Part shown: positions 1 to 64,000 of the stretch, in pieces | Layout: every line of letters starts with the position of its first letter | Position numbering within the stretch: the stretch's first letter is position 1 | DNA from: Rhodanobacteraceae bacterium | GTDB taxonomy: Bacteria > Pseudomonadota > Gammaproteobacteria > Xanthomonadales > Rhodanobacteraceae | Reading direction: 5' to 3' | NCBI GenBank assembly: GCA_009996615.1 | Contig: JAACZU010000001.1 | Coordinates: 248,001 to 312,000, forward strand | Length of the DNA: 64,000 bases | Translations under genes and position numbers: made by a program | The notes under the pieces: model-generated | What the model saw: only the letters and a program-made list of their open reading frames with translations | Databases searched by the model: none | What the model was told of the DNA's origin: nothing

Positions 1-410
1 TGCGCGAAGGCCGGATCGGTCTCCTCGTGCTCCAGCGGCAGCGCGACCCAGGCCTGGATGCCGTGCATCGGACCGCCCTCGCGGCGCGCCCGCTCGAAGC
101 GCTCGGAGTGCGTGATGCCGCGCCCGGCGGTCATCCAGTTCACCTCGCCGGGACGGATCGCCTGCTCGGTGCCGAGGCTGTCGCGGTGCATGATCTCGCC
201 GGCGAACAGGTAGGTCACGGTGGACAGGCCGATGTGCGGATGCGGCCGCACGTCGACGCTGCGCGGGATGCCGGCCGGGAAGTCGATCGGGCCCATGTGG
301 TCGAAGAACACGAACGGGCCGACCATGCGGCGCGCGGCGACCGGCAGCACGCGGCCGACCTCGAAGCCGCCGAGGTCGCGGCGGCGCTGCGGGATGACGA
401 GTTCGATCAT
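1..410 (-). CDS. pirin family protein (partial, 3' end outside window)
   Basis: The first 136 or so residues of a pirin-like bicupin are readable on the minus strand, starting at the ATG complementary to 408-410. The N-terminal cupin shows the metal-binding pattern [13 protein letters not shown], the later [16 protein letters not shown] segment and the following HGIQAW, all characteristic of pirins such as E. coli YhhW. Family members are Fe(II)-binding proteins, some with quercetinase activity; the actual substrate cannot be told from sequence. The gene runs off the left end of the window, so its length and C-terminal cupin are not visible. It points away from rpmJ and does not appear to share a transcript with it. 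Confidence 0.93.
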
Positions 411-499
411 GACGGCACTCCCAAGGGTACGCTCGATCATCGACAACACCCCGGCGCGATGCAATCATCGCCGGCCGCGCATGAGGGCGGCGCGATGCT

Positions 500-528
500 T
501 TGCAATGGCGCGTAAACCCCTCTATACT
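500..528 (+). promoter_or_regulatory. sigma-70 promoter for the L36 gene
   Basis: TTGCAA (500-505) is followed after a 17-nt spacer by TATACT (523-528), a near-consensus housekeeping promoter. It predicts a transcript starting near 535 and a leader of about 35 nt before the L36 start. Confidence 0.7.
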
Positions 529-568
529 CGCGCGTTTTCCGTGCCTGTAAATTGTTGCGAGGCGTCCA

Positions 569-694
569 ATGAAAGTGCTGTCGTCCCTCAAGTCCGCCAA
601 GACGCGTCATCGCGACTGCAAGGTCGTCCGTCGCCGCGGCAAGGTGTTCGTGATCTGCAAGAGCAATCCGCGTTTCAAGGCGCGCCAGCGCTGA
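569..694 (+). CDS. rpmJ: 50S ribosomal protein L36, zinc-independent (type B)
   Basis: A 41-residue highly basic protein beginning [17 protein letters not shown] and ending [11 protein letters not shown]. This matches the C-minus paralogue of L36 (E. coli YkgO), which lacks the zinc ribbon of the standard L36: only two cysteines (17 and 30) are present, not in CxxC pairs. L36 sits in the large ribosomal subunit near the peptidyl-transferase region. In bacteria with both forms, the C-minus form can replace the zinc form under zinc limitation; whether a second rpmJ exists elsewhere cannot be seen here. The gene is monocistronic, with its own promoter and a strong terminator 29 nt downstream. 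No Zur-like operator was recognised. Confidence 0.95.
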
Positions 695-722
695 GCGGTA
701 CACTGCTTTCGCAGTTCGATCG

Positions 723-752
723 AAAGGGCCGCGCTGCGGCCCTTTCTGTTTT
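723..752 (+). terminator. Rho-independent terminator after L36
   Basis: A perfect 10-bp stem (723-732 with 736-745, AAAGGGCCGC arm) with a 3-nt loop is followed by CTGTTTT, an ordinary intrinsic terminator for the L36 transcript. Confidence 0.85.
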
Positions 753-857
753 GCGCGTTTCGCGCCGGTGGTCATGGAACCGCCGGATGGCTTTCTGCTA
801 CAAAGCAGCGCCGACGTTTTCGTCGACAACTTCCCCCTGAGAACAAGGAGTTGGGCC

Positions 858-1172
858 ATGAACGTGAAGTATCTTCTCGCCACGGCGACCGTGCTGGCCG
901 CTGCAGTCATGACCGCTCCGGCGGCACAGGCCGACACGCTCGCCCCGCCCGCCCAGCCGCGCGCGACCGCCGGCGAGCTGCCGCAGCGCGGCCTCAGCAT
1001 GGCGCAGGTCGAGCGCCGCTACGGCGCGCCGCAGGAGAAGCTGCCGAGCGCCGGCGGCGACGCGCCGCGCCATCCGCCGATCCACCGCTGGCGCTACGCC
1101 GGCTATACCGTCTACTTCGAGCGCAACCGGGTCATCCACAGCGTGCCCGACGGCGCCGTGCCGCAATCGTGA
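858..1172 (+). CDS. small secreted protein of unknown function
   Basis: A 104-residue protein with a clear Sec signal peptide (basic MNVKY, then a hydrophobic Ala/Val stretch, cleavage likely after AAQA near residue 25). The mature part is short and Pro-rich at first, then contains a segment LSMAQVERRYGAPQ about 30 residues before RWRYAGYTVYFERNRV. That pattern (helix ending in a YGxP turn, then an aromatic strand pair) resembles the SmpA/BamE fold, but the match is by eye and no function is assigned. The start is supported by AAGGAG at 845-850. It lies 4 nt before aguA in the same direction and may be cotranscribed, with no obvious functional link. Confidence 0.8.
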   Translation: MNVKYLLATATVLAAAVMTAPAAQADTLAPPAQPRATAGELPQRGLSMAQVERRYGAPQEKLPSAGGDAPRHPPIHRWRYAGYTVYFERNRVIHSVPDGAVPQS

Positions 1173-1176
1173 GCCC

Positions 1177-2217
1177 ATGACACACAACGACTTCCGCCTG
1201 CCCGCCGAGTGGGAACCGCAGGCCGGCGTGATCATCGCCTGGCCGCATGCCGGCACCGACTGGGCGCCACGCCTGGCGCGGATCGAAACCGCCTATACGG
1301 CGCTCGCCGCCGCGATCGCGCGCTTCGAACCGCTGCTGGTCTGCGTCGCCGATGCGGCGGTGCGCGCCCGCGCGGCCGAGCTGCTCGGCGCCGCCGGCGT
1401 CGACATGGCGCACGTGCGCTTCATCGAGGCCGCCTACGACGACACCTGGCTGCGTGACTCCGGCCCGATCACGCTCGGCGACGGCCACGCGTTCCGCCTG
1501 GTCGACTTCCGCTTCACCGGCTGGGGCGGCAAGTTCGAAGGCGGCCGCGATGACCGCCTGATCGAGACGCTGGTCGCGCAGGGCGTGTTCGGCGTGGCCG
1601 AACACCAGCGCATCGACTGGGCGCTCGAAGGCGGCGCGATCGAATCCGACGGCAACGGCACGATCCTGACCACCTGGCGCTGCCTGCACCAGCGCCATCC
1701 GCAGATGAGCCGCGCGGAGATGTCCGACCTGCTGGCGCGCTCGCTGGGTGCCAGCCGCGTGCTGTGGCTCGACCGCGGCTACCTCGAAGGCGACGACACC
1801 GACGCGCATATCGACACGCTGGCGCGCTTCGCACCGGACGATGCGATCGTGTTCCAGACCTGCGACGACCCGGCCGATCCGCACTACGACGAGCTGGCGC
1901 GCATGCACGAGGAAATCGCCGCGCTGCGCACGGCCGACGGACGCCCGTACCGGCTGCATCCGCTGCCGTGGGCGCGCGCGATCGTCGACGACGGCCGCCG
2001 CCTCGCCGCCTCGTACGCGAACTACCTGATCGTCAACGGCGCCGTGCTGATGCCGGCCTACGGCGACCCCGCCGACGAGCACGCCGCGCAGGTCATCGCG
2101 GCCGCGCATCCGGGCCGCGAGGTCGTGCCGGTCGATGCACGCGCGCTGATCTGGCAGAACGGCAGCGTGCACTGCCTGACCATGCAGGTGCCGGCCGGCG
2201 CACTCGCCGGCGGCTGA
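1177..2217 (+). CDS. aguA: agmatine deiminase
   Basis: A 346-residue agmatine deiminase, which hydrolyses agmatine to N-carbamoylputrescine and ammonia in the arginine-decarboxylase route to putrescine. It belongs to the guanidino-group-modifying superfamily. Visible signatures are DDTWLRDSGP at 88-97, EGGAIESDGNG at about 151-161 and the C-terminal nucleophile Cys333 in NGSVHCLTMQ. The length is normal for the family. The partner enzyme AguB is encoded at 12781-13668 in the same direction, so the two steps are separated by about 10.5 kb of unrelated genes instead of being adjacent, as is common. The start follows the upstream small gene by 4 nt. Confidence 0.97.
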   Translation: MTHNDFRLPAEWEPQAGVIIAWPHAGTDWAPRLARIETAYTALAAAIARFEPLLVCVADAAVRARAAELLGAAGVDMAHVRFIEAAYDDTWLRDSGPITLGDGHAFRLVDFRFTGWGGKFEGGRDDRLIETLVAQGVFGVAEHQRIDWALEGGAIESDGNGTILTTWRCLHQRHPQMSRAEMSDLLARSLGASRVLWLDRGYLEGDDTDAHIDTLARFAPDDAIVFQTCDDPADPHYDELARMHEEIAALRTADGRPYRLHPLPWARAIVDDGRRLAASYANYLIVNGAVLMPAYGDPADEHAAQVIAAAHPGREVVPVDARALIWQNGSVHCLTMQVPAGALAGG

Positions 2218-2228
2218 GCGGGTCTCGA

Positions 2229-2316
2229 CCCGGGTGCGGCCTGCGGCCTTACCCGGGCTACTTTCCCGCGTTCCCCGATGCAGCAACATAGCCCGGGTAA
2301 GCGAAGCGCACCCGGG
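2229..2316. repeat. pair of inverted REP-like palindromes
   Basis: Two copies of a CCCGGGT-containing element lie in opposite orientation (2229-2260 and 2290-2316), each carrying an internal short GC palindrome between ACCCGGG and CCCGGGT. They fill the 143-nt gap between the convergent genes aguA and rtcB and could fold into a large hairpin acting as a bidirectional terminator. No T-run follows, so the terminator role is only an inference. Confidence 0.7.
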
Positions 2317-2360
2317 GCATGAGGTGGCGGCCGATTCCGGGGGCCGCCGCCGGTTTCCCC

Positions 2361-3794
2361 TCACCCCTTGATGCAGACCTTCGGTCGCAGGAACGCGACG
2401 CGGCGCGCCAGCCCCGCGCCTTCGGTCGCGGCGGCGACGCGGTCGACGTCCTTGTAGGCGCCGGGCGCCTCCTCGGCGGCGCCGCGCATCGAGCCGGTGC
2501 GGATCAGGATGCCGCGTCCGGCCAGTTCGTCGATCAGCGCGCGGCCGCGCCAGCGCTGCAGCGCCGCGTGGCGGCTCATCGCGCGGCCGGCGCCGTGGCT
2601 GGCCGACGACCACGCGCGCTGCTCGCCCTGCGCCATGCCGGCCAGCACCCACGAGCCGGTGCCCATGCTGCCGCCGATGATGACCGGCTGGCCGAACGCG
2701 CGGTAGCGCTCCGGGATCGCCGGATGGCCTGGTCCGAACGCGCGCGTGGCGCCCTTGCGGTGCACGAACAGGCGCAGCTCGCGACCGTCGACGCGATGGC
2801 GTTCCTCCTTGCAGGTGTTGTGCGAGACGTCGAACAGCGTCTGCAGGTGCGCGTCCGGCATGAAATGCGCGAACACGCGCCGCGTCAGGTGCGCCAGTAT
2901 CTGCCGGTTCGCCAGTGCGCAGTTGATGCCGGCACGCATCGCGCCGAGGTATTCGCGCCCCTCCGGCGACTCGATCGGCGCGCAGGCCAGTTCGCGGTCG
3001 GGCAGCGCGACGCCGAGCCGCACCGCCGCCTTGGCCAGCGCAACGAGGTAGTCGGTGCCGATCTGGTGGCCGAGCCCGCGCGAGCCGCAGTGGATCGATA
3101 CCAGCAGCTCGCCCTCGCGCAGGCCGAACGCCTGTGCCGTGGCGGCATCGAACACTCGTTCGACGACCTGCACCTCGAGGTAGTGGTTGCCCGAGCCGAG
3201 CGTGCCCATCTCGCCGAGCTGGCGCGCCTTGGCGACCGTCGACACGTGCTGCGGACGCGCGCCCTCGACGCGGCCGTGGTCCTCGATGAAGTCGAGGTCG
3301 GCGGCCTCGCCATAACCCTGCTCGACCGCCCATTGCGCGCCGCCGGCGAGCACGCGCTCAAGCTCTTCCGCATCCAGCATGATCCGCCCCTCGCGCCCGA
3401 GCCCGGCCGGGATGTTGCGGAAGAGCGAGTCGGCCAGCGCGCGCAAATGCGGCGCGATCGCCGAGAGCGCGATGCCGGTGCGCAGGCAGCGGATGCCGCA
3501 GGAGATGTCGAAACCGACGCCGCCGGCCGACACGATGCCGCCCTGCTCCGGATCGAACGCGGCCACGCCACCGATCGGAAAACCGTAGCCCCAGTGCGCG
3601 TCCGGCATCGTCATCGCCGCGCCGACCAGGCCCGGCAGGCGCGCGACGTTGCCGATCTGCTCGAGCACCTTGTCGTCCATCGTCGCGAGCAGCTCCTCGT
3701 CGCCGTACAGCACGACATCGCCGCGCACCTCGCCGGGCCGCCGCGGCAGCACCCAGCGGAACTCGCCTTCGGGATGCAGCGCATGGATGTCCAT
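2361..3794 (-). CDS. rtcB: RtcB-type RNA-splicing ligase
   Basis: A 477-residue RtcB ligase, which joins RNA 2',3'-cyclic phosphate or 3'-phosphate ends to 5'-OH ends using GTP and Mn(II). Visible signatures are PDAHWGYG (64-71), GGVGFDISCGIRCL around 91-104 with metal ligands Asp96 and Cys99, the GSGNHYLEVQ metal site, and HGAGRAMSR, whose His at about 400 is the site of guanylylation. The length matches canonical RtcB (about 400-480). It follows the archease gene by 7 nt; archease is the known activator of RtcB turnover, so the pair forms an RNA-repair operon. There is no RtcR activator gene or obvious sigma-54 promoter nearby. The intergenic region upstream of archease carries an FNR-like box instead. 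Confidence 0.97.
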   Translation of the reverse strand: MDIHALHPEGEFRWVLPRRPGEVRGDVVLYGDEELLATMDDKVLEQIGNVARLPGLVGAAMTMPDAHWGYGFPIGGVAAFDPEQGGIVSAGGVGFDISCGIRCLRTGIALSAIAPHLRALADSLFRNIPAGLGREGRIMLDAEELERVLAGGAQWAVEQGYGEAADLDFIEDHGRVEGARPQHVSTVAKARQLGEMGTLGSGNHYLEVQVVERVFDAATAQAFGLREGELLVSIHCGSRGLGHQIGTDYLVALAKAAVRLGVALPDRELACAPIESPEGREYLGAMRAGINCALANRQILAHLTRRVFAHFMPDAHLQTLFDVSHNTCKEERHRVDGRELRLFVHRKGATRAFGPGHPAIPERYRAFGQPVIIGGSMGTGSWVLAGMAQGEQRAWSSASHGAGRAMSRHAALQRWRGRALIDELAGRGILIRTGSMRGAAEEAPGAYKDVDRVAAATEGAGLARRVAFLRPKVCIKG

Positions 3795-3801
3795 CGTCGC
3801 C

Positions 3802-4212
3802 TCACACGTCGACCACGCAGCGCGCCTCGACGCCGTCCGCGCCGGCGCGCACGGCGAGACCGGTCAGCGTCGCGCCCTTGACCTCGACGCCGGGCTCGCT
3901 CGTGCGCGCCCAGTCCGTACCGGCAGCCTCGCCCGTCCACCGGTCGCCTTCGCGCACGAGCTGGAACGCCGACAGCCGCAGGTGCCGCAGCTGCGCCTCG
4001 GCGAGCAGGCGGTTGAGCCAGGTGACCAGCGCCAGTTCCGCATCGGCCTCGACGAAGCCGACGTGCACGCGCATCGTCGCCGGCTCCGCAGGCGGCGGCG
4101 CCATGATGGCGAACATCGCCTCGGCCGCCGCCTCGAATGCCTTCTCGGTCGTCGCGCCGCGGCCGACGATGCCGATGTCGGCATCGTGCGCGAAATAGTC
4201 GAATGCCTTCAT
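3802..4212 (-). CDS. archease
   Basis: A 136-residue archease beginning MKAFDYFAHDADIGIVGRG. The HDADIG motif near the N terminus and the final Asp-Val match the acidic residues archease uses to bind metal while stimulating RtcB. The ATG at 4212 is preferred over an in-frame ATG 42 nt upstream because homologues begin at this point. It is the first gene of the archease-rtcB operon. A hexamer CAGCAT (4242-4247) lies 22 nt from the FNR-like box at 4269-4282 on this strand, the same geometry seen at other boxes in this region. Confidence 0.93.
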   Translation of the reverse strand: MKAFDYFAHDADIGIVGRGATTEKAFEAAAEAMFAIMAPPPAEPATMRVHVGFVEADAELALVTWLNRLLAEAQLRHLRLSAFQLVREGDRWTGEAAGTDWARTSEPGVEVKGATLTGLAVRAGADGVEARCVVDV

Positions 4213-4268
4213 CTGCGCGACTGCCGCGGAAGACCGCACCCATGCTGCGGGCACGGGCGCGCACTGCG

Positions 4269-4282
4269 TTGACCTGGATCAA
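4269..4282. promoter_or_regulatory. FNR/ANR-like box between archease and phosphotransferase genes
   Basis: TTGACCTGGATCAA matches the FNR-family consensus TTGAT-N4-ATCAA at 9 of 10 defined positions. It lies between two divergent genes. On the minus strand a CAGCAT -10-like hexamer is at the class II distance. On the plus strand the best -10 (TATACT, 4315-4320) is about one helical turn further away, so activation of that gene would need a different geometry. Confidence 0.65.
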
Positions 4283-4345
4283 CGCCGGGCCACGGCCGCG
4301 CCGGCGCTCGGACCTATACTGGCGCCAGCCAGCGGAGGCCAGCGC

Positions 4346-5431
4346 GTGTCGCACGAGGCGGACCGGGACGAGGCGGAAGTGTCGCTCGAAAGGAAGGTCG
4401 CCTTCCTGCGGCAGCCCGACGCCTACGCCGACCGTCCGGGCTTCGTCGAGGCCAAGGAAACCCACATGTCGTGGGTGTTCCTGACGCGCGAGCACGCCTA
4501 CAAGCTGAAGAAGCCGATCCGGCGCGGACCGCTCGACTACGCCTCGCTCGCCGCGCGCCGCCTGAACGCGCGGCGCGAGGTCGTGCTGAACCGGCGCCTC
4601 GCGCCGTCGGTCTACCTCGGCACGGTCGCGCTGCGCATCGACGCCGACGCGCGCCTGCACCTGGGCGGCGGCGGTCGCGCGGTCGACTGGCTGGTGCAGA
4701 TGCGCCGGCTGCCGCAGGAACACACGCTCGAGCAGGCGATCCTCGAACACCGCCTCGATGAAGCCGCCGTTCGCGGCGCGGCGCGCTGCCTGGCGCTGTT
4801 CTTCCGCGCCGCGCGGCCCATCCCGCTCACGCCCGATGCCTACCGCGCCCGCTTCGAGACGCTGATCCGCGACACACACCACGCGCTGCAGCGGCAGGTG
4901 TTCGAGCTGTCGCGCGAGCGCCTGCAGCAGCTCGCCGATGCGCAACTCGGCTTCCTCGCCGCGCAGGCCGCCGCATTCGGCGCGCGCGCCGGCCATGTCG
5001 TCGAAGGCCACGGCGACCTGCGTCCGGAGCACGTCTACCTCGGCGACGAACCGCTGGTCATGGACTGCCTCGAATTCGACCGCAGCCTGCGCGAACTCGA
5101 CCCGGCCGACGAGTTGGCCTTCCTCGCGATGGAATGCGAACGCCTCGGCGGGGCCGCGGTCGGCCCGTGGCTGTTCGCGGTCTACCGCGAGGTCAGCGGC
5201 GACGCCGTGGCGCCGGCGCTGACCGCGTTCTACGCCGCCAGCCGCGCGTTCCTGCGCGCCAAGCTCGCGCTGTGGCACCTCGACAGCCCCAGCGCCGATC
5301 CGGCGCACTGGCGCCTGCGCGCGCACCACTACCTCGCGCTGGCGGAGAAGCACGTGCACGTCGCACAGACCGCTGCCGGACTGACCGCGACGGTGGCGCC
5401 GGATTCGCGGCCGGTCGTGCCGGTGCGGTAA
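4346..5431 (+). CDS. phosphotransferase-fold protein (COG2187-like, stand-alone)
   Basis: A 361-residue protein with an aminoglycoside/choline-kinase-like fold. Visible elements are an ATP-contacting Lys region (HAYKLKKPIR, about 50-59), a catalytic-loop-like HGDLRPEH (222-229) and a following MDCLEFD (239-245) in the position of the metal-binding Asp. The Asn normal in kinase loops is replaced by His. It resembles the N-terminal half of the proteins annotated as bifunctional aminoglycoside phosphotransferase/ATP-binding protein, but the P-loop kinase half is absent. Substrate unknown; a resistance role should not be assumed. The start is GTG at 4346, supported by GCGGAGG at 4332-4338. An FNR-like box and a TATACT hexamer lie upstream. 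Confidence 0.85.
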   Translation: MSHEADRDEAEVSLERKVAFLRQPDAYADRPGFVEAKETHMSWVFLTREHAYKLKKPIRRGPLDYASLAARRLNARREVVLNRRLAPSVYLGTVALRIDADARLHLGGGGRAVDWLVQMRRLPQEHTLEQAILEHRLDEAAVRGAARCLALFFRAARPIPLTPDAYRARFETLIRDTHHALQRQVFELSRERLQQLADAQLGFLAAQAAAFGARAGHVVEGHGDLRPEHVYLGDEPLVMDCLEFDRSLRELDPADELAFLAMECERLGGAAVGPWLFAVYREVSGDAVAPALTAFYAASRAFLRAKLALWHLDSPSADPAHWRLRAHHYLALAEKHVHVAQTAAGLTATVAPDSRPVVPVR

Positions 5432-5449
5432 CGCGTGACCGAGAACCAA

Positions 5450-5530
5450 CACCCTCCAGCCTCCCTTGATCGGGAGGGCCGAGCAGCGCGCCCTAGCCTC
5501 CCCCTTCAACGGGGAGGTTGGAGGGGGATG
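5450..5530. repeat. CCTCCC-type intergenic palindromes overlapping a gene end
   Basis: CCTCCC-TTGATC-GGGAGG is followed by a second imperfect palindrome CCTCCCC...GGGGAGG. The element lies between convergent genes, and the last residues of the PRPP synthetase homologue (TPSPSNLPVEGGG) are encoded inside it. Similar elements occur near 17510-17710 and 58960-58985. Confidence 0.6.
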
Positions 5531-6491
5531 GTGTTGCGCCGCCACGCAGCGCCGCCGCAAACAGCGGCGCCACGTCGACGACCACGAGCTTGCGCTCGGC
5601 CAGCTCGCGCGCGAGGCGGAGCGGTGGGACGCTGTTGGCGATCACGATGCGGTCGATCGCCGGATCGGCCAGCGCGCGGTTCGCGTCCCCGACGAACAGG
5701 CCGTGCGTGGCGACGGCGATCACGGCGCGCGCGCCGGCGCTGCGCGCCGCGCGCGCGGCGCGCAGCAGCGTGCCGCCGGTGCTGACGAGATCGTCGACGA
5801 CGACCACGCTGCGCCCGGCCACGTCGGCGTACAGGTGCTCGCCGGCGACGGCCCCGCCGGCGCGGCGCTTCTCCATGAAGCCGAACGCGATGTCGTCGTC
5901 GCCGCAGGCCTCGGCCAGCGCCTGGCGGAACGCATCGGCGCGCTTGGCTCCGCCCTCGTCCGGCGACAGCACGCCCAGCGCCTGGCCGCGCAACGCATCG
6001 GACAGGTGCGCGACGAACAGCGGGCGCGCCTCGAGGTGCACGGTCGTGCAGCGGAACGCGTTCTCGAACGCGGCCGGGTTGTGCACGTCCAGTGCGACCA
6101 TGCGTGCGACGCCGACCGCCTCGAACAACGCCGCGACGTAGCGCGTCGGCAGCGGATCGTGCGGCTGCGTGCGCCGGTCCTTGCGCGCATAGCACAGGTA
6201 CGGCACCAGCGCGGTCACGCGTTCCGCGCCGGCGTCGCGCAGCGCGCCGAGGAAGAACAGCAGGCGGCACAGCTTGTCGTTGGCGCCCTGCGTGGCGTCG
6301 CCGTACAGCGCGTGCACGACGCAGACGTCGCGGCCCTCGACCGCGTCGAGCGGCCGCGCCTTGTGCTCGCCGTCCTCGAACTCGCGCTCCTCGTGGCGTG
6401 CCAGTGCCGCACCGAGCACCTGCGCGATGCGCGTGCCGAATTCGCGGCTCGCGCCGAGCGCGAACAGCAGCGGTACCTGCGCATGGCTCAT
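5493..6491 (-). CDS. ribose-phosphate pyrophosphokinase homologue
   Basis: A 332-residue PRPP synthetase-type protein with the double phosphoribosyltransferase fold: YARKDRRTQP around 101-110 (ATP-binding flexible-loop region), DVHNPAAFE at 135-143 in the place of the DLH(S)xQ signature, and a PRPP loop VDDLVSTGGT at 232-241. It is divergent from housekeeping Prs and is probably a second, accessory copy making PRPP from ribose 5-phosphate and ATP. It follows dodecin by 25 nt and is probably cotranscribed from the FNR-boxed promoter at 6779-6819. The final dozen residues are encoded by an intergenic repeat, suggesting the stop codon was displaced when the repeat inserted. Confidence 0.85.
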   Translation of the reverse strand: MSHAQVPLLFALGASREFGTRIAQVLGAALARHEEREFEDGEHKARPLDAVEGRDVCVVHALYGDATQGANDKLCRLLFFLGALRDAGAERVTALVPYLCYARKDRRTQPHDPLPTRYVAALFEAVGVARMVALDVHNPAAFENAFRCTTVHLEARPLFVAHLSDALRGQALGVLSPDEGGAKRADAFRQALAEACGDDDIAFGFMEKRRAGGAVAGEHLYADVAGRSVVVVDDLVSTGGTLLRAARAARSAGARAVIAVATHGLFVGDANRALADPAIDRIVIANSVPPLRLARELAERKLVVVDVAPLFAAALRGGATPSPSNLPVEGGG

Positions 6492-6516
6492 CGCCGCTGC
6501 CTGCTGGCGTCGTGGT

Positions 6517-6723
6517 TCATTCGACCACGAAGCTGACGCGCAGGCAGACGCGCCATTCCTTGATCTCGCCGTCCGGCGAGGTGCGCACCTTGACCTCGCT
6601 GACCCATGCGCCGCGGATGTTGCCGACGGTGCGCGCGACCTTCTCCAGTCCGCCCTTGACCGCGTCCTCGACGCTTTTCGGCGATGACGAGCTGATTTCG
6701 ATGATCTTGGCGACGTTGCTCAT
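6517..6723 (-). CDS. dodecin
   Basis: A 68-residue dodecin (MSNVAKIIEISSSSPKSVED...), a small dodecameric flavin-binding or storage protein. The family pattern is complete: beta strand KIIEISSSSPKSVEDAV, helix GLEKVARTVGNIRGAWV with the conserved Trp that stacks on flavin, and the two C-terminal strands ending CLRVSFVVE. The start is set by the family; the longer upstream frame is not conserved-looking. It is the first gene of a minus-strand unit with the PRPP synthetase homologue. Its promoter has an FNR-like box (6806-6819) and a TAGAGT -10 hexamer (6779-6784) 21 nt away, class II spacing. Confidence 0.95.
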   Translation of the reverse strand: MSNVAKIIEISSSSPKSVEDAVKGGLEKVARTVGNIRGAWVSEVKVRTSPDGEIKEWRVCLRVSFVVE

Positions 6724-6778
6724 GACGTGTGCCCTCGCGATGGAATCGGCCTTGCGCGAACGACCCTGCGCCGTTCGC

Positions 6779-6819
6779 ACTCTAGGCACGCCATCGCCCC
6801 GCGGCTTGATCGGCATCAA
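6779..6819 (-). promoter_or_regulatory. FNR/ANR-activated promoter of the dodecin unit
   Basis: The box TTGATGCCGATCAA (minus strand, 6806-6819) matches TTGAT-N4-ATCAA exactly. TAGAGT (6779-6784) starts 22 nt after it, which places the box at about -41.5 from the predicted start, the class II position for FNR-family activators. Confidence 0.75.
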
Positions 6820-6838
6820 CTCGAACCGTCGCCCCTCG

Positions 6839-6880
6839 TTGACATGGATCAACACCCCATCATCGCCGCGCAGCCACTGT
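6839..6880 (+). promoter_or_regulatory. FNR/ANR-like promoter of the HPF-like gene
   Basis: TTGACATGGATCAA (6839-6852) matches the FNR half-sites with one change. A weak -10 hexamer CACTGT (6875-6880) begins 23 nt after it. This box is separate from the one used by dodecin; the two are back to back in the divergent intergenic region. Confidence 0.65.
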
Positions 6881-6922
6881 TTGCCGACCGAGCGCCGATC
6901 GCCGGCGCAAGCGGAGGCAGCC

Positions 6923-7285
6923 ATGGCCATCCCGACCACCGTGACATTCGACGGCCTTGCCAAGTCCGACGCGCTGGAAGCCTGCGTGCTCGAGCACGTC
7001 GCGCGCCTGGAGCGCCTCGCCGCGGACATCCTGACTTGCCGCACCGTCATCTCGCTCGACGAGCACCGCCACCACCAAGGCAACCGCTTCAGCGTGCAGG
7101 TGCGGCTGACCATGCGTGGCCACGAGATCGAGGCGAGCAGCGGCCCGCTCGTGGACGGGCGCTACGAAGACCCGTATGTCGCAGTGAACGACGCGTTCGA
7201 AGCCCTGCGCCGCCGCATCGAGGACCAGGTGCGACGCCGCCGCGGCGACGTGAAGACGCATGCGCGGCGTCCGTCGCCGGAGTGA
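6923..7285 (+). CDS. HPF/RaiA-family ribosome-associated protein
   Basis: A 120-residue protein of the hibernation-promoting-factor fold (beta-alpha-beta3-alpha): MAIPTTVTFDGLAKSDALEACVLEHVARLERLA, a His-rich strand SLDEHRHHQGNRFSVQVRLT, and the C-terminal helix DAFEALRRRIEDQVRRRR followed by a basic tail. HPF proteins bind the 30S subunit and silence ribosomes during starvation or hypoxia. It lacks the long C-terminal dimerisation domain of long HPF. The basic helix and tail fit rRNA binding. The start is supported by GCGGAGG at 6911-6917. It is transcribed away from dodecin under its own FNR-like box. Confidence 0.82.
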   Translation: MAIPTTVTFDGLAKSDALEACVLEHVARLERLAADILTCRTVISLDEHRHHQGNRFSVQVRLTMRGHEIEASSGPLVDGRYEDPYVAVNDAFEALRRRIEDQVRRRRGDVKTHARRPSPE

Positions 7286-7299
7286 GTCGTACCGCGCAC

Positions 7300-7590
7300 T
7301 CAGAACTCGTCGACGATCTCGATCGGCACGCCGAGCTGGTCGGCGACCGCTTCGGCGACCTTGCGCACGCGCTCGGCGGCGAACACATGCGGCGCCTCGA
7401 TTTCGATCTCGTGCACGCCGGTCACGAAGTCATCGCTCAGGCCGGCCGAGCTGGAGTCCAGGTCCTCCGCCGCGATCATCTCGTCGTCGATCTCCTCGAC
7501 GTGTTCGATGTCGTCGAGCGCGTGGATCGCGGTCATCAGCGCGCTTGCGTCGTCTTCGCTGCCATTGAGGCGGATGCGGACCATCGGCAT
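7300..7590 (-). CDS. 96-residue acidic protein of unknown function
   Basis: A small acidic protein (MPMVRIRLNGSEDDASALM ... PIEIVDEF). An N-terminal strand, a helix SALMTAIHALDDI and an acidic HVEEIDDEMI segment suggest a ferredoxin-like alpha/beta domain, followed by a second strand-helix-strand unit ending IEIVDEF. No family was recognised. CAGGAG 8-13 nt before the ATG at 7590 decides the start over an in-frame ATG 33 nt upstream. It is convergent with the HPF-like gene (14-nt gap) and divergent from the universal stress protein gene. It shares a CTAGnGT -10 (TAGCGT, 7626-7631) at 22 nt from an FNR-like box, exactly as dodecin does. Confidence 0.8.
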   Translation of the reverse strand: MPMVRIRLNGSEDDASALMTAIHALDDIEHVEEIDDEMIAAEDLDSSSAGLSDDFVTGVHEIEIEAPHVFAAERVRKVAEAVADQLGVPIEIVDEF

Positions 7591-7625
7591 GACACGATCT
7601 CCTGTCGGCGTGTGCCGGGGCATTC

Positions 7626-7693
7626 ACGCTAGCCGTGCCGGGAGCGCCGATGCTGATCCTGGTCAAGTCCGCCGCAGCGGCGCCTGTCAGGCT
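7626..7693. promoter_or_regulatory. shared FNR/ANR-like box of the divergent acidic-protein and usp genes
   Basis: The box at 7653-7666 reads TTGACCAGGATCAG on the minus strand (8 of 10 consensus positions). On the minus strand TAGCGT (7626-7631) is at class II distance. On the plus strand CAGGCT (7688-7693) is at the same distance, so one box may serve both genes. Confidence 0.55.
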
Positions 7694-7721
7694 TGGCGGC
7701 CTCAGCGATGGAGGACCGGCA

Positions 7722-8138
7722 ATGTTCCGCAACATCCTGGTCGGATACGACGGCTCCGAGGCGGCGGCGCGCGCGTTCGCGGCCGCGGTCGAGCTGGCGC
7801 GTGCATTCGGCGGGCAGGTGCGCGTAGTCAGCGTGATCGCGGCGCCGGCGATGCACCTGGAAACCGGCGCCACGCTCGCGCTCGAGCACGAGCAGGCGTG
7901 GGCGACCGGCAGCCTGGCCGAACTGACGCGCGACCTGCACGAGGGCGCCTGCCAGATCGAGACGGACCTCGCCTGGGGGCCGCCGGCGGAGGCGCTGCTC
8001 GATCAGGCGCGCCTGCACGGCGCCGACCACATCGTGCTCGGGCGCACCGGCAAGGGCATGGTGCAGCGCCTGTTGATCGGCTCGGTGTCGCGTACGGTCG
8101 TCGATCGCGCGCACATCGCGGTCACGCTGGTGCCGTAA
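7722..8138 (+). CDS. universal stress protein, ATP-binding type
   Basis: A 138-residue single-domain UspA protein. Residues MFRNILVGYDGS begin the Rossmann-like fold, and the C-terminal G107-R-T-G110-(9)-G120-S121 pattern matches the ATP-binding G-2x-G-9x-G-(S/T) motif, placing it in the MJ0577-like ATP-binding group, not the E. coli UspA group. Such proteins are typical members of hypoxia and dormancy regulons (ANR regulon in Pseudomonas, DosR regulon in Mycobacterium). It has its own transcript, divergent from the acidic-protein gene, with a possible FNR-like box 56 nt upstream. The ATG at 7722 starts the conserved fold; an upstream in-frame ATG is unlikely to be used. Confidence 0.95.
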   Translation: MFRNILVGYDGSEAAARAFAAAVELARAFGGQVRVVSVIAAPAMHLETGATLALEHEQAWATGSLAELTRDLHEGACQIETDLAWGPPAEALLDQARLHGADHIVLGRTGKGMVQRLLIGSVSRTVVDRAHIAVTLVP

Positions 8139-8154
8139 CATCGGCCGATCCTTT

Positions 8155-8252
8155 CAGCTTCGGACCAAAAGAGCATCGCGCCTGCCGGCGCTCCCACAGG
8201 AGCAGCGAATCACGGCTGTTGGTGGGAGCGGCGGAAGCCGCGATGCCCTGCT
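8155..8252. repeat. GTGGGAGCG-type dispersed palindromic repeat
   Basis: CGCTCCCAC and GGTGGGAGCGGCGGAAGCCGCG form an inverted pair around 8190-8245. A related element is near 32180-32255. These resemble REP elements common in gammaproteobacterial intergenic regions. Confidence 0.55.
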
Positions 8253-8263
8253 CTGCGCGTGCG

Positions 8264-8305
8264 TTGACCTGCATCAAGCCACCGCCGCGCGTGGACGAGC
8301 ATCGT
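8264..8305 (+). promoter_or_regulatory. FNR/ANR-like promoter of polX
   Basis: TTGACCTGCATCAA (8264-8277) plus a CATCGT hexamer (8300-8305) starting 23 nt later. The same hexamer at the same distance occurs upstream of the CBS gene. The predicted leader to the polX start is about 15 nt and holds GCAGGAG (8314-8320). Confidence 0.65.
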
Positions 8306-8326
8306 GCCGTGCCGCAGGAGTCCCGC

Positions 8327-10063
8327 ATGAGCGCGACCAACGCCGAGATCGCCGCCGTGTTCGACGAGATCGCCGACTGGCTCGAACTCGACGGCGCCAA
8401 CCCGTTCCGCGTCCGCGCCTACCGCAGCGCGGCGCGGACCGTGTCGGCCTGGCCCGAACCGCTCGCCGAATGGCAGCGCGGCGAGCACACGCTGGCGGAC
8501 CTGCCCGGCATCGGCGAGGACCTGGCCGCGAAGATCGGCGAGATCCTGGCCAGCGGCAGTTGCGCGCTGCTGCGCCAATTGCGCCACAACCATCCGCGCG
8601 GCCTGACCGAACTGCTGCGGATTCCCGGCATCGGCCCGAAGCGCGTCGCGCGGCTGCACCACGAGCTTGGCATCCGCACGCCGCAGCAGCTCGTGCAGGC
8701 CGCGCGCACGGGCCGCATCCGCACCCTGTCCGGCTTCGGCGCGCGCAGCGAAGCCAGCCTGCTCGAAGCAGCCAGCGCGCACGTCGGCCGCGATCGGCGC
8801 TGGAAGCTGGCGGTCGCCGCGCAGCACGCCGATGCGCTCTGCGCCTGGCTGCAAGCGGCGCCCGGCATCACCGAACTCGCCGTGGCCGGCAGCTACCGGC
8901 GCATGCGCGAGACGGTCGGCGACCTCGACGTGCTGGTCGCCACGCGCGAGGCCGCCGCCGCGACCGAACGCTTCCTCGCCTACACCGAAGTGCAGCGCGT
9001 GCTCGCGCACGGCCGCACGCGCAGCAGCGTGCTGCTGCGCAGCGGCCTGCAGGTCGACCTGCGCGTGGTCGAGCCGCAGGCGTTCGGCGCCGCGCTGGTC
9101 TACTTCACCGGCTCCAAGGCGCACAACGTCGCGCTGCGTCGGCTGGCCCAGCGCCAAGGGCTGAAGATCAACGAGTACGGCGTATTCCGCGGCACGCGCC
9201 GCGTCGCCGGCGAGACCGAGGCGTCCGTGTATGCCGCGATCGGGCTGGCCGCGATTCCGCCGGAACTGCGCGAGAACCGAGGCGAGATCGAGGCGGCCAG
9301 CGGCGACGGCCTGCCGCAGCTGATCGAGCTGGCCGACCTGCGCGGCGACCTGCATGCGCACACCGACGCCACCGACGGCCACGCAGGCCTCGCGCAGATG
9401 GCGGCCGCGGCGCAGGCCGCGGGCCTGGCCTACCTCGCGATCACCGACCATTCGCACGGCCTGGCCGTCACCCGCGGCCTCGACGCGGCGCGGCTGGCGC
9501 GGCAGATCGAGGCGATCGACCGCTTCAACGCCGGGCATTCCGGCATCGTGCTGCTCAAGGGCATCGAGGTCGAGATCCTCGAGGACGGCCGCCTCGACCT
9601 GCCCGACGCGCTGCTGGCGCGCCTGGACCTCGTCGTCGGCGCCGTGCACAGCCACTTCCAGCTTTCGCGCACACGCCAGACCGAGCGCATCCTGCGCGCG
9701 ATGGCCCACCCATGCTTCAGCGTGCTGGCGCATCCGACCGGCCGCCTGCTCGGCAAGCGCGGCGCCTACGAGGTGGACCTGGAGCGGGTGGTGCGTGCGG
9801 CGCGCGAGCGCGGCTGCTTCCTCGAAGTCAACGCGCACCCGGACCGGCTCGACCTCGACGACGTCGGCTGCCGCATGGCGCGCGATGCCGGCGTGCCGCT
9901 GGCGATCTCGAGCGATTCGCACGACGTCAACGGCTTCGCCGCGCTGCGCTTCGGCGTCGGCCAGGCGCGGCGCGGCTGGCTGCGGAGGAGCGACGTCGTC
10001 AACACGCTGCCGCTGGCCGAGCTGCGCCGCCGGCTCGCGGGGACGATGCGACGCGACGCGTGA
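8327..10063 (+). CDS. polX: DNA polymerase/3'-5' exonuclease, family X with PHP domain
   Basis: A 578-residue bacterial PolX, a gap-filling repair polymerase with nuclease activity. Domains in order: helix-hairpin-helix region (LPGIGEDLAAKIGEIL near 59-74 and IPGIGPKRVARL near 99-110), nucleotidyltransferase palm with GSYRR (188-192) and the metal-binding Asp pair in VGDLDVLV (Asp199, Asp201), and a C-terminal PHP domain from about 335 with HAHTD (344-348), ITDHSH, VGAVHSHF and SSDSHDVNGF. The length matches full PolX (about 570). PolX acts in base-excision and gap repair. It sits in the stress-gene cluster under its own FNR-like box; the short UTR and GCAGGAG fix the ATG at 8327. Confidence 0.96.
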   Translation: MSATNAEIAAVFDEIADWLELDGANPFRVRAYRSAARTVSAWPEPLAEWQRGEHTLADLPGIGEDLAAKIGEILASGSCALLRQLRHNHPRGLTELLRIPGIGPKRVARLHHELGIRTPQQLVQAARTGRIRTLSGFGARSEASLLEAASAHVGRDRRWKLAVAAQHADALCAWLQAAPGITELAVAGSYRRMRETVGDLDVLVATREAAAATERFLAYTEVQRVLAHGRTRSSVLLRSGLQVDLRVVEPQAFGAALVYFTGSKAHNVALRRLAQRQGLKINEYGVFRGTRRVAGETEASVYAAIGLAAIPPELRENRGEIEAASGDGLPQLIELADLRGDLHAHTDATDGHAGLAQMAAAAQAAGLAYLAITDHSHGLAVTRGLDAARLARQIEAIDRFNAGHSGIVLLKGIEVEILEDGRLDLPDALLARLDLVVGAVHSHFQLSRTRQTERILRAMAHPCFSVLAHPTGRLLGKRGAYEVDLERVVRAARERGCFLEVNAHPDRLDLDDVGCRMARDAGVPLAISSDSHDVNGFAALRFGVGQARRGWLRRSDVVNTLPLAELRRRLAGTMRRDA

Positions 10064-10096
10064 AGGCTCGCCGGGTGTCGGCGATCCGCCGTGTTG

Positions 10097-10138
10097 TTGA
10101 TCGCCATCAACTCCGCCGCTGCGACGGGGGCGCATCGT
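10097..10138 (+). promoter_or_regulatory. FNR/ANR-activated promoter of the CBS gene
   Basis: TTGATCGCCATCAA (10097-10110) is an exact match to TTGAT-N4-ATCAA. CATCGT (10133-10138) begins 23 nt after the box, class II geometry. Confidence 0.75.
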
Positions 10139-10165
10139 AGGCACCCATCCGCTCGCGAGGCTGCC

Positions 10166-10615
10166 ATGCGCATTGCCGACATCTGCACCCGCCACGTCGT
10201 CCACATCGGCGCCACCGCGTCGCTGCGCGAAGCCGCCGAGACCATGCGTACCCGCCACGTCGGCACGGTCGTGGTGGTCGACCAGCCGAACGGCGAGCGC
10301 GTGCCGATCGGCATCGTGACCGACCGCGACCTCGTCGTCGCGGTGGTCGCCGAGGGCGTCGATCCGGGCTCGCTCACGGTCGCCGACGTGATGAGCCGGC
10401 GCGTGGCCACCTGCATGGAAGACCAGGACATGTTCGAGGCGATCGAGATCATGCGCGAGCGCGGCGTGCGCCGCCTGCCGGTGCTCAACGCCAAGGGCGG
10501 ACTGGCCGGCATCGTCGCGGCCGACGACATCTTCGGTGCGCTCGGCGAATGCATGCGCGACCTTGGCCGTGCGCTGACGCGGGCACAGGCGCACGAGATG
10601 GAAGCGCGGACCTGA
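10166..10615 (+). CDS. tandem CBS-domain protein
   Basis: A 149-residue protein made of a single CBS pair: motif one TRHVVHIGATASLREAAE with GIVTDRDLV, and motif two VMSRRVATCMEDQDMFEA with GIVAADDIF. CBS pairs bind adenosine nucleotides and act as energy sensors. The closest well-studied parallel in context is mycobacterial Hrp1, a hypoxia-induced CBS protein, though orthology is not claimed. The exact-match FNR box upstream supports low-oxygen induction. It ends 6 nt before the convergent diguanylate cyclase gene. The ATG at 10166 starts the first CBS motif; earlier in-frame ATGs fall inside the promoter. Confidence 0.93.
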   Translation: MRIADICTRHVVHIGATASLREAAETMRTRHVGTVVVVDQPNGERVPIGIVTDRDLVVAVVAEGVDPGSLTVADVMSRRVATCMEDQDMFEAIEIMRERGVRRLPVLNAKGGLAGIVAADDIFGALGECMRDLGRALTRAQAHEMEART

Positions 10616-10621
10616 AGGACC

Positions 10622-12667
10622 TCAGCGCGGGTCGGGCTGCGCCGGCTCCGGCTCGACCAGCGCCAGCCGGTACGCCCCGCGCCCGGCCTGCTTGGCCGCA
10701 TACAGCATCGCGTCGGCACGCGCGACGAAGCTGGCGGCCGGCAGCGTCACCGCCCGGCCGACCGCGATGCCGATGCTGGTGCCGAGCACCAGCGACAGGC
10801 CCTCGTCGCGCAACTCGAACGGCCGCCGCATCGTGGCCACCAGCATCGCCGCGGTACGTTCGAGCCATGCCGTGTCGGGCACGCCTTCCATCACGACCGT
10901 GAACTCGTCGCCGCCGAGCCGCGCGACCACGTCCGAACTGCGCACGGCACCGGCCAGGCGCGCGGCGAACGCGCGCAGCAGCGCATCGCCGGCGGCGTGG
11001 CCATGGCTGTCGTTGACCGGCTTGAAACGGTCGACGTCGAGGTAGAACAGCGCCAGCAGCGCGTCCTGGTCGCGCGAACGCGCCAATGCGTTGTCGAGCC
11101 GGTCGTAGAAGCCGGCGCGGTTGAGCAAGCCGGTCAGCGGGTCGACGCGCGCCAGCCGCGTCAGGCGCCGCTCCTCGCGCTTCTTCGCAGTCACGTCCTG
11201 CAACATCGAGTGCACGCCGATGACCTCGTCGCCGTTCTCCGAGAGTTCCGGGATGAAGGTGATTTCCAGGCAGTGCCAGGCGTCGCCTTCGCCTTCCTCG
11301 ACCTCGAACACGACGCGCTGGCCGGCGAAGGCGTTGTCCAGATACGGCTGTCGCTGTGCGTAGCGCTCCTCGCCGAGCACTTCGCACAGTGGACGACCTA
11401 TCGCACTGGTCCCATCCGGTGCGAGCGTGCGATGCCAGGCGCCGTTGGCGAACACAACACGCTGCTGCGCGTCGAAGTACGCGATCATCAGCGGCAACGT
11501 GTCGGCGATCGTGCGCAGGCGCCGCTCGCTGAGCCGGAACGCGCGCTCGGCCGCGCGCATCGCGGTGATGTCCTGCGCGTAGCCCATCACGTACGAGGAG
11601 CCGTCGGCATCGGTATAGAGGCGGTTGTGGTACTGCCAGACCAGGTCCGCGCCATCGCGCCCGCGCACGCGCAGGTAACCGTCATCCTCGCCGCTGCGCG
11701 CGATGCGGTGCAGGTACATGTCGACTAGGAAGCGCAGGTGCGGTGCGGCCAGTTCGCGCAAGGGCATGCCGAGCAGCTCGCCGGTGCTGCGGCCGAGTGC
11801 GGTCGCGGCGGCCGGGTTGACCGACAGCAGCGTGCCGTCGAGGTCGTGGATGCAGATGTAACCGGTGCTGTGCTCGAAGAAGTCGCGGAAGCGGCCTTCG
11901 CTCGCCTCGAGCGCGCGCACCGCGCGGCGTTCATCGGTCACGTCGCGCGCCTGCAGGATGCGCGCGCGGCGGCCGCGCAACGGCAGTACCTGCGTGAACA
12001 GCTCCACCTCGATCGCGCTGCCGTCCTTGCGTCGGTGGCGCTCGAGACGCGTCGTGCCCGCACGCGGCAGGTCGTCCTCTCCCTCGATGTCGAGCGAGCG
12101 CCAGCGCAGGTCCGCCAGCGACAGCGCACGCGCTTCCGCCTCGGAGTAACCATAGGCCTCGACCGCGGCGCGGTTCGCCGCCAGCAGGCGCAGGCTGCCC
12201 GGCTCGCAGATCCACATCGGATGCGCGCCCAGATCGAACAGCGCGCGCAGCTCGGCGGCATGGCCGCGGCGCTCGCGTTCGCCGCGGACCTGCAACACGG
12301 CGCAGCGCAGCGCATAGCCGAGCACGTCGGCACGCAGGTCCGGCAGGGCAAGGCATTCGTGCACGCTGCCGGCGAGCAGCTGCCCGCGCAACGCGGCGTC
12401 ATCGCGTCCGGTCAGCGCGACCAGCGCCAGATCCGGCGCATCGCGGCGCAGGCGCGCCAATGCGTCGGCGGCAGCGGCATCGGCCGCTGCGTGCACGAGC
12501 ACGTCGCACGCCGCCTCGACCGCCGAATGGGGAACGGACTCACGTACCGTGATGGCGCCGGCGACGCCGCTGCCGAGGATCATTTTGCGCACGTCCACCG
12601 CTGCGGCGCCGACACCCACTATCGTGACGACGAAACCGGCGTTGGTGGGCGGGATACCGACACTCAT
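10622..12667 (-). CDS. PAS-PAS-PAS-GGDEF diguanylate cyclase
   Basis: A 681-residue signalling protein. Residues 1-130 look like a response-regulator-like fold without an obvious phospho-acceptor context. Three PAS regions follow at roughly 140-250, 265-375 and 385-500. A C-terminal GGDEF domain carries an intact RLGGDEF (GGDEF at 585-589) and an RSSD inhibitory site five residues before it, so it should make c-di-GMP from two GTP and be feedback inhibited. The characteristic VDPLTGLLNRAGF opens the domain. No transmembrane segment is seen, so it is probably cytosolic. It is convergent with the CBS gene and divergent from aguB; no FNR box was found at its own promoter, so it may not belong to the neighbouring regulon. 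Confidence 0.93.
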   Translation of the reverse strand: MSVGIPPTNAGFVVTIVGVGAAAVDVRKMILGSGVAGAITVRESVPHSAVEAACDVLVHAAADAAAADALARLRRDAPDLALVALTGRDDAALRGQLLAGSVHECLALPDLRADVLGYALRCAVLQVRGERERRGHAAELRALFDLGAHPMWICEPGSLRLLAANRAAVEAYGYSEAEARALSLADLRWRSLDIEGEDDLPRAGTTRLERHRRKDGSAIEVELFTQVLPLRGRRARILQARDVTDERRAVRALEASEGRFRDFFEHSTGYICIHDLDGTLLSVNPAAATALGRSTGELLGMPLRELAAPHLRFLVDMYLHRIARSGEDDGYLRVRGRDGADLVWQYHNRLYTDADGSSYVMGYAQDITAMRAAERAFRLSERRLRTIADTLPLMIAYFDAQQRVVFANGAWHRTLAPDGTSAIGRPLCEVLGEERYAQRQPYLDNAFAGQRVVFEVEEGEGDAWHCLEITFIPELSENGDEVIGVHSMLQDVTAKKREERRLTRLARVDPLTGLLNRAGFYDRLDNALARSRDQDALLALFYLDVDRFKPVNDSHGHAAGDALLRAFAARLAGAVRSSDVVARLGGDEFTVVMEGVPDTAWLERTAAMLVATMRRPFELRDEGLSLVLGTSIGIAVGRAVTLPAASFVARADAMLYAAKQAGRGAYRLALVEPEPAQPDPR

Positions 12668-12780
12668 GGCATGCCCTTCCTACACTGCCGGCGAGGTTTC
12701 CACAACTGCTGCGCTGCGGGACGGAACCGGCCGATGATCCGCGCTACCATAGCCGGCTTGAGATCCACAACCGGAACGAC

Positions 12781-13668
12781 ATGACCCACCGACTTCTCCG
12801 CGTCGCGCTGCTGCAGGAATCCGACCGCGGCAGCGTCGAGGCGAACCTCGACGCGATCGAGGCCGGCCTGCGCGAAGCCGCCGCGGCCGGCGCGCAGCTG
12901 GTGCTGCTGCAGGAGCTGCACAACGGCCCGTATTTCTGCCAGCACGAGAGCGTCGACGAATTCGACCGTGCCGAACCGATCCCGGGGCCGAGCACGGCGC
13001 GCATCGGCGCGCTCGCCGAGGAGCTCCGGCTCGTCGTCGTCGCCTCGCTGTTCGAGCGCCGCGCCGCCGGGCTCTACCACAACACCGCGGTGGTGTTCGA
13101 TCGTTCGCGCGCGATCGCGGGCACGTACCGCAAGATGCACATCCCCGACGATCCGGCCTACTACGAGAAGTTCTACTTCACGCCCGGCGACCTCGGCTTC
13201 GAGCCGATCCGCACCTCGGTCGGCAAGCTCGGCGTGCTGGTGTGCTGGGACCAGTGGTACCCGGAAGCGGCGCGCCTGATGGCGCTGGCCGATGCGGACC
13301 TGCTGCTCTACCCGACCGCGATCGGCTGGGACCCGGCCGACGCGCAGGACGAGAAGGACCGCCAGCGCGAAGCCTGGATCACCGTGCAGCGCGGCCACGC
13401 GGTCGCCAACGGCCTGCCGCTGCTGGCCTGCAACCGCACCGGCTTCGAGCCGTCGCCGGACGGCGGCCGCGGCGCGCAGTTCTGGGGCACGAGCTTCGTC
13501 GCCGGCCCGCAGGGCGAATTCCTCGCCCAGGCCTCGACCGATCGCCGCGAACTGCTGGTCGTCGACATCGACATGGCGCGCAGCGAGAACGTGCGCCGCA
13601 TCTGGCCGTTCCTGCGCGACCGCCGCATCGACGCCTACCACGACATCCTGAAGCGGTTCCGCGATTGA
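12781..13668 (+). CDS. aguB: N-carbamoylputrescine amidase
   Basis: A 295-residue nitrilase-superfamily amidase that converts N-carbamoylputrescine to putrescine, CO2 and ammonia, completing the route begun by AguA. The Glu-Lys-Cys triad is visible: Glu45 in LLQELHNGP, Lys118 in YRKMHIPDD and Cys155 in VLVCWDQWYPEAAR. Length and motifs fit AguB closely, including the IPDDPAYYEKFYF segment. It is followed 26 nt later by the TraB-family gene in the same direction. A -10-like TACCAT lies at about 12747-12752. Confidence 0.96.
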   Translation: MTHRLLRVALLQESDRGSVEANLDAIEAGLREAAAAGAQLVLLQELHNGPYFCQHESVDEFDRAEPIPGPSTARIGALAEELRLVVVASLFERRAAGLYHNTAVVFDRSRAIAGTYRKMHIPDDPAYYEKFYFTPGDLGFEPIRTSVGKLGVLVCWDQWYPEAARLMALADADLLLYPTAIGWDPADAQDEKDRQREAWITVQRGHAVANGLPLLACNRTGFEPSPDGGRGAQFWGTSFVAGPQGEFLAQASTDRRELLVVDIDMARSENVRRIWPFLRDRRIDAYHDILKRFRD

Positions 13669-13694
13669 ACACGCCTGTTGCGGAACTCCCGCCG

Positions 13695-14921
13695 ATGAGT
13701 GACTTCCCTGCCCCTGCCGACGTGCCGGCCGATGCGCTGGCCGGCCAGCCGGTCGCGCGCGTGCGCCGCGGCGACACCGAGTACGTGATCCTCGGCACCG
13801 CGCACGTCTCGCGCGTCAGCGCCGAGGCGGTGCGCGCGCTGCTCGAGCGCGAGCCGTTCGACGCGGTCGCGGTCGAGCTGTGCGACTCGCGCTTCCAGTC
13901 GATGCGTGATCCCGAAGCGTTCCGCAAGCTCGACCTGTTCCAGGTGATCCGCGACGGCAAGGTCGGCCTGATCGCCGCCAACCTCGCGCTGTCGGCGTTC
14001 CAGCGCCGCCTGGCCGAGCAGTTCGGCATCGAGCCGGGCGCGGAGATGAAGGCGGCAATCGACGGCGCCGAGGCGCGCCGCCTGCCGGTCTGGATGATCG
14101 ACCGCGAGATCGGCACCACGCTCAAGCGCGCCTACCGCAGCGTCGGCTTCCTCGACCGCCTGTCGATCGTCGGCGGCCTCGGCGCGAGCCTGCTCACGCG
14201 CGAGGACGTCGGCGAGGACGAGATCGAGAAGCTCAAGCAGGGCGACCTGCTCGGCAGCATGTTCAACGAGTTCGCGCGCGAATCGCCGCCGCTGTACGAG
14301 GCGCTGATCGCCGAGCGCGACCGTTACATGGCCGCGCGCCTGCGCGAGCAGGCCGGCGACGGCACGCCGCGGCGCGTGCTGGTGGTGATCGGTGCCGGCC
14401 ACCTGGCCGGCCTGCAGCGCGAGCTGGCGCAGCAGAACGAGATGCCGCGCCCGCTGCTCGACAGGCTTTCGCAGACGCCGCCGCCGGCGCGCTGGCCGAA
14501 ATGGATCGCGTTCGGCGTGTTCGCGCTGATCGCCGCCGCGATCGGCTTCGCCTTCACGCGTGGTGCACGTGCCGGCACCGAGGCGCTGCAGGCGTGGGTG
14601 CTGTTCACCGGCGGTTTCGCCGCGCTCGGCGCGATTGCCGCCGCGGCACACCCGCTCAGCGTGATCGCGGCCTTCATCGCCGCGCCGCTCAAGCCATTCC
14701 GCCCCGGCGTGCCGGCCTCGGCGATCAGCGCCGGCGTCGAAACCTGGCTGCGTCGTCCGCGCGTGGCCGACTTCGACACGCTGCGCGACGACGTCGCGCA
14801 CTGGTCGGGCTGGTGGAAGAATCGCATTGCGCGCACGCTGCTCAACTTCATGTTCGTGACCCTCGGCACGCTGATCGGCGAATACGCCGCCGGCATCCAC
14901 ATCATCAGGAACCTGTTCTGA
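13695..14921 (+). CDS. TraB/PrgY-family membrane protein
   Basis: A 408-residue TraB-domain protein. The N-terminal domain has YVILGTAHVSRVSAEAV and FDAVAVELCDSRFQSM, the conserved GTAHVS and VELCxxR elements of the family, and VVIGAGHLAGL near its end. The C-terminal third has three to four hydrophobic segments (WIAFGVFALIAAAIGFAF, then two more and one close to the C terminus). Relatives include enterococcal PrgY/TraB, which shut down pheromone activity, but no activity is established for the proteobacterial group. A GumN-like metalloprotease origin of the fold has been proposed. It lies between aguB and the DUF349 gene with short gaps and is probably cotranscribed. Confidence 0.88.
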   Translation: MSDFPAPADVPADALAGQPVARVRRGDTEYVILGTAHVSRVSAEAVRALLEREPFDAVAVELCDSRFQSMRDPEAFRKLDLFQVIRDGKVGLIAANLALSAFQRRLAEQFGIEPGAEMKAAIDGAEARRLPVWMIDREIGTTLKRAYRSVGFLDRLSIVGGLGASLLTREDVGEDEIEKLKQGDLLGSMFNEFARESPPLYEALIAERDRYMAARLREQAGDGTPRRVLVVIGAGHLAGLQRELAQQNEMPRPLLDRLSQTPPPARWPKWIAFGVFALIAAAIGFAFTRGARAGTEALQAWVLFTGGFAALGAIAAAAHPLSVIAAFIAAPLKPFRPGVPASAISAGVETWLRRPRVADFDTLRDDVAHWSGWWKNRIARTLLNFMFVTLGTLIGEYAAGIHIIRNLF

Positions 14922-14925
14922 CGCC

Positions 14926-17487
14926 ATGAGATTGCCCGCCTTCCTGCGCAAGCCCCGCTGGCTTTCCAAGGACGCCGCCACGCGGCGCGTCGCCGTCGAG
15001 CACGATCGCGAGAGCGAGCTGCTGGCCCAACTGCCCGCCCTCGCGCGCGAGGACGCCGACCCGGGCGTACGCCTTGCCGCGCTGCGCCGCATTGCCGATC
15101 CCGGCATGGCCCAGCGCATGGCACGCGACGACGGCGACGCCGGCGTGCGCGCGCAGGCGCGGGCACTGTGGATCGAGCTGCTGACCGGCACGCACGCGGC
15201 GGCGCCGCCGCTGGCGGAGCGCCGGCGCCTGCTCAAGGCCGTCGACGAGAGCGACCTGCTAGAACATGTCGCGCGCCGCGCGCCGGAAGCGGAGCTGCGT
15301 CGTGACGCGCTCGAGCGCGTCACGCGGCCGTCGCTGCTGCTCGAACGCGCGCTCGAGGATGCCGATCCCGGCATCCGCCTCGCGCTGCTCGGTCGCATCG
15401 ACGACGAAACGCAGCTCGCGCGCATCGCCGAGCGTGCGCGCAAATCGGACAAGGCGCTCAATCGCGCCGCGCGCGAACGCATCGAAGCGCTGCGCATCGC
15501 GCGCGGCGACGCGGCCACGCTGGAGGCGCGCGCACGCGCCTTGTGCGAGCAGCTCGAACAGTTGCTGCGCGAGCCGGCGCACGCCGACGCCGAGGCCGAG
15601 ATCGCCGCGCGCTGGGGCGAGATCGAGGCGCGACTTAGCGAGCCGTTGCGCGCGCGCTACGCGACCGCACAGCGCCTGCTCGTCGCCAGCCGCGAGCCGC
15701 CCGCAGCGCCGGCCGAGCCGGTCATCCCGGCAACGCCCGCGGAGCCCACAGCGGCAGAAGACGCGGTCGACGCCGCCGAGGCGCAGGGCGAAAGCCCGGC
15801 GCCTGCGGCCGAGGAGGCGCCGTCCGAGGCGGACGACGCGCCGGCACCGGTCGTTCCACCGGACGCGGTCATCGCGCCACTGCTCGCGCAGGTGCGCTTC
15901 GCCGCCTCGCTCGACGAGGCGAATGCGCAACGCAAGCTGGAGCGCGAGCAACAACGCGCACTGCAGGCCGAACTGGAGCCGGCGACGGATGCGTTCGTCG
16001 CCGCCGTCGAAGCCGGCCACAGCGCCGATGCACACGCCGCCAAGGCGCGCCTGGACGAGCTGCGCAAGCGCCTCGACGCGCCGCTGCCGCGCGCGCTGGC
16101 GCAGCGCATCGGCGAGGCCGAATCCCGCTACGCCGAACTCAGCCGCTGGCAGCACTGGGCCGACAACCAGCGCCGCCACCAGTTGTGCGAGGAGATCGAG
16201 GCGCTGCCCGCCTCCGGCCTGCACCCCGATGCGCTCGCCACGCGCGTGCGCGACGCCCGCGCCGAATGGGCGCGGCTCGACGCCGCCGAGAACCGCCCTG
16301 CCGGCGGCGGCGCCGCGCGCCGCTTCCACGCCGCCTGTCGCAACGCGCTGGCGCCGACGCAGGCGTATTTCCGCAAGCGCCAGGAGCTGCGCGAAACGCA
16401 CGCGCAAGAACTCGCGAGCCTGCTCGAACGCGCCGAGGCCACGCTGGCCGCCGCGCCGACGCGCAGCGCAGCGGCGGCCGCGCGGCGCGAGGTCGCCGAA
16501 GCGCTGCGCGGCCTCGATCGCGTCGAGCCGCGTGAGCGCAAGCCGCTCGCGCAGCGCCTGCGTGACCACTTGAGCGCGTTCGACGCACGCATCGCGCAGC
16601 TCGACGGCGAGGTGGAGAACGCCAAGGCACGCCTGATCGCCGAGGCCGAGGCGCTGTCGCAGGGTGAGCTGCAGCGCGGCACTGCCGCCATCGCGCGCGA
16701 GCTGCAGCAACGCTGGCAACAGGCTGGCAACGGCCGGCGCAGTCGCGACCAGGCGCAGTGGCAGGCATTCCGCGGTGCGATCGACGCGGCATTCGCGCGC
16801 CTCGACGCCGCGCGCGCCGAGCGCGTCGCCCAGGATGCCTCGGTGCGCGAACAGGCCGAGGCGCTGTGCGCGGAACTGGAAGCGCTCGCCGCCGCGCCGG
16901 AACCGGCCGACCGCGGTGCGCCGGCACGCCTGCGCGCCGCATTCGACGCCCTGCGCGTCGCCGAACCAGCGCTGCTGCGTCGATTCGAGAACGCACAGGC
17001 CCGCCTGCGTGAAGCCGCCGAGCGCGCCGAACGCGCGCGGCGCCAGGCACGCTTCACCGCCTGGCAGGCCCGCTATCGCGTGTGCCGCGCAGCCGAGACG
17101 GCGGCGCAGCCGGCCGACGTACTGCGCGCGCAGTGGCAGGACACGCCGCCGAGCGACATCGCCGCCGATGCGCTGGCCCGCCGCTTCGACGGCGCGAGTG
17201 CCGCCGATGCGGCCGTCGTGCCGGCGTCCGACGACGCCTGTCGCGACGTGCTGGTCGAACTGGAAACGCTGGCCGGCCTCGAATCGCCCGTGGAGGATCG
17301 CGAGCGCCGCCGCGCGCGCCAGCTCGAACGCCTGTCCGCGCGCCTGGGCGGCGGCGCCGCCAGCGACACCGCGCAGGATCTCGCCGCATTGCTCGTGCGC
17401 TGGAGCGAACTCGGCGCCGCGCCGCACAGCGCGCTCGACGCGCGCCTCGAACGCGCGCTGGCGGCGGCGCTGGACGCGCTGCCCTGA
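14926..17487 (+). CDS. DUF349-repeat protein
   Basis: An 853-residue Ala/Arg/Glu-rich protein. The first 200 residues look like HEAT-type helices (LAREDADPGVRLAALRRIADP, then ALEDADPGIRLALLGRI), followed by a Pro/Ala/Glu-rich linker at about 250-310, then long helical DUF349-like repeats with periodic Trp and Arg (LSRWQHWADNQRR, RRSRDQAQWQAFRGAIDAAF). DUF349 proteins are cytosolic helical proteins of unknown biochemical role. It begins 4 nt after the TraB-family stop codon, so the two are almost certainly cotranscribed. The very low-complexity composition makes alignment-based inference weak. Confidence 0.85.
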   Translation: MRLPAFLRKPRWLSKDAATRRVAVEHDRESELLAQLPALAREDADPGVRLAALRRIADPGMAQRMARDDGDAGVRAQARALWIELLTGTHAAAPPLAERRRLLKAVDESDLLEHVARRAPEAELRRDALERVTRPSLLLERALEDADPGIRLALLGRIDDETQLARIAERARKSDKALNRAARERIEALRIARGDAATLEARARALCEQLEQLLREPAHADAEAEIAARWGEIEARLSEPLRARYATAQRLLVASREPPAAPAEPVIPATPAEPTAAEDAVDAAEAQGESPAPAAEEAPSEADDAPAPVVPPDAVIAPLLAQVRFAASLDEANAQRKLEREQQRALQAELEPATDAFVAAVEAGHSADAHAAKARLDELRKRLDAPLPRALAQRIGEAESRYAELSRWQHWADNQRRHQLCEEIEALPASGLHPDALATRVRDARAEWARLDAAENRPAGGGAARRFHAACRNALAPTQAYFRKRQELRETHAQELASLLERAEATLAAAPTRSAAAAARREVAEALRGLDRVEPRERKPLAQRLRDHLSAFDARIAQLDGEVENAKARLIAEAEALSQGELQRGTAAIARELQQRWQQAGNGRRSRDQAQWQAFRGAIDAAFARLDAARAERVAQDASVREQAEALCAELEALAAAPEPADRGAPARLRAAFDALRVAEPALLRRFENAQARLREAAERAERARRQARFTAWQARYRVCRAAETAAQPADVLRAQWQDTPPSDIAADALARRFDGASAADAAVVPASDDACRDVLVELETLAGLESPVEDRERRRARQLERLSARLGGGAASDTAQDLAALLVRWSELGAAPHSALDARLERALAAALDALP

Positions 17488-17504
17488 GACACGCACCCGC
17501 CTGT

Positions 17505-17715
17505 TTTAGCCCCTCTCCCCTCGGGAGAGGGGTTGGGGAGAGGGTTCGGGCGACGCGCGACATCCAGTTCCCGGTGTGCCGGTGGTTCGTCGCTTCGCCC
17601 GAACCCTCATCCGGCCGTGACTCGCGCCATCCATGGCACTCGGCTGATGCCGTACGCGGCCGATCCAGTCGGCCGCAGTCGGGCCACTTTCTCCCTGAGG
17701 GAGAAGGAAGCAGCT
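17505..17715. repeat. composite CCCTCTCCC/CTTCTCCC intergenic repeat
   Basis: A palindrome CCTCTCCCCTCGGGAGAGG (17512-17530) opens the element and CTTTCTCCCTGAGGGAGAAGG (about 17690-17709) closes it, with CGGGTTCGGGCGA-like inverted arms between (GGTTCGGGCGA near 17540 and TCGCCCGAACC near 17596). It is a bounded unit of about 200 nt between the DUF349 gene and the restriction operon, of a type dispersed in lysobacterial genomes. No coding potential is seen in it. Confidence 0.6.
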
Positions 17716-17768
17716 GAACAAGCGCGTGTCCGCCCGGAGACCGTGCAGGAATGCCAGGTCCGTCCGCT

Positions 17769-18485
17769 CTACTCTGCCCAACGCTCCGCCCCCAGCGGCA
17801 AGTCGTTCAGTTCCGCCCTTGCCTCGCGCCAGGTCGGATAGTGCTCGTCCAGCAGGGCCACGAATCGCTCGCTGTGCGTCGGCTCGATCAGGTGAAGCAT
17901 CTCGTGGACGATCACATACTCGAGAAGATCCTTCGGCTTCTTCACGAGTTCGGTATTCAGCCGGATGTGGCGGGCGCGTGGATTGGCGCTGCCCCACTTG
18001 GTCTTCATGCGTTGCAGGAAATAGCCTGCCACGCGCACGCCAAGGCGTGACTCCCACTTGGCGATAAGCGGAGGCACCGTCTGGTGCAGCAGGGACTTGT
18101 GCCATTCGTGCATCACCGTCGCGCGAACCGCCTCGGTGCTGCCTGGCCGCACAATGAGCGTGATACGCCGATGATCAAGCTTCACGCGCGGCTTCGCGTC
18201 CTGATGTTCGACCGCCAGCAAATGGCGTCGTCCCCACACGTAGTGGGTTTCCCGCCCGACGAACCGGCGCGGCGCTTCGCGCGCCTGCAATGCAAACCGG
18301 GCCTGTTGTTCCCGGATCCAGGCCAGCCTGGAAATGGCGTAAGCGCGTGCCACTTCGGTCCGCGTGCCAGCGGGCGCGACCAGGCTCACGCGGCCTTCCG
18401 GCGGGTGCACGGACAGATGGACGTGCTTGACCGACTTGCGGATCAGCTCGATGGCGATCTCGCCGAGTTGCAGGATCTCGGTCAT
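17769..18485 (-). CDS. YgjP-type zinc metallopeptidase (DUF45)
   Basis: A 238-residue protein of the DUF45/YgjP group related to M48/SprT metallopeptidases. The zinc motif HEMLH is at 194-198 with the third ligand region EPTHSERF (His204). The N-terminal domain includes a WIREQQARF helix and [16 protein letters not shown]. There is no signal or membrane segment. It is the last gene of the restriction operon, overlapping hsdR by 4 nt (ATGA). Genes of this family recur next to type I hsdR genes in many genomes, which suggests an accessory or regulatory proteolysis role (for example control of HsdR), but that is inference. Confidence 0.9.
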
Positions 18486-21400
18486 CCGTATACGGCCTGA
18501 TTCCTGACCAGCTCGAACAGCGCCTGCGTCGCCACGCGATTGCGGTCGAGCAACGGAAACAGTGCGTTCAATACCTGCGCTTCACGCGCATGATCGCCCT
18601 TCCAGCCCGCCGGCGCCTGCTCGCGCATCACGCGGTCGATCGCCAGCGCCAGGTTCGCCAGCCTGTCCATGTAGTCGGCACGCGCATCGACAGCGTCTAC
18701 CTTGGCACCACGCCCGGCGGCGAGGACCTGCGGCAGGTTGCGATAAATCAGCGCCGCCTCGCGGTTGCCGTGCAGCAGCGCCGGAACGTCGGCGTCGGGT
18801 TGTTTCGCCGCCAGCTTCCTGACCAGCGCCTCCGCCCTGCGCAGGAACTCGTCGTAGGCGGCCGCGTCGGCCCGGCTTTGCTTGATCAGATCGTCCAGCA
18901 GCTTCGACATTTCCGAGTAGAAGCGCGGGTCGGTGAGCTGCTCGCGGATGATCGTCTTGCGGACGTTGTTGATGATTCCCTCGGCGATGGCGTTGCGCGA
19001 CAGCTTGCCCTTCTCGTTGAGCTTGCGCGCGATTGCATCGTGGATGCCGGTCTGGACGATCAGTTCGACCAGCGACAGGTCACCAAGATCCCCCTGCGGC
19101 GCGGCGGAGTCGGCCTGCACGTAGGTATTGAGCAGGTGGCGCATGTCCGCCTCGTAGGGCTTGATGTCCAACTCCTCGCCGGAATGCTTCTTGATGGCGG
19201 CGCGCAGGTCGCTGTACCCCTTCACCTCGTTCTCGATGGCCTGCGCCTCGGCCTCGGTGTAGCCGGCCTTGGCCAGTTCGCCGGCCATCTCCGACCAGGC
19301 CCGCACGAACGCGGCGACTGCCTTGTAGAACGCGATGCGCAGCGGCTCGGTATCGCCGAGCGCCCGCGGGTTGGCGGCGTCGCCGCAGAAATAGAGCAGG
19401 TATTGCTCGACCTCGCGCGGCGGCGGCACCGGCTCGCACAGATGGCGCAGCGCCTCGCGCGTCAGGTCGAGCTGCTTGCGCCCTTCCTTGATCCAGTCCT
19501 TCAACTCGACGTTGTTGTCGGTGCCATCCCCGTCGATGTCCAGTTCGTCAGAGCTGTAGACGGCGATCGCTTCCTGCACGTCCTTGAACAGCTCCTTGAA
19601 GTCGACGATGTGCCCGTAGTCCTTGTCGTCGCCGTCGAGCCGGTTGGTGCGGCAGATCGCCTGGAACAGGTTGTGGTCGCGCAGCGCGTTGTCGAGATAG
19701 ATGTAGGTGCAGCTCGGCGCATCGAAACCGGTCAACAGCTTCGACACCACGATCAGGAGCTTGGTGTTCGCCGGCTCCTCGATGAAGCGGCGCTTGATCT
19801 CGCTCTCGTACTTCTCGGTGGACTTGAACCCGTTCAGGACGTGCCGGGTGTAGGTGTCGTACTTGTAGCGCTCGTCGCCGTTGGGCGGCTCGCGCGAGAT
19901 CGCGTTGTGGTTCGGCTCGAACGAAGTCACGATGCCGACGTGCGGCCCGAACGAGGTGTTCTGGAATAACCTGAAGTAGTGGCAGGCGTCGTAGATGTCG
20001 GCCGCCACCAGGATCGCCGTGCCGCGGTCGTTGTTGAGCCGTGGTTTGAGGCCGAAGTCCTCGATGATGCTGGCGACAATGCGCTGCTTGCGCTCCTGTG
20101 CGCTCATCAGTTCCTCCAGCGTGGCCCAGCGCCTGCGCAGCACCGCCTTCTGGAAGTTGTTGAGGTGTTTGGTCTTCTGCTCGAACCAGGCGTCGATGGC
20201 CGCGCGGCTGCCGAGCCGCTGCGGCACGTCGCGCGCCTCGTACTTCAGGTCCAGCACCACCTTGTCGGCCACCGCCTGGTGGAACTTGTACGTGTGGATG
20301 TAGGTACCGAACACCTCGCGTGTGGTCTGCTTGTCCCTGCGCAACAGCGGCGTGCCGGTAAAGCCGATGAACAGCGCGCCGGCGAGCCAGCGCTTCATCT
20401 GCCGGTTCATGTCGCCGCCCTGCGTGCGGTGGCACTCGTCGACGAACACATGGAAGCGCCCGTGCACCGTCGGCGGATCACCTTCGAAGTCGGAGGGGTC
20501 GAACTTGTGCACCAGCGCGCACGCCAGGCGCGGCATGGTGGCGCGAAGCGTCTCCACCAGTTCCGCGCGCGAGGCGATGCGCGGCGACTTCGCCTCCGGC
20601 CCGATCACACCGGCGTTCTTCATCACGCCTTCGATCTGCCGGTCCAGCTCGTCGCGGTCGGTGACGATCAGCACGCGCGCCGCGGGATCGTGCTCCAGCA
20701 ACCACTTGGCGATCAGCACCATCAGGATGCTCTTGCCGCTGCCCTGGGTGTGCCAGATCACGCCGCCCTCGCGGCGGCGGATGCGCTCCTGCGCGGCCTT
20801 CACGCCCGCGTACTGGTGCGGGCGCGGCACCTTCTTCTGGCCGGCGTCGAAGATGATGAAGTTGCGGATCAGGTCCAGCAGCCGCGCCTTGCCGCACATC
20901 TGCGCCAGCGGCCGGTCGAGCAGGCTGCCGGGCTCGCTGGAGGCTGTGGCGCTCTCATCCTTCCACTCGACGAAGAACTTCTCCGGCGTGCCGGCGGTGC
21001 CGTAGCGCAGCCCCTGCGCGTCGCTGCCGGCGAACACGAGCTGCACCGTGGCGAAGAACGGCCGGTGGAAGATCTCTTCCTGGTTCGTGATGAGCTGGCG
21101 AACGCCATCGGCCACCTCGACCGAGCTGCGCTTCAACTCGATCACGCCGACCGCAAGGCCGTTGAGGTACAGCACCAGGTCCGGCCGCCGCTCGTGGCGG
21201 CCCTTGAGCGTGACTTCCTCGGCCAGAGCGAAGTCGTTCGCTTCCGGATGCTCCCAGTCCACCAGATGCACCGTCTGGTGCACCTGCCCGGCCGCGGTCT
21301 GCACCGGCACGCCGTAGCGCAGCAGTTGGTAGGTGCGCAGGTTGGCCTGGTAGAGCGTGATGCCAGTGACGTCGGCCGCGGTCTCCAGTTTCTGCAGCGC

Positions 21401-21586
21401 GGCGGCAATCTGCGCGTCGCTGTAGCCGCGCGTGGAGAGATTGCCGCGCAGCAGCGCCGTCTCGATGTGGCGATTGCCCGCCCGCTCGCTCCAGTCGCCG
21501 AGGTGGCGGTAGCCGAGCGTGTCGCGGAACAGCGCGACCACGCGGTTCTGGGTGTGGCGTTCGGAGCGGGGAGCCGCATCGGTCAT
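18482..21586 (-). CDS. hsdR: type I restriction enzyme, R subunit
   Basis: A 1034-residue HsdR. The N-terminal PD-(D/E)xK nuclease shows [19 protein letters not shown] (Asp136, Glu150, Lys152). The SF2 translocase has Walker A TQGSGKS (280-286), [10 protein letters not shown] motif Ia, DECH (383-386), GFTGTP motif III, and later [16 protein letters not shown] and QAICRTNR (motifs V and VI). With HsdM and HsdS it forms the restriction complex that translocates and cuts unmodified DNA. All catalytic motifs are intact, so the system is probably active. It overlaps the AlbA_2 gene by 4 nt upstream and the ygjP-like gene by 4 nt downstream. Confidence 0.97.
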
Positions 21587-23067
21587 GGGTTCAGTAGGTC
21601 CTTGTCCAAGGTGTCCAACAGCGCGCGTCCGGCAGCCGTCAGGCGGTACCGCTGCTGGCTGCTCAAGGGTTTATGGGGAATGGTCATTTCGACGAGGCCG
21701 CGATCCAGAGCCGGTCGGAGATAGCTGTCGCGAAAATGCTTCCTGTCGTTCAGACCCAGCGCCGCCTGAAGTTCGGATCGTTTCATTTCCCCTCGAATCG
21801 TCGCCAGCAGCCGCCGAACCTCCGCGGTGACTTGGGGGGTGACTTGGGGGGTGACTTGGGGGGTGACTTGGGGGGTGACTGAACCGATCCTGGGAGGGGC
21901 CACGACTTGGGTATGCGGCTGCGGCCTGGCGATGACCACCGCGAACTGGTTGGCTGCGACATCGTCGAGCAGCTCGACCTCGGGCCAGGCCTGCAGGGCG
22001 CGCGGAATGCCGGTCCCAAGGCCGCGATACGGCAGGATGTGCACCGCGTGCTCGGTCAACGTGGGATTGCGCCGGTTGGTGGCCCCGCGCCGAATCTCTT
22101 TCGTCGTCAGGCTGTCGGGCAGATGGCCGGGACTGATGATCTCCACACGATCCGCAAACACCATGATGCGTATCGAAGCGCTGGTGAAGTAGTCACGGTG
22201 AATCAGCGCATTGACGAGCAGTTCCTCCAACGCTTGTTCCGGAATCTCCAGTTGCCCCGGGGTGTTGAAACCTCGTCCCGCCTGCACATGGTGCAGGTTG
22301 CGGCGGATGAAGGCGAAGCTTCGTTGATACTGCTCCAGTAACGTGCCATCGATGTCCTCGCTGTCCAGATAGCGGCTGTCGTGCAGGGCCGTGCCGGGAA
22401 AGGTCACGGCCTTGACCGCGAAAGCCGGCCGCCAGCGCTGCGGCTGGCGCCCGAACAGCATCAGCCCGGCCAGATTCAACTCGCGCCCGTCACCGAGGCC
22501 GAGGTTCTGCAGCACCTGCCCCAGCGGCTGGCCGGCAAACTCGTTGCCTTGGCCAAAGCGGCGACTGAGATAGGCATGAAAAGCCTTGTCGTCGACGTCC
22601 GCCACCGACGTGCCGGCCACCGGCACCACGTCGGCATAGACCAGCCCGGCGCGCTGGAACATCCGCTGCATCTCCTCGCGTGCCGTCACATGGCGCTTGT
22701 CCGCCCCCTGCTTGACCCAGATGCGGCCCTGATGGTCGACATACGGCTTGGCAAGCCCATCCGGCACGCTCACGACGATCACGATTCCGTGGGCCGTCTG
22801 CACGTTTTCGGTCAGCGGATGAACCGGCGGGCGCACATGCTGCGAGGCGGCATTACCCAGCAACTGATTCAAGCGCCTTACCGCCCCGGCATCCAGCCCG
22901 GCCACCGAGCCGTCATCGGCCACGCCGAGAAACAACGTGCCGCCGCCGCTGTTGGAGAATGCCGCCAATTCCGCAGCCAGACCGTCCACGTTGGTGACAT
23001 CGCGCTTGAACTGCTGGCGGCTGTCTTCGCCGCGAGCCAATCGTCGCAGCAATTCGTCTTCGGTCAT
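21583..23067 (-). CDS. AlbA_2 (Schlafen-type) ATP-binding protein with winged-helix tail
   Basis: A 494-residue protein. The N-terminal AlbA_2 domain has [19 protein letters not shown] (about 35-53). A central GHKL-like ATPase region includes [14 protein letters not shown] and [11 protein letters not shown] with [10 protein letters not shown], as in RecG-like/ATP-binding proteins of this group. The C-terminal part has a tandem TPQV linker and a winged-helix region ending [10 protein letters not shown]. The start at 23067 is preferred over one 99 nt upstream that reaches into the next gene. Relatives occur in defence islands and as transcription regulators; whether it is an effector, sensor or regulator here is unknown. 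Gap to the upstream gene 16 nt. Confidence 0.88.
21827..21875. repeat. 12-bp tandem repeat inside the AlbA_2 gene
   Basis: Four perfect copies of GTGACTTGGGGG (plus strand) encode four TPQV units. As the unit is a multiple of three, changes in copy number keep the frame and would alter the linker length between ATPase and winged-helix parts. Confidence 0.9.
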
Positions 23068-23083
23068 GGCGGCTGCCCCGGAG

Positions 23084-25072
23084 TCAGTCTTCGTCCAGAC
23101 TGGACAACAAGACGTCCAGCATCTGCTGCTCGTGCGCGGCGATGCTATCGGCATTCCAGGGGGCATGCTGCATCATCAGATACTCCTTGATGCTGTCGAA
23201 ATCGCCTTGCTTGAGTTCCTTCTTCGCTGTCGGCGTGAAGTTGCTGAGGCGGGAGTTCTTGCTGTGGCTGATCAGGCACAAGTTGCCGAAAGTATCCAGC
23301 GTCGGCCGATCCAGTGGCGCGATGCCGGGCAGCGGAGTCTGCGGATAGTGGTGCTCGACGGAGCTGCGAAACGTGAATTCGTGTCGCTTTGTTTTCCCGT
23401 CACTCGCCTTGCACCAGAGCAGGTAATCCAGGTAGTTGAAAACGAAGTTGTTGCGGATATTCGGGAACGACAGCCAGTGGCGCAGCCGCTCGACGTCGAC
23501 GTTGTCCCTGCGCGCCTGGCATGCTCCCTTGCGGACAAACACGATCTCCTCGTATTCGGCCGGCTCCTCGGCCACGAAGCGGTCAAAGAAAAACGCCTTG
23601 GCGACCGATTCGAGGTGCGCGAGGTAGGCCCGCGCCTCGATGCGCTCCGCGGTGAACAGATAGTGCAGCGCTGCGCCGAGCCAGTGCTTGTAGGCCAGCG
23701 TCGGGGTCGATACATGGAACGCCGCGAGCAGCATCAGAATCCGCCGATTGCCGCCCTCGTCCGCCCCGTCCTCGCCAAACGTGTTGACGTACCGGCTACG
23801 CGCGGCGCGGTTGGCCGTCCCGTCGTGGCCGCACTTGAGCCGCTTGAGGCTCCAGCCATCCGTTCCCCTCGCAAACTCGCGCTTGATGACGTAGTGGTCG
23901 TACAGGTACTTGCAGCGCAGCAGATCGAACGCGAACTGCTTCACCCGCCCGATCGGGTCCGCGGGGGCCGTGGGCTTGAGCACATGCTTTCTAAACGTGT
24001 CCAGCAGGCGCTTGTCGTCGAGCGGAATGTCCGCTCCCAAGCTCACGCGCAGCACGTGCAGCAGAAAGTTCGGGAAGTCGATGACCGAGTTGAAACGCTC
24101 CGGCGATTCGTCGCCGCCCGTTGCATCCGAGCGATCCGGCACGGGCGGCCTCGATGAAATGATCTGGTTGAGGCTCTGCTCGTCATGCCCCTGGTCGGAC
24201 GCCACCGACCCGGCCAGCGCCGCCGCCAGTTCGTCGAAATTCCCCACCTGAAAGGCGTCCCAATCGTCGCCGAAGAGCTGCGTTCGTCGTTCGGATGAGA
24301 AGGCCGTCTGGACGTACTTCTCCATGTTGGCACAGGCTTCCCAAACCCGGTGCAGGCAGGCCTGGCTTTGCCGCCGCTCGGTCTCGTCGGCAATGTCCTG
24401 CAACACCTTCAGCAGCCTGGCCTTCAGCACCTCGTGCTTCTCGAGCTGCTCGCCGCGGTTGTTCATGACCTCGAAGTAGTGGTTGAGATCGGTTTCGGCG
24501 GGAACCTCCACCCGCATGATCTGCACATGCCGGCGCAGGAACGTTGCGAAGCGATCGAGCGTGATGCCCCGTTCCTCGAACTTGAGCGGAACGATCTTCT
24601 GGATCAGGCGATAACCATTCAGGATCGCAGTGCTGGCGGCGGCCCGGGCATCCTGGTCCTTGATCGGATCATCATCCGCGCCGGTTGCCGCCCAGATGGC
24701 CGCAAGCGCCCGTTGCGAGCGCGGGCGACTCTCGAAATCGATCCATGCGCCATCCAGCCCCTCCAGCTCGCCGGGCAGCTTCTTCCGCAGCCAGCTCGCC
24801 AGTAGCGACAGCGTGGTCAGCCGCTGCTGGCCGTCGATGACCTCGAAGGCCGGCCGCCCTGCCCCGCCGCGCGGGAAGACCACCAGCGAGCCGATGTAGT
24901 AGTCACGGACTTTGTCGGCGCCGTCGGCGGCCATGGCGTCGATCACATCCACGATGAGCTGGGTGATCTCGCCTTCGTCCCAGGCGTAGTTGCGCTGATA
25001 CATCGGGATGACGTAGCGCGCACTGCCCGCCAGCAGCTCGCCTATCGAAAGCTGAACGATCCGCTTATCCAT
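23084..25072 (-). CDS. GmrSD-like protein (DUF262 + DUF1524)
   Basis: A 662-residue protein with an N-terminal GmrS-like DUF262 domain: IPMYQRNYAW (22-31) and DGQQRLTTLSLL with DGQQR at 80-84. Its C-terminal GmrD-like DUF1524 nuclease domain has EHHYPQ (573-578), FGNLCLI and NSRLSNF, an HNH-type core in which the usual EHIxPQ reads EHHYPQ. Characterised relatives cut modified DNA (GmrSD, BrxU) or respond to phosphorothioates (SspE). The nucleotide-hydrolysing and nuclease motifs both appear intact. It overlaps the preceding single-domain DUF262 gene by 8 nt, so the two are translated together. Confidence 0.9.
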   Translation of the reverse strand: MDKRIVQLSIGELLAGSARYVIPMYQRNYAWDEGEITQLIVDVIDAMAADGADKVRDYYIGSLVVFPRGGAGRPAFEVIDGQQRLTTLSLLASWLRKKLPGELEGLDGAWIDFESRPRSQRALAAIWAATGADDDPIKDQDARAAASTAILNGYRLIQKIVPLKFEERGITLDRFATFLRRHVQIMRVEVPAETDLNHYFEVMNNRGEQLEKHEVLKARLLKVLQDIADETERRQSQACLHRVWEACANMEKYVQTAFSSERRTQLFGDDWDAFQVGNFDELAAALAGSVASDQGHDEQSLNQIISSRPPVPDRSDATGGDESPERFNSVIDFPNFLLHVLRVSLGADIPLDDKRLLDTFRKHVLKPTAPADPIGRVKQFAFDLLRCKYLYDHYVIKREFARGTDGWSLKRLKCGHDGTANRAARSRYVNTFGEDGADEGGNRRILMLLAAFHVSTPTLAYKHWLGAALHYLFTAERIEARAYLAHLESVAKAFFFDRFVAEEPAEYEEIVFVRKGACQARRDNVDVERLRHWLSFPNIRNNFVFNYLDYLLWCKASDGKTKRHEFTFRSSVEHHYPQTPLPGIAPLDRPTLDTFGNLCLISHSKNSRLSNFTPTAKKELKQGDFDSIKEYLMMQHAPWNADSIAAHEQQMLDVLLSSLDED

Positions 25073-26453
25073 GGAAGCGCATCTCCCGGAACAGACCCTC
25101 GATCAATTCGGTCCGGGTCGACCGGATCGTGCCGACCGCCGGCAGGCTGTGGTTGAAGAAATCGGCCGGCTGGATGGCCGCCCGCATCACGCGGAACGCG
25201 TTGTTCTCCAGCACATAGTTGTCCATCGTCGCCAGTTGCACGGCCTGCTGCTCCAGACGCAAGCGATAAGCCCAGATGAAAATCCGGTGGATGGCGCGGG
25301 ACAATTCCGCCTCTCCGAACTTATCCATGTAGTAGAGCAGCAGGCAATCGAACATCGATCGCACATAGCCATCGCCGGTGCGGTGCCTGCCTTCATACCT
25401 GTTGATCGTCGACAGGATCCGCCCAGCGAGATCATCGAGCGCGGCACTACCCAGCAGGGGACCGGGCAGGCCATCGCCGCGGATCTGCGCGACCTTTCGC
25501 TGGTAGTGGTCCGTCATCTCGAAGAAGCGCCGCCCGTTGATGACGAGCTGGTCGAGCTGGAACGGGAACGCCGCGTCCTGCCCCTCCATTCGCGGCAGCC
25601 GCTCGGCAGCACAGCCATCAACGCAGCGATCGACGATGCGCAGGTGTTCCGCATACGGATAGCGCGGCGTGGGCGGCCGTGACGCCGGGTTCACGCCCTT
25701 GAACAGCGCCGTGTCGTCCTTGCCGAAGTAGCGTGCAGACTCGCCCTTGAGCCAGTTGCGCACGCGATAGAGGTAATTGGCGAACAGCGATGCCAGCGCC
25801 CGGGTTTCGCTGGCCTCCCAGCGCTCCACCGTCCGCATCTTCAGCGCCTCATCCCGGCTGTCGAACTCGCGCAGGTGGTACGCCTTCAGCAGGTCATGCG
25901 GTTCCAGATCGCGACCGCGCGCATTCTGCGAGTCGAAGAACTGGAACGCCTCGGCCATGTCGCCGAGCGCAAAGCAGACGACCTCGCAGCGGTTCAGAAG
26001 GAAGTCGATCCGCGATTCGTCGAAGTCGCCCCGCGCCACGATGCGGCAAATGGCCTGGTAGTTCTCGTAAAGGCGGTGCTTGCTGATGTCGCTCGAGAAC
26101 ACCGGAACCACCATGCCGCGGTCCAGGCTCTCCAACTGACCCTGCAGCTCCCGACTTTTCAGGGTTTCGCGCCGGCACTCCATCAGCGCGCGCACCGCGA
26201 GCATCAGCGTCAGCGTGCGTTGCTGCCCGTCGACGATGTCCAGCCGACCCTCGTTCGCATGAAACACGATGGTGCCGAGTCGGTAGGCGGGCTTTTGCCA
26301 ATGCGTGGCGATATCGCCGAACAACTGCGCGACGTTCTTCTCGGTCCAGCGGTACGGGCGCTGGTAGTCCGGGATGGCCAGGTCGGGTCGCGAGAGCAAG
26401 TCCCGTACGGACAGGATGCGCTGGTGCGGAACCTCCATCGGCAGCGCGCTCAC
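25065..26453 (-). CDS. GmrS-like protein (DUF262 only)
   Basis: A 462-residue protein with one DUF262 domain: IPDYQRPYRWTEKNV (27-41) and LDIVDGQQRTLTLMLAV (DGQQR at 75-79), the ParB-like nucleotide-hydrolysis motif of GmrS. No DUF1524 HNH motif is found in its C-terminal half, which is helical. It is therefore a plausible sensor or NTPase partner of the DUF262-DUF1524 protein encoded next. It overlaps hsdS by 4 nt upstream and the partner by 8 nt downstream. Confidence 0.88.
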   Translation of the reverse strand: MSALPMEVPHQRILSVRDLLSRPDLAIPDYQRPYRWTEKNVAQLFGDIATHWQKPAYRLGTIVFHANEGRLDIVDGQQRTLTLMLAVRALMECRRETLKSRELQGQLESLDRGMVVPVFSSDISKHRLYENYQAICRIVARGDFDESRIDFLLNRCEVVCFALGDMAEAFQFFDSQNARGRDLEPHDLLKAYHLREFDSRDEALKMRTVERWEASETRALASLFANYLYRVRNWLKGESARYFGKDDTALFKGVNPASRPPTPRYPYAEHLRIVDRCVDGCAAERLPRMEGQDAAFPFQLDQLVINGRRFFEMTDHYQRKVAQIRGDGLPGPLLGSAALDDLAGRILSTINRYEGRHRTGDGYVRSMFDCLLLYYMDKFGEAELSRAIHRIFIWAYRLRLEQQAVQLATMDNYVLENNAFRVMRAAIQPADFFNHSLPAVGTIRSTRTELIEGLFREMRFHG

Positions 26454-27694
26454 AGCAGGCGTGTCCTGCCGGTCAGGAGTTCCTGCATCATTGCCTGCTT
26501 CAGGTCGCGGGTCTTGGCACGGCGGGCTTCGAGGGCGGCGGTTTCGGCGTCCATGTCGGCGAGGACGGTGGCGATGGCGGCTTGTTCTTCTCGCGACGGC
26601 AATCTCACGTAGAAATCTTGCACCATTCCCTTATTCAAATTTGCCTGCGTACCATGCTGCCCGAGACTCTTGACGCGCCCCTTAATCGACACCAAGTAAT
26701 AGTAGAGAAATTCGTTGTCGATTTGATTATCAGGGCGAATGCCGAGAATGGCCTGGCTAGTACAAACCGCCGTATGTGCGATGGCGCACTCACCAACTGA
26801 TGCGTACATCGCGTACAAAATCGTGCCAGCGGGAAACATCTGCGCTGCCGATCTCTCGACGCCGAGAGAAGTGAGGGTCTTCTCTGTCGCGACGAGGACC
26901 TTGCCAGCCTTCGTAATGTCGGCGATTGACACCCACGGGATGCCGCCTCCGTAATACGCCGGGACCGATGACAATGGCGTGCCACCACTATCCATCTCGG
27001 CCACCTCTCCCAAGCGCTTCACCTCCCACTCCCCGCTGAACCCGGGCAGGCGGGTTCGGCCGGTGAGGAGTTGCTGCATGGCGGCCTGCTTGAGGTCGCG
27101 CTTCTTGGAGATCAGTCGGTCCAGCGCGCCCAGCAGCGCGTCCACCTCGCTCAGCGCCGTGGCGATGGACCGTTGTTCGGGCTGCGGAGGCACGATAATT
27201 TGTAACCCCATCAGGTCGCGGGTATAAATCGCCGCCACACTCGTGGTGCCTGTCGCAAGTGCACGAAGACGCGCCACCGAACCTGTGGTGTTCAGTGCAT
27301 AGTTCGCGTACTCGTTGGAACAAATCTCGTTGGGGTCAAACTCCAAACGCATGAGGTTTGAGTTGTAGTACGCAACGGGAAGCTCATCGCGCCAAATCGC
27401 TACTTTTCCGACAAGGTCGAGCGTATTTCGCGTATTGAATAACACGTCACCGCAGGTAAGACGGTGCTGACTTTCTGGATTTACCCCCGGAACAATGAAC
27501 TCGACCTTCGACAAATCGAACTGACCGCGCGCAATGTTTCCCATTTTCATGAGAGGAAGATCGGCTACCGAATCCTGATTTGCGTAGTTGCCGCCGAGTC
27601 GCCCCTTGGCAAGAACTGAGCGCAAAGGCTTCACATCCCATGCCGCGGGAATAACCCCTATCTCCGTCTGCTTGTACCCTGCCCTCAGTTCCAC
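26450..27694 (-). CDS. hsdS: type I restriction enzyme, specificity subunit
   Basis: A 414-residue HsdS with the usual two target-recognition domains (about 15-170 and 225-370), each followed by a conserved coiled-coil. The two spacers are near-repeats: KKRDLKQAAMQQLLTGRTRLPGF at about 198-220 and KTRDLKQAMMQELLTGRTRLL at the C terminus. It sets the bipartite DNA target for methylation and cleavage; the target cannot be predicted from sequence. The recognition domains are visibly richer in A+T than the surrounding genes, consistent with domain exchange. It overlaps hsdM by 10 nt and the DUF262 gene by 4 nt. Confidence 0.96.
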   Translation of the reverse strand: MELRAGYKQTEIGVIPAAWDVKPLRSVLAKGRLGGNYANQDSVADLPLMKMGNIARGQFDLSKVEFIVPGVNPESQHRLTCGDVLFNTRNTLDLVGKVAIWRDELPVAYYNSNLMRLEFDPNEICSNEYANYALNTTGSVARLRALATGTTSVAAIYTRDLMGLQIIVPPQPEQRSIATALSEVDALLGALDRLISKKRDLKQAAMQQLLTGRTRLPGFSGEWEVKRLGEVAEMDSGGTPLSSVPAYYGGGIPWVSIADITKAGKVLVATEKTLTSLGVERSAAQMFPAGTILYAMYASVGECAIAHTAVCTSQAILGIRPDNQIDNEFLYYYLVSIKGRVKSLGQHGTQANLNKGMVQDFYVRLPSREEQAAIATVLADMDAETAALEARRAKTRDLKQAMMQELLTGRTRLL

Positions 27695-30162
27695 GCTGCC
27701 CCCATCCTCTTAAGGTGCGCGTCCACCTTGGCCGCGAGGGCATCCACGTCCCCGGCGAGCGTCGGCAACGGCGCGGCATAGCGCTCGGCCAGCATCCGCA
27801 CGCGGCCGGTCAACGTCTGCGACACGCGATCCAGCTCACCCTGCACCGCGGCGGCGAGCGCGGCCAGCCACTTGTCGTCGACCACCAGCGTCCTGATCGC
27901 GTCCTCGGAAAGCTTCGGATACTTCGCGTGCAGCTTCGCATCCAGCGCCTCGCGCGCGGCCTTGAGCCCGGCCTTCGCGGCGGCCTGCGCGTCGAGCAGC
28001 GCGGCGTAGTCCTTCAGCACCTTCGCCTCATCGGCGCAGTCCTTGTCCTTGCCGATCTCCTTAAGGCGTGCCTTGATCGCCTTGGCGGTGATCTTCTGCT
28101 TGTCGCCTTCGCCCTCGACGACTTCGGCCAGCAGGCCATCCTCGCCAGCGTGTTCCTCGCGCAGCTCGTCGAGTTGCTGTTCGGCGGACGCCAGCTCGCT
28201 TTCCAGCGCCTCGATCGCGCGCTGCTCGGCGGCGAAGTAGCGCGCGACCATCAGCGCGACCGGAATCAGCTCGGACTTGAAGCGGCGCTTGCCGATCTCG
28301 TAGTCGTGCGGCTCGCCCCAAACGAGCTTGTTGTTCTTGTCCTTGACCTTGAAGATCTCGCGAGGCTGCGCGCCGGCCTGCCAACCGTCGGCGGCGATCA
28401 GGTAGGCGTCGTCCTGCATCGCCGCGTTCCAGTAGTCCATCAGGTGCTGGTAGACGTCGTAGGCGTCGAGCAGCCTGGTCTCGCGGAAGGTGGCGAGCAG
28501 GTCTTCGGCGATCTGCTCGATCAGCGGCTTGGGATGGCCGTTGCGGTCGAAGCCCTTGAGTTGCGCGAGGTTCGCCGCCTTCCAGCGCTCGAAGAGCCGG
28601 TTCACCGAGGCGATGAACGCGGCGAACTCCGGGTGGCCGAAGATCGCGGCCTTGACCTCGGCGATCGGGAGCTTGAGGCGTGCGTAGCCGGGACGGGCCG
28701 ACTCGAACAGCTCTCCGCGCACGCCGGGCAGTACCTGCCAGTACGCGGCGAGCGCGTCGAGGTCGCGCTCCGGGATGCCGCCGTTGAGGTGGGCGTCGAT
28801 GTCGTGCAGGTCCTCCGGCTCGCTCGCGTCGATGTAGCGCGGCAGGTTGAGGTTCCAGTCGTTCCTCGCGTCGGCGATCTCCTCGAACGGCACCATGCGC
28901 GCGTAGCGCGGCACGTCGGCCTGCTTCCTGAAGGTGTCGACGATGCGGTGGATGTCCTGCTCGCGCAGGCGGTTCTTGTTGCCGTCCTTGATGAAGCCGC
29001 GGCTGGCGTCGATCAGGAAGATGCCCTTGCGCGCCTGCGCGTTCTCCTTGTCGAGCACGAGGATGCAGGCCGGGATGCCGGTGCCGTAGAAGAGGTTCGC
29101 CGGCAGGCCGATGATGCCCTTGAGGATGCCGCTCTCGATCAGCTTGCGGCGAATCAAGCCTTCCGCGCCGCCGCGGAACAGCACGCCGTGCGGCAGGATG
29201 CAGGCCGCCTTGCCGGTGCCTTTCATGCTGCGGATGATATGCAGCAGGTAGGCGTAATCGCCCTGTTTCTGCGGCGGCTCGCCCCAGGCGAAGCGCTGGA
29301 ATGCATCCTGCGCGGGGATCAGCCCGGTGCTCCAGCTCTTGTCCGAGAACGGCGGATTGGCGACCACGTAGTCGTAGGTGCGCAAGCGCTCGCCGTCCTT
29401 GAACTTCGGCGCCGCGAGCGTGTTGCCGGAGAGGATGTTGGCGGTCGGGAAGTCGTGCAGGATCATGTTCATGCGGGCCAGGCCCGCCGTGGTCACGTCC
29501 TTCTCCTGCCCTTCCAGCGTGATCGGCCTGCCGGCCTCGGCGGCCACCTTCAGCAACAGCGAGCCGGAGCCGCAGGTGGGGTCGTAGGCCGTGGTCGCGG
29601 CCACCGTGTTGTCTGGCGAAATGCCGATGACCTTGGCGATGACGCGGCTGACTTCGCTCGGCGTGTAGAACTGCCCCTTGCTCTTGCCACTCTCGGTGGC
29701 GAAGTGGCGCATCAGGTATTCGTAGGCGTCGCCGAGGATGTCGTCGTGCTCGGCACGGTTTTTCGAGAAATCGAGCGCCGGGTTCTCGAAGATCGCGATC
29801 AGGTTGGTCAGGCGTTCGACCATCTCCTTGCCGTCGCCGAGCTTGGCCGGGTCGTTGAAGTCCGGGAAGTCGCTGCGCGCGAGGCGCTGGTTGGCCTCGA
29901 TCAGCGGCTGGATCACCTGCGTGTTGATCTTGTCGCCGATGTCGGGCGCGCCCTTCAGCGCCACCATGTCCTTGAAGCCCGCGCCCTTGGGGATGACGAC
30001 GGGCGGCGCGAAGTCGTCCGAGTCGGCGTACTTGTCGGAGACGTACTTGATGAACAGCATGAACAGGACGTAGTCCTTGTACTGGCTGGCATCCATGCCG
30101 CCGCGCAGTTCGTCGCAGGAGGCCCACAGGGAGGAGTAGAGGTCGGATTTCTTGATGGCCAT
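27685..30162 (-). CDS. hsdM: type I restriction enzyme, adenine methyltransferase subunit
   Basis: An 825-residue N6-adenine methyltransferase. The N-terminal helical domain (1-150) is followed by GQFYTPSEVSRVIAKVIG (163-180), motif I YDPTCGSGSLLLKVA (about 193-207) and catalytic NPPF (269-272). The protein is longer than classic HsdM (about 520): the extra C-terminal 300 residues include a coiled coil (EQRAIEALESELASAEQQLDELREE) and a RMLAERY tail. This extended form is common in one subfamily. It heads the seven-gene operon. The ATG at 30162 fits family N termini (MAIKKSDLYSSLWASCDELRGGMD), though no good ribosome site is visible. Confidence 0.96.
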   Translation of the reverse strand: MAIKKSDLYSSLWASCDELRGGMDASQYKDYVLFMLFIKYVSDKYADSDDFAPPVVIPKGAGFKDMVALKGAPDIGDKINTQVIQPLIEANQRLARSDFPDFNDPAKLGDGKEMVERLTNLIAIFENPALDFSKNRAEHDDILGDAYEYLMRHFATESGKSKGQFYTPSEVSRVIAKVIGISPDNTVAATTAYDPTCGSGSLLLKVAAEAGRPITLEGQEKDVTTAGLARMNMILHDFPTANILSGNTLAAPKFKDGERLRTYDYVVANPPFSDKSWSTGLIPAQDAFQRFAWGEPPQKQGDYAYLLHIIRSMKGTGKAACILPHGVLFRGGAEGLIRRKLIESGILKGIIGLPANLFYGTGIPACILVLDKENAQARKGIFLIDASRGFIKDGNKNRLREQDIHRIVDTFRKQADVPRYARMVPFEEIADARNDWNLNLPRYIDASEPEDLHDIDAHLNGGIPERDLDALAAYWQVLPGVRGELFESARPGYARLKLPIAEVKAAIFGHPEFAAFIASVNRLFERWKAANLAQLKGFDRNGHPKPLIEQIAEDLLATFRETRLLDAYDVYQHLMDYWNAAMQDDAYLIAADGWQAGAQPREIFKVKDKNNKLVWGEPHDYEIGKRRFKSELIPVALMVARYFAAEQRAIEALESELASAEQQLDELREEHAGEDGLLAEVVEGEGDKQKITAKAIKARLKEIGKDKDCADEAKVLKDYAALLDAQAAAKAGLKAAREALDAKLHAKYPKLSEDAIRTLVVDDKWLAALAAAVQGELDRVSQTLTGRVRMLAERYAAPLPTLAGDVDALAAKVDAHLKRMGAAWN

Positions 30163-30713
30163 GCGTGTGCTTGTTGTGTGTTGCTCGTTCGTGTCGTTGC
30201 GATGTCGGGTCACCGGCCGGCCGCCGGACAAAGGGCCGAGCCGCAGCAAACGGCCGGGCGCTTCTCCGGAGGCGTCGATCTGCCTTGTTACCCCACGGGC
30301 CCGATGAACGCGACCACGCTCCCCCGACAGGCCATTGCCCCGAACTCGAGGCCGTCATCTCCGCGAGGCGCTTCTCATAGCCGAAGGGCTGGGCAAATGG
30401 GATACGGTGGCCCTGCGCCCATGCTCCAGATCGCTTGAACGTCGCTGGATTCCCGCTCCCGGTGGCTCGATGAAGTTTGTCATCGAATGCGGTCGGAAGA
30501 CTACCGGCGCCGGAGCACTGGCACGCGCGGCGCAGGCCTTGTCGCAAGAGCTGGATGACCAGCCTACGGCTGTTGAAAAGCGCCTCCGGCCTTCGCCGGG
30601 ATGACGATATTCCACGTCGCGAGCGCCTTTGCCAACGCGACATGGCTTGGCAGGGCTTGCTCTTGTCCATCGCGGGCGTGTGCAATGCGCCGTCACCATC
30701 AGGAACGCGACCG
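30163..30713. other. intergenic region without a recognisable gene
   Basis: The 551 nt between divergent hsdM and the aldehyde dehydrogenase gene hold no convincing gene. A CGCCTCCGGCCTTCGCCGGGATGACG-like dispersed repeat lies at about 30577-30607. The hsdM promoter must lie in the left part, but no clear -35/-10 pair was seen. Short open frames here have no ribosome site or family resemblance. Confidence 0.6.
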
Positions 30714-32117
30714 ATGCCCGAGACGCCCCCCACCCTGCAGGACCCGTTCGCGCGCCTGCGCGCCGCGCAGGCGCGCGAGGGTGCACCGGACTGGCCGGAG
30801 CGTGCGCTGCGCCTGCGCGCGCTCGCGGCGCTGGTCAGCGGACACCGCGCCGCGATCGCGGCCGCGATCAACGCCGACTTCGGCCGCCGCCCGAGCGAGG
30901 AGACCGACCTGCTGGAGGTGTTCCCGAGCCTGTCCGGCATCCGCCACGCGCTGCGCCACGGCCGCCGCTGGATGCGCCCGCGCCGGCGCTGGGCCGGCCT
31001 GTGGTTCCTGCCGGCGCGCACCGAGCTGCGGCCGCAGCCGGCCGGCGTGGTCGGCATCGTGGTGCCGTGGAATTACCCGCTGTACCTCGCGGTCGGCCCG
31101 CTGACCGACGCGCTGGTCGCCGGCAACCGCGTGCTGGTGAAGATGAGCGAGCACACGCCGCGCTTCTCGGCGCTGTTCGCCGAACTCGTCGCGGCGCACT
31201 TCGCCGCCGACGAAGTCGCGGTCGTCACCGGCGACGCCGAGGTCGCGCGCGCGTTCTGCAGCCTGCCGTTCGACCACCTGCTGTTCACCGGCTCGACCGC
31301 GGTCGGGCGCGAAGTGATGCGCGCCGCGGCCGAGAACCTGACGCCGGTCACGCTCGAGCTCGGCGGCAAGTCGCCCGCGATCATCGGCCCGCAGGCGCGC
31401 CTGACGCACGCGGTCGAGCGCATCCTGCTCGGCTCGCTGCTCAACGCCGGCCAGACCTGCATCGCGCCGGACTACGTGCTGCTGCCGCGCGCGCAGGTGC
31501 CGGCCTTCGTCGACGCCGCGCGCGGCCTCGTCGCGCGGCTGTATCCGCGCCTGCCGGAAAACCCGCACTACGCCAGCATCGCCTCGCCCCGCCACTACGC
31601 GCGCCTGGCCGCGCTGCGCGACGGTGCGCTCGCCGCCGGCGCCACCGCGATCGCGCTCGGCGAGGCCGATGCCGAAGCCGGCATCTTCCCGCCGACGCTG
31701 CTGCTCGGCGTCGACGACACGATGGCGGTGATGCGCGAGGAGATCTTCGGTCCGATCCTGCCGCTGCTGCCGTACGACACGCTCGACGAGGCACTCGCCT
31801 ACGTCGGCGCGCATCCGCATCCGCTGGCGCTGTACCTGTTCGACGACGAGCGCGCGACGGTCGAGCGCGTGCTGGCCAAGAGCCAGGCCGGCGGCGTCAC
31901 CGTCAACGACACGCTGCTGCACATCGCCCAGCACGACCTGCCGTTCGGCGGCGTCGGCGCGTCCGGCATCGGCGCGTACCACGGCGAGGAAGGCTTCCGC
32001 ACGTTCTCGCGCCTGAAGCCGGTATTCCACCAGGCGCGCTGGAGTCCGGTCGGCTGGCTGAACCCGCCCTATGGGGCGCGCTTCCGGCGCCTGCTCAAGG
32101 TGCTGCTCGGGCGCTGA
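30714..32117 (+). CDS. coniferyl-aldehyde-dehydrogenase-like aldehyde dehydrogenase
   Basis: A 467-residue NAD(P)-dependent aldehyde dehydrogenase without N-terminal extension. It shows VVGIVVPWNYPLYL, LELGGKSPAII (general-base Glu), and LLNAGQTCIAPDYVLLP, in which the catalytic Cys is part of GQTCIAPDY, as in coniferyl aldehyde dehydrogenase (CalB) and class 3-type ALDH. The C terminus has a hydrophobic/basic tail LNPPYGARFRRLLKVLLGR that could associate with membrane. The true substrate is uncertain; many CalB-annotated proteins act on fatty or aromatic aldehydes. It is monocistronic, separate from the restriction operon. Confidence 0.9.
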   Translation: MPETPPTLQDPFARLRAAQAREGAPDWPERALRLRALAALVSGHRAAIAAAINADFGRRPSEETDLLEVFPSLSGIRHALRHGRRWMRPRRRWAGLWFLPARTELRPQPAGVVGIVVPWNYPLYLAVGPLTDALVAGNRVLVKMSEHTPRFSALFAELVAAHFAADEVAVVTGDAEVARAFCSLPFDHLLFTGSTAVGREVMRAAAENLTPVTLELGGKSPAIIGPQARLTHAVERILLGSLLNAGQTCIAPDYVLLPRAQVPAFVDAARGLVARLYPRLPENPHYASIASPRHYARLAALRDGALAAGATAIALGEADAEAGIFPPTLLLGVDDTMAVMREEIFGPILPLLPYDTLDEALAYVGAHPHPLALYLFDDERATVERVLAKSQAGGVTVNDTLLHIAQHDLPFGGVGASGIGAYHGEEGFRTFSRLKPVFHQARWSPVGWLNPPYGARFRRLLKVLLGR

Positions 32118-32149
32118 TGCGCTTGTCGCGGCCGAAGCGGCGCCTGCAC

Positions 32150-32290
32150 GGCAGCCCCCTCGCCGTTGCCGGCAAGAGCATCGCGGATGGAGCCGCTCCC
32201 GCGATCGCGGGCGAGGCTTCGGTGGGAGCGCCGGAAGGCGCGATGCTCCTGCTGCCGCCGCCGGCAAGGCATCGCGGCTGCCGCCGCCTC
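32150..32290. repeat. GGAGCGCC/GCGATCGCGG-type dispersed repeats
   Basis: Several short GC palindromes fill the gap between the aldehyde dehydrogenase and the convergent efflux operon, including GGTGGGAGCGCCGGAAGGCGCG at about 32219-32240. They resemble the element at 8155-8252. Confidence 0.5.
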
Positions 32291-32313
32291 CACATCGTCA
32301 GGCGAGGCCTGCG

Positions 32314-35300
32314 TCACGCCGTGGCGGGCTGGCGCCGCACGCGCCCAGCGCGCGCGTCGGCGATGACCCGACGCAACCACAGCCGCGCGTCGTCGAGCAG
32401 CGCGTAGATGCACGGCAACACGAGCAGGGTCACGATGGTCGAGAAGGTCAGGCCACCGGCGATCGCGCGCGCCATCGGCGAATAGGCCGGACCGTCGTTC
32501 CACGCTTCGGCGCCGCCGATCGCGAGCGGCAGCATGCCGAGGATCGCGGTGGCCATCGTCATCAGCACCGGGCGCAAGCGCTCCTTCGCGCCGAGCACGA
32601 GTGCCTCGCGCCGCAGGTGACCTTCGTGGCGCAACTGGTTGATGTGCACGATCATCACGATGCCGTTGTTCACGACCACGCCCATCAGGATCAGGATGCC
32701 GATCGCGGCCATGATCGAGAACGTCGTGCCGGTCAGCCAGAACAGCCAGAACACGCCGAAGATCGAGAACACGAACGTCAGCAGGATCGCCGCCGGGAAG
32801 ACCAGCGATTCGAACATCGCGCACATCACGACGTAGACCAGCACCAGCGCGATCAGCGTGTTGAACAGCATCTGCTGACCGGCCTGGTCCTCGCGGTCGA
32901 AGCCCTGGCCGAAACTCCAGCGGTAGCCGGGCGGCAGCGCCAGGCCGTTCATCGCCGCGGTGATTTCCTTGCGCGCGTCGGGCATGGTCTTGCCCTCGGC
33001 GAGGTTGGCGGTGATCTTGAGCGCGGTCATGCGGTCGACGCGCTGGATCGCCGAAGGCGTCTCGCGCGCATCGGCACGCAGCATCGACAGCAGCGGGATC
33101 TGCGTGTCGTCCGGCGCGCGCAGCTTGAAGTCGGACAGACCGGCCAGGCTCTGCGCGTCGGCGCCCTGGAACCGCAGCCAGACCGGCAACTGGCGGTCGT
33201 CGCTGTTGAAGTCCTTGAGCGGCATGCCACGCAACGCGATCTGGATGTAGCTGGCGACGGTCTGCGCGTCGAAGCCGTACTGCTTGGCGCGCACGCGATC
33301 GACCTGGGTGGCATATTCACGGTCGCCGTTGCCCTTCTCCGGACGCACGTCGCGCAGCGACGGCAGGCGCGCCAGCACCGGCAGGACGCTGTCGGACAGC
33401 TCCCTGAGCTGGTCCATCGAATCGCCGATCAGGGAAATGTCGACGCCGCCGCTGAGCCCACCGCCTCCGCCGCCGTTGCCGTCGAAGCCGACCTTGCCGA
33501 CAGCCAGTGGCGGCAGGGTCTTGCGAATATCCTCCTTGATCTCGGCGACGCTGCGCCTGGACTGGTCGGCGTCGGTCAGCATGATGCGCGTCTGCGCCAT
33601 GCCCTGCTCGCTGTACCAGGTATAGACCGACTTGATCTCGAAGCGCTCGCGGTTCTCGTCGAGGTACTGCTCGATCCGCAATACGGCGGGCTTGAGGTCC
33701 TGCAGGCGATAGTTCGCGTTGAGCTGGTACCACAGGCGCAGCTGGCGCGTTTCGCCGTCGTCGAACATGTTCTTCTTGGTCAGCATGATCGGCAGCACGC
33801 TGGCCGCGACCAGCACGAGCACGCCGAACATGGTCACGCGGCGGTGGCGCAGGGTCCAGTCGACCAGGCGGCCGTAACGCTCGCGCAGGCGCGTGATCGC
33901 GGTTTCGCGGCCGAGGAACTTGGGCGGCGGCAGCTTCGAGGCGAGCATCGGCACGAGGCTGACCGCGACCAGCCACGAGGCCAAGTGCGCGATCGACATC
34001 GCGATGGCGACCTGGGCGAGGAAGATCGAGATGTTGTTGGCCTCGCCGAAGATGTTGGGCAGGAACACGACCACGCTCGACAGCGTGCCGGCCGCGATCG
34101 CGACGCCGACGACCTGGGTGCCCTGCACCGCCGAATACCACGGCCGGTCGGGATGCTTCTCGCGGTACTGGTAGATGCTCTCGACCACGACGACCGCGTT
34201 GTCCACCAGCATGCCGACCGCGAGCAACAGGCCCATCATCGACAGCACGTTCAGGCTGATGCCGAGGAAGTACATGCAGCCGAGCGTCATCACGAAGCAG
34301 ATCGGGATCGCCAGCGAAACCATCAGCGTCGACGGCCAGTCGCGCAGGAAGAAGAACAGCACCAGCACCGACAGCAGCGTGCCTTCGAGGCCGGCCTTGG
34401 CCAGCTCGCGCAGGCTGCCGGTCACGTTGTCGGCCTGGTTCTGCATCGCGTAGACGCGCAGGCCGCCGAGGTCGGGCGAGGCCTGGATGCGCTTGACCTC
34501 GGCCATCACCGCCGTGCCGACGTCGACCAGATTGGCGTTGCGCTCGCGGTGGATGTCGATGCCGACCGCCGGCTTGCCGTCCAGGCGGCGCGCGAAGTCC
34601 ACGCGCGCCGGGCGCAGCGTGACGGTGGCGATGTCGCCGAGCTTGAGGCCCTTGGCGTCGAGCGGGACCGCGCGGATGTCGTCGAGGCTGCGCCACTGCC
34701 CCTGCGGCTGCACGCGGAAGCGCGTGCCGGCGGCACTGACCTGCCCGGCCGACAGTGCGAAGTTCGCCTGCGACAGCTTCTGGTACAGGTCGTTGAGGTT
34801 GATCGAATGCGCGCTGAGGCGGTCCGAGGACAGCTCGATCTGCACCTCGGGCTTGCCGATGCCGGAAATGTCGACGCTGGCGACGCCGGGGATCTTCTCC
34901 AGCGGCCGCTTGATCTCGCGCTCGATCAGGCTGTAGGCGTTGCCGAGGTCGCCGCCATCGTTGGCGACGCGCAGTTGCAGCACCGGCTCGTCCGAGGTCG
35001 AGAACTTGCGCACGAAGTAGCGCTGCACGTCGCTGGGCAGCTCGGAACGGATCGCATCGATCTTCTCGCGCGCCTGCACCGCCTTGATCGCGACGTTCTC
35101 GCCCCACTTGAACTCGAGGAAGATCTGCGCCGACTCGGCGTCGGAGGTCGAGTTCATGCGCTTGATGCCGGGCAGCGTCGCCAGCGCCTCCTCGACCGGG
35201 CGCGTGATCGTGCGCTCGATCTCGGCCGGCGTCGATCCCGGATACGGCACCTGCACGAACAGGAACGGCGCGTCGATCGACGGAAACTGCTCCAGCGGCA

Positions 35301-35394
35301 GGCGGAAGGCCGCGATCAATCCGATCACGACCATCGACACGAAGAACATCAATGCCGTGACCGGACGCTTGAGGCTGAGTTCGGCAAGCGTCAC
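32314..35394 (-). CDS. RND efflux transporter, second inner-membrane subunit
   Basis: A 1026-residue AcrB/MdtC-type RND permease starting with GTG (VTLAELSLKRPVTALM), whose GTGA overlaps the stop of the first permease by 4 nt. It has the usual 12-TM plan with two periplasmic loops: TM1 ALMFFVSMVVIGLIAAF, the TM2-TM4 group around VLVLFFFLRDW and GLLLAVGMLVDNAVVVVE (TM4 with the acidic proton-relay position), and C-terminal TMs including GVVVNNGIVMIVHIN. A Gly-rich stretch GNGGGGGGLSGG lies in the second periplasmic loop. It most likely forms a heteromeric pump with the neighbouring permease and the adaptor. Substrates cannot be inferred. Confidence 0.93.
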   Translation of the reverse strand: MTLAELSLKRPVTALMFFVSMVVIGLIAAFRLPLEQFPSIDAPFLFVQVPYPGSTPAEIERTITRPVEEALATLPGIKRMNSTSDAESAQIFLEFKWGENVAIKAVQAREKIDAIRSELPSDVQRYFVRKFSTSDEPVLQLRVANDGGDLGNAYSLIEREIKRPLEKIPGVASVDISGIGKPEVQIELSSDRLSAHSINLNDLYQKLSQANFALSAGQVSAAGTRFRVQPQGQWRSLDDIRAVPLDAKGLKLGDIATVTLRPARVDFARRLDGKPAVGIDIHRERNANLVDVGTAVMAEVKRIQASPDLGGLRVYAMQNQADNVTGSLRELAKAGLEGTLLSVLVLFFFLRDWPSTLMVSLAIPICFVMTLGCMYFLGISLNVLSMMGLLLAVGMLVDNAVVVVESIYQYREKHPDRPWYSAVQGTQVVGVAIAAGTLSSVVVFLPNIFGEANNISIFLAQVAIAMSIAHLASWLVAVSLVPMLASKLPPPKFLGRETAITRLRERYGRLVDWTLRHRRVTMFGVLVLVAASVLPIMLTKKNMFDDGETRQLRLWYQLNANYRLQDLKPAVLRIEQYLDENRERFEIKSVYTWYSEQGMAQTRIMLTDADQSRRSVAEIKEDIRKTLPPLAVGKVGFDGNGGGGGGLSGGVDISLIGDSMDQLRELSDSVLPVLARLPSLRDVRPEKGNGDREYATQVDRVRAKQYGFDAQTVASYIQIALRGMPLKDFNSDDRQLPVWLRFQGADAQSLAGLSDFKLRAPDDTQIPLLSMLRADARETPSAIQRVDRMTALKITANLAEGKTMPDARKEITAAMNGLALPPGYRWSFGQGFDREDQAGQQMLFNTLIALVLVYVVMCAMFESLVFPAAILLTFVFSIFGVFWLFWLTGTTFSIMAAIGILILMGVVVNNGIVMIVHINQLRHEGHLRREALVLGAKERLRPVLMTMATAILGMLPLAIGGAEAWNDGPAYSPMARAIAGGLTFSTIVTLLVLPCIYALLDDARLWLRRVIADARAGRVRRQPATA

Positions 35395-38300
35395 GCCGGT
35401 TCTCCCTCGGCACCGGCCAGGCCGTCCGCCTCGCTGGCCACCTTGGCGCGGTGGCGCTTGCCCTTTTCGAGGTACCAGGCGTCGCCGCGACGATCGAGCA
35501 AGTCGTAGATCACCGGGATCACGACCAGCGTCAGCAGCGTCGACACGGCCAAGCCGCCGATCACGGTCAGCGCCATCGGCGCACGCACCTCGGCGCCGTC
35601 GCCGACGCCGATCGCCAGTGGCGAGAAGCCGATCAGCGTGCACAGCGTCGTCATCACGATCGGCCGCAGGCGCGACTCGGCGGCCTGCGCCAGCGCCTCG
35701 CGCTTGGGCACGCCGTCCTCGCGCAGCTGGTTGACGCGGTCGATCAGCACGATCGCGTTCTTGACCACGATGCCGACCAGCATGATCAGGCCGATGAACA
35801 CGACCACCGAGATCGCCGAGCCGGACAGCTTCAGCGCGAGGATCGCGCCGACGGCGGCGAGCGGGATCGAGAACATGATCACGAACGGATGCAGGAGCGA
35901 TTCGAACTGCGAGGCCATCACGAGATAGACGAGGAAGATCGCCAGGCCCAGCGCGAACAGCAGCGACTGCACCGAGGCGTCCAGCTCCTCGCTCTGGCCG
36001 CCGATGCGCACCTTCACGCCGGCCGCGAGCGGATGCGTGGCGACGATGTCCTGCACCTCGGCGATCGCGCTGGCGAGGTCGCCGTAGCGCAGGTTCGACG
36101 ACACGATCGCGACGCGCTCCTGGCTGATGCGATGGATCTCGCTCGGTCCCTGCCCGGCGACGACGTCGGCGACCGCGGACAGGCGGATCGGCGTGTCGCT
36201 GGCCGACTGCGCGGTCTCGCTCGCCGTCGTCGCGGTGGCCACCGTGGAAGCCGGCTTGGCTGGCACGTAGCCGACGATCAGGTTGCGGATGTCCTCGACG
36301 CTGCCGCGGTCGGCCGTGCGCGCGCGCACCAGCACGTCGATCTTGCGGTCGCGGAAGTCGTAGCGCGTGGCGACTTCGCCCTTGACCTTGCGCACGAGGC
36401 GGTCGGCGATCTCGCGCGTGGTCAAGCCGAGCGCGGCGGCGCGGTCCTGGTCGAAGCGGACCTGGATCTCCGGGTAGCCGCCTTCGACGGTGGACTTCAC
36501 GTCGGCGAACCGCGACGACGCCTTCATCAACTCGGCCAGGCGCTGGCCGCCCTGCGCCAGCGCGTCGAGGTCGTAGCCACGGATCTCGATCTCCAGCGGT
36601 GCCGAGAAGCTGAACAGCGCCGGCCGTGCGAACTTCACGCTCGCATCCGCACGCGTCAGGCCGGCGCGCAGGCGCTCGACCTCGGCCGCCTCGACCGCCT
36701 TGCCGCCGCCGTCCTTCAGCGCGATCGACAGGCGCGCGATGTTCTCGCCCGACTCGGTCGGGTTCGCGTCGAGCCGCGTGCCGGTGCCGGCGACGCCGTA
36801 GATCGAGGCGACACCCGGGTCCTTCGCGTGGCGCGTGGCGATCTCGCCGACCAGCTTGTCGGTCTCGGCCAGCGGCGTGCCGGGCGGCAGCGTCACGGTC
36901 ATGTCGAAGCGGCCCTGCGCGAGCTGCGGGATCAGGTCGAGGCCGAGCGTCGGCACCAGTGTCAGCGTCGCGACCAGCGCCGCGGCGGAGAAGCCCAGCA
37001 CGCGCCATGGATGCGCCAGCGCCTTCGGCAGCGAGCGGTGGTAGAACGCAGCGGCGCGGTCGTACGGCGCGGTCACGCTGCGGCCGATGAAGCGCAGCGC
37101 GCCGCCGAGCAACGCGCCGAGCGTGCGCGCGGCAAACGCAATCAACCATGCGAACGCGCGCGGCACGATCTGGAACACGCCTTCGCCGACCGCGCGCGCG
37201 CCGACGACCAGCCCGCGCGCGGCGCGGTGGTTCGGCAGCGGCCGCGGCGCGCGCGCCGGCTCGTCGCGGTAGGCCAGCGGCGAGCGGCCCTTGAGCGAGG
37301 CGAGCATCGGGATCAGCGTCATCGCGACGACCAGCGAGATCAGCATCGCGAACGTGATCGTCAGCGCCTGGTCGCGGAACAGCTGCCCGGCGACGCCCTG
37401 CACGAACACCAGCGGGAAGAACACCGCGACCGTGGTCAGGGTCGAGGCGGTCACCGCCATGCCGACCTCGGCGGTGCCGCGCACGGCCGCCTCGACGATC
37501 CCGACGCCCTTCTCGCGCAGGCGCGCGATGTTCTCGAGCACGACGATCGAGTCGTCGACGACCATGCCGGTGGCCAGCGCGAGGCCGCCGAGCGACATCA
37601 CGTTCAAGGACAGGTGCAGCTGGTCCATGAAGAAGAACGTGGCGATCAGCGACACCGGCAGCGACAACGAGATGATGAACGTGCTCCACGAGTCGCCGAG
37701 GAAGAAGAAAATGATCAGGATCGCCAGCACGCCGCCGATCAGCGCGTCGAGCTTGACCTCGTCGAGCGCGTGCTGGATGAAGACCGACTGGTCCTCGATC
37801 GTGGACAGCGTCGTGCCCGGCGGCAGCGAGTCCTTCAGCCTGGCCAGCTGCGCCTTGACCGCGTTGGCGACGCTGACCGTGTTGCCGTCGCCTTCCTTGT
37901 AGATCGCCAGCTCGATCGCCTCGCGGCCGTCGATGCGCACGATGCCCTCGCGCTCCTTGTAGCCCTGGCGCACGTCGGCGATGTCCTTCAGGCGGATCGG
38001 CACGCCGTTGGCGTCGATCTTGACCAGCAGTTCGCGCATCTCGTCGAGCGTCTTGAACTGGTTGATCGTGCGCACGAGGAAGCGCTGGCTGCCCTCGTCG
38101 ATGCGGCCGCCGGACGCGTTGACGTTCTCGTTCCTCAGGCGCGTGATGACGTCGTTGATGTCGATGCCGAGCTGGGCCAGCTTGTGCTGGTCGATCGACA
38201 CGTCGATCTCGTCCTCGAGGCCGCCGCCGACCTTGACCGCGGCGACGCCGGCGACCGGTTCGAGGCGCTTCTTCAGGTCCTCGTCGGCGAAGCGGCGCAA

Positions 38301-38768
38301 TTGCTTCAGGCGGACTTCGCCGGCTTCGGCGTCGCCGGCCGCGCTGAGGCCCAGGCGCAGGATCGGGTCAGTGGACGGGTTGAAGCGCAGCAGCAACGGC
38401 CGCTTCGCATCGAGCGGAAGCTGCAGCGTGTCGAGCTTGTCGCGCACCTCCAGGCTCGCCATGTCCATGTCGGTGCCCCAGGCGAACTCGAGCACGACGT
38501 CGGACTGGCCGGTGCGCGAGACTGAATGGACCTTGCGCACGTTCTTGACCACGCCGACGGCCTCCTCGACCGGCTGGCTGAGCAGGTTCTCGACCTCCAG
38601 CGGCGCGGCGCCTTCGTACTCGGTGCGCACGGTCAGGGTCGGATAGGACAGGTCCGGCAGCAGGTTGACCTTCAGGCCGGCCAAGCCGATCAGGCCGAAC
38701 AGCACGAGCGTGACGGTCAGCATGCCGACGGTCACGCGTCGGCGCGTGGCGAGTTCGGGCAGGTTCAC
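35391..38768 (-). CDS. RND efflux transporter, first inner-membrane subunit
   Basis: A 1125-residue RND permease (MNLPELATRRRVTVGML...). TM4 reads GGLALATGMVVDDSIVVLENI with an Asp pair typical of proton-relay residues; the C-terminal half has GIVVKNAIVLIDRVNQL. It is longer than usual because of about 90 extra residues between TM6 and TM7, partly hydrophobic (AFAWLIAFAARTLGALLGGALRF), which may add a membrane-associated helix. It is encoded directly after the adaptor (4-nt overlap) and directly before the second permease (4-nt overlap), an MdtABC-like plan. No outer-membrane channel gene is present, so an external TolC-type protein is presumed. Confidence 0.93.
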   Translation of the reverse strand: MNLPELATRRRVTVGMLTVTLVLFGLIGLAGLKVNLLPDLSYPTLTVRTEYEGAAPLEVENLLSQPVEEAVGVVKNVRKVHSVSRTGQSDVVLEFAWGTDMDMASLEVRDKLDTLQLPLDAKRPLLLRFNPSTDPILRLGLSAAGDAEAGEVRLKQLRRFADEDLKKRLEPVAGVAAVKVGGGLEDEIDVSIDQHKLAQLGIDINDVITRLRNENVNASGGRIDEGSQRFLVRTINQFKTLDEMRELLVKIDANGVPIRLKDIADVRQGYKEREGIVRIDGREAIELAIYKEGDGNTVSVANAVKAQLARLKDSLPPGTTLSTIEDQSVFIQHALDEVKLDALIGGVLAILIIFFFLGDSWSTFIISLSLPVSLIATFFFMDQLHLSLNVMSLGGLALATGMVVDDSIVVLENIARLREKGVGIVEAAVRGTAEVGMAVTASTLTTVAVFFPLVFVQGVAGQLFRDQALTITFAMLISLVVAMTLIPMLASLKGRSPLAYRDEPARAPRPLPNHRAARGLVVGARAVGEGVFQIVPRAFAWLIAFAARTLGALLGGALRFIGRSVTAPYDRAAAFYHRSLPKALAHPWRVLGFSAAALVATLTLVPTLGLDLIPQLAQGRFDMTVTLPPGTPLAETDKLVGEIATRHAKDPGVASIYGVAGTGTRLDANPTESGENIARLSIALKDGGGKAVEAAEVERLRAGLTRADASVKFARPALFSFSAPLEIEIRGYDLDALAQGGQRLAELMKASSRFADVKSTVEGGYPEIQVRFDQDRAAALGLTTREIADRLVRKVKGEVATRYDFRDRKIDVLVRARTADRGSVEDIRNLIVGYVPAKPASTVATATTASETAQSASDTPIRLSAVADVVAGQGPSEIHRISQERVAIVSSNLRYGDLASAIAEVQDIVATHPLAAGVKVRIGGQSEELDASVQSLLFALGLAIFLVYLVMASQFESLLHPFVIMFSIPLAAVGAILALKLSGSAISVVVFIGLIMLVGIVVKNAIVLIDRVNQLREDGVPKREALAQAAESRLRPIVMTTLCTLIGFSPLAIGVGDGAEVRAPMALTVIGGLAVSTLLTLVVIPVIYDLLDRRGDAWYLEKGKRHRAKVASEADGLAGAEGEPA

Positions 38769-39970
38769 TGCGCATGCTCCGCGCTGGCCGTGCCGATGGT
38801 CGGCGCGGCCTCGATCAGTTGCACCTCGGTGCCGTCGCGCACCGCGTTGCGGCCGATCGTGATCACGCGTTCGCCGTCGGCGATACCGTCGCGGATCTCG
38901 ATGCGGTTGCCGTCGGCATAGCCGGTGGTGACCAGGCGGCGCTTGGCGACGAACGCCGGCGCAGCCGGCTTGGGCTGCTCGGCCGCGACCGCCTCGCCCG
39001 GCTTGCCCTTCGGCGCGTCGGTCGTCGCGGCCGGTTTCGCCGGGGCCGGCTCGATCACGAACACCGAGCTCTGGCCGTCCTCCTCGACGATCGCCGCGCG
39101 CGGCACCACCAGCGCGTCGTGGCGCTGGTCATAGGCGACCTCGATGCGGCCGAACATGCCGGGCTTGAGCGTGCGCGTGCCGTCGCGGAACTCGCAGGTC
39201 GCGCGGAACGTGCCGCTGGCCGCGTCGACGACCGGCGCGATGCGCGCGATCGTGCCGTCGAAGACCCTGCCGCCGAGCGCATCGACGCGCATGCGCACCG
39301 GCTGGCCGGCCTTGAGCATGTCGAGGCTGCGCTCGGGCACGTTCAGCACGGCCTGCAGGGGATCGAGGTCGACGATCTCGAACAGCGCCTGGTTGGCCTG
39401 CACGAGGTTGCCCAGCTTGACCGAGCGCTTGGCGACCACGCCCGCGATCGGGGCGACGATGCGCGTGTAGGACAGGTCGAGCTGTGCGCCGGCGACGACC
39501 GCCTTCTGCGTCTCGAGGTCGTACATGTCGCTGTCGTACTGCTGGCGCGGCGTGATCTTCAGCGCCAGGCCCTTTTCCGCCTTGTCGAACGAGGCCTGCG
39601 CCTTCTTCAGCGTGGCCGAAGCCTGCGCGAGCTTGTTGCGCGCGGCCTCGTCGTCGAGCTCAGCAAGCAACTGGCCCTTCTGCACGCGCATGCCCTCCTC
39701 GACATGCAGCTTCAGCACGATGCCGCTGGCCTTGGCCACGACCTGCGCCTCGCCGACCGCTTCCAGCGTCGCCGTGCCCGAATAGTTCGCCGTGATCGGC
39801 TGGTGCGAGGCCAGCGCCACCTCGACGGGGACCGCGCTCGGGGTCGCGGCGTCCTTCTTGTCGGCGTCGCCTGGTTTGGCGCAGGCGGCGGCCAAGGCCG
39901 TCATCGCAAGCAGCGCGCCGACGCGGATCCGATGCAGGGACGGGGAAACGGGAGCGAAGGTCGGGGGCAT
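38765..39970 (-). CDS. RND efflux periplasmic adaptor lipoprotein
   Basis: A 401-residue membrane-fusion protein. A signal peptide ends in a lipobox ALAAAC, so the mature protein is probably acylated at about Cys30 and anchored in the inner membrane. The hairpin and lipoyl elements are recognisable: EAQVVAKASGIVLKLHVEEGMRVQKGQLLAELDD, a coiled-coil region, and DLSYTRIVAPIAGVVAKRSVKLGNLVQ. Towards the C terminus there is a Pro/Ala/Lys-rich insertion (about 310-340). It is the first gene of the three-gene efflux operon. Its promoter overlaps a perfect palindrome (40018-40034), suggesting local control by a repressor not encoded in the window. Confidence 0.93.
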   Translation of the reverse strand: MPPTFAPVSPSLHRIRVGALLAMTALAAACAKPGDADKKDAATPSAVPVEVALASHQPITANYSGTATLEAVGEAQVVAKASGIVLKLHVEEGMRVQKGQLLAELDDEAARNKLAQASATLKKAQASFDKAEKGLALKITPRQQYDSDMYDLETQKAVVAGAQLDLSYTRIVAPIAGVVAKRSVKLGNLVQANQALFEIVDLDPLQAVLNVPERSLDMLKAGQPVRMRVDALGGRVFDGTIARIAPVVDAASGTFRATCEFRDGTRTLKPGMFGRIEVAYDQRHDALVVPRAAIVEEDGQSSVFVIEPAPAKPAATTDAPKGKPGEAVAAEQPKPAAPAFVAKRRLVTTGYADGNRIEIRDGIADGERVITIGRNAVRDGTEVQLIEAAPTIGTASAEHAQ

Positions 39971-40000
39971 GGCAGGGGCCTGGGCTGGTTTGCTTGGTGT

Positions 40001-40034
40001 TATACTAAACTACATCACTATTGCTGTGCAATAG
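40001..40034 (-). promoter_or_regulatory. efflux operon promoter with palindromic operator
   Basis: CTATTGC-TGT-GCAATAG (40018-40034) is a perfect 7-3-7 palindrome. On the minus strand a TTGCAC -35 (40026-40031) lies inside it, followed after 18 nt by TAGTAT (40002-40007). A protein bound there would block RNA polymerase, so this is a candidate repressor operator. Confidence 0.6.
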
Positions 40035-40231
40035 ACCTGATGTCGTCTCGCCCCGTGATCACTACAACCTTTTGACCGCCACCTTTGCGTGGGAGCGATG
40101 ACGGCGGGGCGAGGATGCTTGGGGACGCGCCGGGCGTCGTGAGCCGGTAGTCATGGAGGCGATGTGCTTCGGATGCGCGCAGGCCGGAAAGGGTTGCGCT
40201 GCAGCAACCCCGGATCACCGCGGGACGGTGG

Positions 40232-40259
40232 TTCCAAATCGAAACGGCATCGCTATACT
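40232..40259 (+). promoter_or_regulatory. promoter of the cytochrome c pair
   Basis: TATACT (40254-40259) is preceded after 16 nt by TTCCAA (40232-40237). The -10 is strong and the -35 weak. It predicts a leader of about 50 nt before the first cytochrome gene. Confidence 0.5.
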
Positions 40260-40318
40260 CGGGCGGATTGACCTTCCGCGTCGTACAACCCTTGCTGCTT
40301 GCTGCCCCGGAATCAAAA

Positions 40319-40639
40319 ATGACCCGAGCACCTCTGCTTGCCGCTGTCCTGTTGTTCACCGCCCTTCCCTGCCTTGCCGCCGACAAGGGCGATGCCGCCG
40401 CCGGCAAGGTCAAGGTGCAGACCTGCACCGGCTGCCACGGCATCACCGGCTGGAAGAACCCGTATCCGAACTACCACGTGCCGAAGATCGGCGGGCAGAA
40501 CTTCGATTACCTGGTCAGCGCGCTGACCGAATACAAGAACGGCCAGCGCAACCATCCGACGATGCGGGCGCAGGGCGAGAGCATGTCCGATGCGGACATC
40601 CGCGATATCGCCACCTTCCTTTCCAGCCTCGCGCCCTGA
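40319..40639 (+). CDS. small periplasmic cytochrome c
   Basis: A 106-residue class I cytochrome c. A signal peptide (MTRAPLLAAVLLFTALPCLAA) precedes a haem motif CTGCH (Cys36, Cys39, His40). The axial Met is probably in PTMRAQGESMSDADIRDIATFLSSL, near the C-terminal helix. It carries one haem and resembles half of cytochrome c4. Such proteins pass electrons to terminal oxidases or nitrite/nitric oxide enzymes. The internal ATG at 40319 is chosen because it begins the signal peptide. It is followed 31 nt later by a second, similar cytochrome gene. Confidence 0.93.
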   Translation: MTRAPLLAAVLLFTALPCLAADKGDAAAGKVKVQTCTGCHGITGWKNPYPNYHVPKIGGQNFDYLVSALTEYKNGQRNHPTMRAQGESMSDADIRDIATFLSSLAP

Positions 40640-40670
40640 GCCGGGCCGCCACGATCGGGACAGTCACGAG

Positions 40671-41018
40671 ATGAAGCGCACCCTTGCATCGCTGTTGTTC
40701 ACGACGCTCGCCGTTGCCGCAGGCTCCGCCCACGCCTCGCCCGGGGACATGGAGGCCGGCAAGCAGAAGGCGGTTGTCTGCCAGGCCTGCCACGGCGCCG
40801 ACGGCAACGCCACCGACCCGCAGTATCCGCGCCTGGCCGGGCAGTACCGCGACTACCTCGCGCGCGCATTGCACGAGTACAAGTCCGGCGGGCGCAGGAA
40901 TCCGATCATGGCCGGCTTCGTGGCCACGCTGTCGGACCAGGACATCCAGGACCTCGCCGCCTACTTCGCCAGCCTGCCGGACAGCAAGCTGACCGACCTG
41001 CACAAGCGCGCCGAGTAA
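40671..41018 (+). CDS. small periplasmic cytochrome c (second copy)
   Basis: A 115-residue class I cytochrome c with a signal peptide (cleavage near SAHA) and haem motif CQACH (Cys37, Cys40, His41). The sequence YPRLAGQYRDYLARALHEYKSGGRRNPIMAGF is typical of the c4/c5 group, with the axial Met probably in NPIMAGF. It is paralogous to the preceding gene and in the same operon, so the two may act as successive single-haem equivalents of the two domains of cytochrome c4. SD-like ACGAG lies 1-6 nt before the ATG. Confidence 0.93.
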   Translation: MKRTLASLLFTTLAVAAGSAHASPGDMEAGKQKAVVCQACHGADGNATDPQYPRLAGQYRDYLARALHEYKSGGRRNPIMAGFVATLSDQDIQDLAAYFASLPDSKLTDLHKRAE

Positions 41019-41201
41019 GCCTCGCAGGCCGGGCGCGCCATGCGCGCCCGGCTTCGCCACCAATACGTCGACTTCTTCAGCTCGATGTAGGAGCGCACCC
41101 TGTGTGCGACCAGCTTGCCGCATGCCCTCTCATGGAAGGTCGCTTGATCGCTGCCGTGCCGGCCGCGCTGCGCGCGTCCAGCCCCTACTCGCCTTGTTCC
41201 G

Positions 41202-41795
41202 TCAACCCGCGCTGCGCCGCATGTACGGATTCGCACCGCTGGCGTGGTCGGTCGCATCGGCCACGCCGGTCACTTCCGGTACGCGCGCCCTGAGCGTCTT
41301 CTCGACGCCGCCGCGCAGCGTCACGTCGACCATGCCGCAGCCGTGGCAGCCGCCGCCGAACTGCAGCACGACGACGCCCTCGGCGGTCACTTCGCGCAAC
41401 GCCACGCGGCCGCCGTGCGAGGCGAGCTGCGGGTTGATCTCCGATTCGATCACGTAGCGCACGCGCTCGACGACGCTGGCGTCGGCGCCCGGCACGCTGC
41501 CGCGCAGCGCCGGCGCCCGGATCGTCAACTGGCCGCCGGTGGCCGAACGGTCGAAGTCGATCGTCGCGCCATCGAGGAACGGCACGCTGTCGGCGTCGAC
41601 GAACAGCGAGAAGCCCTCGCACTCGACCTCCCACTCGGTGCCGTCGCGATCGGACGGCTCGCAGAACTCGAGCTGGCAGTCGCCGCGCGGCGTGCCGGGA
41701 TCGACCGCGACCAGACGGATGCCGAGGCCGGGCAGTGCCTGCTGTTCGATCAATTTGCGGAAATGGTCCTGCGCTGAAACGGAGAGCGAGATCAT
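41202..41795 (-). CDS. nfuA: Fe-S cluster carrier NfuA
   Basis: A 197-residue NfuA, which takes 4Fe-4S clusters from scaffold proteins and delivers them to targets, especially under oxidative stress or iron limitation. The N-terminal half is a degenerate A-type carrier domain ([16 protein letters not shown]...). The C-terminal Nfu domain has [14 protein letters not shown] with the cluster ligands Cys150 and Cys153. The length equals E. coli NfuA. Its promoter region contains an IscR-type palindrome (41819-41837), in line with regulation by cluster supply. Confidence 0.96.
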
Positions 41796-41818
41796 GGGAT
41801 GGGCATGGCTGGCTAAAA

Positions 41819-41837
41819 CAGGACTAGTTTAGTCCTG
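41819..41837. promoter_or_regulatory. IscR type 1-like palindrome between nfuA and phhB
   Basis: CAGGACTA-GTT-TAGTCCTG is a perfect 8-3-8 palindrome. Its core GACT-AGTTT-AGTC fits the core of the IscR type 1 site (GACTRwwwYAGTC) except for one position. On the minus strand a TAAACT -10 for nfuA falls inside it (41825-41830), so bound 2Fe-2S IscR would repress nfuA. Confidence 0.65.
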
Positions 41838-41860
41838 AATAGCACGGACGTCATCCGGCC

Positions 41861-41866
41861 TATACT
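41861..41866 (+). promoter_or_regulatory. -10 element of phhB promoter
   Basis: TATACT, 42 nt before the phhB start; the -35 is poor (around 41838-41843) and lies just beside the IscR-like palindrome, so the same site may also influence phhB. Confidence 0.5.
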
Positions 41867-41907
41867 GCGCGCCCGCCGCGAACCGCACCCCGACCGGAGT
41901 TTTCCCG

Positions 41908-42261
41908 ATGACCGACCTCAGCCTCGAATCGCTGCGCGCGCAGCACTGCATTGCGCGCAAGGGCAAGGACGCGGGCCTGTCCCATCACGACATCGCCGCG
42001 GGCCTGGCCGTGCTGCCGGGTTGGCACCTGAGCGCCGACAGCGGCGAGCTCCGCAAGGAGTTCCGCTTCGCCGACTATTTCCACACGATGGCCTTCGTCA
42101 ATGCGGTCGCCTCCATCGCGCACCGTGAGGACCATCACCCCGACCTCGAAGTCCACTACAACCGCTGCGTGGTGCGCTACTCGACGCACGACGTCGGCGG
42201 CCTGTCGCTGAACGACTTCATCTGCGCGGCGAAGGTCGAGGACCTGCGCGCGGGTGGCTGA
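41908..42261 (+). CDS. phhB: 4a-hydroxytetrahydrobiopterin dehydratase
   Basis: A 117-residue pterin-4a-carbinolamine dehydratase. It recycles the pterin cofactor of phenylalanine hydroxylase by removing water from 4a-hydroxytetrahydrobiopterin. The active-site pattern EDHHPDLEVHYNRCVVRYSTHDVGGLS holds the paired His and the later His of the family. The N-terminal part GLSHHDIAAGLAVLPGWHLS is also typical. No phhA is seen beside it, so the partner lies elsewhere or the enzyme works on other pterins. Confidence 0.94.
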   Translation: MTDLSLESLRAQHCIARKGKDAGLSHHDIAAGLAVLPGWHLSADSGELRKEFRFADYFHTMAFVNAVASIAHREDHHPDLEVHYNRCVVRYSTHDVGGLSLNDFICAAKVEDLRAGG

Positions 42262-42331
42262 AACACCGAACACGCAAAAAAGCGCAGGAAAGGCCGGGGC
42301 CAAACACCGATGAGTGCCGCGGCGCTCTGTT

Positions 42332-43681
42332 TCAGGCTTTGGCCTTTACCTTGGCTTTCGCCCCGCCGCGCCCCTGCAACACGTCCACCACCGCCGCCAG
42401 CTCCGGCGCCAGCGGCGCGCTGAAGCTGTAGCTGCGCTCGCCGAGACTGAACTCGAAGCGCGCGGCGTGCAGGAACAGGCGCTTGAGGCCGAGATCGCGC
42501 ATCGCCTTGTTGAACTCGCGTTCGCCGTATTTCTCGTCGCCGGCCAGCGGGTGGCCGAGGTGCTGGGCGTGCACACGGATCTGGTGCGTGCGGCCGGTTT
42601 CCAGAGCGACCTCGACCAGGCTGGCATCGGCGTAGCGCTCCAGCTCGGTGAAGCGCGAGCGCGATTCCTTGCCGTCCGGATCGACCCGCACCATGCGCTC
42701 GCCGCCCTGCAGCACGGACTTGCGCAGCGGCGCATCGACGGTCAGGCGCGGCTTCGGCAACGCGCCCTGCACCAGCGCCAGGTAGCGTTTCTCGACCCGG
42801 CCCTCGCGGATCGCCGCCTGCAGCGCGGTCAGCGCCGAACGCTTGCGCGTCAGCACCAGCACGCCGCTGGTGTCGCGGTCGAGCCGGTGCGCCAGCTCGA
42901 GCGTGTCGCGCGGACGCGCCGCGCGCAGCAGCTCGATCGCGCCGAAACTGACCCCGCTGCCGCCGTGGCTGGCGATGCCGGCCGGTTTGTCGATGACGAG
43001 GAACTCGCGGTCCTCGTGGATGATGGCCGCCTCGATGCGCTCGAGCAGGCCCTGCGATGGCGCCGCCGGTTCGTCGCGCTCGGCCACCCGCACCGGCGGG
43101 ATGCGCACCTCGTCGCCGGCCTCCAGCCGCTGGTCCGGCTTGGCCCGCTTGCCGTTCACGCGCACCTGCCCGGTGCGGCAGACACGGTAGATCAGGCTCT
43201 TGGGGACGCCCTTCAGGCGCCCGGCGAGGAAGTTGTCCAGGCGCTGGCCGGCGCGGTCTTCGGGCACCGCCACGGACTGCACTTGCGGCGAAGCGGACGG
43301 TGCCGGCGCGCTGACGAGGGCCTGCCGCTCCGGCCCGTGCGGCTTGCCGCTGCCATGATCGGCGTTCCCCGCCGGCACCCGCCTCTCTCGCGGCGCCGTC
43401 GAGGGGCCGCGCGCGCGGCCCGTGGCCACGAGGTTCCGGGAGTCCGCCCTCGTCGCGCCGGCATCCGTCGATGACCCGCTCCGCGTCCGCGGCGCAGGTG
43501 AGGAGCGGCGGTCGCGCTCCTTGGCCACGGGGCTGCGGGAGCCTGCCCTCGCCCCATCCTTGGGGGCCGCCGACGGCCCGCCCCGCTCCCGCTTCGCGGA
43601 GGAAGGCTCGCGTGCGCTGCCCCTGGCCGCCGAAATCCTCTTGGCGGCTTTGCGATTTGTGCCCGAAGTCCGTGTCTTCAT
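42332..43681 (-). CDS. rluC: 23S rRNA pseudouridine synthase RluC-type, with long basic N terminus
   Basis: A 449-residue RluA-family synthase. Residues 135-195 form an S4 RNA-binding domain (EDRAGQRLDNFLAGRLKGVPKSLIYRVCRTGQVRVNGKRA), and the catalytic domain has HRLDRDTSG (265-273, catalytic Asp268) and GRTHQIRVHAQHLGHPLAGDEKYG. E. coli RluC modifies U955, U2504 and U2580 of 23S rRNA. Residues 1-134 are an unusual Arg/Ser/Pro-rich extension, probably disordered. The start is supported by GAGAAG upstream. It is divergent from rne, as in E. coli and many other gammaproteobacteria. Its start codon overlaps the rne -35. Confidence 0.94.
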   Translation of the reverse strand: MKTRTSGTNRKAAKRISAARGSAREPSSAKRERGGPSAAPKDGARAGSRSPVAKERDRRSSPAPRTRSGSSTDAGATRADSRNLVATGRARGPSTAPRERRVPAGNADHGSGKPHGPERQALVSAPAPSASPQVQSVAVPEDRAGQRLDNFLAGRLKGVPKSLIYRVCRTGQVRVNGKRAKPDQRLEAGDEVRIPPVRVAERDEPAAPSQGLLERIEAAIIHEDREFLVIDKPAGIASHGGSGVSFGAIELLRAARPRDTLELAHRLDRDTSGVLVLTRKRSALTALQAAIREGRVEKRYLALVQGALPKPRLTVDAPLRKSVLQGGERMVRVDPDGKESRSRFTELERYADASLVEVALETGRTHQIRVHAQHLGHPLAGDEKYGEREFNKAMRDLGLKRLFLHAARFEFSLGERSYSFSAPLAPELAAVVDVLQGRGGAKAKVKAKA

Positions 43682-43710
43682 TGAAAAAATCTTCTCGAAA
43701 CTGCTATGCT
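43681..43710 (+). promoter_or_regulatory. rne promoter
   Basis: TTGAAA (43681-43686), an 18-nt spacer and TATGCT (43705-43710) with an extended TGC just before it. It predicts a start near 43717 and an rne leader of about 340 nt, close to the 361-nt leader of E. coli rne. Confidence 0.7.
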
Positions 43711-43716
43711 CGGCAG

Positions 43717-44056
43717 GCGTGTCGCGCCGTTCCTGGCCTCATCCGCGGGAGCCCGGAACAGCCATGACGCACCCGTCCATCGCGTACTTTTGCCCCCTGT
43801 GCCGGCGGTGACTCCGTAGGAGCGTCGCGCGGGAGCGGAAGCCCATCGTAATGGCTCGGGTCGCGGATTGCTCGCCGTCGGAACGACGGCGCGGGTCTGC
43901 GGATACGCGATAACCCGACAGTGACCGGCGCGCGGAAGCGCTGGTTGGAAATACCCGGCGCCCCTGCCGCCGTCGGCCCGCGAAACGCGGGCATCGCGCA
44001 GCGCGATACCCGCGCAGCGCCGACGGCAGTCGAGCGCCGAGAACAGGACAACGACA
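43717..44056 (+). promoter_or_regulatory. structured rne 5' leader (candidate autoregulatory element)
   Basis: No gene is visible in the leader. A perfect 7-bp hairpin with a GAA loop lies at 43874-43890 (GCCGTCG arm). A multi-branch element follows: outer stem 43964-43977 with 44019-44029 (CTGCCG...TCGGC, 11 pairs and a 3-nt bulge) enclosing two 6-bp hairpins, CCCGCG-AAA-CGCGGG (43977-43991) and ATCGCG-CAG-CGCGAT (43993-44007). AACAGGA precedes the ATG by 8 nt. In E. coli the rne leader folds into hairpins that RNase E itself senses. Confidence 0.65.
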
Positions 44057-47000
44057 ATGAAACGCATGTTGATCAACGCGACTCAGCGCGAAGAGTTGCG
44101 CGTCGCGATCGTGGACGGCCAGAACCTGTACGACCTCGACATCGAGATCCCGTCCAAGGAACAGAAGAAGGCCAACATCTACAAGGCCCGCATCACCCGC
44201 GTCGAACCCTCCCTGGAAGCCTGCTTCGTCGACTACGGCGCCGACCGCCACGGCTTCCTGCCGCTGAAGGAAATCTCCCGCCAGTACTTCACGCCCGGCC
44301 TGGACCACAACAAGGCCGGCATCCGCGAGCTGCTGAAGGAAGGCCAGGAGCTGGTCGTCCAGGTCGACAAGGAAGAACGCGGCACCAAGGGCGCCGCGCT
44401 GACCACGTTCATCAGCCTCGCCGGCCGCTACATGGTGCTGATGCCGAACAACCCGAAGGCCGGCGGCGTGTCGCGCCGGATCGAGGGCGAGGACCGCGCG
44501 AACCTGAAGGACGCGCTCGACCACCTGCAGGTGCCCGACGACATGGGCCTGATCGTGCGCACGGCCGGCCTCGGCCGCGACGCCGAAGAACTGCAGTGGG
44601 ACCTGGACTACCTGCTGCAGCTGTGGAAGGCGATCTCCGAGGCCGCGCAATCCCGCCACGCGCCGTTCCTGATCTACCAGGAATCGCGCCTGATCATCCG
44701 TGCGCTGCGCGACTACCTGCGCAACGACATCGGCGAGATCCTGATCGACCACGAAGAGGTCTACAACGACGCGCGCGAGTTCGTGCAGCAGGTCATGCCG
44801 AACAACCTGCGCAAGCTCAAGCTGTACAAGGACACCACGCCGCTGTTCTCGCGCTTCCAGATCGAGACGCAGATCGAGAACGCGTTCGAGCGCACCGTGC
44901 GCCTGCCCTCCGGCGGCTCGATCGTGATCGACCAGACCGAGGCGCTGACCGCGATCGACATCAACTCGTCGAAGGCGACCAAGGGCAGCGACATCGAGGA
45001 AACCGCGTTCAACACGAACTGCGAGGCGGCGGTCGAGATCGCGCGCCAGCTGCGCATCCGCGACGCCGGCGGCCTGATCGTGATCGACTTCATCGACATG
45101 GACAGCCCGCGCCACCAGCGCGATGTCGAGGAGAAGCTCAAGGACGCGCTCAAGCTCGACCGCGCGCGCGTGCAGATCGGCCGCATCTCGCGCTTTGGCC
45201 TGCTGGAAATGTCGCGCCAGCGCCTGCGCCCGAGCTTGGGCGAGTCGACCCAGATCATCTGCCCGCGCTGCGAAGGCCACGGCCGCATCCGTGGCGTCGA
45301 ATCGCTGTCGCTGTCCGCGCTGCGCCTGGTCGAGGAGCACGCGATGAAGGAAAGCACCGGCCAGGTGCTGGTGCAGGCGCCGCCGAGCGTGGCCAACTTC
45401 CTGCTCAACGAAAAGCGCCGCCAGCTGACCGAGATCGAGGCGCGCCACGACGTCGCCGTGATCGTCGTCGCCGACGACAAGCTCGAAACGCCGCATCTTG
45501 AGATCCAGCGCCTGCGCGCTGCCGACATCGGCGAGGAGACCAAGCCGAGCTACCAGCGCACGACGCCGGTCGCGCCGACGCCGCTGCCGCAGATGCTGCG
45601 CCCGAGCGAAGAGCCCGAGCAGCCGGCCGTCGCCGGCGTGGTCCGCGCAACCCCGGCCCCGGAGCGTCCGGAGGAACCGGCCGCGCCGGTCGCCGCGCCC
45701 GCGCCCGCGCCCGCGCCGGTCGCGCCCGCCACCGGTGGCCTGCTCGCCCGCTTCATGGGCTGGTTCCGTGGCGGCGCCGCCGCACCGGCCGCCGAAACCC
45801 CGGCCAAGAAGCCGGCACCGGCCGCTGCCCGCCCGCAAGCCACGCGTCCGGCCGGCCAGCCGCAGCGTCCTGCCGCGCAAGGTCGTCCGCAGCAACAACA
45901 GCAGCAGCGCCGCCAGGAAGGCCAGGCCCAGGGCCGTCGTGACGGCCGCCCCGGCGAGGGCCGCCCCGAAGGCCGCCCGGGCGAGGCGCGCCCGGCCGAA
46001 CAGCGCGGCCAGCAGGCACAGAAGCAGGCACGTGGGCAGCGCCGCGACGAGCCGCGCGGTCCGGGCCGCACCACCGGCGAGCAGCCGGTGGTTGCCGAAG
46101 CCCGTCCCGCACCGGAGGCCCGCACGACCGAGGCTCGCCCTCCGCAGGGCGCGCCGCGTCCGGCCAGTCCGGTCGCCCCGGCGCCAGCCGAGGCATCGGT
46201 GACGCCGGTCAAGCCGGTCGAAGCCAACGCGCCCGCCACCGAAGCACCGGTCGCCGCGGAAGGCATGCGTGACGAGATGCGCTCGCGCCGTCGTGGCCGC
46301 CGCGGTGGTCGCCGCCGCCGCAAGGACGGTACCGCGACCGGCGCCGAAGGCCAGCTCGCCACCGGCGATATGGACGACTTCGACGATGAGGACGCAGCCA
46401 CCGAGGCGACGCCGCGCCCTGCAGGCGAGACACGCCCGGCCGCCCCGCGCTCCGAGCCGACGCCAGTCGTGACCGCGCCGATCTCAGGCGCAGGCGCGGC
46501 GACGCCGGAACCGGCGCGCAGCGAACCGCGCGAGGCCGCGCCGTCCACGGCCGCGACCATTGCGCCGGCGCCGCGCGAAACCGCGCCGGCCGCCCCGATG
46601 CCGACGCCCCGCGTCGAAGCACCGGCAGCGCCGGCCGCTGCCCCGGCAGCCGTGCCGCCGCGTGCGGACACGCCCGAACCGGCCAAGCCCGCAGTCCCGG
46701 CGACGCCGGCTGCCGCGCCGGCGCCGAGCGAACCGCGTCCGCTGCCCGCCGCGCCGGCACCAGCACCGAGCGAGCCGCGTCCGGCTCCGGTCGCGACGCC
46801 GAGTGAAGCCCGTCCGCTGCCGGCTGCCCCGAGCGAGCCGCGCCCGCTGCCGCCGGTCGCGCCTGCGGCAGCCCCGGTGGTTCCGGCCACGTCGGCCCCG
46901 TCCGCCGAGCCGACACCGGCACCGACGGCGCGCCCGGCGCCGCCGGAACCGATGCCCTCCGATCGCGGCCAGACGCTCGAGCTGCCGCTGTCGCGCCCGG

Positions 47001-47107
47001 CCGTGACCGAGCCGGCACCGAAGCCGGCCGCCACGCCGGAACCGCCCGCGGCGAAGCCCGCCACGACGGATGCGCCCAAGCCGGACGCCGAGCCGAAGGG
47101 CGAGTGA
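44057..47107 (+). CDS. rne: ribonuclease E
   Basis: A 1016-residue RNase E, the main endonuclease of mRNA decay and rRNA/tRNA processing. The catalytic half has an S1 domain (about 35-120), the 5'-sensor region, the DNase I-like catalytic Asp residues Asp301 (AIDINSS) and Asp344 (VIDFIDM), and the zinc-link CPRC at 402-405. Residues from about 510 are a disordered Ala/Pro/Arg-rich tail with Arg-rich blocks ([19 protein letters not shown] and [17 protein letters not shown]) that probably bind RNA and assemble a degradosome. A likely amphipathic membrane-anchor segment [12 protein letters not shown] lies near 560-571. The tail is longer in Pro-Ala repeats than in E. coli. Confidence 0.97.
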
Positions 47108-47114
47108 TCGCCCG

Positions 47115-47144
47115 CGCCACCTTCTCCTTCGGGAGAAGGTGGCG
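47115..47144 (+). terminator. hairpin terminator after rne
   Basis: A perfect 13-bp stem (CGCCACCTTCTCC arm, 47115-47127 with 47132-47144) closed by a stable UUCG tetraloop, 8 nt after the rne stop codon. There is little U-run after it, so it may instead protect the 3' end or be part of a dispersed repeat. Confidence 0.6.
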
Positions 47145-47325
47145 TTCGATCAGGCATTACCGTCAGGGCCGGAACTTCCCACCGGCAGGACGCAGCCCGT
47201 AAGGTGAGCCGCAACTCGCAGGGTGGGACGCAGCCGCGCAGCGGCGGGTCCCACCATTTCGTGACGACGTCAAGTCCCGCGACACGATGCGGCCCGCATC
47301 CGCGCGCCGCTTCATGCAAGCGACA

Positions 47326-47982
47326 TCACCCTGCCGCAGCACGCGCGCGGTTGTCGAGCACGCCGTGCAGGTGCGCCAGGTGCGCGAGCGCGACCGGGTT
47401 GTCGATCTCGAGCTTTTCGAACAGACGGTACTTGTAGGTTGCGACCGTCTTCGCGCTGAGCTTGAGATGGCGCGCGATGTGCTGCATGTCCTCGCCGCGC
47501 GCGAGCATCAGCGCGACATCGAGCTCGCGCGCCGACAGTGCGTCGAACGGCGAAGCCGAATGGCCGTCCAGCGCGCCCAGCGCCAGCAGCTCGGCCACGT
47601 CCGGCGACAGGAAGCGCCGGCCATCGGCGACCTGGCGCACCGCCCGCACCAGCTCGTCGGCTGCGCAGCCCTTGGTCAGGTAGCCGCTCGCACCGGCCTG
47701 CAGCAGCCGGCGCGGAAACGGCGCCTCGTTGACCACGCTGAGAATCACGATGCGCGTATCGAGCTTGTGCTTGCGCACGCGATCGGTCAGCTCGATGCCA
47801 GTCAGTTTCGGCATGTGCACGTCGACCACGGCCACGTCCGGCTTCATCTGGCGGATCAGCGACAGCCCCTGCTCGCCATCGGCCGCCTCGCCAATCACCT
47901 GGATGTCCGCATGCTGCGACAGGATCATGCGAAAACCGGTACGCACCAGCTCGTGGTCGTCGACCAGAACAACACGGATCAT
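47326..47982 (-). CDS. gacA: GacA/UvrY-type response regulator
   Basis: A 218-residue NarL/FixJ-family regulator. The receiver domain has acidic Asp8/Asp9, phospho-acceptor Asp54 (AVVDVHMP) and the conserved Lys in GYLTKG. The stretch FPRRLLQAGASGYLTKG closely resembles GacA. The C-terminal LuxR-type helix-turn-helix has LSARELDVALMLARGEDMQHIARHLKLSAKTVATYKYRLFEKL. GacA-type regulators are phosphorylated by GacS/BarA and activate small RNAs that sequester RsmA/CsrA. No uvrC gene, the common neighbour, follows here. The ATG at 47982 is chosen for the family start; an upstream in-frame ATG is less likely. Confidence 0.85.
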   Translation of the reverse strand: MIRVVLVDDHELVRTGFRMILSQHADIQVIGEAADGEQGLSLIRQMKPDVAVVDVHMPKLTGIELTDRVRKHKLDTRIVILSVVNEAPFPRRLLQAGASGYLTKGCAADELVRAVRQVADGRRFLSPDVAELLALGALDGHSASPFDALSARELDVALMLARGEDMQHIARHLKLSAKTVATYKYRLFEKLEIDNPVALAHLAHLHGVLDNRARAAAG

Positions 47983-48220
47983 AGGCTTCCCCTCCCTTTG
48001 CGTGTTCCCCAACATGCCGCCCGACGATACCGCAGACGGCGCCCCGCGTCGCCTGCCCTTGTAGTAAAGTTCGCGGCCTTCGCGCAGCCGCGGTGGTGCG
48101 ACGCGAACGCGCCGACGTCAGCCCCGAAAGCCGGCGTCCATTCGCTGCTGCGGAGCTGACGCCGGGATGACGGCAAAAGAAGCGCCTGGTCAGGGCTTCA
48201 CGGATAACACCACCAGTTGC

Positions 48221-48562
48221 GGAGAGATGGCCGAGCGGTTCAAGGCACCGGTCTTGACTGCGAAGGCAGGATGCCGAAGCGAACAGCGGCGCAGCCGCTG
48301 GCCCGAAGGGCGCCGGGCAGGAAGCCCGGCGTACTGCGAAGACAGGATGCCGGAGCGTCAAACCGGCACGCCGGACAGCAAGAAGCAGCGACACAACCAG
48401 TTACGGAGAGATGGCCGAGCGGTTTAAGGCACCGGTCTTGACTGCGGAGGCAGGATGGCGGAGCGAACAGCGGCGCAGCCGCTGGCCCGCAAGGGCGCCG
48501 GGCAGGAGCCCGGCGTCAAACCGGCGCGCCGGCCAGCACGAAGCAGCGACACAACCAGATAT
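48221..48562 (+). repeat. two tandem units built from the 5' half of tRNA-Ser
   Basis: Units of 184 nt (48221-48404) and 158 nt (48405-48562) each begin with a 37-nt copy of the tRNA-Ser 5' half (48221-48257 and 48405-48441), from the acceptor strand to the TGA anticodon. After CTTGA both switch to a shared sequence with hairpins AGCGGC-GCA-GCCGCT and a GCCGGGC/GCCCGGC stem, and both end with GCAGCGACACAACCAG before the next copy. The third copy is the intact tRNA. Short frames here translating to MAERFKAPVL are artefacts of tRNA-Ser sequence. Confidence 0.85.
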
Positions 48563-48652
48563 GGAGAGATGGCCGAGCGGTTTAAGGCACCGGTCTTGAA
48601 AACCGGCGTGGTAGCGATACCACCGTGGGTTCGAATCCCACTCTCTCCGCCA
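48563..48652 (+). tRNA. tRNA-Ser (anticodon TGA)
   Basis: A complete 90-nt class II tRNA including encoded CCA. Acceptor GGAGAGA (48563-48569) pairs with TCTCTCC (48642-48648), followed by discriminator G and CCA. The anticodon loop CT-TGA-AA has TGA at 48597-48599, stem CCGGT/ACCGG. A long variable arm GTGGTAGCGATACCAC and T-loop GTTCGAATC are present. It reads UCA, UCG and UCU codons by wobble. Its 5' half is repeated twice just upstream. Confidence 0.98.
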
Positions 48653-48654
48653 GA

Positions 48655-48690
48655 AACGAAAGCGGCCCCTTCGCGGGGCCGTTTTCGTTT
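48655..48690 (+). terminator. Rho-independent terminator after tRNA-Ser
   Basis: CGGCCCC-TTCG-CGGGGCCG forms the core stem, extended by AACGAAA pairing with TTTTCGTT, and ends in GTTT. Confidence 0.85.
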
Positions 48691-48860
48691 GCAGGTGCGA
48701 TGAATGACGCGCGCATCCAGCGCGCTTGCGGGACACATCGGCGCGATCATTCCGCCGCGTTCGAGCGCATGCTGCCAACCCCGCCCGCCGCGCCACCGCG
48801 TTGCACGCTGCGATGACCGCGCCCCGTGACGTTGCCGATGGCTTGCCTTACCCTCCCCGC

Positions 48861-49409
48861 ATGGGGGACGAGAGAACCGATGAGGAACTGATGCTCGCGT
48901 ATGCCGGAGGCGACCTGCTCGCCTTCGAGACCCTCTATCGACGCCAGCGCGGCATGCTGTACCGCTTCCTGCTGCGCAGCCTGCACCACCGCGCCGATGC
49001 CGACGAGCTGTTCCAGGAAACCTGGAGCCGCGCGATCGCCGCGCGCGAGCGCTACCGGCCCGAGGCGAAGTTCTCGACCTGGCTGCTGCAGATCGCGCAC
49101 AACCTCGTGGTCGACCGCTTCCGGCGCCATCGTCCGCACGCGTGGCCCGACGAGAGCGACGCCTACCTGCGCCGGCTCGATGCGCCCGAGAGCGAGCGGC
49201 CCGAACGCGTATTCAGCGAGTTCGAGCAGCGCCGGCGCCTGCAGCTTGCGCTGGAGGAACTGCCGGAAGAACAGCGCGTGGCATTCCTGCTGCGCGTCGA
49301 AGGCGGCCTCGGGCTGGAGGAGATCGGCGAAGTCACCGGCGCCGGCCGCGAGACGGTGAAATCGCGCCTGCGCTACGCGCTGGCACGCATCCGCGCGAGG
49401 TTCGCCTGA
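48861..49409 (+). CDS. ECF-type RNA polymerase sigma factor
   Basis: A 182-residue sigma-70 family factor with region 2 (AFETLYRRQRGMLYRFLLRSL ... ADELFQETWSRAI ... FSTWLLQIAHNLVVDRFRR) and region 4 (LEELPEEQRVAFLLRVEGGLGLEEIGEVTG followed by the KSRLRYALARIR helix). It would direct RNA polymerase to a small stress regulon. The start is uncertain: ATG at 48861 gives the family-like MGDERTDEELMLAYAGGD, while an in-frame ATG at 48813 would add 16 residues; neither has a clear ribosome site. Its stop overlaps the start of the next gene (TGATG), the usual sigma/anti-sigma coupling. Confidence 0.92.
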   Translation: MGDERTDEELMLAYAGGDLLAFETLYRRQRGMLYRFLLRSLHHRADADELFQETWSRAIAARERYRPEAKFSTWLLQIAHNLVVDRFRRHRPHAWPDESDAYLRRLDAPESERPERVFSEFEQRRRLQLALEELPEEQRVAFLLRVEGGLGLEEIGEVTGAGRETVKSRLRYALARIRARFA

Positions 49410-50230
49410 TGAACCCGCACGAGCGCGACGACGACCTGCAGCACCTGCTCGGCGACGACGGCGGCGAGTTCGGCCGGCTGTACCGGCGCCTGCCACGCAG
49501 CGAGCCGCCGCGCCGGCTCGACCGCAGCGTGCTCGGCGAGGCCGCGCGCGCCGTGCTCGGCCACGCGCCGCGCCGGCACCGCTGGCTGGTCGGGCTCGGC
49601 TCGTTCGCCGGCCTCGCACTCGCCGCCGGCGTCGCCTGGCATGTCGGCCAGATCGCGCTGCAGCGGGAGGAGACCGTGCACGAACAGCGGCCGGTCGTGG
49701 TGCCGGTCCAGCCGATCAGCGCACCGCGGCACCCGCGCGCGACCGAAAACGCGGCGCCGCAGCCGCAGCAGAGCACCGCCGCGCCAGCCGCCACGGCGCC
49801 TGCGCCAGCGCCGGCACCGCCCGCAACGCGAACGCGCGCACCCTCCCGCCAGGCCGCCAAGCCGGCCGCGCCCCCCGCGCCGCCGCCAGCACCTACCGTC
49901 CAGCCCGAGCCGTTCCCGGCCGGCACGCAGCACATGGAAACGGCGCCGCCGGCCGCGACCGAAGCGGCGCCGACGCCGGCCGAGGCGCCCGCCAAGGCAT
50001 CGCGTGCGACCACGCTGCCACGCGGCGCGGCGCCCTCGCCGTCGAGTTCGCTGGAGCTGCGCCGCGACCTGCAACTGGCCCCGGCGCAGTGGCTCGCGCG
50101 CATCCGCCAGCTGATGCACGAAGGCCGCCGCCAGCAGGCCAGCGAGAGCCTGCGCCTGTTCCGCCGCGTGCATCCGAATGAGCCGCTGCCGGACGACCTG
50201 CGTCCCCTGCTCGGTCCGCGCGATGAGTGA
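49409..50230 (+). CDS. putative membrane anti-sigma factor, proline-rich
   Basis: A 273-residue protein translationally coupled to the sigma factor. An N-terminal cytosolic segment of about 60 residues (MNPHERDDDLQHLLGDDGGEFGRLYRRLPRSEPPRRLDRSVL) is followed by one TM helix (WLVGLGSFAGLALAAGVAW), a periplasmic Pro/Ala/Gln-rich linker of about 130 residues and a C-terminal helical domain (LELRRDLQLAPAQWLARIRQLMHEGRRQQASESLRLFRRVHP). No zinc HxxxCxxC anti-sigma motif is seen, so the anti-sigma role is inferred from position and topology only. It overlaps yigZ by 8 nt. Confidence 0.75.
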   Translation: MNPHERDDDLQHLLGDDGGEFGRLYRRLPRSEPPRRLDRSVLGEAARAVLGHAPRRHRWLVGLGSFAGLALAAGVAWHVGQIALQREETVHEQRPVVVPVQPISAPRHPRATENAAPQPQQSTAAPAATAPAPAPAPPATRTRAPSRQAAKPAAPPAPPPAPTVQPEPFPAGTQHMETAPPAATEAAPTPAEAPAKASRATTLPRGAAPSPSSSLELRRDLQLAPAQWLARIRQLMHEGRRQQASESLRLFRRVHPNEPLPDDLRPLLGPRDE

Positions 50231-50813
50231 AGCGTTCACGCTCGCCGGCGAGGCCCGCCTGCAGCAGGAGATCAAGAAGAGCCGCTTCCTCGCGCAGGCC
50301 GCGCCGGTCGACGACGCCGAGGCTGCGCTCGCGTTCATCGCGCGGGTCGGTGCGCGCGACGCCACGCACAACTGCTGGGCCTGGCGCATCGGCACGAACT
50401 ACCGTTTCAACGACGATGGCGAGCCCGGCGGCAGCGCCGGTCGGCCGATCCTTGCCGCGATCGAAGGCCAGGGCCTGGACCGTGTGGTCGTCGTCATCAC
50501 GCGCTGGTTCGGCGGCGTCAAGCTCGGCGTCGGCGGCCTCGTGCGTGCCTACGGCGGCTGCGCGGCCGAATGCCTGCGCCAGGCCGCGCGGGTGCCCATC
50601 GTCGACATGGCCGAGGTGCGCGTCGCGTGCGACTTCGGCGCGATCGCGAGCCTGTACGCACGCCTGCCGGACTTCGCCGCGACGCGCACCGGCGAGCGCT
50701 ATGGCGCCGACGGCGTCGAACTCGACCTGCGCCTGCCGCGCGAACGCGTCGACGCACTCGCGCGCTATGTGCAGGATCTGACGCGCGGGCGCGGCGCGGT
50801 GGGCAGCCGCTGA
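50223..50813 (+). CDS. yigZ: YigZ/IMPACT family protein
   Basis: A 196-residue protein of the IMPACT/YigZ family. Characteristic segments are EIKKSRFLAQAAPV, THNCWAWRIG, FNDDGEPGGSAGRPIL and VVVVITRWFGGVKLGVGGLVRAYGGC. YigZ has an N-terminal UPF0029 domain and a C-terminal ferredoxin-like domain; the eukaryotic member regulates the GCN2 kinase, but the bacterial role is not settled. It is probably cotranscribed with the sigma/anti-sigma pair because of the 8-nt overlap, though no functional link is known. Confidence 0.93.
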   Translation: MSEAFTLAGEARLQQEIKKSRFLAQAAPVDDAEAALAFIARVGARDATHNCWAWRIGTNYRFNDDGEPGGSAGRPILAAIEGQGLDRVVVVITRWFGGVKLGVGGLVRAYGGCAAECLRQAARVPIVDMAEVRVACDFGAIASLYARLPDFAATRTGERYGADGVELDLRLPRERVDALARYVQDLTRGRGAVGSR

Positions 50814-50889
50814 GCAAGCCGGTCGGCTGCCGCTTCCAGGGAGGCCCACGTTGGCGTGCATGCCACCGGATGGCCTGTCCGGCGTCGCG

Positions 50890-51573
50890 CTACCGGGTTT
50901 CGCAAGCCAACCCGGCCGGGGCCGGGTCGAAGCCGTCACGGAACGGCGTGTCCGTGAACGACAGCGGCGGTGCGTCGTGGATCGTGACGTGCGCGCGCAC
51001 GCCAGTCACGCTCGTCATGCGGAAGTGCGTCGGGTCCGCGTAGTCCAACGAACCGCCGAACAGGAAGTCGTATCTCCCGGGCGGAATCTCGAGCGGATTG
51101 CCCTGATAGGAAAACCGGTCAGTCTCCGCGTCGTAGGAAATCCACTCGTTGAAATCGTTGAGTTTCACATCGATTCGTACAGGCGCGTTGAACCCCGCCT
51201 CCGCCGCGACGCTGACCTTGACCTCGGCAAACGGCGGATCGCCCGCGAGCAGCACGTCGCCGACCAACGGCGTCGGACCAGCCTGGTAGAACCGGCCGGA
51301 GAAACGCGTCAAGCGCACGCCGGTATCGGTGAAGGCGCTGGCGGCAAGCGTGCCGGCAAAGAACAGGCTGCCGGGAGCGTCCGGAATCTCGACCGCTGGC
51401 CACGCCGCCGGCTCCTCGCCAGCGCACAACAGCAGGCCATCCGGTGACGGAACCCAGTCGTGCGGCACGTAGGTTTCGATCTCCAGCCAGCGCCCGTCCG
51501 CCTGTGCCGTGCCGGCGGCCGCCGCCGCCAGCAGCAGGAATCCGCGGATCAGCCCATGTGCCCTTCCGTACAT
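50890..51573 (-). CDS. secreted protein of unknown function
   Basis: A 227-residue protein with a signal peptide (MYGRAHGLIRGFLLLAAAAAGTAQA, cleavage before DGRW). The mature part is rich in beta-strand-like stretches (GSLFFAGTLAASAFTDTGVRLTRFSGRFY, FRMTSVTGVRAHVTIHDA). Near the end it has PFRDGFDPAP, similar to the short DGFE-type C-terminal motifs seen in other secreted proteins of this order; what that motif does is not known. No family was recognised. The start at 51573 begins the signal peptide; an ATG 39 nt upstream would only add a non-signal extension. It stands alone, divergent from the ABC exporter. Confidence 0.78.
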   Translation of the reverse strand: MYGRAHGLIRGFLLLAAAAAGTAQADGRWLEIETYVPHDWVPSPDGLLLCAGEEPAAWPAVEIPDAPGSLFFAGTLAASAFTDTGVRLTRFSGRFYQAGPTPLVGDVLLAGDPPFAEVKVSVAAEAGFNAPVRIDVKLNDFNEWISYDAETDRFSYQGNPLEIPPGRYDFLFGGSLDYADPTHFRMTSVTGVRAHVTIHDAPPLSFTDTPFRDGFDPAPAGLACETR

Positions 51574-51717
51574 GCATGCCCCCGATTGAAAAAATGTAAA
51601 AGCGGCCAACACGGCGGCGCGATTCTAGAGCGGGACCGGCCGCGACGCGAGGCTGCCAACGCTTGAAAACGCGCGGCGGCTGCCCCAAGACCGTCATGTC
51701 TCCCTGGATACTCCGCC

Positions 51718-53478
51718 ATGCCCGATCCAACCCCCGGCCGCGGCCGCCTGCGCGCCTTCACGCGCCTGCTGCCGTACCTGAAGCCCTACCGCGGCCTGAT
51801 CGCCGGCTGGCTCGGCTTCCTCGCGCTGTCCTCCGCCGCCACGCTGGCGTTGCCGCAGGCCGTGCGCGTGATGATCGATCACGGCTTCAGCCAGGCGAAC
51901 GCGGCCGCGATCAATGCCGCCTTCCTCGGTCTGTTCGGCGTCGCCGCCGTGCTCGCGGGCGCGACCGCGGCGCGCTTCTTCTTCGTCAGCCTGCTCGGCG
52001 AGCGCGTCGCGGCCGACCTGCGCCGGCGCCTGTACGACCACCTGCTGACGCTGGACCAGGCGTTCTTCGAGCGCACGCGCAGCGGCGAGCTGGTATCGCG
52101 CCTGGCCGCCGACACCGAGCTGGTGCAGAGCGTGGTCGGCTCGACGCTGTCGGTGGCCCTGCGCAGCGTCGTCACGCTGGTCGGCGGCGTGGCGCTGCTG
52201 GTGGCGACCAGTCCGCGCCTGGCCGGCTTCGCGGTGCTGGTGATCCCGGCCGTGGTGCTGCCGATCGTCGTGTTCGGCCGGCGCGTGTCGCGGCTGTCGC
52301 GCGAAAGCCAGGACCGCGTCGCCGACGCCTCCGCGGTCGCGGCCGAGACGCTGAACGCGATGCACACCGTGCAGGCCTACACGCGCGAGCCGCAGGAATC
52401 GGCGCGCTACCGCGAGGCGATCCGGCGCGCGCTCGACACCGCGCGCCGGCGCATCGCGATGACCGGCACGCTGACCGCGCTGGTGATCCTGCTGATCTTC
52501 GGCGCGATCACGCTGGTGCTGTGGGCCGGCGCGAAGGCGGTCATGGCCGGCACGCTCGCGGTCGGCGTGCTGAGCCAGTTCGTGCTGTACGCGGTGCTCG
52601 CGGCCGGTTCGGTCGGCGCGCTGAGCGAGGTGTGGGGGCAGATCCTGCGCGCCGCCGGCGCGCTCGGCCGCATCGGCGAGCTGCTCGACACGCCGGCGCA
52701 AATCCGCTCGCCGCAGCCGGCGCACGCGCTGCCCGCGCCGGCGCGCGGCGCGCTGCGCTTCGAGCATGTCGCGTTCCATTACCCGTCGCGCCCCGACCGC
52801 GCCGCGCTGCACGACTTCACGCTCGACATCGCGCCGGGCCAGACGATCGCGCTGGTCGGCCCGTCCGGCGCCGGCAAGACCACCGTATTCCAGTTGCTGC
52901 TGCGCTTCCACGACCCGCAGCGCGGCCGCATCACGCTCGACGGCAGCGAGCTGCGCGCGCTCGCGCTGCCGGACCTGCGCGGCGCGTTCGCGCTGGTGCC
53001 GCAGGACCCGGTGCTGTTCGGCGCCAGCGCGGCCGACAACATCGGTTTCGGCCGCGACGGCGCGAGCCGCGACGAGATCGTCGCCGCCGCGCGCGCGGCC
53101 GAGGCGCACGAGTTCATCGAGGCGCTGCCCGAGCGCTACGACACCTACCTCGGCGAGCGCGGCGTGCGCCTGTCCGGCGGCCAGCAGCAGCGCATCGCGA
53201 TCGCGCGCGCGCTGCTGCGCGACGCGCCGGTGCTGCTGCTCGACGAGGCGACTTCGAGCCTCGACGCGCAGTCCGAGCATCTGGTCCAGCATGCACTCGA
53301 ACGGTTGATGCAAGGCCGCACCACGCTGGTGATCGCGCATCGCCTCGCCACCGTGCAGCGTGCCGACCGCATCGTCGTGATGGACGCCGGCCGCATCGTC
53401 GCGCAGGGCACGCACGCGGAACTCGTGCGCGCCGGCGGCCTCTACGCGGAACTCGCGCGCCTGCAGTTCGCCGCGTAG
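51718..53478 (+). CDS. ABC exporter, fused permease and ATPase (MsbA-like)
   Basis: A 586-residue half-transporter that should work as a homodimer. The N-terminal part has six predicted TM helices (for example LIAGWLGFLALSSAATLAL and LTALVILLIFGAITLVLW) and coupling-helix motifs. The ATPase has Walker A GPSGAGKT (381-388), Q-loop VPQDPVLFG, signature LSGGQ (485-489), Walker B VLLLDEATSSLD and the H-loop IAHRL. It belongs to the MsbA/multidrug group exporting lipids or hydrophobic compounds; the specific substrate is not clear. It is followed 33 nt later by the glycosyltransferase gene in the same direction. Confidence 0.94.
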   Translation: MPDPTPGRGRLRAFTRLLPYLKPYRGLIAGWLGFLALSSAATLALPQAVRVMIDHGFSQANAAAINAAFLGLFGVAAVLAGATAARFFFVSLLGERVAADLRRRLYDHLLTLDQAFFERTRSGELVSRLAADTELVQSVVGSTLSVALRSVVTLVGGVALLVATSPRLAGFAVLVIPAVVLPIVVFGRRVSRLSRESQDRVADASAVAAETLNAMHTVQAYTREPQESARYREAIRRALDTARRRIAMTGTLTALVILLIFGAITLVLWAGAKAVMAGTLAVGVLSQFVLYAVLAAGSVGALSEVWGQILRAAGALGRIGELLDTPAQIRSPQPAHALPAPARGALRFEHVAFHYPSRPDRAALHDFTLDIAPGQTIALVGPSGAGKTTVFQLLLRFHDPQRGRITLDGSELRALALPDLRGAFALVPQDPVLFGASAADNIGFGRDGASRDEIVAAARAAEAHEFIEALPERYDTYLGERGVRLSGGQQQRIAIARALLRDAPVLLLDEATSSLDAQSEHLVQHALERLMQGRTTLVIAHRLATVQRADRIVVMDAGRIVAQGTHAELVRAGGLYAELARLQFAA

Positions 53479-53511
53479 CGGCGCGCCCGCGGCCGCGGTT
53501 ATCGTAGGCGG

Positions 53512-55248
53512 ATGACCGCCCTGCCCCTGTCGTTCGAGCAGCGCTTCGCCGCGGCGCTGCAGCTTGCCGATGCCGGCCACCTCGCCGAGGCGTGCGCCCA
53601 GTTCGCCGCGCTGCTCGACGAACGACCCGACTCGCCGCCGCTGCGCCACGCGCTGGCGCGCGCCCACCTGCTCGATGGCGCGCCCGACGCGGCGCTGGCT
53701 GCGGCGTTGCACCCGTCGCTGCTCGGTGCCACCGATGCGTTCCGCGCGGTCGTCGCCGACTTCGGCGCGGCCGGCGCGATCGAACAACGCCTGGCGCTGC
53801 TGCGCGCACGTCTGCAGGCGCATCCGCATAGCCCTGGCGCCGCGCTGACCCTCGCCACCGATCTGCACCGGCTGTTCCGCGTCGGCGAGGCGCTGCACTG
53901 GAGCGAGCACGTGCTCGCGCTGCGTCCGCGCGATCCGCTCGCGCAGGCGGTCCGCGCGACCGCGCTGGTCGACCGCGGCGACGTCGAGGCCGGCCTCGCC
54001 GCGCATCGCGCGCTGCTGCCGCATGGTGACGCCGAGACCTGGGCGCGCCACCTCGTGCTGATGCACTACGACCCGGCGCAGACCAACGCGGAGCTGCATG
54101 CGCTGCTGGCCGAACATGCGCGGCGCCACCTGCCGCGCTTCGGCCCGCCGTTCACGCGGCGCGCGCACGATCCCGAGCGCGTGCTGCGCGTCGGCTGGCT
54201 GACGCCGCGCCCCGGCGATGGCCCGGTCACGACCTTCCTTGGCGGCCTGCTCACGCACTTCGACCGCAGCCGCCACACGCATGTGCTGATCACGCTGCAG
54301 CCGGCATCAAACAGCGCTCTGGCGGCGCTGGCCGACGCGAGCGTGGACGCGAGCGGGCTTGACGACGCGCGCCTGCTGCAGCGCCTGCGCGGACTCGACC
54401 TCGACGTGCTGGTCGATCTCGCCGGCCACGCGACCTGGAACCGCATCGGCGTGCTGGCGCAGCGCGTCGCGCCGCTGCAGGTGTGCTGGCTCGACTGGTT
54501 CGACACGACTGCGGTGCCGGCGATCGATGCCTGGCTCAGCGATCCGTGGCTGACACCGGCGGAGTCCAGCCAGCGCTATTCCGAACAGCTCGTGCGCCTG
54601 CCGTCGGGCCGCTTCTGCTACACGCCGCCGTCGGACGCGCCGGCGCCGACGCATAACGGCGACGGCGCGGTCGTGTTCGCCTCGTTCAACCGGCTGGCCA
54701 AGCTCAACGACGGCGTGCTCGATGCGTGGGCGGAAATCCTGCAGCGCGTGCCGGAGGCGACGCTGGAACTGCGCGCGCGCCATCTCGGCGAGGCGGCGAC
54801 GGCGGCGCACGTGGCGGCGCGCTTCGCCGCGCGCGGCATCGGTGCCGAGCGCGTGCGCCTCGGCGGCGCACTGCCGTATGCCGAGCTGCTCGCCGCGTAC
54901 CGGCGCGTCGACATCGCGCTCGACCCGTTCCCGTTCTCGGGCTGCACGACGACCTGCGATGCGCTGTGGATGGGTTGCGCGACGATCACGCTGCCCGGCG
55001 AAACCTTCGTCAGCCGGCAGAGCGCGAGCCTGCTGTGGCGGCTGGGGCGCGAGGAGTGGATTGCTCGCGACCGCGCCGAGTACGTCGAGCGCGCGGTCGC
55101 CGCGGCGACCGACGTGGCCGCACTGCGCGCGCAGCGGGGCGCGCTGCGCGAGGCGGTGCGCGAGCGCCTGTGCGATGCGGCGACCCAGGCCGCCGAGTTC
55201 GCCGTGGCGCTGCGCGAGTTGTGGCGCACGCGCTGCAGCGGCGCCTAG
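53512..55248 (+). CDS. SPINDLY/OGT-type glycosyltransferase (GT41) with TPR region
   Basis: A 578-residue protein. About 200 N-terminal residues form TPR-like helical pairs (FAAALQLADAGHLAEACAQFAALL...). The C-terminal catalytic part has VLRVGWLTPRPGDGPV, LDVLVDLAGHATWNRIGVLAQRVAPLQVCWLDWFDTTAVPAIDAWLSD, VVFASFNRLAKLNDGVLDAWAEIL and ALDPFPFSGCTTTCDALWMGCATITLPG, all hallmarks of bacterial O-GlcNAc-transferase/SPINDLY relatives. These glycosylate proteins such as flagellin or adhesins, or have unknown targets. The neighbouring ABC exporter may be in the same transcript. A bidirectional terminator follows. Confidence 0.92.
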   Translation: MTALPLSFEQRFAAALQLADAGHLAEACAQFAALLDERPDSPPLRHALARAHLLDGAPDAALAAALHPSLLGATDAFRAVVADFGAAGAIEQRLALLRARLQAHPHSPGAALTLATDLHRLFRVGEALHWSEHVLALRPRDPLAQAVRATALVDRGDVEAGLAAHRALLPHGDAETWARHLVLMHYDPAQTNAELHALLAEHARRHLPRFGPPFTRRAHDPERVLRVGWLTPRPGDGPVTTFLGGLLTHFDRSRHTHVLITLQPASNSALAALADASVDASGLDDARLLQRLRGLDLDVLVDLAGHATWNRIGVLAQRVAPLQVCWLDWFDTTAVPAIDAWLSDPWLTPAESSQRYSEQLVRLPSGRFCYTPPSDAPAPTHNGDGAVVFASFNRLAKLNDGVLDAWAEILQRVPEATLELRARHLGEAATAAHVAARFAARGIGAERVRLGGALPYAELLAAYRRVDIALDPFPFSGCTTTCDALWMGCATITLPGETFVSRQSASLLWRLGREEWIARDRAEYVERAVAAATDVAALRAQRGALREAVRERLCDAATQAAEFAVALRELWRTRCSGA

Positions 55249-55277
55249 AAAAAGCCCCGCTCACGCGGGGCCTTTTC
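55249..55277. terminator. bidirectional terminator between glycosyltransferase and cold-shock genes
   Basis: AAAAAG-CCCCGC-TCAC-GCGGGG-CCTTTT is a GC stem with an A-run on one side and a T-run on the other, so it can end transcripts from both convergent genes. Confidence 0.85.
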
Positions 55278-55294
55278 CGGCGCGAAGGTCGCGC

Positions 55295-55501
55295 TTATTT
55301 GATCGGCTGCACGCCCGAGGCCTGCGAGCCCTTCGGGCCCTGCACGATCTCGAAATTGACGCGCTGCCCCTGCTGCAACGTGCGGAACCCCTGCGAATTG
55401 ATGGCCGAATAGTGGACGAACACGTCTTCCCCGCCCTCTTCGGGCGCGATGAACCCGAAGCCCTTGGCGTCGTTGAACCACTTCACTGTACCGGTAAGCA
55501 T
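55295..55501 (-). CDS. cold-shock protein (CspA family)
   Basis: A 68-residue single-domain cold-shock protein. It binds single-stranded RNA/DNA through RNP1 (KGFGFI) and RNP2 (VFVHY), both intact, in the usual [18 protein letters not shown] frame. The length is standard. It has its own promoter about 65-95 nt upstream, giving a leader of about 60 nt, shorter than that of thermosensitive E. coli cspA. Confidence 0.96.
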
Positions 55502-55565
55502 CGATGAAGCCTCTCACTGATTGGATCGCGTGCGGCGATGCCCCCCTTCGGTGCCGCACGGTTCG

Positions 55566-55596
55566 AGTATAACAATCGCTTAACGGAACAAATCAA
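55566..55596 (-). promoter_or_regulatory. cold-shock gene promoter
   Basis: On the minus strand TTGATT (55591-55596) and TATACT (55566-55571) are separated by 19 nt, in a locally AT-rich stretch. The spacer is longer than ideal. Confidence 0.6.
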
Positions 55597-55746
55597 GTCG
55601 CACTGCGCAATGGCTGAAAGTCATGAAGAGTAGCGTGCTTCGTGGGCCAGGCTTCGGCTACCCGCCGCGCCAGCTGCCGGCCTGCGGCCGTCCAGCCTAC
55701 GCGGGCTGTGGCCTCGAACCTGCCAAGGCGTACGCGCCGCGCGGTC

Positions 55747-56493
55747 TCAGCCCGCCAGCAGCGCGCCGATCACCTTCGGCACCTGCGCGGTGACCGCTTC
55801 GAGGTTGGCGTAGATCTCCGGCAGGCTGATCTCGCCCTCGTCGCCGCAGCCGGCGGCCCAGTTCGCGACCAGCGCGAGGCAGGCGTAGTCGAGGCCGAGT
55901 TCGCGCGCGAGCGCGGCTTCCGGCATGCCGGTCATGCCGACGAGGTCGCAGCCGTCGCGGCGCAGCCGCGCGATCTCGGCGCGCGTCTCCAGCCGCGGCC
56001 CCTGCGTCGCGCCGTAGCAGCCGCCGTCGACGACCGCGACGCCGGCGCGCCGTGCGGCCGCGAGCAGGTCGCGGCGCAGCGCGTCGGTGTACGGCTCGCT
56101 GAAATCGATGTGGCGCACTTGGGCGCCGGCGACGTCGCAGAAGCTGGTCAGGCGGTCGTGCGTGTAGTCGATGACCTGGTCCGGCACCGCCAGCACGCGC
56201 GGGCCCATGTCGGCGCGGATGCCGCCGACCGCGTTGACGCCGACCACGCGGCGCGCGCCGAGGTGGTGCAGCGCCCACACGTTGGCGCGGTAGTTCACGC
56301 GATGCGGCGGGATCGTGTGCGACTCGCCATGGCGTGCGAGGAACGCGACGCGGTGCGCGCCGACCTGGCCGACCACGATGCTGTCCGACGGCGAGCCGTA
56401 CGGCGTGTCGACCGCGTGGCGCTCGACCTGTTCCAGGTCCGGGAACTTGTACAGTCCGGTGCCGCCGATCACGGCGAGTTCGACATGGCGCAT
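55747..56493 (-). CDS. purine nucleoside phosphorylase family, probable S-methyl-5'-thioinosine phosphorylase
   Basis: A 248-residue PNP/MTAP-family phosphorylase: LAVIGGTGLYKFP, FLARHGESHTIPPHRVNYRANVWALHHLGARRVVGVNAVGGI, and GCYGATQGPRLETRAEI with GMTGMPEAALAREL. In Pseudomonas the orthologue is a methylthioinosine phosphorylase acting in methylthioadenosine and quorum-signal salvage, and it sits in the same nagZ-hpt neighbourhood, which favours that assignment over a general MTA phosphorylase. Its start overlaps the hpt stop by 1 nt, so it is the third gene of the operon. Confidence 0.87.
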   Translation of the reverse strand: MRHVELAVIGGTGLYKFPDLEQVERHAVDTPYGSPSDSIVVGQVGAHRVAFLARHGESHTIPPHRVNYRANVWALHHLGARRVVGVNAVGGIRADMGPRVLAVPDQVIDYTHDRLTSFCDVAGAQVRHIDFSEPYTDALRRDLLAAARRAGVAVVDGGCYGATQGPRLETRAEIARLRRDGCDLVGMTGMPEAALARELGLDYACLALVANWAAGCGDEGEISLPEIYANLEAVTAQVPKVIGALLAG

Positions 56494-57038
56494 CAGGCAT
56501 CCACCGCGTAGATCGCCGGCAGGTTCCGGCCTTGTTCGTAGTAATCCATGCCGTAGCCGAACACGTAGCGGTCCGGCACCTCGACGCCGACGAAATCGGC
56601 GGCCAGTCCCGCGACGCAGCGGTCGTGGCGCTTCTCGCACAGCACCGCCAGCAGCACGCGCGCGGCGCCCTGTTCGAGGCAGTAGTCGCGGATCGCCTTC
56701 AGCGTGTGGCCTTCGTCGAGGATGTCGTCGACCAGCAGCACCGTCGCGCCGGCCAGTGGCGTCGAGGGCCGATGGCGCCAGTCGAGCTCGCCGCCGCTGG
56801 TCGCGCCGCGGTAGCGGCTGGCGTGCACGTAGTCGAACGTCAGCGGCGCGCCGATCGCGGTGGCGAGCTGGCCGGCGAAGGCGAGCGCGCCCTGCATGAC
56901 GGTCAGGAACACCGCCGGCGTGCCGGCCAGCGCGTGGTCGATCTCGCCGCCGATGCGCGCGATCGCGGCACTCAGCGTGGCCTGGTCATGCAAGAGCTCG
57001 GCCTGCGCCAGCGCATCGGAGAGTTTCGGTGTCGTCAT
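56493..57038 (-). CDS. hpt: hypoxanthine-guanine phosphoribosyltransferase
   Basis: A 181-residue purine salvage enzyme that makes IMP/GMP from the base and PRPP. It has the PRPP-binding loop VLLVDDILDEGHTL and the earlier TVMQGALAFAGQL (PPi loop), with FDYVHASRYRG as the flexible loop. It is the middle gene of the nagZ-hpt-phosphorylase operon; the phosphorylase would supply hypoxanthine for it, linking the two enzymatically. Two nucleotides separate it from nagZ. Confidence 0.94.
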   Translation of the reverse strand: MTTPKLSDALAQAELLHDQATLSAAIARIGGEIDHALAGTPAVFLTVMQGALAFAGQLATAIGAPLTFDYVHASRYRGATSGGELDWRHRPSTPLAGATVLLVDDILDEGHTLKAIRDYCLEQGAARVLLAVLCEKRHDRCVAGLAADFVGVEVPDRYVFGYGMDYYEQGRNLPAIYAVDA

Positions 57039-57040
57039 CT

Positions 57041-58057
57041 TCAGCCTTGTCCTTCCGCCGCGTCGAGCGCGGCCAGGCGCGCGATGAAACCGTCGCGCTG
57101 CGGGTTGGAAACGAGCGCGCTCCAGGTCTGCGCGACCTCGCCCTGCAGGCGCGCGAGTTTGTCCGGCGCGTACGGCGTCGCGTTGCGGCTGGCCGCGATC
57201 GCCTCGTCGACGATCGCCGGGCTGCACGCGAGCAGCAGGTCGCAGCCGGCCAAAAGGTGCGCCTGGATGCGCGCGCCGATGCCGCCGATCGCCTCGGCCG
57301 CGGCCATGCCGATGTCGTCGCCGATGACGGCGCCGCGGAAGCCGAGCTCGCCGCGCAGGATGTCCTCGATCCACACGCGCGAATAGCCGGCCGGGCGCGC
57401 GTCGACCGCCGGATAGGTCACGTGCGCCATCATCACCGCCTCGGCGCCGCTGGCGATCGCATCGGCGAACGGTTCGAGGTCGGTCGCGCGCAGCTCGTCG
57501 AGCGTGCGCGGGTCGATCGCCGCGTCGAAATGCGTGTCCTCGACGACCGAGCCGTGGCCGGGAAAATGCTTGAGCGTGGCCGCCATGCCGCCCAGGCGCA
57601 TGCCGCGCAGGTAGGCGTGCGCCAGTTCCGACGCGATGGCTGGATCGGCATGGAACGCGCGCTCGCCGATCGCGCGGTTGCCGCGCGCGAGGTCGACGAC
57701 CGGCGCGAAGCTCATGTCCACGCCGATCGCGCGCATCTCGCTGGCCATCACCCAGGCATGCTCCTCGGCCAGTGCGACCGCCTCGGCCGGATCGGTCGCG
57801 TAGCGCTCGCCGATGCGCGCCAGCGCCGGCAGCCGGGTGAATCCGTCGCGGAAGCGCTGCACCGGGCCGCCTTCCTGGTCGACGCAGACCAGGAACGGAT
57901 CGGGCCGTTCGTTGCGGATGTCGTCGATCAGGTCGGTGACCTGCTCGCGCGAGGCGAAGTTGCGCGTGAACAGGATCACGCCGCTGACCTGCGGCGCGGC
58001 GAGCCGCGCGCGATCGGCGTCGTCGAGGGTCTTTCCGGCAAGTCCAATGATCAGCAT
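57041..58057 (-). CDS. nagZ: beta-N-acetylhexosaminidase
   Basis: A 338-residue GH3-family NagZ that removes GlcNAc from cytosolic 1,6-anhydro-muropeptides during cell-wall recycling. KHFPGHG (163-169) with the following His176 in EDTHFD is the NagZ signature, and FLVCVDQEGGPVQRF plus VIGDDIGMAAAE (catalytic Asp region) are present. There is no signal peptide, as expected for a cytosolic enzyme. In beta-lactam-resistant relatives, NagZ products induce AmpC through AmpR. The ATG at 58057 starts the family-type MLIIGLAGKTL; an upstream in-frame start would add 19 residues. Confidence 0.95.
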   Translation of the reverse strand: MLIIGLAGKTLDDADRARLAAPQVSGVILFTRNFASREQVTDLIDDIRNERPDPFLVCVDQEGGPVQRFRDGFTRLPALARIGERYATDPAEAVALAEEHAWVMASEMRAIGVDMSFAPVVDLARGNRAIGERAFHADPAIASELAHAYLRGMRLGGMAATLKHFPGHGSVVEDTHFDAAIDPRTLDELRATDLEPFADAIASGAEAVMMAHVTYPAVDARPAGYSRVWIEDILRGELGFRGAVIGDDIGMAAAEAIGGIGARIQAHLLAGCDLLLACSPAIVDEAIAASRNATPYAPDKLARLQGEVAQTWSALVSNPQRDGFIARLAALDAAEGQG

Positions 58058-58070
58058 GGCGTGGATCGTA

Positions 58071-58571
58071 TCAGGCGTCCTGCGCTTCGCGTTCGGCCGT
58101 GCTCCAGTGCGCATACGGATGCACGGCGAGGTTCAGGTTGTAATAGCGCACCAGTGTACTGACTTCGCGGCCGAGCCAGGCCGGGCGCGGAAACGGCGCG
58201 TCCTCGGCCTCCAGCTCCAGCTCGGCGACGATGAGGCCGGCGTTGTCGCCCTCGAACTCGTCGATCTCGAACAGGTGGCCGTCGACCTCGACGTAGTGGC
58301 GCCGCTTGGCGACGACGTTGCCGGCCAGCGTGTCGAGCATGCGCCGCGCGTCGGCCAGCGGGATCGCGTACTCGTACTCGTCGCGCACGACGCCGGCCGT
58401 GGCCGACTTGATGTTGAGGTACGCCGCCTCGCCAGCGATGCGCACGCGCACCGAGCAGCGCGCAGCAGGCGGCCCGGCGAGGTAGCCCTGCACCATCGCC
58501 TCGCTGCGCTTGGCCGCGGCGCGCCAGGCATCACCGGTGACGAGGAACTTGCGCTCGATTTCAACCGGCAT
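58071..58571 (-). CDS. CYTH-domain protein (tripolyphosphatase-type)
   Basis: A 166-residue single-domain CYTH/triphosphate tunnel protein. It opens with PVEIERKFLV, the ExExK motif that binds metal and triphosphate, and continues with alternating charged strands (CSVRVRIAGEAAYLNIKSA, YEYAIPLADA, AELELEAEDA). Bacterial members hydrolyse tripolyphosphate or act in adenylate cyclase-like reactions; activity here is not proven. It lies 13 nt upstream of nagZ in the same direction and may lead that operon. The ATG at 58571 places the ExExK motif at the N terminus as in homologues. Confidence 0.92.
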   Translation of the reverse strand: MPVEIERKFLVTGDAWRAAAKRSEAMVQGYLAGPPAARCSVRVRIAGEAAYLNIKSATAGVVRDEYEYAIPLADARRMLDTLAGNVVAKRRHYVEVDGHLFEIDEFEGDNAGLIVAELELEAEDAPFPRPAWLGREVSTLVRYYNLNLAVHPYAHWSTAEREAQDA

Positions 58572-59024
58572 AAGGCGACTCTTGCTGTTCAGGCAGGTTT
58601 TGGCGAAGACAATCACGCGCGAGCATGGATTTGCTTCTGCGCGCAGGAGCGCGCTGCTTTTCCGGGCCCCTTTCAGCGGCGGTGGGCGCCGGACGACAAG
58701 GCCCGCAGGGGCGCGCGCATGGATGCGCGCGCGTTCGCCGTCGGCACACGGACGTGCCGTCGGCGAACCCCGGCCGGCGACTACGTACGCGCAGGGCAGG
58801 ATGCCCGGAGGGCGCCGCTGTTGGGGTGTCCTTCTCTTTGGTTACTTTCTCTTGGACAAGCAAGAGAAAGTAACCCGCTCGCAGGGATGCGAGTGGAAAA
58901 CGCAGGGACGCGGATCGGTTTGCGCGAATACGGTGACGCGACAGCCACACCATCCCCACCCAACCCTCCCCTTGAAGGGGAGGGCTAAAGCAGCGCCACG
59001 TACCCCTCATGCAATGTTCACCCA
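58572..59024. other. intergenic region of repeats between the CYTH gene and rlmD
   Basis: No gene is supported in these 453 nt. It contains a run of palindromes (58711-58875, annotated separately) and, at 58960-58985, a CCTCCCCTTGAAGGGGAGGG palindrome like that at 5450-5530. Confidence 0.7.
58711..58875. repeat. composite of three palindromes
   Basis: GCGCGCGCAT-GG-ATGCGCGCGC (58711-58732) is perfect. An imperfect 15-bp hairpin with arms GTTCGCCG-CGGCAC and one mismatch follows near 58733-58768. GGTTACTTTCTCTTG-GACAAG-CAAGAGAAAGTAACC (58840-58875) is a perfect 15-6-15 inverted repeat of a type common in lysobacterial intergenic DNA. Confidence 0.8.
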
Positions 59025-60320
59025 TCAGCGCTCAAACAGCGCAATCGACTCCACATGCGCCGTGTGCGGGAACATGTCCATCACGCCGGCGGCGACCAGC
59101 GTGAAGCCATGGCGTTCGACCAGCGTGCCGGCGTCGCGCGCGAGCGAGCCGGGGTGGCAGGACACGTAGACGATGCGGTCGGTACCCTTGCGCGGCAGGT
59201 AGTCGAGCACGGCCGCGGCGCCCGAGCGCGGCGGGTCGAGCAGCAGCTTGTCGTAGCGCGCCTGCGCCCACGGCGTGGCGCGCTGGTCGGCGGCGAGGTC
59301 GGCGGCGAAGAATTCGACGTTGCCGATGCCGTTGCGCTGCGCATTCTCGCGCGAGCGCGCGACCAGCGCGGCCTCGCCCTCGACGCCGGCGACGTGCGCG
59401 GCGGTGCGCGCGATCGGCAGCGTGAAGTTGCCGAGGCCGCAGAACAGGTCGAGAACGTGGTCGCTCGGCTTGAGGTCGAGCAGCGCGAGCGCCTGCGCGA
59501 TCATGCGCTGGTTCATGCCGGCGTTGACCTGGATGAAGTCGAGCGGGCGGAACGTGATGTCGAGGTCGTAGGCCGGGATGCGGAACGACAGCGGCACCTC
59601 GGCCGGCCACAGCGGATGCACGCTGTCCGGGCCGCCCGGCTGCAGCAGGATCGCCAGATCGTGCGCCTGGCCGAACGCGACCAGCGCGGCGCGGTCGGCC
59701 TCCGACAGCGGCTGCAGGTTGCGGAAGGTCAGCGCGACCGTGTCGTCGCCGGCGGCGATCTCGATCTGCGCGATCTCGCGCTTGGCCTCGAGCGAACCGA
59801 CCAGCGCGCCGAGCGCGCCGAGGCGCTCGCCGACCTCGGGCAGCAGCGTGTGGCAGACCGACAGGTCGGCGACGAAGCGTGGATTGTCCTCGCGGAAACC
59901 GACCAGCGCCTTGTCCTTCTTCGCCACCCACTTGACCGACAGGCGGCCCTTGCGGCGATAGCCCCACGGTTCGTCGGTCAGCGGCTCCAGCCAGCGCTGC
60001 GGCGCGACCTTGCCAATGCGCTCGAAATTCTCGGCCAGCACGTGCTGCTTGGCCGCGATCTGCGCAGCCGGCGCCAGATGCTGCAGGCTGCAGCCGCTGC
60101 AGGTGCCGAAATGCGGGCAGCGCGGCTCGACGCGATCGGGCGAACGGCTCAGCAGCTCGTCGACCTTGCCTTCGTCGAAATGGCGGCTGCGCTTGGTCAG
60201 GTGGATGCGCGCGCGCTCGCCGGGCAGCGCGCCGGCGACGAAGACGGTCTTGCCGTCGATGCGGGCAACGCCGCGGCCGTCATGGGTCAGGTCGGTGATG
60301 TCGACTTCGAAGGTTTGCAT
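59025..60320 (-). CDS. rlmD: 23S rRNA (uracil-1939-C5)-methyltransferase
   Basis: A 431-residue RlmD: N-terminal TRAM domain (EVDITDLTHDGRGVARIDGKTVFVAGALPGERA), 4Fe-4S cysteines Cys68, Cys74, Cys77 (CPHFGTCSGC) and Cys156 (LSVCHTLLP), then a Rossmann SAM-binding domain (DLFCGLGNFTLPIA), LLLDPPRSGA and the catalytic cysteine in IVYVSCHPGSLARD. All features of the E. coli enzyme are present. It methylates U1939 of 23S rRNA. It stands alone on the minus strand with a repeat region on both sides. Confidence 0.96.
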   Translation of the reverse strand: MQTFEVDITDLTHDGRGVARIDGKTVFVAGALPGERARIHLTKRSRHFDEGKVDELLSRSPDRVEPRCPHFGTCSGCSLQHLAPAAQIAAKQHVLAENFERIGKVAPQRWLEPLTDEPWGYRRKGRLSVKWVAKKDKALVGFREDNPRFVADLSVCHTLLPEVGERLGALGALVGSLEAKREIAQIEIAAGDDTVALTFRNLQPLSEADRAALVAFGQAHDLAILLQPGGPDSVHPLWPAEVPLSFRIPAYDLDITFRPLDFIQVNAGMNQRMIAQALALLDLKPSDHVLDLFCGLGNFTLPIARTAAHVAGVEGEAALVARSRENAQRNGIGNVEFFAADLAADQRATPWAQARYDKLLLDPPRSGAAAVLDYLPRKGTDRIVYVSCHPGSLARDAGTLVERHGFTLVAAGVMDMFPHTAHVESIALFER

Positions 60321-60334
60321 GGCTCAAAACGGAG

Positions 60335-60500
60335 CGCCCACCGGCATGCGGTGGGCGTGGGTTCACGGAAAAATACGCCGAATCATTCGTCGTCCCGGCG
60401 AATGCCGGGGTCCAGCGTCTTTGTTCGGGACTCAAGACATGGAACTGGATCCCGTGTCATCGGCCATCCATGGCCTGCACGGGATGACGCCATCCTGGCG
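60335..60500. repeat. hairpin and CATCCCGG-type dispersed repeat upstream of rlmD
   Basis: CGCCCACCG-GCATG-CGGTGGGCG (60335-60357) is a 9-bp hairpin. Between 60385 and 60490 there is a dispersed element with CGTCCCGGCGAATGCCGGGGTCCAG and an opposing ...GGATCCCGTG...CACGGGATGACG part. It may terminate the ydbL transcript. Confidence 0.6.
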
Positions 60501-61094
60501 TCACTTCGGACGCCACGCCCCGCTCGCATCCTGATAGTACCAGCCGGGACGCGCGTGCTGGATCCATTGTCTGGCGAACGTGTCGCGGATCTGCCCTTCC
60601 CACTCGGGATGGCCGTTGGCGAGCGCGATCTCGCGGTAGACCGCTTGGCGGTCGCGGTTCTCGTCGGCGACCGCGGCGTTGACCGCCGCGCGCTCGGGCA
60701 GCGGCACCGCCGCCGCGTCGCGCACGGCGAGCAGGCCGTCGCGCGTGAAGCCGACCGCGCCGCTGTCGACGTACTTCGACAGGCTGCCGGCGAAGCGCTG
60801 CTGCATGCGCGCCTGGATCGCCTGCACCTGCGGCGTCTGGATCGTGATGTCGGCGGACTGCGCGTACGCGCTCGCGATCAGGAAGTCGAGCAGCATCGCG
60901 CCGGGCGCCTTGCCCGGCGGCGGCTGCGGCGCCGGGTTCGGCTGCTCCTTGGCTTTTTCGCCGAGCACCTTGTCGACGAACTGCTCGGCCGCCTTCTGCG
61001 CCGCCGCCTCCGGAAAGTAGACGTTGATCGTGACGCAGGCGCCGAGCAGCGCGAACAGGCCGGCGAGCGCGGTCCAAGCAACGAGTTTGCGCAT
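60501..61094 (-). CDS. ydbL: YdbL-like DUF1318 lipoprotein
   Basis: A 197-residue DUF1318 protein. The signal peptide ends in a lipobox LLGAC (Cys20), so an outer-membrane or periplasmic lipoprotein is likely, unlike E. coli YdbL, which is a soluble periplasmic protein. VTINVYFPEAAAQKAAEQFVDKVLGE is the strongly conserved family segment. In E. coli YdbL assists YdbH and YnbE, which form a bridge-like lipid transport route between the two membranes. It is downstream of the YdbH-like gene by 31 nt. It contains a second hydrophobic stretch LLDFLIASAYAQS like a remnant signal peptide. Confidence 0.85.
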   Translation of the reverse strand: MRKLVAWTALAGLFALLGACVTINVYFPEAAAQKAAEQFVDKVLGEKAKEQPNPAPQPPPGKAPGAMLLDFLIASAYAQSADITIQTPQVQAIQARMQQRFAGSLSKYVDSGAVGFTRDGLLAVRDAAAVPLPERAAVNAAVADENRDRQAVYREIALANGHPEWEGQIRDTFARQWIQHARPGWYYQDASGAWRPK

Positions 61095-61125
61095 TACGAA
61101 TCTCCTTGGGCGGGCGACGAAGGAT

Positions 61126-63918
61126 TCACTGGATCACCGGCCCCTGCCCCTGCGTGGCTTCCCGCAGGCGGCGCACGAGGGTCGGCCAGTCGACGCGCCG
61201 GCGGTGGCCGATGATCGAGATGCGCGGGATGCCGGCACCTTCCACGATAGTGTAGCCGGCGGCGGATGAACCCACGTCCGGCGGCAGCGGATCGATGCCG
61301 CCCATCAGGCAGACCTCGTCGCGCAGGCGGCAACGGATGCCCAGGCGCGCATAGCCGAACGTGTCGAACCATTGCAGCGCCAGCGTCTGCAGGTTCGCAG
61401 ACAGGCCGCCGCCGCCGAGCGCGCTGATGTCGTCGACCGCCTTGTAGCTCATGCGGCCGCCGCAGCGCGTGCGCAGCCAGGCGTCGAACGCGACCGGGCT
61501 CCAGTCGACCAGCCGCAACTGGTCGATCGTGCCGAACAGCCGGCCGCTCATGCCGCCGAACGAGAACGCTCCGGTTAATTGCTGCAGGTCGAGGTTCTCG
61601 AAGTGCACGTCGGCGGCGAGCGAGGGCGCGACGCCGAACGGGCGTTCCAGACGCACGCCGCTGACGCCGAGGTGGCCGTCGAACACGTACAAGTCGAGGC
61701 CGCCGCGCAGTTCGATCACGTCACCAGCGAACACGACCTCCGGAATGCCGCCGGACAGGTTGCCCGGGAAGCGCGGCCAGCCGAGCACGCGCGACAGCTG
61801 CGCCATCTCGATGCCGGCGAGCGCGAACGAGGCCGCGTAGCGCTCGCCACGCGGCGAGCGCGGCAGCATGCTGAGCTGCTCCAGCTTGACCTGGCCGCCG
61901 AGCACGTCGATCGCGAGCGGCTGCGCCAGCGTGATCGCGCGCCGCTGCGAGGCCAGCGTCGCCCGCGCCGAGCCGAGCGGTACGCCGAACAGCTCGGCCG
62001 CGTTCCAGCCGAGTGTGCTCGCCGGCGCCTCGCCGGCGAAATCCCAGGCGACGCCACCGTCGACGCCGCTGACCGCGAAGCGGCCCCCGCCGTCGCGCAC
62101 GCCGACATCGCGCGCCAGCACCGCGAAGCGCTGCAGGCCGCTGGCATCGAACTGCAGCGACCCGGACAGCGAACCGCTGGCGGCGAGTTCGCCGTAGCCC
62201 TTGGTCGCGAGCCAGCTCTGCGCGTAGCGCGCCAGCGCAGCGTCGAGCCGGGCCTGGCGCAGGTCGAGCTGCAGCGCCTGCAGCGGCCGCTGGTCCGCCG
62301 GAGCGACGACGCCGTCGGCGTGCAGTTCGAGCGTGCCGGGATCGTTCCAGTCCAGCGCATCGACACGCCAGCGTCCGGGTTCGAGCGTCGCGTCGAGGCT
62401 CGCGGTGACCGGCGTCGCCGGCAGTTTCAGGTAGACCGGCCCGGCCAGCGCTTCGCCGCCATGAAACGTGGCCGCGACGCGCACGCGCGGTGCGTCGACG
62501 CGACCGCCCAAGCGCAACGTGCCGTCGGCAGCCAGCTGCGCCGCGGCGAGCGTACCGTCGGCGCTGTCGTACCCGAGATCCTGCAGCGCGAACGCGCTGC
62601 GCAGCAGGTCGCCGTCGCGCGCACGCGGATCGAGCACGGTCTGACGCAGGCTCACGCGGCCGCCGCCCAGCGGCAGCGCCAGCGTGCCGAGCAGGTGCAG
62701 CGCGCCGTCGCGCGCCTGCCAGCGCGCCGATGCGGCCGACGCCGCGAGCTCGCCGATGCGCGCGCGGCGCCAGGCCAGCGTGGTGGCGGGCCGCTCGCCA
62801 TGCGGCGCCCAGTCGAGCCCGCCGCGCACGCCGTCGATGCGCAGGCCGCGCGCGCGGTCGGCGACGTCGAGCGCCTCGGTCGCCAGCGCGATGCGCTGCA
62901 CCCCACCGGCGTCGACGGCGAACTCGCCGGCCAGTTCACCGTGCATGGCCAGGCCGGCCAGCCCCTGCGCGGCGAGCAGCGGTTTCGCGTAGCGCTCGGC
63001 GGCCTGCGGCAAGCGCGCGGAGGCGAGCTTCACGTCGAGCGAGCGCAGCGCGTCCAGCGCGGACGGTTCGATCTCGGCGGCCGCCTCGAAGACGAGCGCG
63101 TCGGCATCGTTCCAGGCGAAGCGTGCGACCTGCCAACGGCCGTCGCCGCGCGCGCGCGCATCGAGGCTCGCCGCGACTGGCGCATCGGGCAGCGCGACCG
63201 CCAGCGTGCCGAGCTGCAGGCTGCCTCCGTGCAACTCCGCGTCGGCGACGAGCCGCGCGCCATCGGGCGCAGGATTCCACCCGACCTGGCCGTGCGCGCC
63301 CAGTGCCGTCGCCGCGAACGCGCCGTCGCGCGTGGCCAGGTCCAGGCCGTCGGCGGCGTAGTGCGCATCGAGACGGCCGTCGGGCCGCCATCGGGCCTCG
63401 ACATCGAACGTGCCGTCGCGCAAGTCCCCGTTCGGCCACGCCTGCACCAGCGGCGCGCGCAGCCACGCGGCCGGCACGCGCTGCAGCGCGAGGCCGAGCG
63501 GCGCCGGGCCGAACGGCAGCGTCAGCCTGACGCGGCTGGTGTCCTTCACGAGTTCGAATTCGACCTGATCGCGTCCGACGCGCGCCTGCAGCGCGGCATC
63601 CTGCGCGCCGTCGTCGCCGCCCAGCCGCACCGGCCCGGCACAGCGGCGCGCGCCATCGTCGTCGCGCGCGAGCGTGCAGGTCCATTCGAGCCGGCCGGCC
63701 AATGCGAGGGCCGGCACCGCGATGCGAGCGGCCTCGAGCCGCAGCGTCCCGTCCGCGCCGCGCTCGTCGACGACCAGGCGCACCGCCTCGGCCTGCGCCT
63801 GCGCCGCCTGCAGCCGTTCGACCGCCAGCGTCACCGAGCGCGCGTCGGCGCGGCCGCCGGCCAGCGCGAGCAGCGCAGCGAACAGGATCCGGCAGGTCGG
63901 CATTGACGGAGGCGGCAT
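61126..63918 (-). CDS. YdbH-like large periplasmic (AsmA-type) protein
   Basis: A 930-residue protein with an N-terminal signal segment (CRILFAALLALAGGRADA) and a long series of beta-strand repeats, as in AsmA/YhdP/YdbH bridge proteins (for example LKLPATPVTASLDATLEPGRWRVDALDW and the related ALPDAPVAASLDARARGDGRWQVARFAW). The C-terminal part with GRLFGTIDQLRLVDWSPVAFDAWLRT and SIIGHRRRVDWPTLVRRLRE is probably the domain at the outer-membrane end. The identity is by overall character and its ydbL neighbour, not by close motif match. The start is uncertain between ATGs at 63918 and 63903; neither has a good ribosome site. Confidence 0.75.
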   Translation of the reverse strand: MPPPSMPTCRILFAALLALAGGRADARSVTLAVERLQAAQAQAEAVRLVVDERGADGTLRLEAARIAVPALALAGRLEWTCTLARDDDGARRCAGPVRLGGDDGAQDAALQARVGRDQVEFELVKDTSRVRLTLPFGPAPLGLALQRVPAAWLRAPLVQAWPNGDLRDGTFDVEARWRPDGRLDAHYAADGLDLATRDGAFAATALGAHGQVGWNPAPDGARLVADAELHGGSLQLGTLAVALPDAPVAASLDARARGDGRWQVARFAWNDADALVFEAAAEIEPSALDALRSLDVKLASARLPQAAERYAKPLLAAQGLAGLAMHGELAGEFAVDAGGVQRIALATEALDVADRARGLRIDGVRGGLDWAPHGERPATTLAWRRARIGELAASAASARWQARDGALHLLGTLALPLGGGRVSLRQTVLDPRARDGDLLRSAFALQDLGYDSADGTLAAAQLAADGTLRLGGRVDAPRVRVAATFHGGEALAGPVYLKLPATPVTASLDATLEPGRWRVDALDWNDPGTLELHADGVVAPADQRPLQALQLDLRQARLDAALARYAQSWLATKGYGELAASGSLSGSLQFDASGLQRFAVLARDVGVRDGGGRFAVSGVDGGVAWDFAGEAPASTLGWNAAELFGVPLGSARATLASQRRAITLAQPLAIDVLGGQVKLEQLSMLPRSPRGERYAASFALAGIEMAQLSRVLGWPRFPGNLSGGIPEVVFAGDVIELRGGLDLYVFDGHLGVSGVRLERPFGVAPSLAADVHFENLDLQQLTGAFSFGGMSGRLFGTIDQLRLVDWSPVAFDAWLRTRCGGRMSYKAVDDISALGGGGLSANLQTLALQWFDTFGYARLGIRCRLRDEVCLMGGIDPLPPDVGSSAAGYTIVEGAGIPRISIIGHRRRVDWPTLVRRLREATQGQGPVIQ

Positions 63919-64000
63919 CGCCGACCATTCTGCCAGCCATCGCCGAGCCGGTGCTGCTCGCAGAGTGCGTCCATGCCGATGCCGTGCGTCCTCGTTGCCG

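What the first reader, a model, noticed from the sequence alone, without database searches (positions are those of the whole stretch)
23084..26453. Split GmrS/GmrSD pair: sensor-like and nuclease-fused DUF262 proteins
Both proteins keep the YQRxYxW and DGQQR motifs, but only the second has the HNH-type DUF1524 (EHHYPQ at 573-578). Genes overlap by 8 nt. The pair looks like two NTPase subunits, one with a nuclease, suggesting a hetero-oligomeric switch.
Basis: partly seen in the sequence, partly recalled or inferred. Interest (0 to 1): 0.6.

Follow-up and report, generated by a model that had tools for sequence, protein, structure and literature searches.

The report
TgvAB-like two-gene phage restriction pair
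Two overlapping genes inside a type I restriction operon encode a sensor-type protein and a sensor-plus-nuclease protein laid out like a recently described two-protein anti-phage system (TgvAB of Vibrio cholerae), so the pair is real and probably works as a unit, but it is a new member of a known kind.

Summary
On the minus strand, A (25065-26453, 462 aa) is DUF262+DUF7834 and B (23084-25072, 662 aa) is DUF262+DUF1524; both keep YQRxYxW and DGQQR, only B has EHHYPQ, and they overlap by 8 nt. Apart from one extra AlbA_2 gene this is the order of tgvAB in V. cholerae VPI-2, a two-protein type IV system that needs both DUF262 motifs and the nuclease (PMC11411939). B's catalytic His (574) fits TgvB (571), not GrwA (431). 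In a 369-genome class sample, all 9 genomes with a near-full-length B have A beside it. A and B distances track each other (Mantel r 0.905, 19 pairs), and two loci with 78-80% identical hsdM/hsdR carry A and B only 33% and 30% identical, so the pair moves as a cassette. Most likely both proteins sense modified phage DNA and hydrolyse NTP while B cuts. Joint action is supported by analogy; hetero-oligomer and switch are inferred. TgvA/TgvB sequences could not be compared directly.

The parts
25065..26453 (-). Gene A: DUF262 (GmrSD_N) + DUF7834, 462 aa, GTG start, no nuclease domain
23084..25072 (-). Gene B: DUF262 + DUF1524 (GmrSD_C, His-Me nuclease), 662 aa
25065..25072 (-). 8-nt overlap of A and B, also 8 nt in 7 of the 23 other measured pairs
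26346..26366 (-). YQRPYRW of A (residues 30-36); Y30 corresponds to the sensing Tyr of DndI/SspE by alignment
26217..26231 (-). DGQQR of A (residues 75-79)
24980..25000 (-). YQRNYAW of B (residues 25-31); Y25 aligns with DndI Y25 and SspE Y30
24821..24835 (-). DGQQR of B (residues 80-84)
23339..23356 (-). EHHYPQ of B (residues 573-578), catalytic His 574
26450..27694 (-). hsdS, type I specificity subunit; overlaps A by 4 nt
27685..30162 (-). hsdM, type I methyltransferase; start taken at the in-frame ATG where profile matches begin (the ORF itself runs to 30249)
21583..23067 (-). Extra cargo gene AlbA_2 / HATPase_c_4 / Fic-like_C, 494 aa, 16 nt after B
18482..21586 (-). hsdR, type I restriction subunit
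17769..18485 (-). YgjP/SprT-like metallopeptidase gene at the end of the operon

Best explanation
The pair is a TgvAB-type, two-protein, modification-dependent (type IV, GmrSD-family) restriction system embedded as a cassette between hsdS and hsdR of a type I restriction-modification operon. Type I enzymes attack unmodified foreign DNA; the embedded pair would attack phage DNA whose bases are hypermodified and so escape type I. Each protein has a DUF262 domain with a P-x-Y-Q-R sensing pocket and a DGQQR NTPase site. A and B most likely form a hetero-oligomer on modified DNA, NTP turnover releases the block, and the single His-Me nuclease of B nicks or cuts. Shown here: anatomy, motif conservation, constant pairing in the sample, largely parallel descent, joint cassette replacement. 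Shown elsewhere for TgvAB: need for both proteins, both DGQQR motifs and the nuclease, and action on T-even-type phages. Inferred: that this pair has the same activity, that it forms a hetero-oligomer, and which modification it sees.
For: Domains and motifs. Gene order hsdM-hsdS-A-B-hsdR as in VC1769-VC1765, one gene added. Catalytic His 574 versus 571 in TgvB; distance from this His to the N of the NS motif is 32 here and 30-35 in the 21 rows measured correctly, 31 in five of them, versus 31 for TgvB H571/N602. All 9 genomes with a near-full-length B in a 369-genome class sample have A beside it. Mantel r 0.905 for 19 pairs, 0 of 9999 permutations; trees share 9 of 16 splits versus 0.22 with shuffled labels. 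L026 versus L030: hsdM 78%, hsdR 80%, A 33%, B 30%. The sensing Tyr of DndI (Y25) and SspE (Y30) aligns with the Tyr of YQR in B, and through the A/B profile alignment in A. Models: A to SspE Z 16.4 and DndI Z 14.0; B to SspE Z 17.3, DndI Z 17.1, BrxU Z 11.3.
Against: No binding, NTPase or phage data exist for this locus. Seven of 16 splits differ between the A and B trees, some with support of 86-97, so occasional re-pairing or tree error cannot be excluded, and the Mantel test does not remove shared ancestry. BrxU matches the A model only weakly (Z 6.7; Foldseek E 0.16). PADLOC (2023) names neither protein as part of a two-gene system: best hits are HEC-06 for A and Orf5 for B. Two of the 24 A rows that cover the pocket (L030, L031) lack the proline of P-x-Y-Q-R.
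Confidence: 0.85

Rival explanations
1. B is the actual modification-dependent enzyme, and A is a helper that protects B from phage-encoded inhibitors or supports it structurally; A's own sensing and NTPase sites are not part of the cleavage cycle.
For: The TgvAB authors name this possibility, because some GmrSD enzymes are inhibited by the injected phage protein IPI*. B has the complete single-chain layout and fold.
Against: DGQQR changes in TgvA also abolished defence; YQR and DGQQR are kept in every A row that covers them (24 of 24), which a passive helper would not need.
Confidence: 0.08
2. A and B serve the type I enzyme itself, for example by tuning HsdR or widening its targets, rather than being a separate system.
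For: The genes overlap hsdS and lie in the same operon; at least 10 of the 24 other loci also show hsd genes near the pair.
Against: In V. cholerae tgvAB alone protects and an HsdR nuclease mutant changes nothing; the pair also occurs with no hsd gene recognised in the stretch held (for instance L005, L007, L024); A-B identities do not follow hsdR in five embedded loci (r about -0.3); the same slot holds unrelated genes.
Confidence: 0.04
3. A and B are two independent DUF262 enzymes, or A is a decaying duplicate of B, that merely sit side by side.
For: Their DUF262 domains are homologous (HHalign E 4.8e-35).
Against: Constant order and spacing, conserved motifs in A, correlated distances and joint replacement; A has a different C-terminal half with no sequence match to B.
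Confidence: 0.03

Closest known systems
[quoted passage not shown] PMC11411939)
   Same: Two genes; A with N-terminal DUF262 and no DUF1524, B with DUF262+DUF1524; order hsdM-hsdS-A-B-hsdR; catalytic His 574 versus 571
   Different: An extra AlbA_2 gene lies between B and hsdR here; identity to TgvA/TgvB not measured; activity untested. The paper sees likeness of TgvA to GmrSD enzymes only in DUF262, whereas the A model here aligns with DndI and SspE along most of its length (suggestion only).
GrwAB of WASA V. cholerae (PMC12137116)
   Same: Two DUF262 proteins, one with DUF1524, both required
   Different: The partner without nuclease is encoded second; catalytic His at 431; GrwB and TgvA are said to differ outside DUF262.
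Single-chain GmrSD family: Eco94GmrSD, BrxU, SspE, DndI
   Same: B has the DUF262-linker-DUF1524 layout and fold; DGQQR and P-x-Y-Q-R shared with SspE and DndI
   Different: They are described as single-protein enzymes; BrxU and DndI are homodimers. No separate DUF262 partner.
RloF of Campylobacter jejuni type I loci (as told in PMC4619093)
   Same: DUF262 gene between hsdS and hsdR
   Different: In the passages seen it is described as one DUF262 element, not as a two-gene unit.

Membership tests
GmrSD family (type IV restriction enzymes) | N-terminal DUF262 with QR, DGQQR and FxxxN motifs | tested here: met
   Both A and B
GmrSD family (type IV restriction enzymes) | C-terminal DUF1524 His-Me finger nuclease in the system | tested here: met
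   B only: PF07510 5.5e-10; H574, N597, N606. A on its own lacks it, so A alone is not a GmrSD enzyme
GmrSD family (type IV restriction enzymes) | Cleaves modified but not unmodified DNA | not testable with these tools
   Needs biochemistry
TgvAB | Two adjacent genes: DUF262 protein without DUF1524, then DUF262+DUF1524 protein | tested here: met
TgvAB | Embedded between hsdS and hsdR (the original locus; most homologues counted in the paper lie outside such clusters) | tested here: met
   paper
TgvAB | Sequence homology to VC1767 and VC1766 | not tested
   Those sequences were not obtained; only the residue number of the catalytic His agrees within 3
TgvAB | Both proteins needed against phages with modified cytosines | not testable with these tools
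   Needs phage assays
GrwAB | Nuclease-bearing gene first, catalytic His near residue 431 | tested here: not met
   The gene without nuclease is first and the His is at 574

The most novel reading that the evidence does not exclude
A is a nuclease-less GmrSD protomer: DUF262 plus a helical domain that corresponds to the linker domain of DndI and SspE, ending where their nuclease begins. The pair is then a heteromeric version of the BrxU/DndI homodimer, with two modification sensors and two NTPase sites but one nuclease, so that an A-B dimer nicks one strand and a 2:2 assembly or two binding events are needed for a double-strand break: an AND-type safety lock exchanged as a unit in the hsdS-hsdR slot.
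Probability: 0.35. Interest if true: 0.55.

Novelty: new member of a known kind. Interest (0 to 1): 0.3.

Why it matters
Why some GmrSD-type enzymes need a second DUF262 protein is left open by the TgvAB and GrwAB authors and a review. This locus and the 24 related loci gathered here (some near copies) suggest that the two genes travel and are replaced as one cassette, that both proteins keep the sensing tyrosine and the NTPase motif, and that only one has a nuclease. That makes a heteromer/nickase hypothesis directly testable with purified proteins.

Tried and rejected
A as the plain GmrS half of a split GmrSD: rejected, B is a complete GmrSD chain and A has its own DUF7834 domain. A's C-terminal half as a sequence homologue of B's middle or end: HHalign of A 200-462 with B 225-560, 440-662 and 225-662 gave probabilities of 0.2-0.3%, so the fold match stays a suggestion. 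The 83-nt overlap of the third gene with B comes from taking the first ATG; a start at 23067 lies 16 nt after the B stop. A fixed link between the AlbA_2 gene and A-B: rejected; BLASTP found no match to it in the 20 loci, and it occurs without A-B in five loci. Phage origin: 2 of 50,697 phage records match, over 47% and 21% of A; 8 IMG/VR contigs encode relatives, 4 of them with both genes in the stretch held. Single-sequence search of A against solved structures: none at E up to 1; the 23-row profile found six distinct DUF262 sequences. DUF7834 is in 0 papers of the library. Library searches. The Gomez and Waters paper on TgvAB was sought by a DOI recalled from memory and not found; I know it only as cited in PMC11411939 and PMC12409362.

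Rows dropped: from the Mantel and tree sets (19 of 25 loci) I left out L004, L025 and L032 (incomplete), L008 and L041 (near copies of L007 and L023) and L022 (no intact B). Of the 11 class genomes with DUF7834, G229 ends in the contig near A with no B seen, and the G284 match (35 bits, positions 94-219) lies inside a single 587-aa DUF262 protein, not an A-B pair. L024's His position is a false early match; one search shows its motif in register. Of 22 genomes with a close hsdR, four gave no readable hsdS-hsdR slot: G076, G085 and G292, and G038, whose hsdR contigs I did not fetch.
Full report
What is there. A (25065-26453, minus strand, 462 aa) and B (23084-25072, minus strand, 662 aa) overlap by 8 nt. 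Pfam gives DUF262 (PF03235) in both, DUF1524 (PF07510) only in B, and DUF7834 (PF25202, E 5.8e-69) in the C-terminal half of A. YQRxYxW, DGQQR and FxxxN are present in both; EHHYPQ is at 573-578 of B only. In the whole 3.91 Mb genome PF07510 has one match, in B, and PF03235 has three: A, B and one on another contig.

Context. Around the pair lies a tight operon: hsdM (27685 to about 30162), hsdS (26450-27694), A, B, an AlbA_2/HATPase_c_4/Fic-like_C gene (21583-23067), hsdR (18482-21586) and a YgjP/SprT-like gene (17769-18485); neighbours overlap by 4 to 10 nt except for a 16-nt gap after B. Apart from the AlbA_2 gene this is the order of the V. cholerae VPI-2 cluster VC1769-VC1765, with tgvA and tgvB between hsdS and hsdR (PMC11411939: abstract and outline, parts 1 and 2 of section 4, sections 9 and 10 read; review passages of PMC12409362). 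There TgvA has DUF262, TgvB has DUF262 and DUF1524, neither protects alone, changes in either DGQQR or in H571 or N602 of TgvB abolish defence, and the pair acts on Tevenvirinae with modified cytosines. B here has its catalytic His at 574; GrwA of the related GrwAB has it at 431 (PMC12137116, section 11 and passages). I could not obtain VC1767 and VC1766, so homology to them is not measured.

Is the pair a unit? With the DUF7834 profile 11 of 369 class genomes match. With a profile of B (alignment A2) on the 369 class genomes, 47 match at E 1e-10, but only 9 with E of 1.5e-80 or better over most of the profile; the next is a C-terminal fragment with a stop (E 2.0e-33), and the rest shown are short DUF262 matches. 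These 9 are all among the 11, and in all 9 A lies directly upstream of B. The other two are a contig end (G229) and a weak match inside a single 587-aa DUF262 protein (G284). In a phylum sample 4 of 398 genomes have DUF7834; the two new ones, G463 and G550, also show A followed by B (L038, L039). YQR and DGQQR are present in 24 of 25 A rows, the other lacking its N-terminus, and in 24 of 24 B rows; EHxxPQ is found in 22 of 24 B rows, the two others ending before the nuclease domain (L004 with a stop 31 nt from its contig end, L025 cut by the contig).

Parallel descent. Distances among 19 A proteins correlate with those among their B partners (Mantel r 0.905; 0 of 9999 permutations). Quick maximum-likelihood trees share 9 of 16 splits, against 0.22 on average and at most 3 with permuted labels; the 7 unshared splits in each tree include some with support of 86-97, so perfect co-descent is not claimed. 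In five hsd-embedded loci identities of A follow B (r 0.98) and not hsdR (r -0.27), while hsdM follows hsdR (r 0.88) (ten non-independent pairs). The clearest case is L026 versus L030: hsdM 78% and hsdR 80% identical, A 33% and B 30%. The pair appears to have been replaced together in an otherwise conserved type I operon. In at least 10 of the 24 other loci hsd genes were recognised near the pair (a lower bound, flanks are short and BLASTP was used).

The slot. Of 369 class genomes 22 have a close hsdR (E 1e-150 or better). Eighteen further regions were fetched; 15 of these plus the window, L026 and L030 show both hsdS and hsdR. In these 18 slots A-B is present in 3. AlbA_2-type genes are in 6 (window, L088, L089, L092, L098 and a short one in L090); KwaB-like genes in L090 and L092; Fic-domain genes in L091 and L093; a BRO gene in L094; an M78 peptidase in L095; DUF3800 in L096; a single DUF262 gene in L087; and L085, L086 and L101 have no ORF of 150 aa or more, L102 only one on the opposite strand. 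Outside that sample, L006 has a NERD-domain gene and L010 a zeta-toxin-like gene after B. So the AlbA_2 gene of the window looks like separate cargo. G151 has its A-B pair on one contig (L027) and a close hsd operon with other cargo on another (L091). The system is patchy: 0 of 12 other same-genus genomes have DUF7834, several of them incomplete, and of 20 relatives only one, of the same order, has a close hsdR, which suggests horizontal gain.

Distribution. tblastn of A matches 917 of 72,556 plasmid records, 855 of them Klebsiella; in 27 of the 30 best rows two DUF262 proteins are annotated under the match. In L023 the pair has the same 8-nt overlap and follows an hsd operon; in L024, of a more distant type, the overlap is 4 nt. 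The TgvAB authors report 1,341 tgvAB hits and 79 five-gene clusters in 41,142 genomes. PADLOC models that match best are HEC-06 (A, 2.7e-28) and Orf5 (B, 1.3e-39).

Mechanism. DndI Y25 and SspE Y30 mediate phosphorothioate sensing, in a hydrophobic patch with P23 and Q26 of DndI (PMC11662687 section 19). In the HMM alignment these are the P, Y and Q of P-x-Y-Q-R in B, and the A/B profile alignment puts the YQR of A on the same columns. Both A and B thus keep the sensing tyrosine and the NTPase motif; the proline is kept in 24 of 24 B rows and in 22 of the 24 A rows that cover it. BrxU is an interlocked homodimer that shifts to monomers with ATP (passages of PMC8565348) and DndI is a homodimer. 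By analogy I infer that A takes the place of one protomer. The A model (mean pLDDT 79, pTM 0.65) aligns with SspE (Z 16.4, 353 residues, rmsd 19.9) and DndI (Z 14.0, 360 residues, rmsd 8.5) from residue 3 or 10 to 458-460, above the next unrelated rows (ParB-type, Z about 5, covering the DUF262 part only). This hints that DUF7834 corresponds to the linker domain of these enzymes, against the published view that TgvA resembles GmrSD only in DUF262; but the match to BrxU is weak (Z 6.7), Foldseek TM-scores are 0.30-0.35 at best, the rmsd is large, and profile comparison finds no sequence support. It is therefore the novel reading, not the main claim.

Verdict. The added points are the cassette replacement, the constant pairing in the sample and the shared sensing tyrosine.

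Noticed in passing
window 21583-23067 (-): AlbA_2/HATPase_c_4/Fic-like_C gene between B and hsdR; homologues occupy the hsdS-hsdR slot without A-B in L088, L089, L090 (short), L092 and L098.
   Followed up: partly
L026 and L030: Closely similar type I operons (hsdM 78%, hsdR 80% identical) with very different A-B cassettes (33% and 30%).
   Followed up: yes
L022 13400-16135: In a Picosynechococcus plasmid B is in pieces, with an IS1 family transposase gene among them, while A is intact.
   Followed up: no
L023 15674-21409: In a Klebsiella plasmid the A-B pair lies between a type I operon and the Hhe anti-phage gene.
   Followed up: no
L040 (own genome, contig C2, 53749-54348 of the contig): A third DUF262 protein of the same genome, outside the window; no BLASTP match to A or B at 1e-5 in that stretch.
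   Followed up: no
L010 6135-7102: A small gene and a zeta-toxin-like gene sit between B and hsdR in a Verrucomicrobiota contig.
   Followed up: no
L097 3833-5635 (-): A 600-aa DUF262 protein with a DIHHIFP stretch lies directly upstream of a close hsdR: possibly a single-chain GmrSD in the same position.
   Followed up: no
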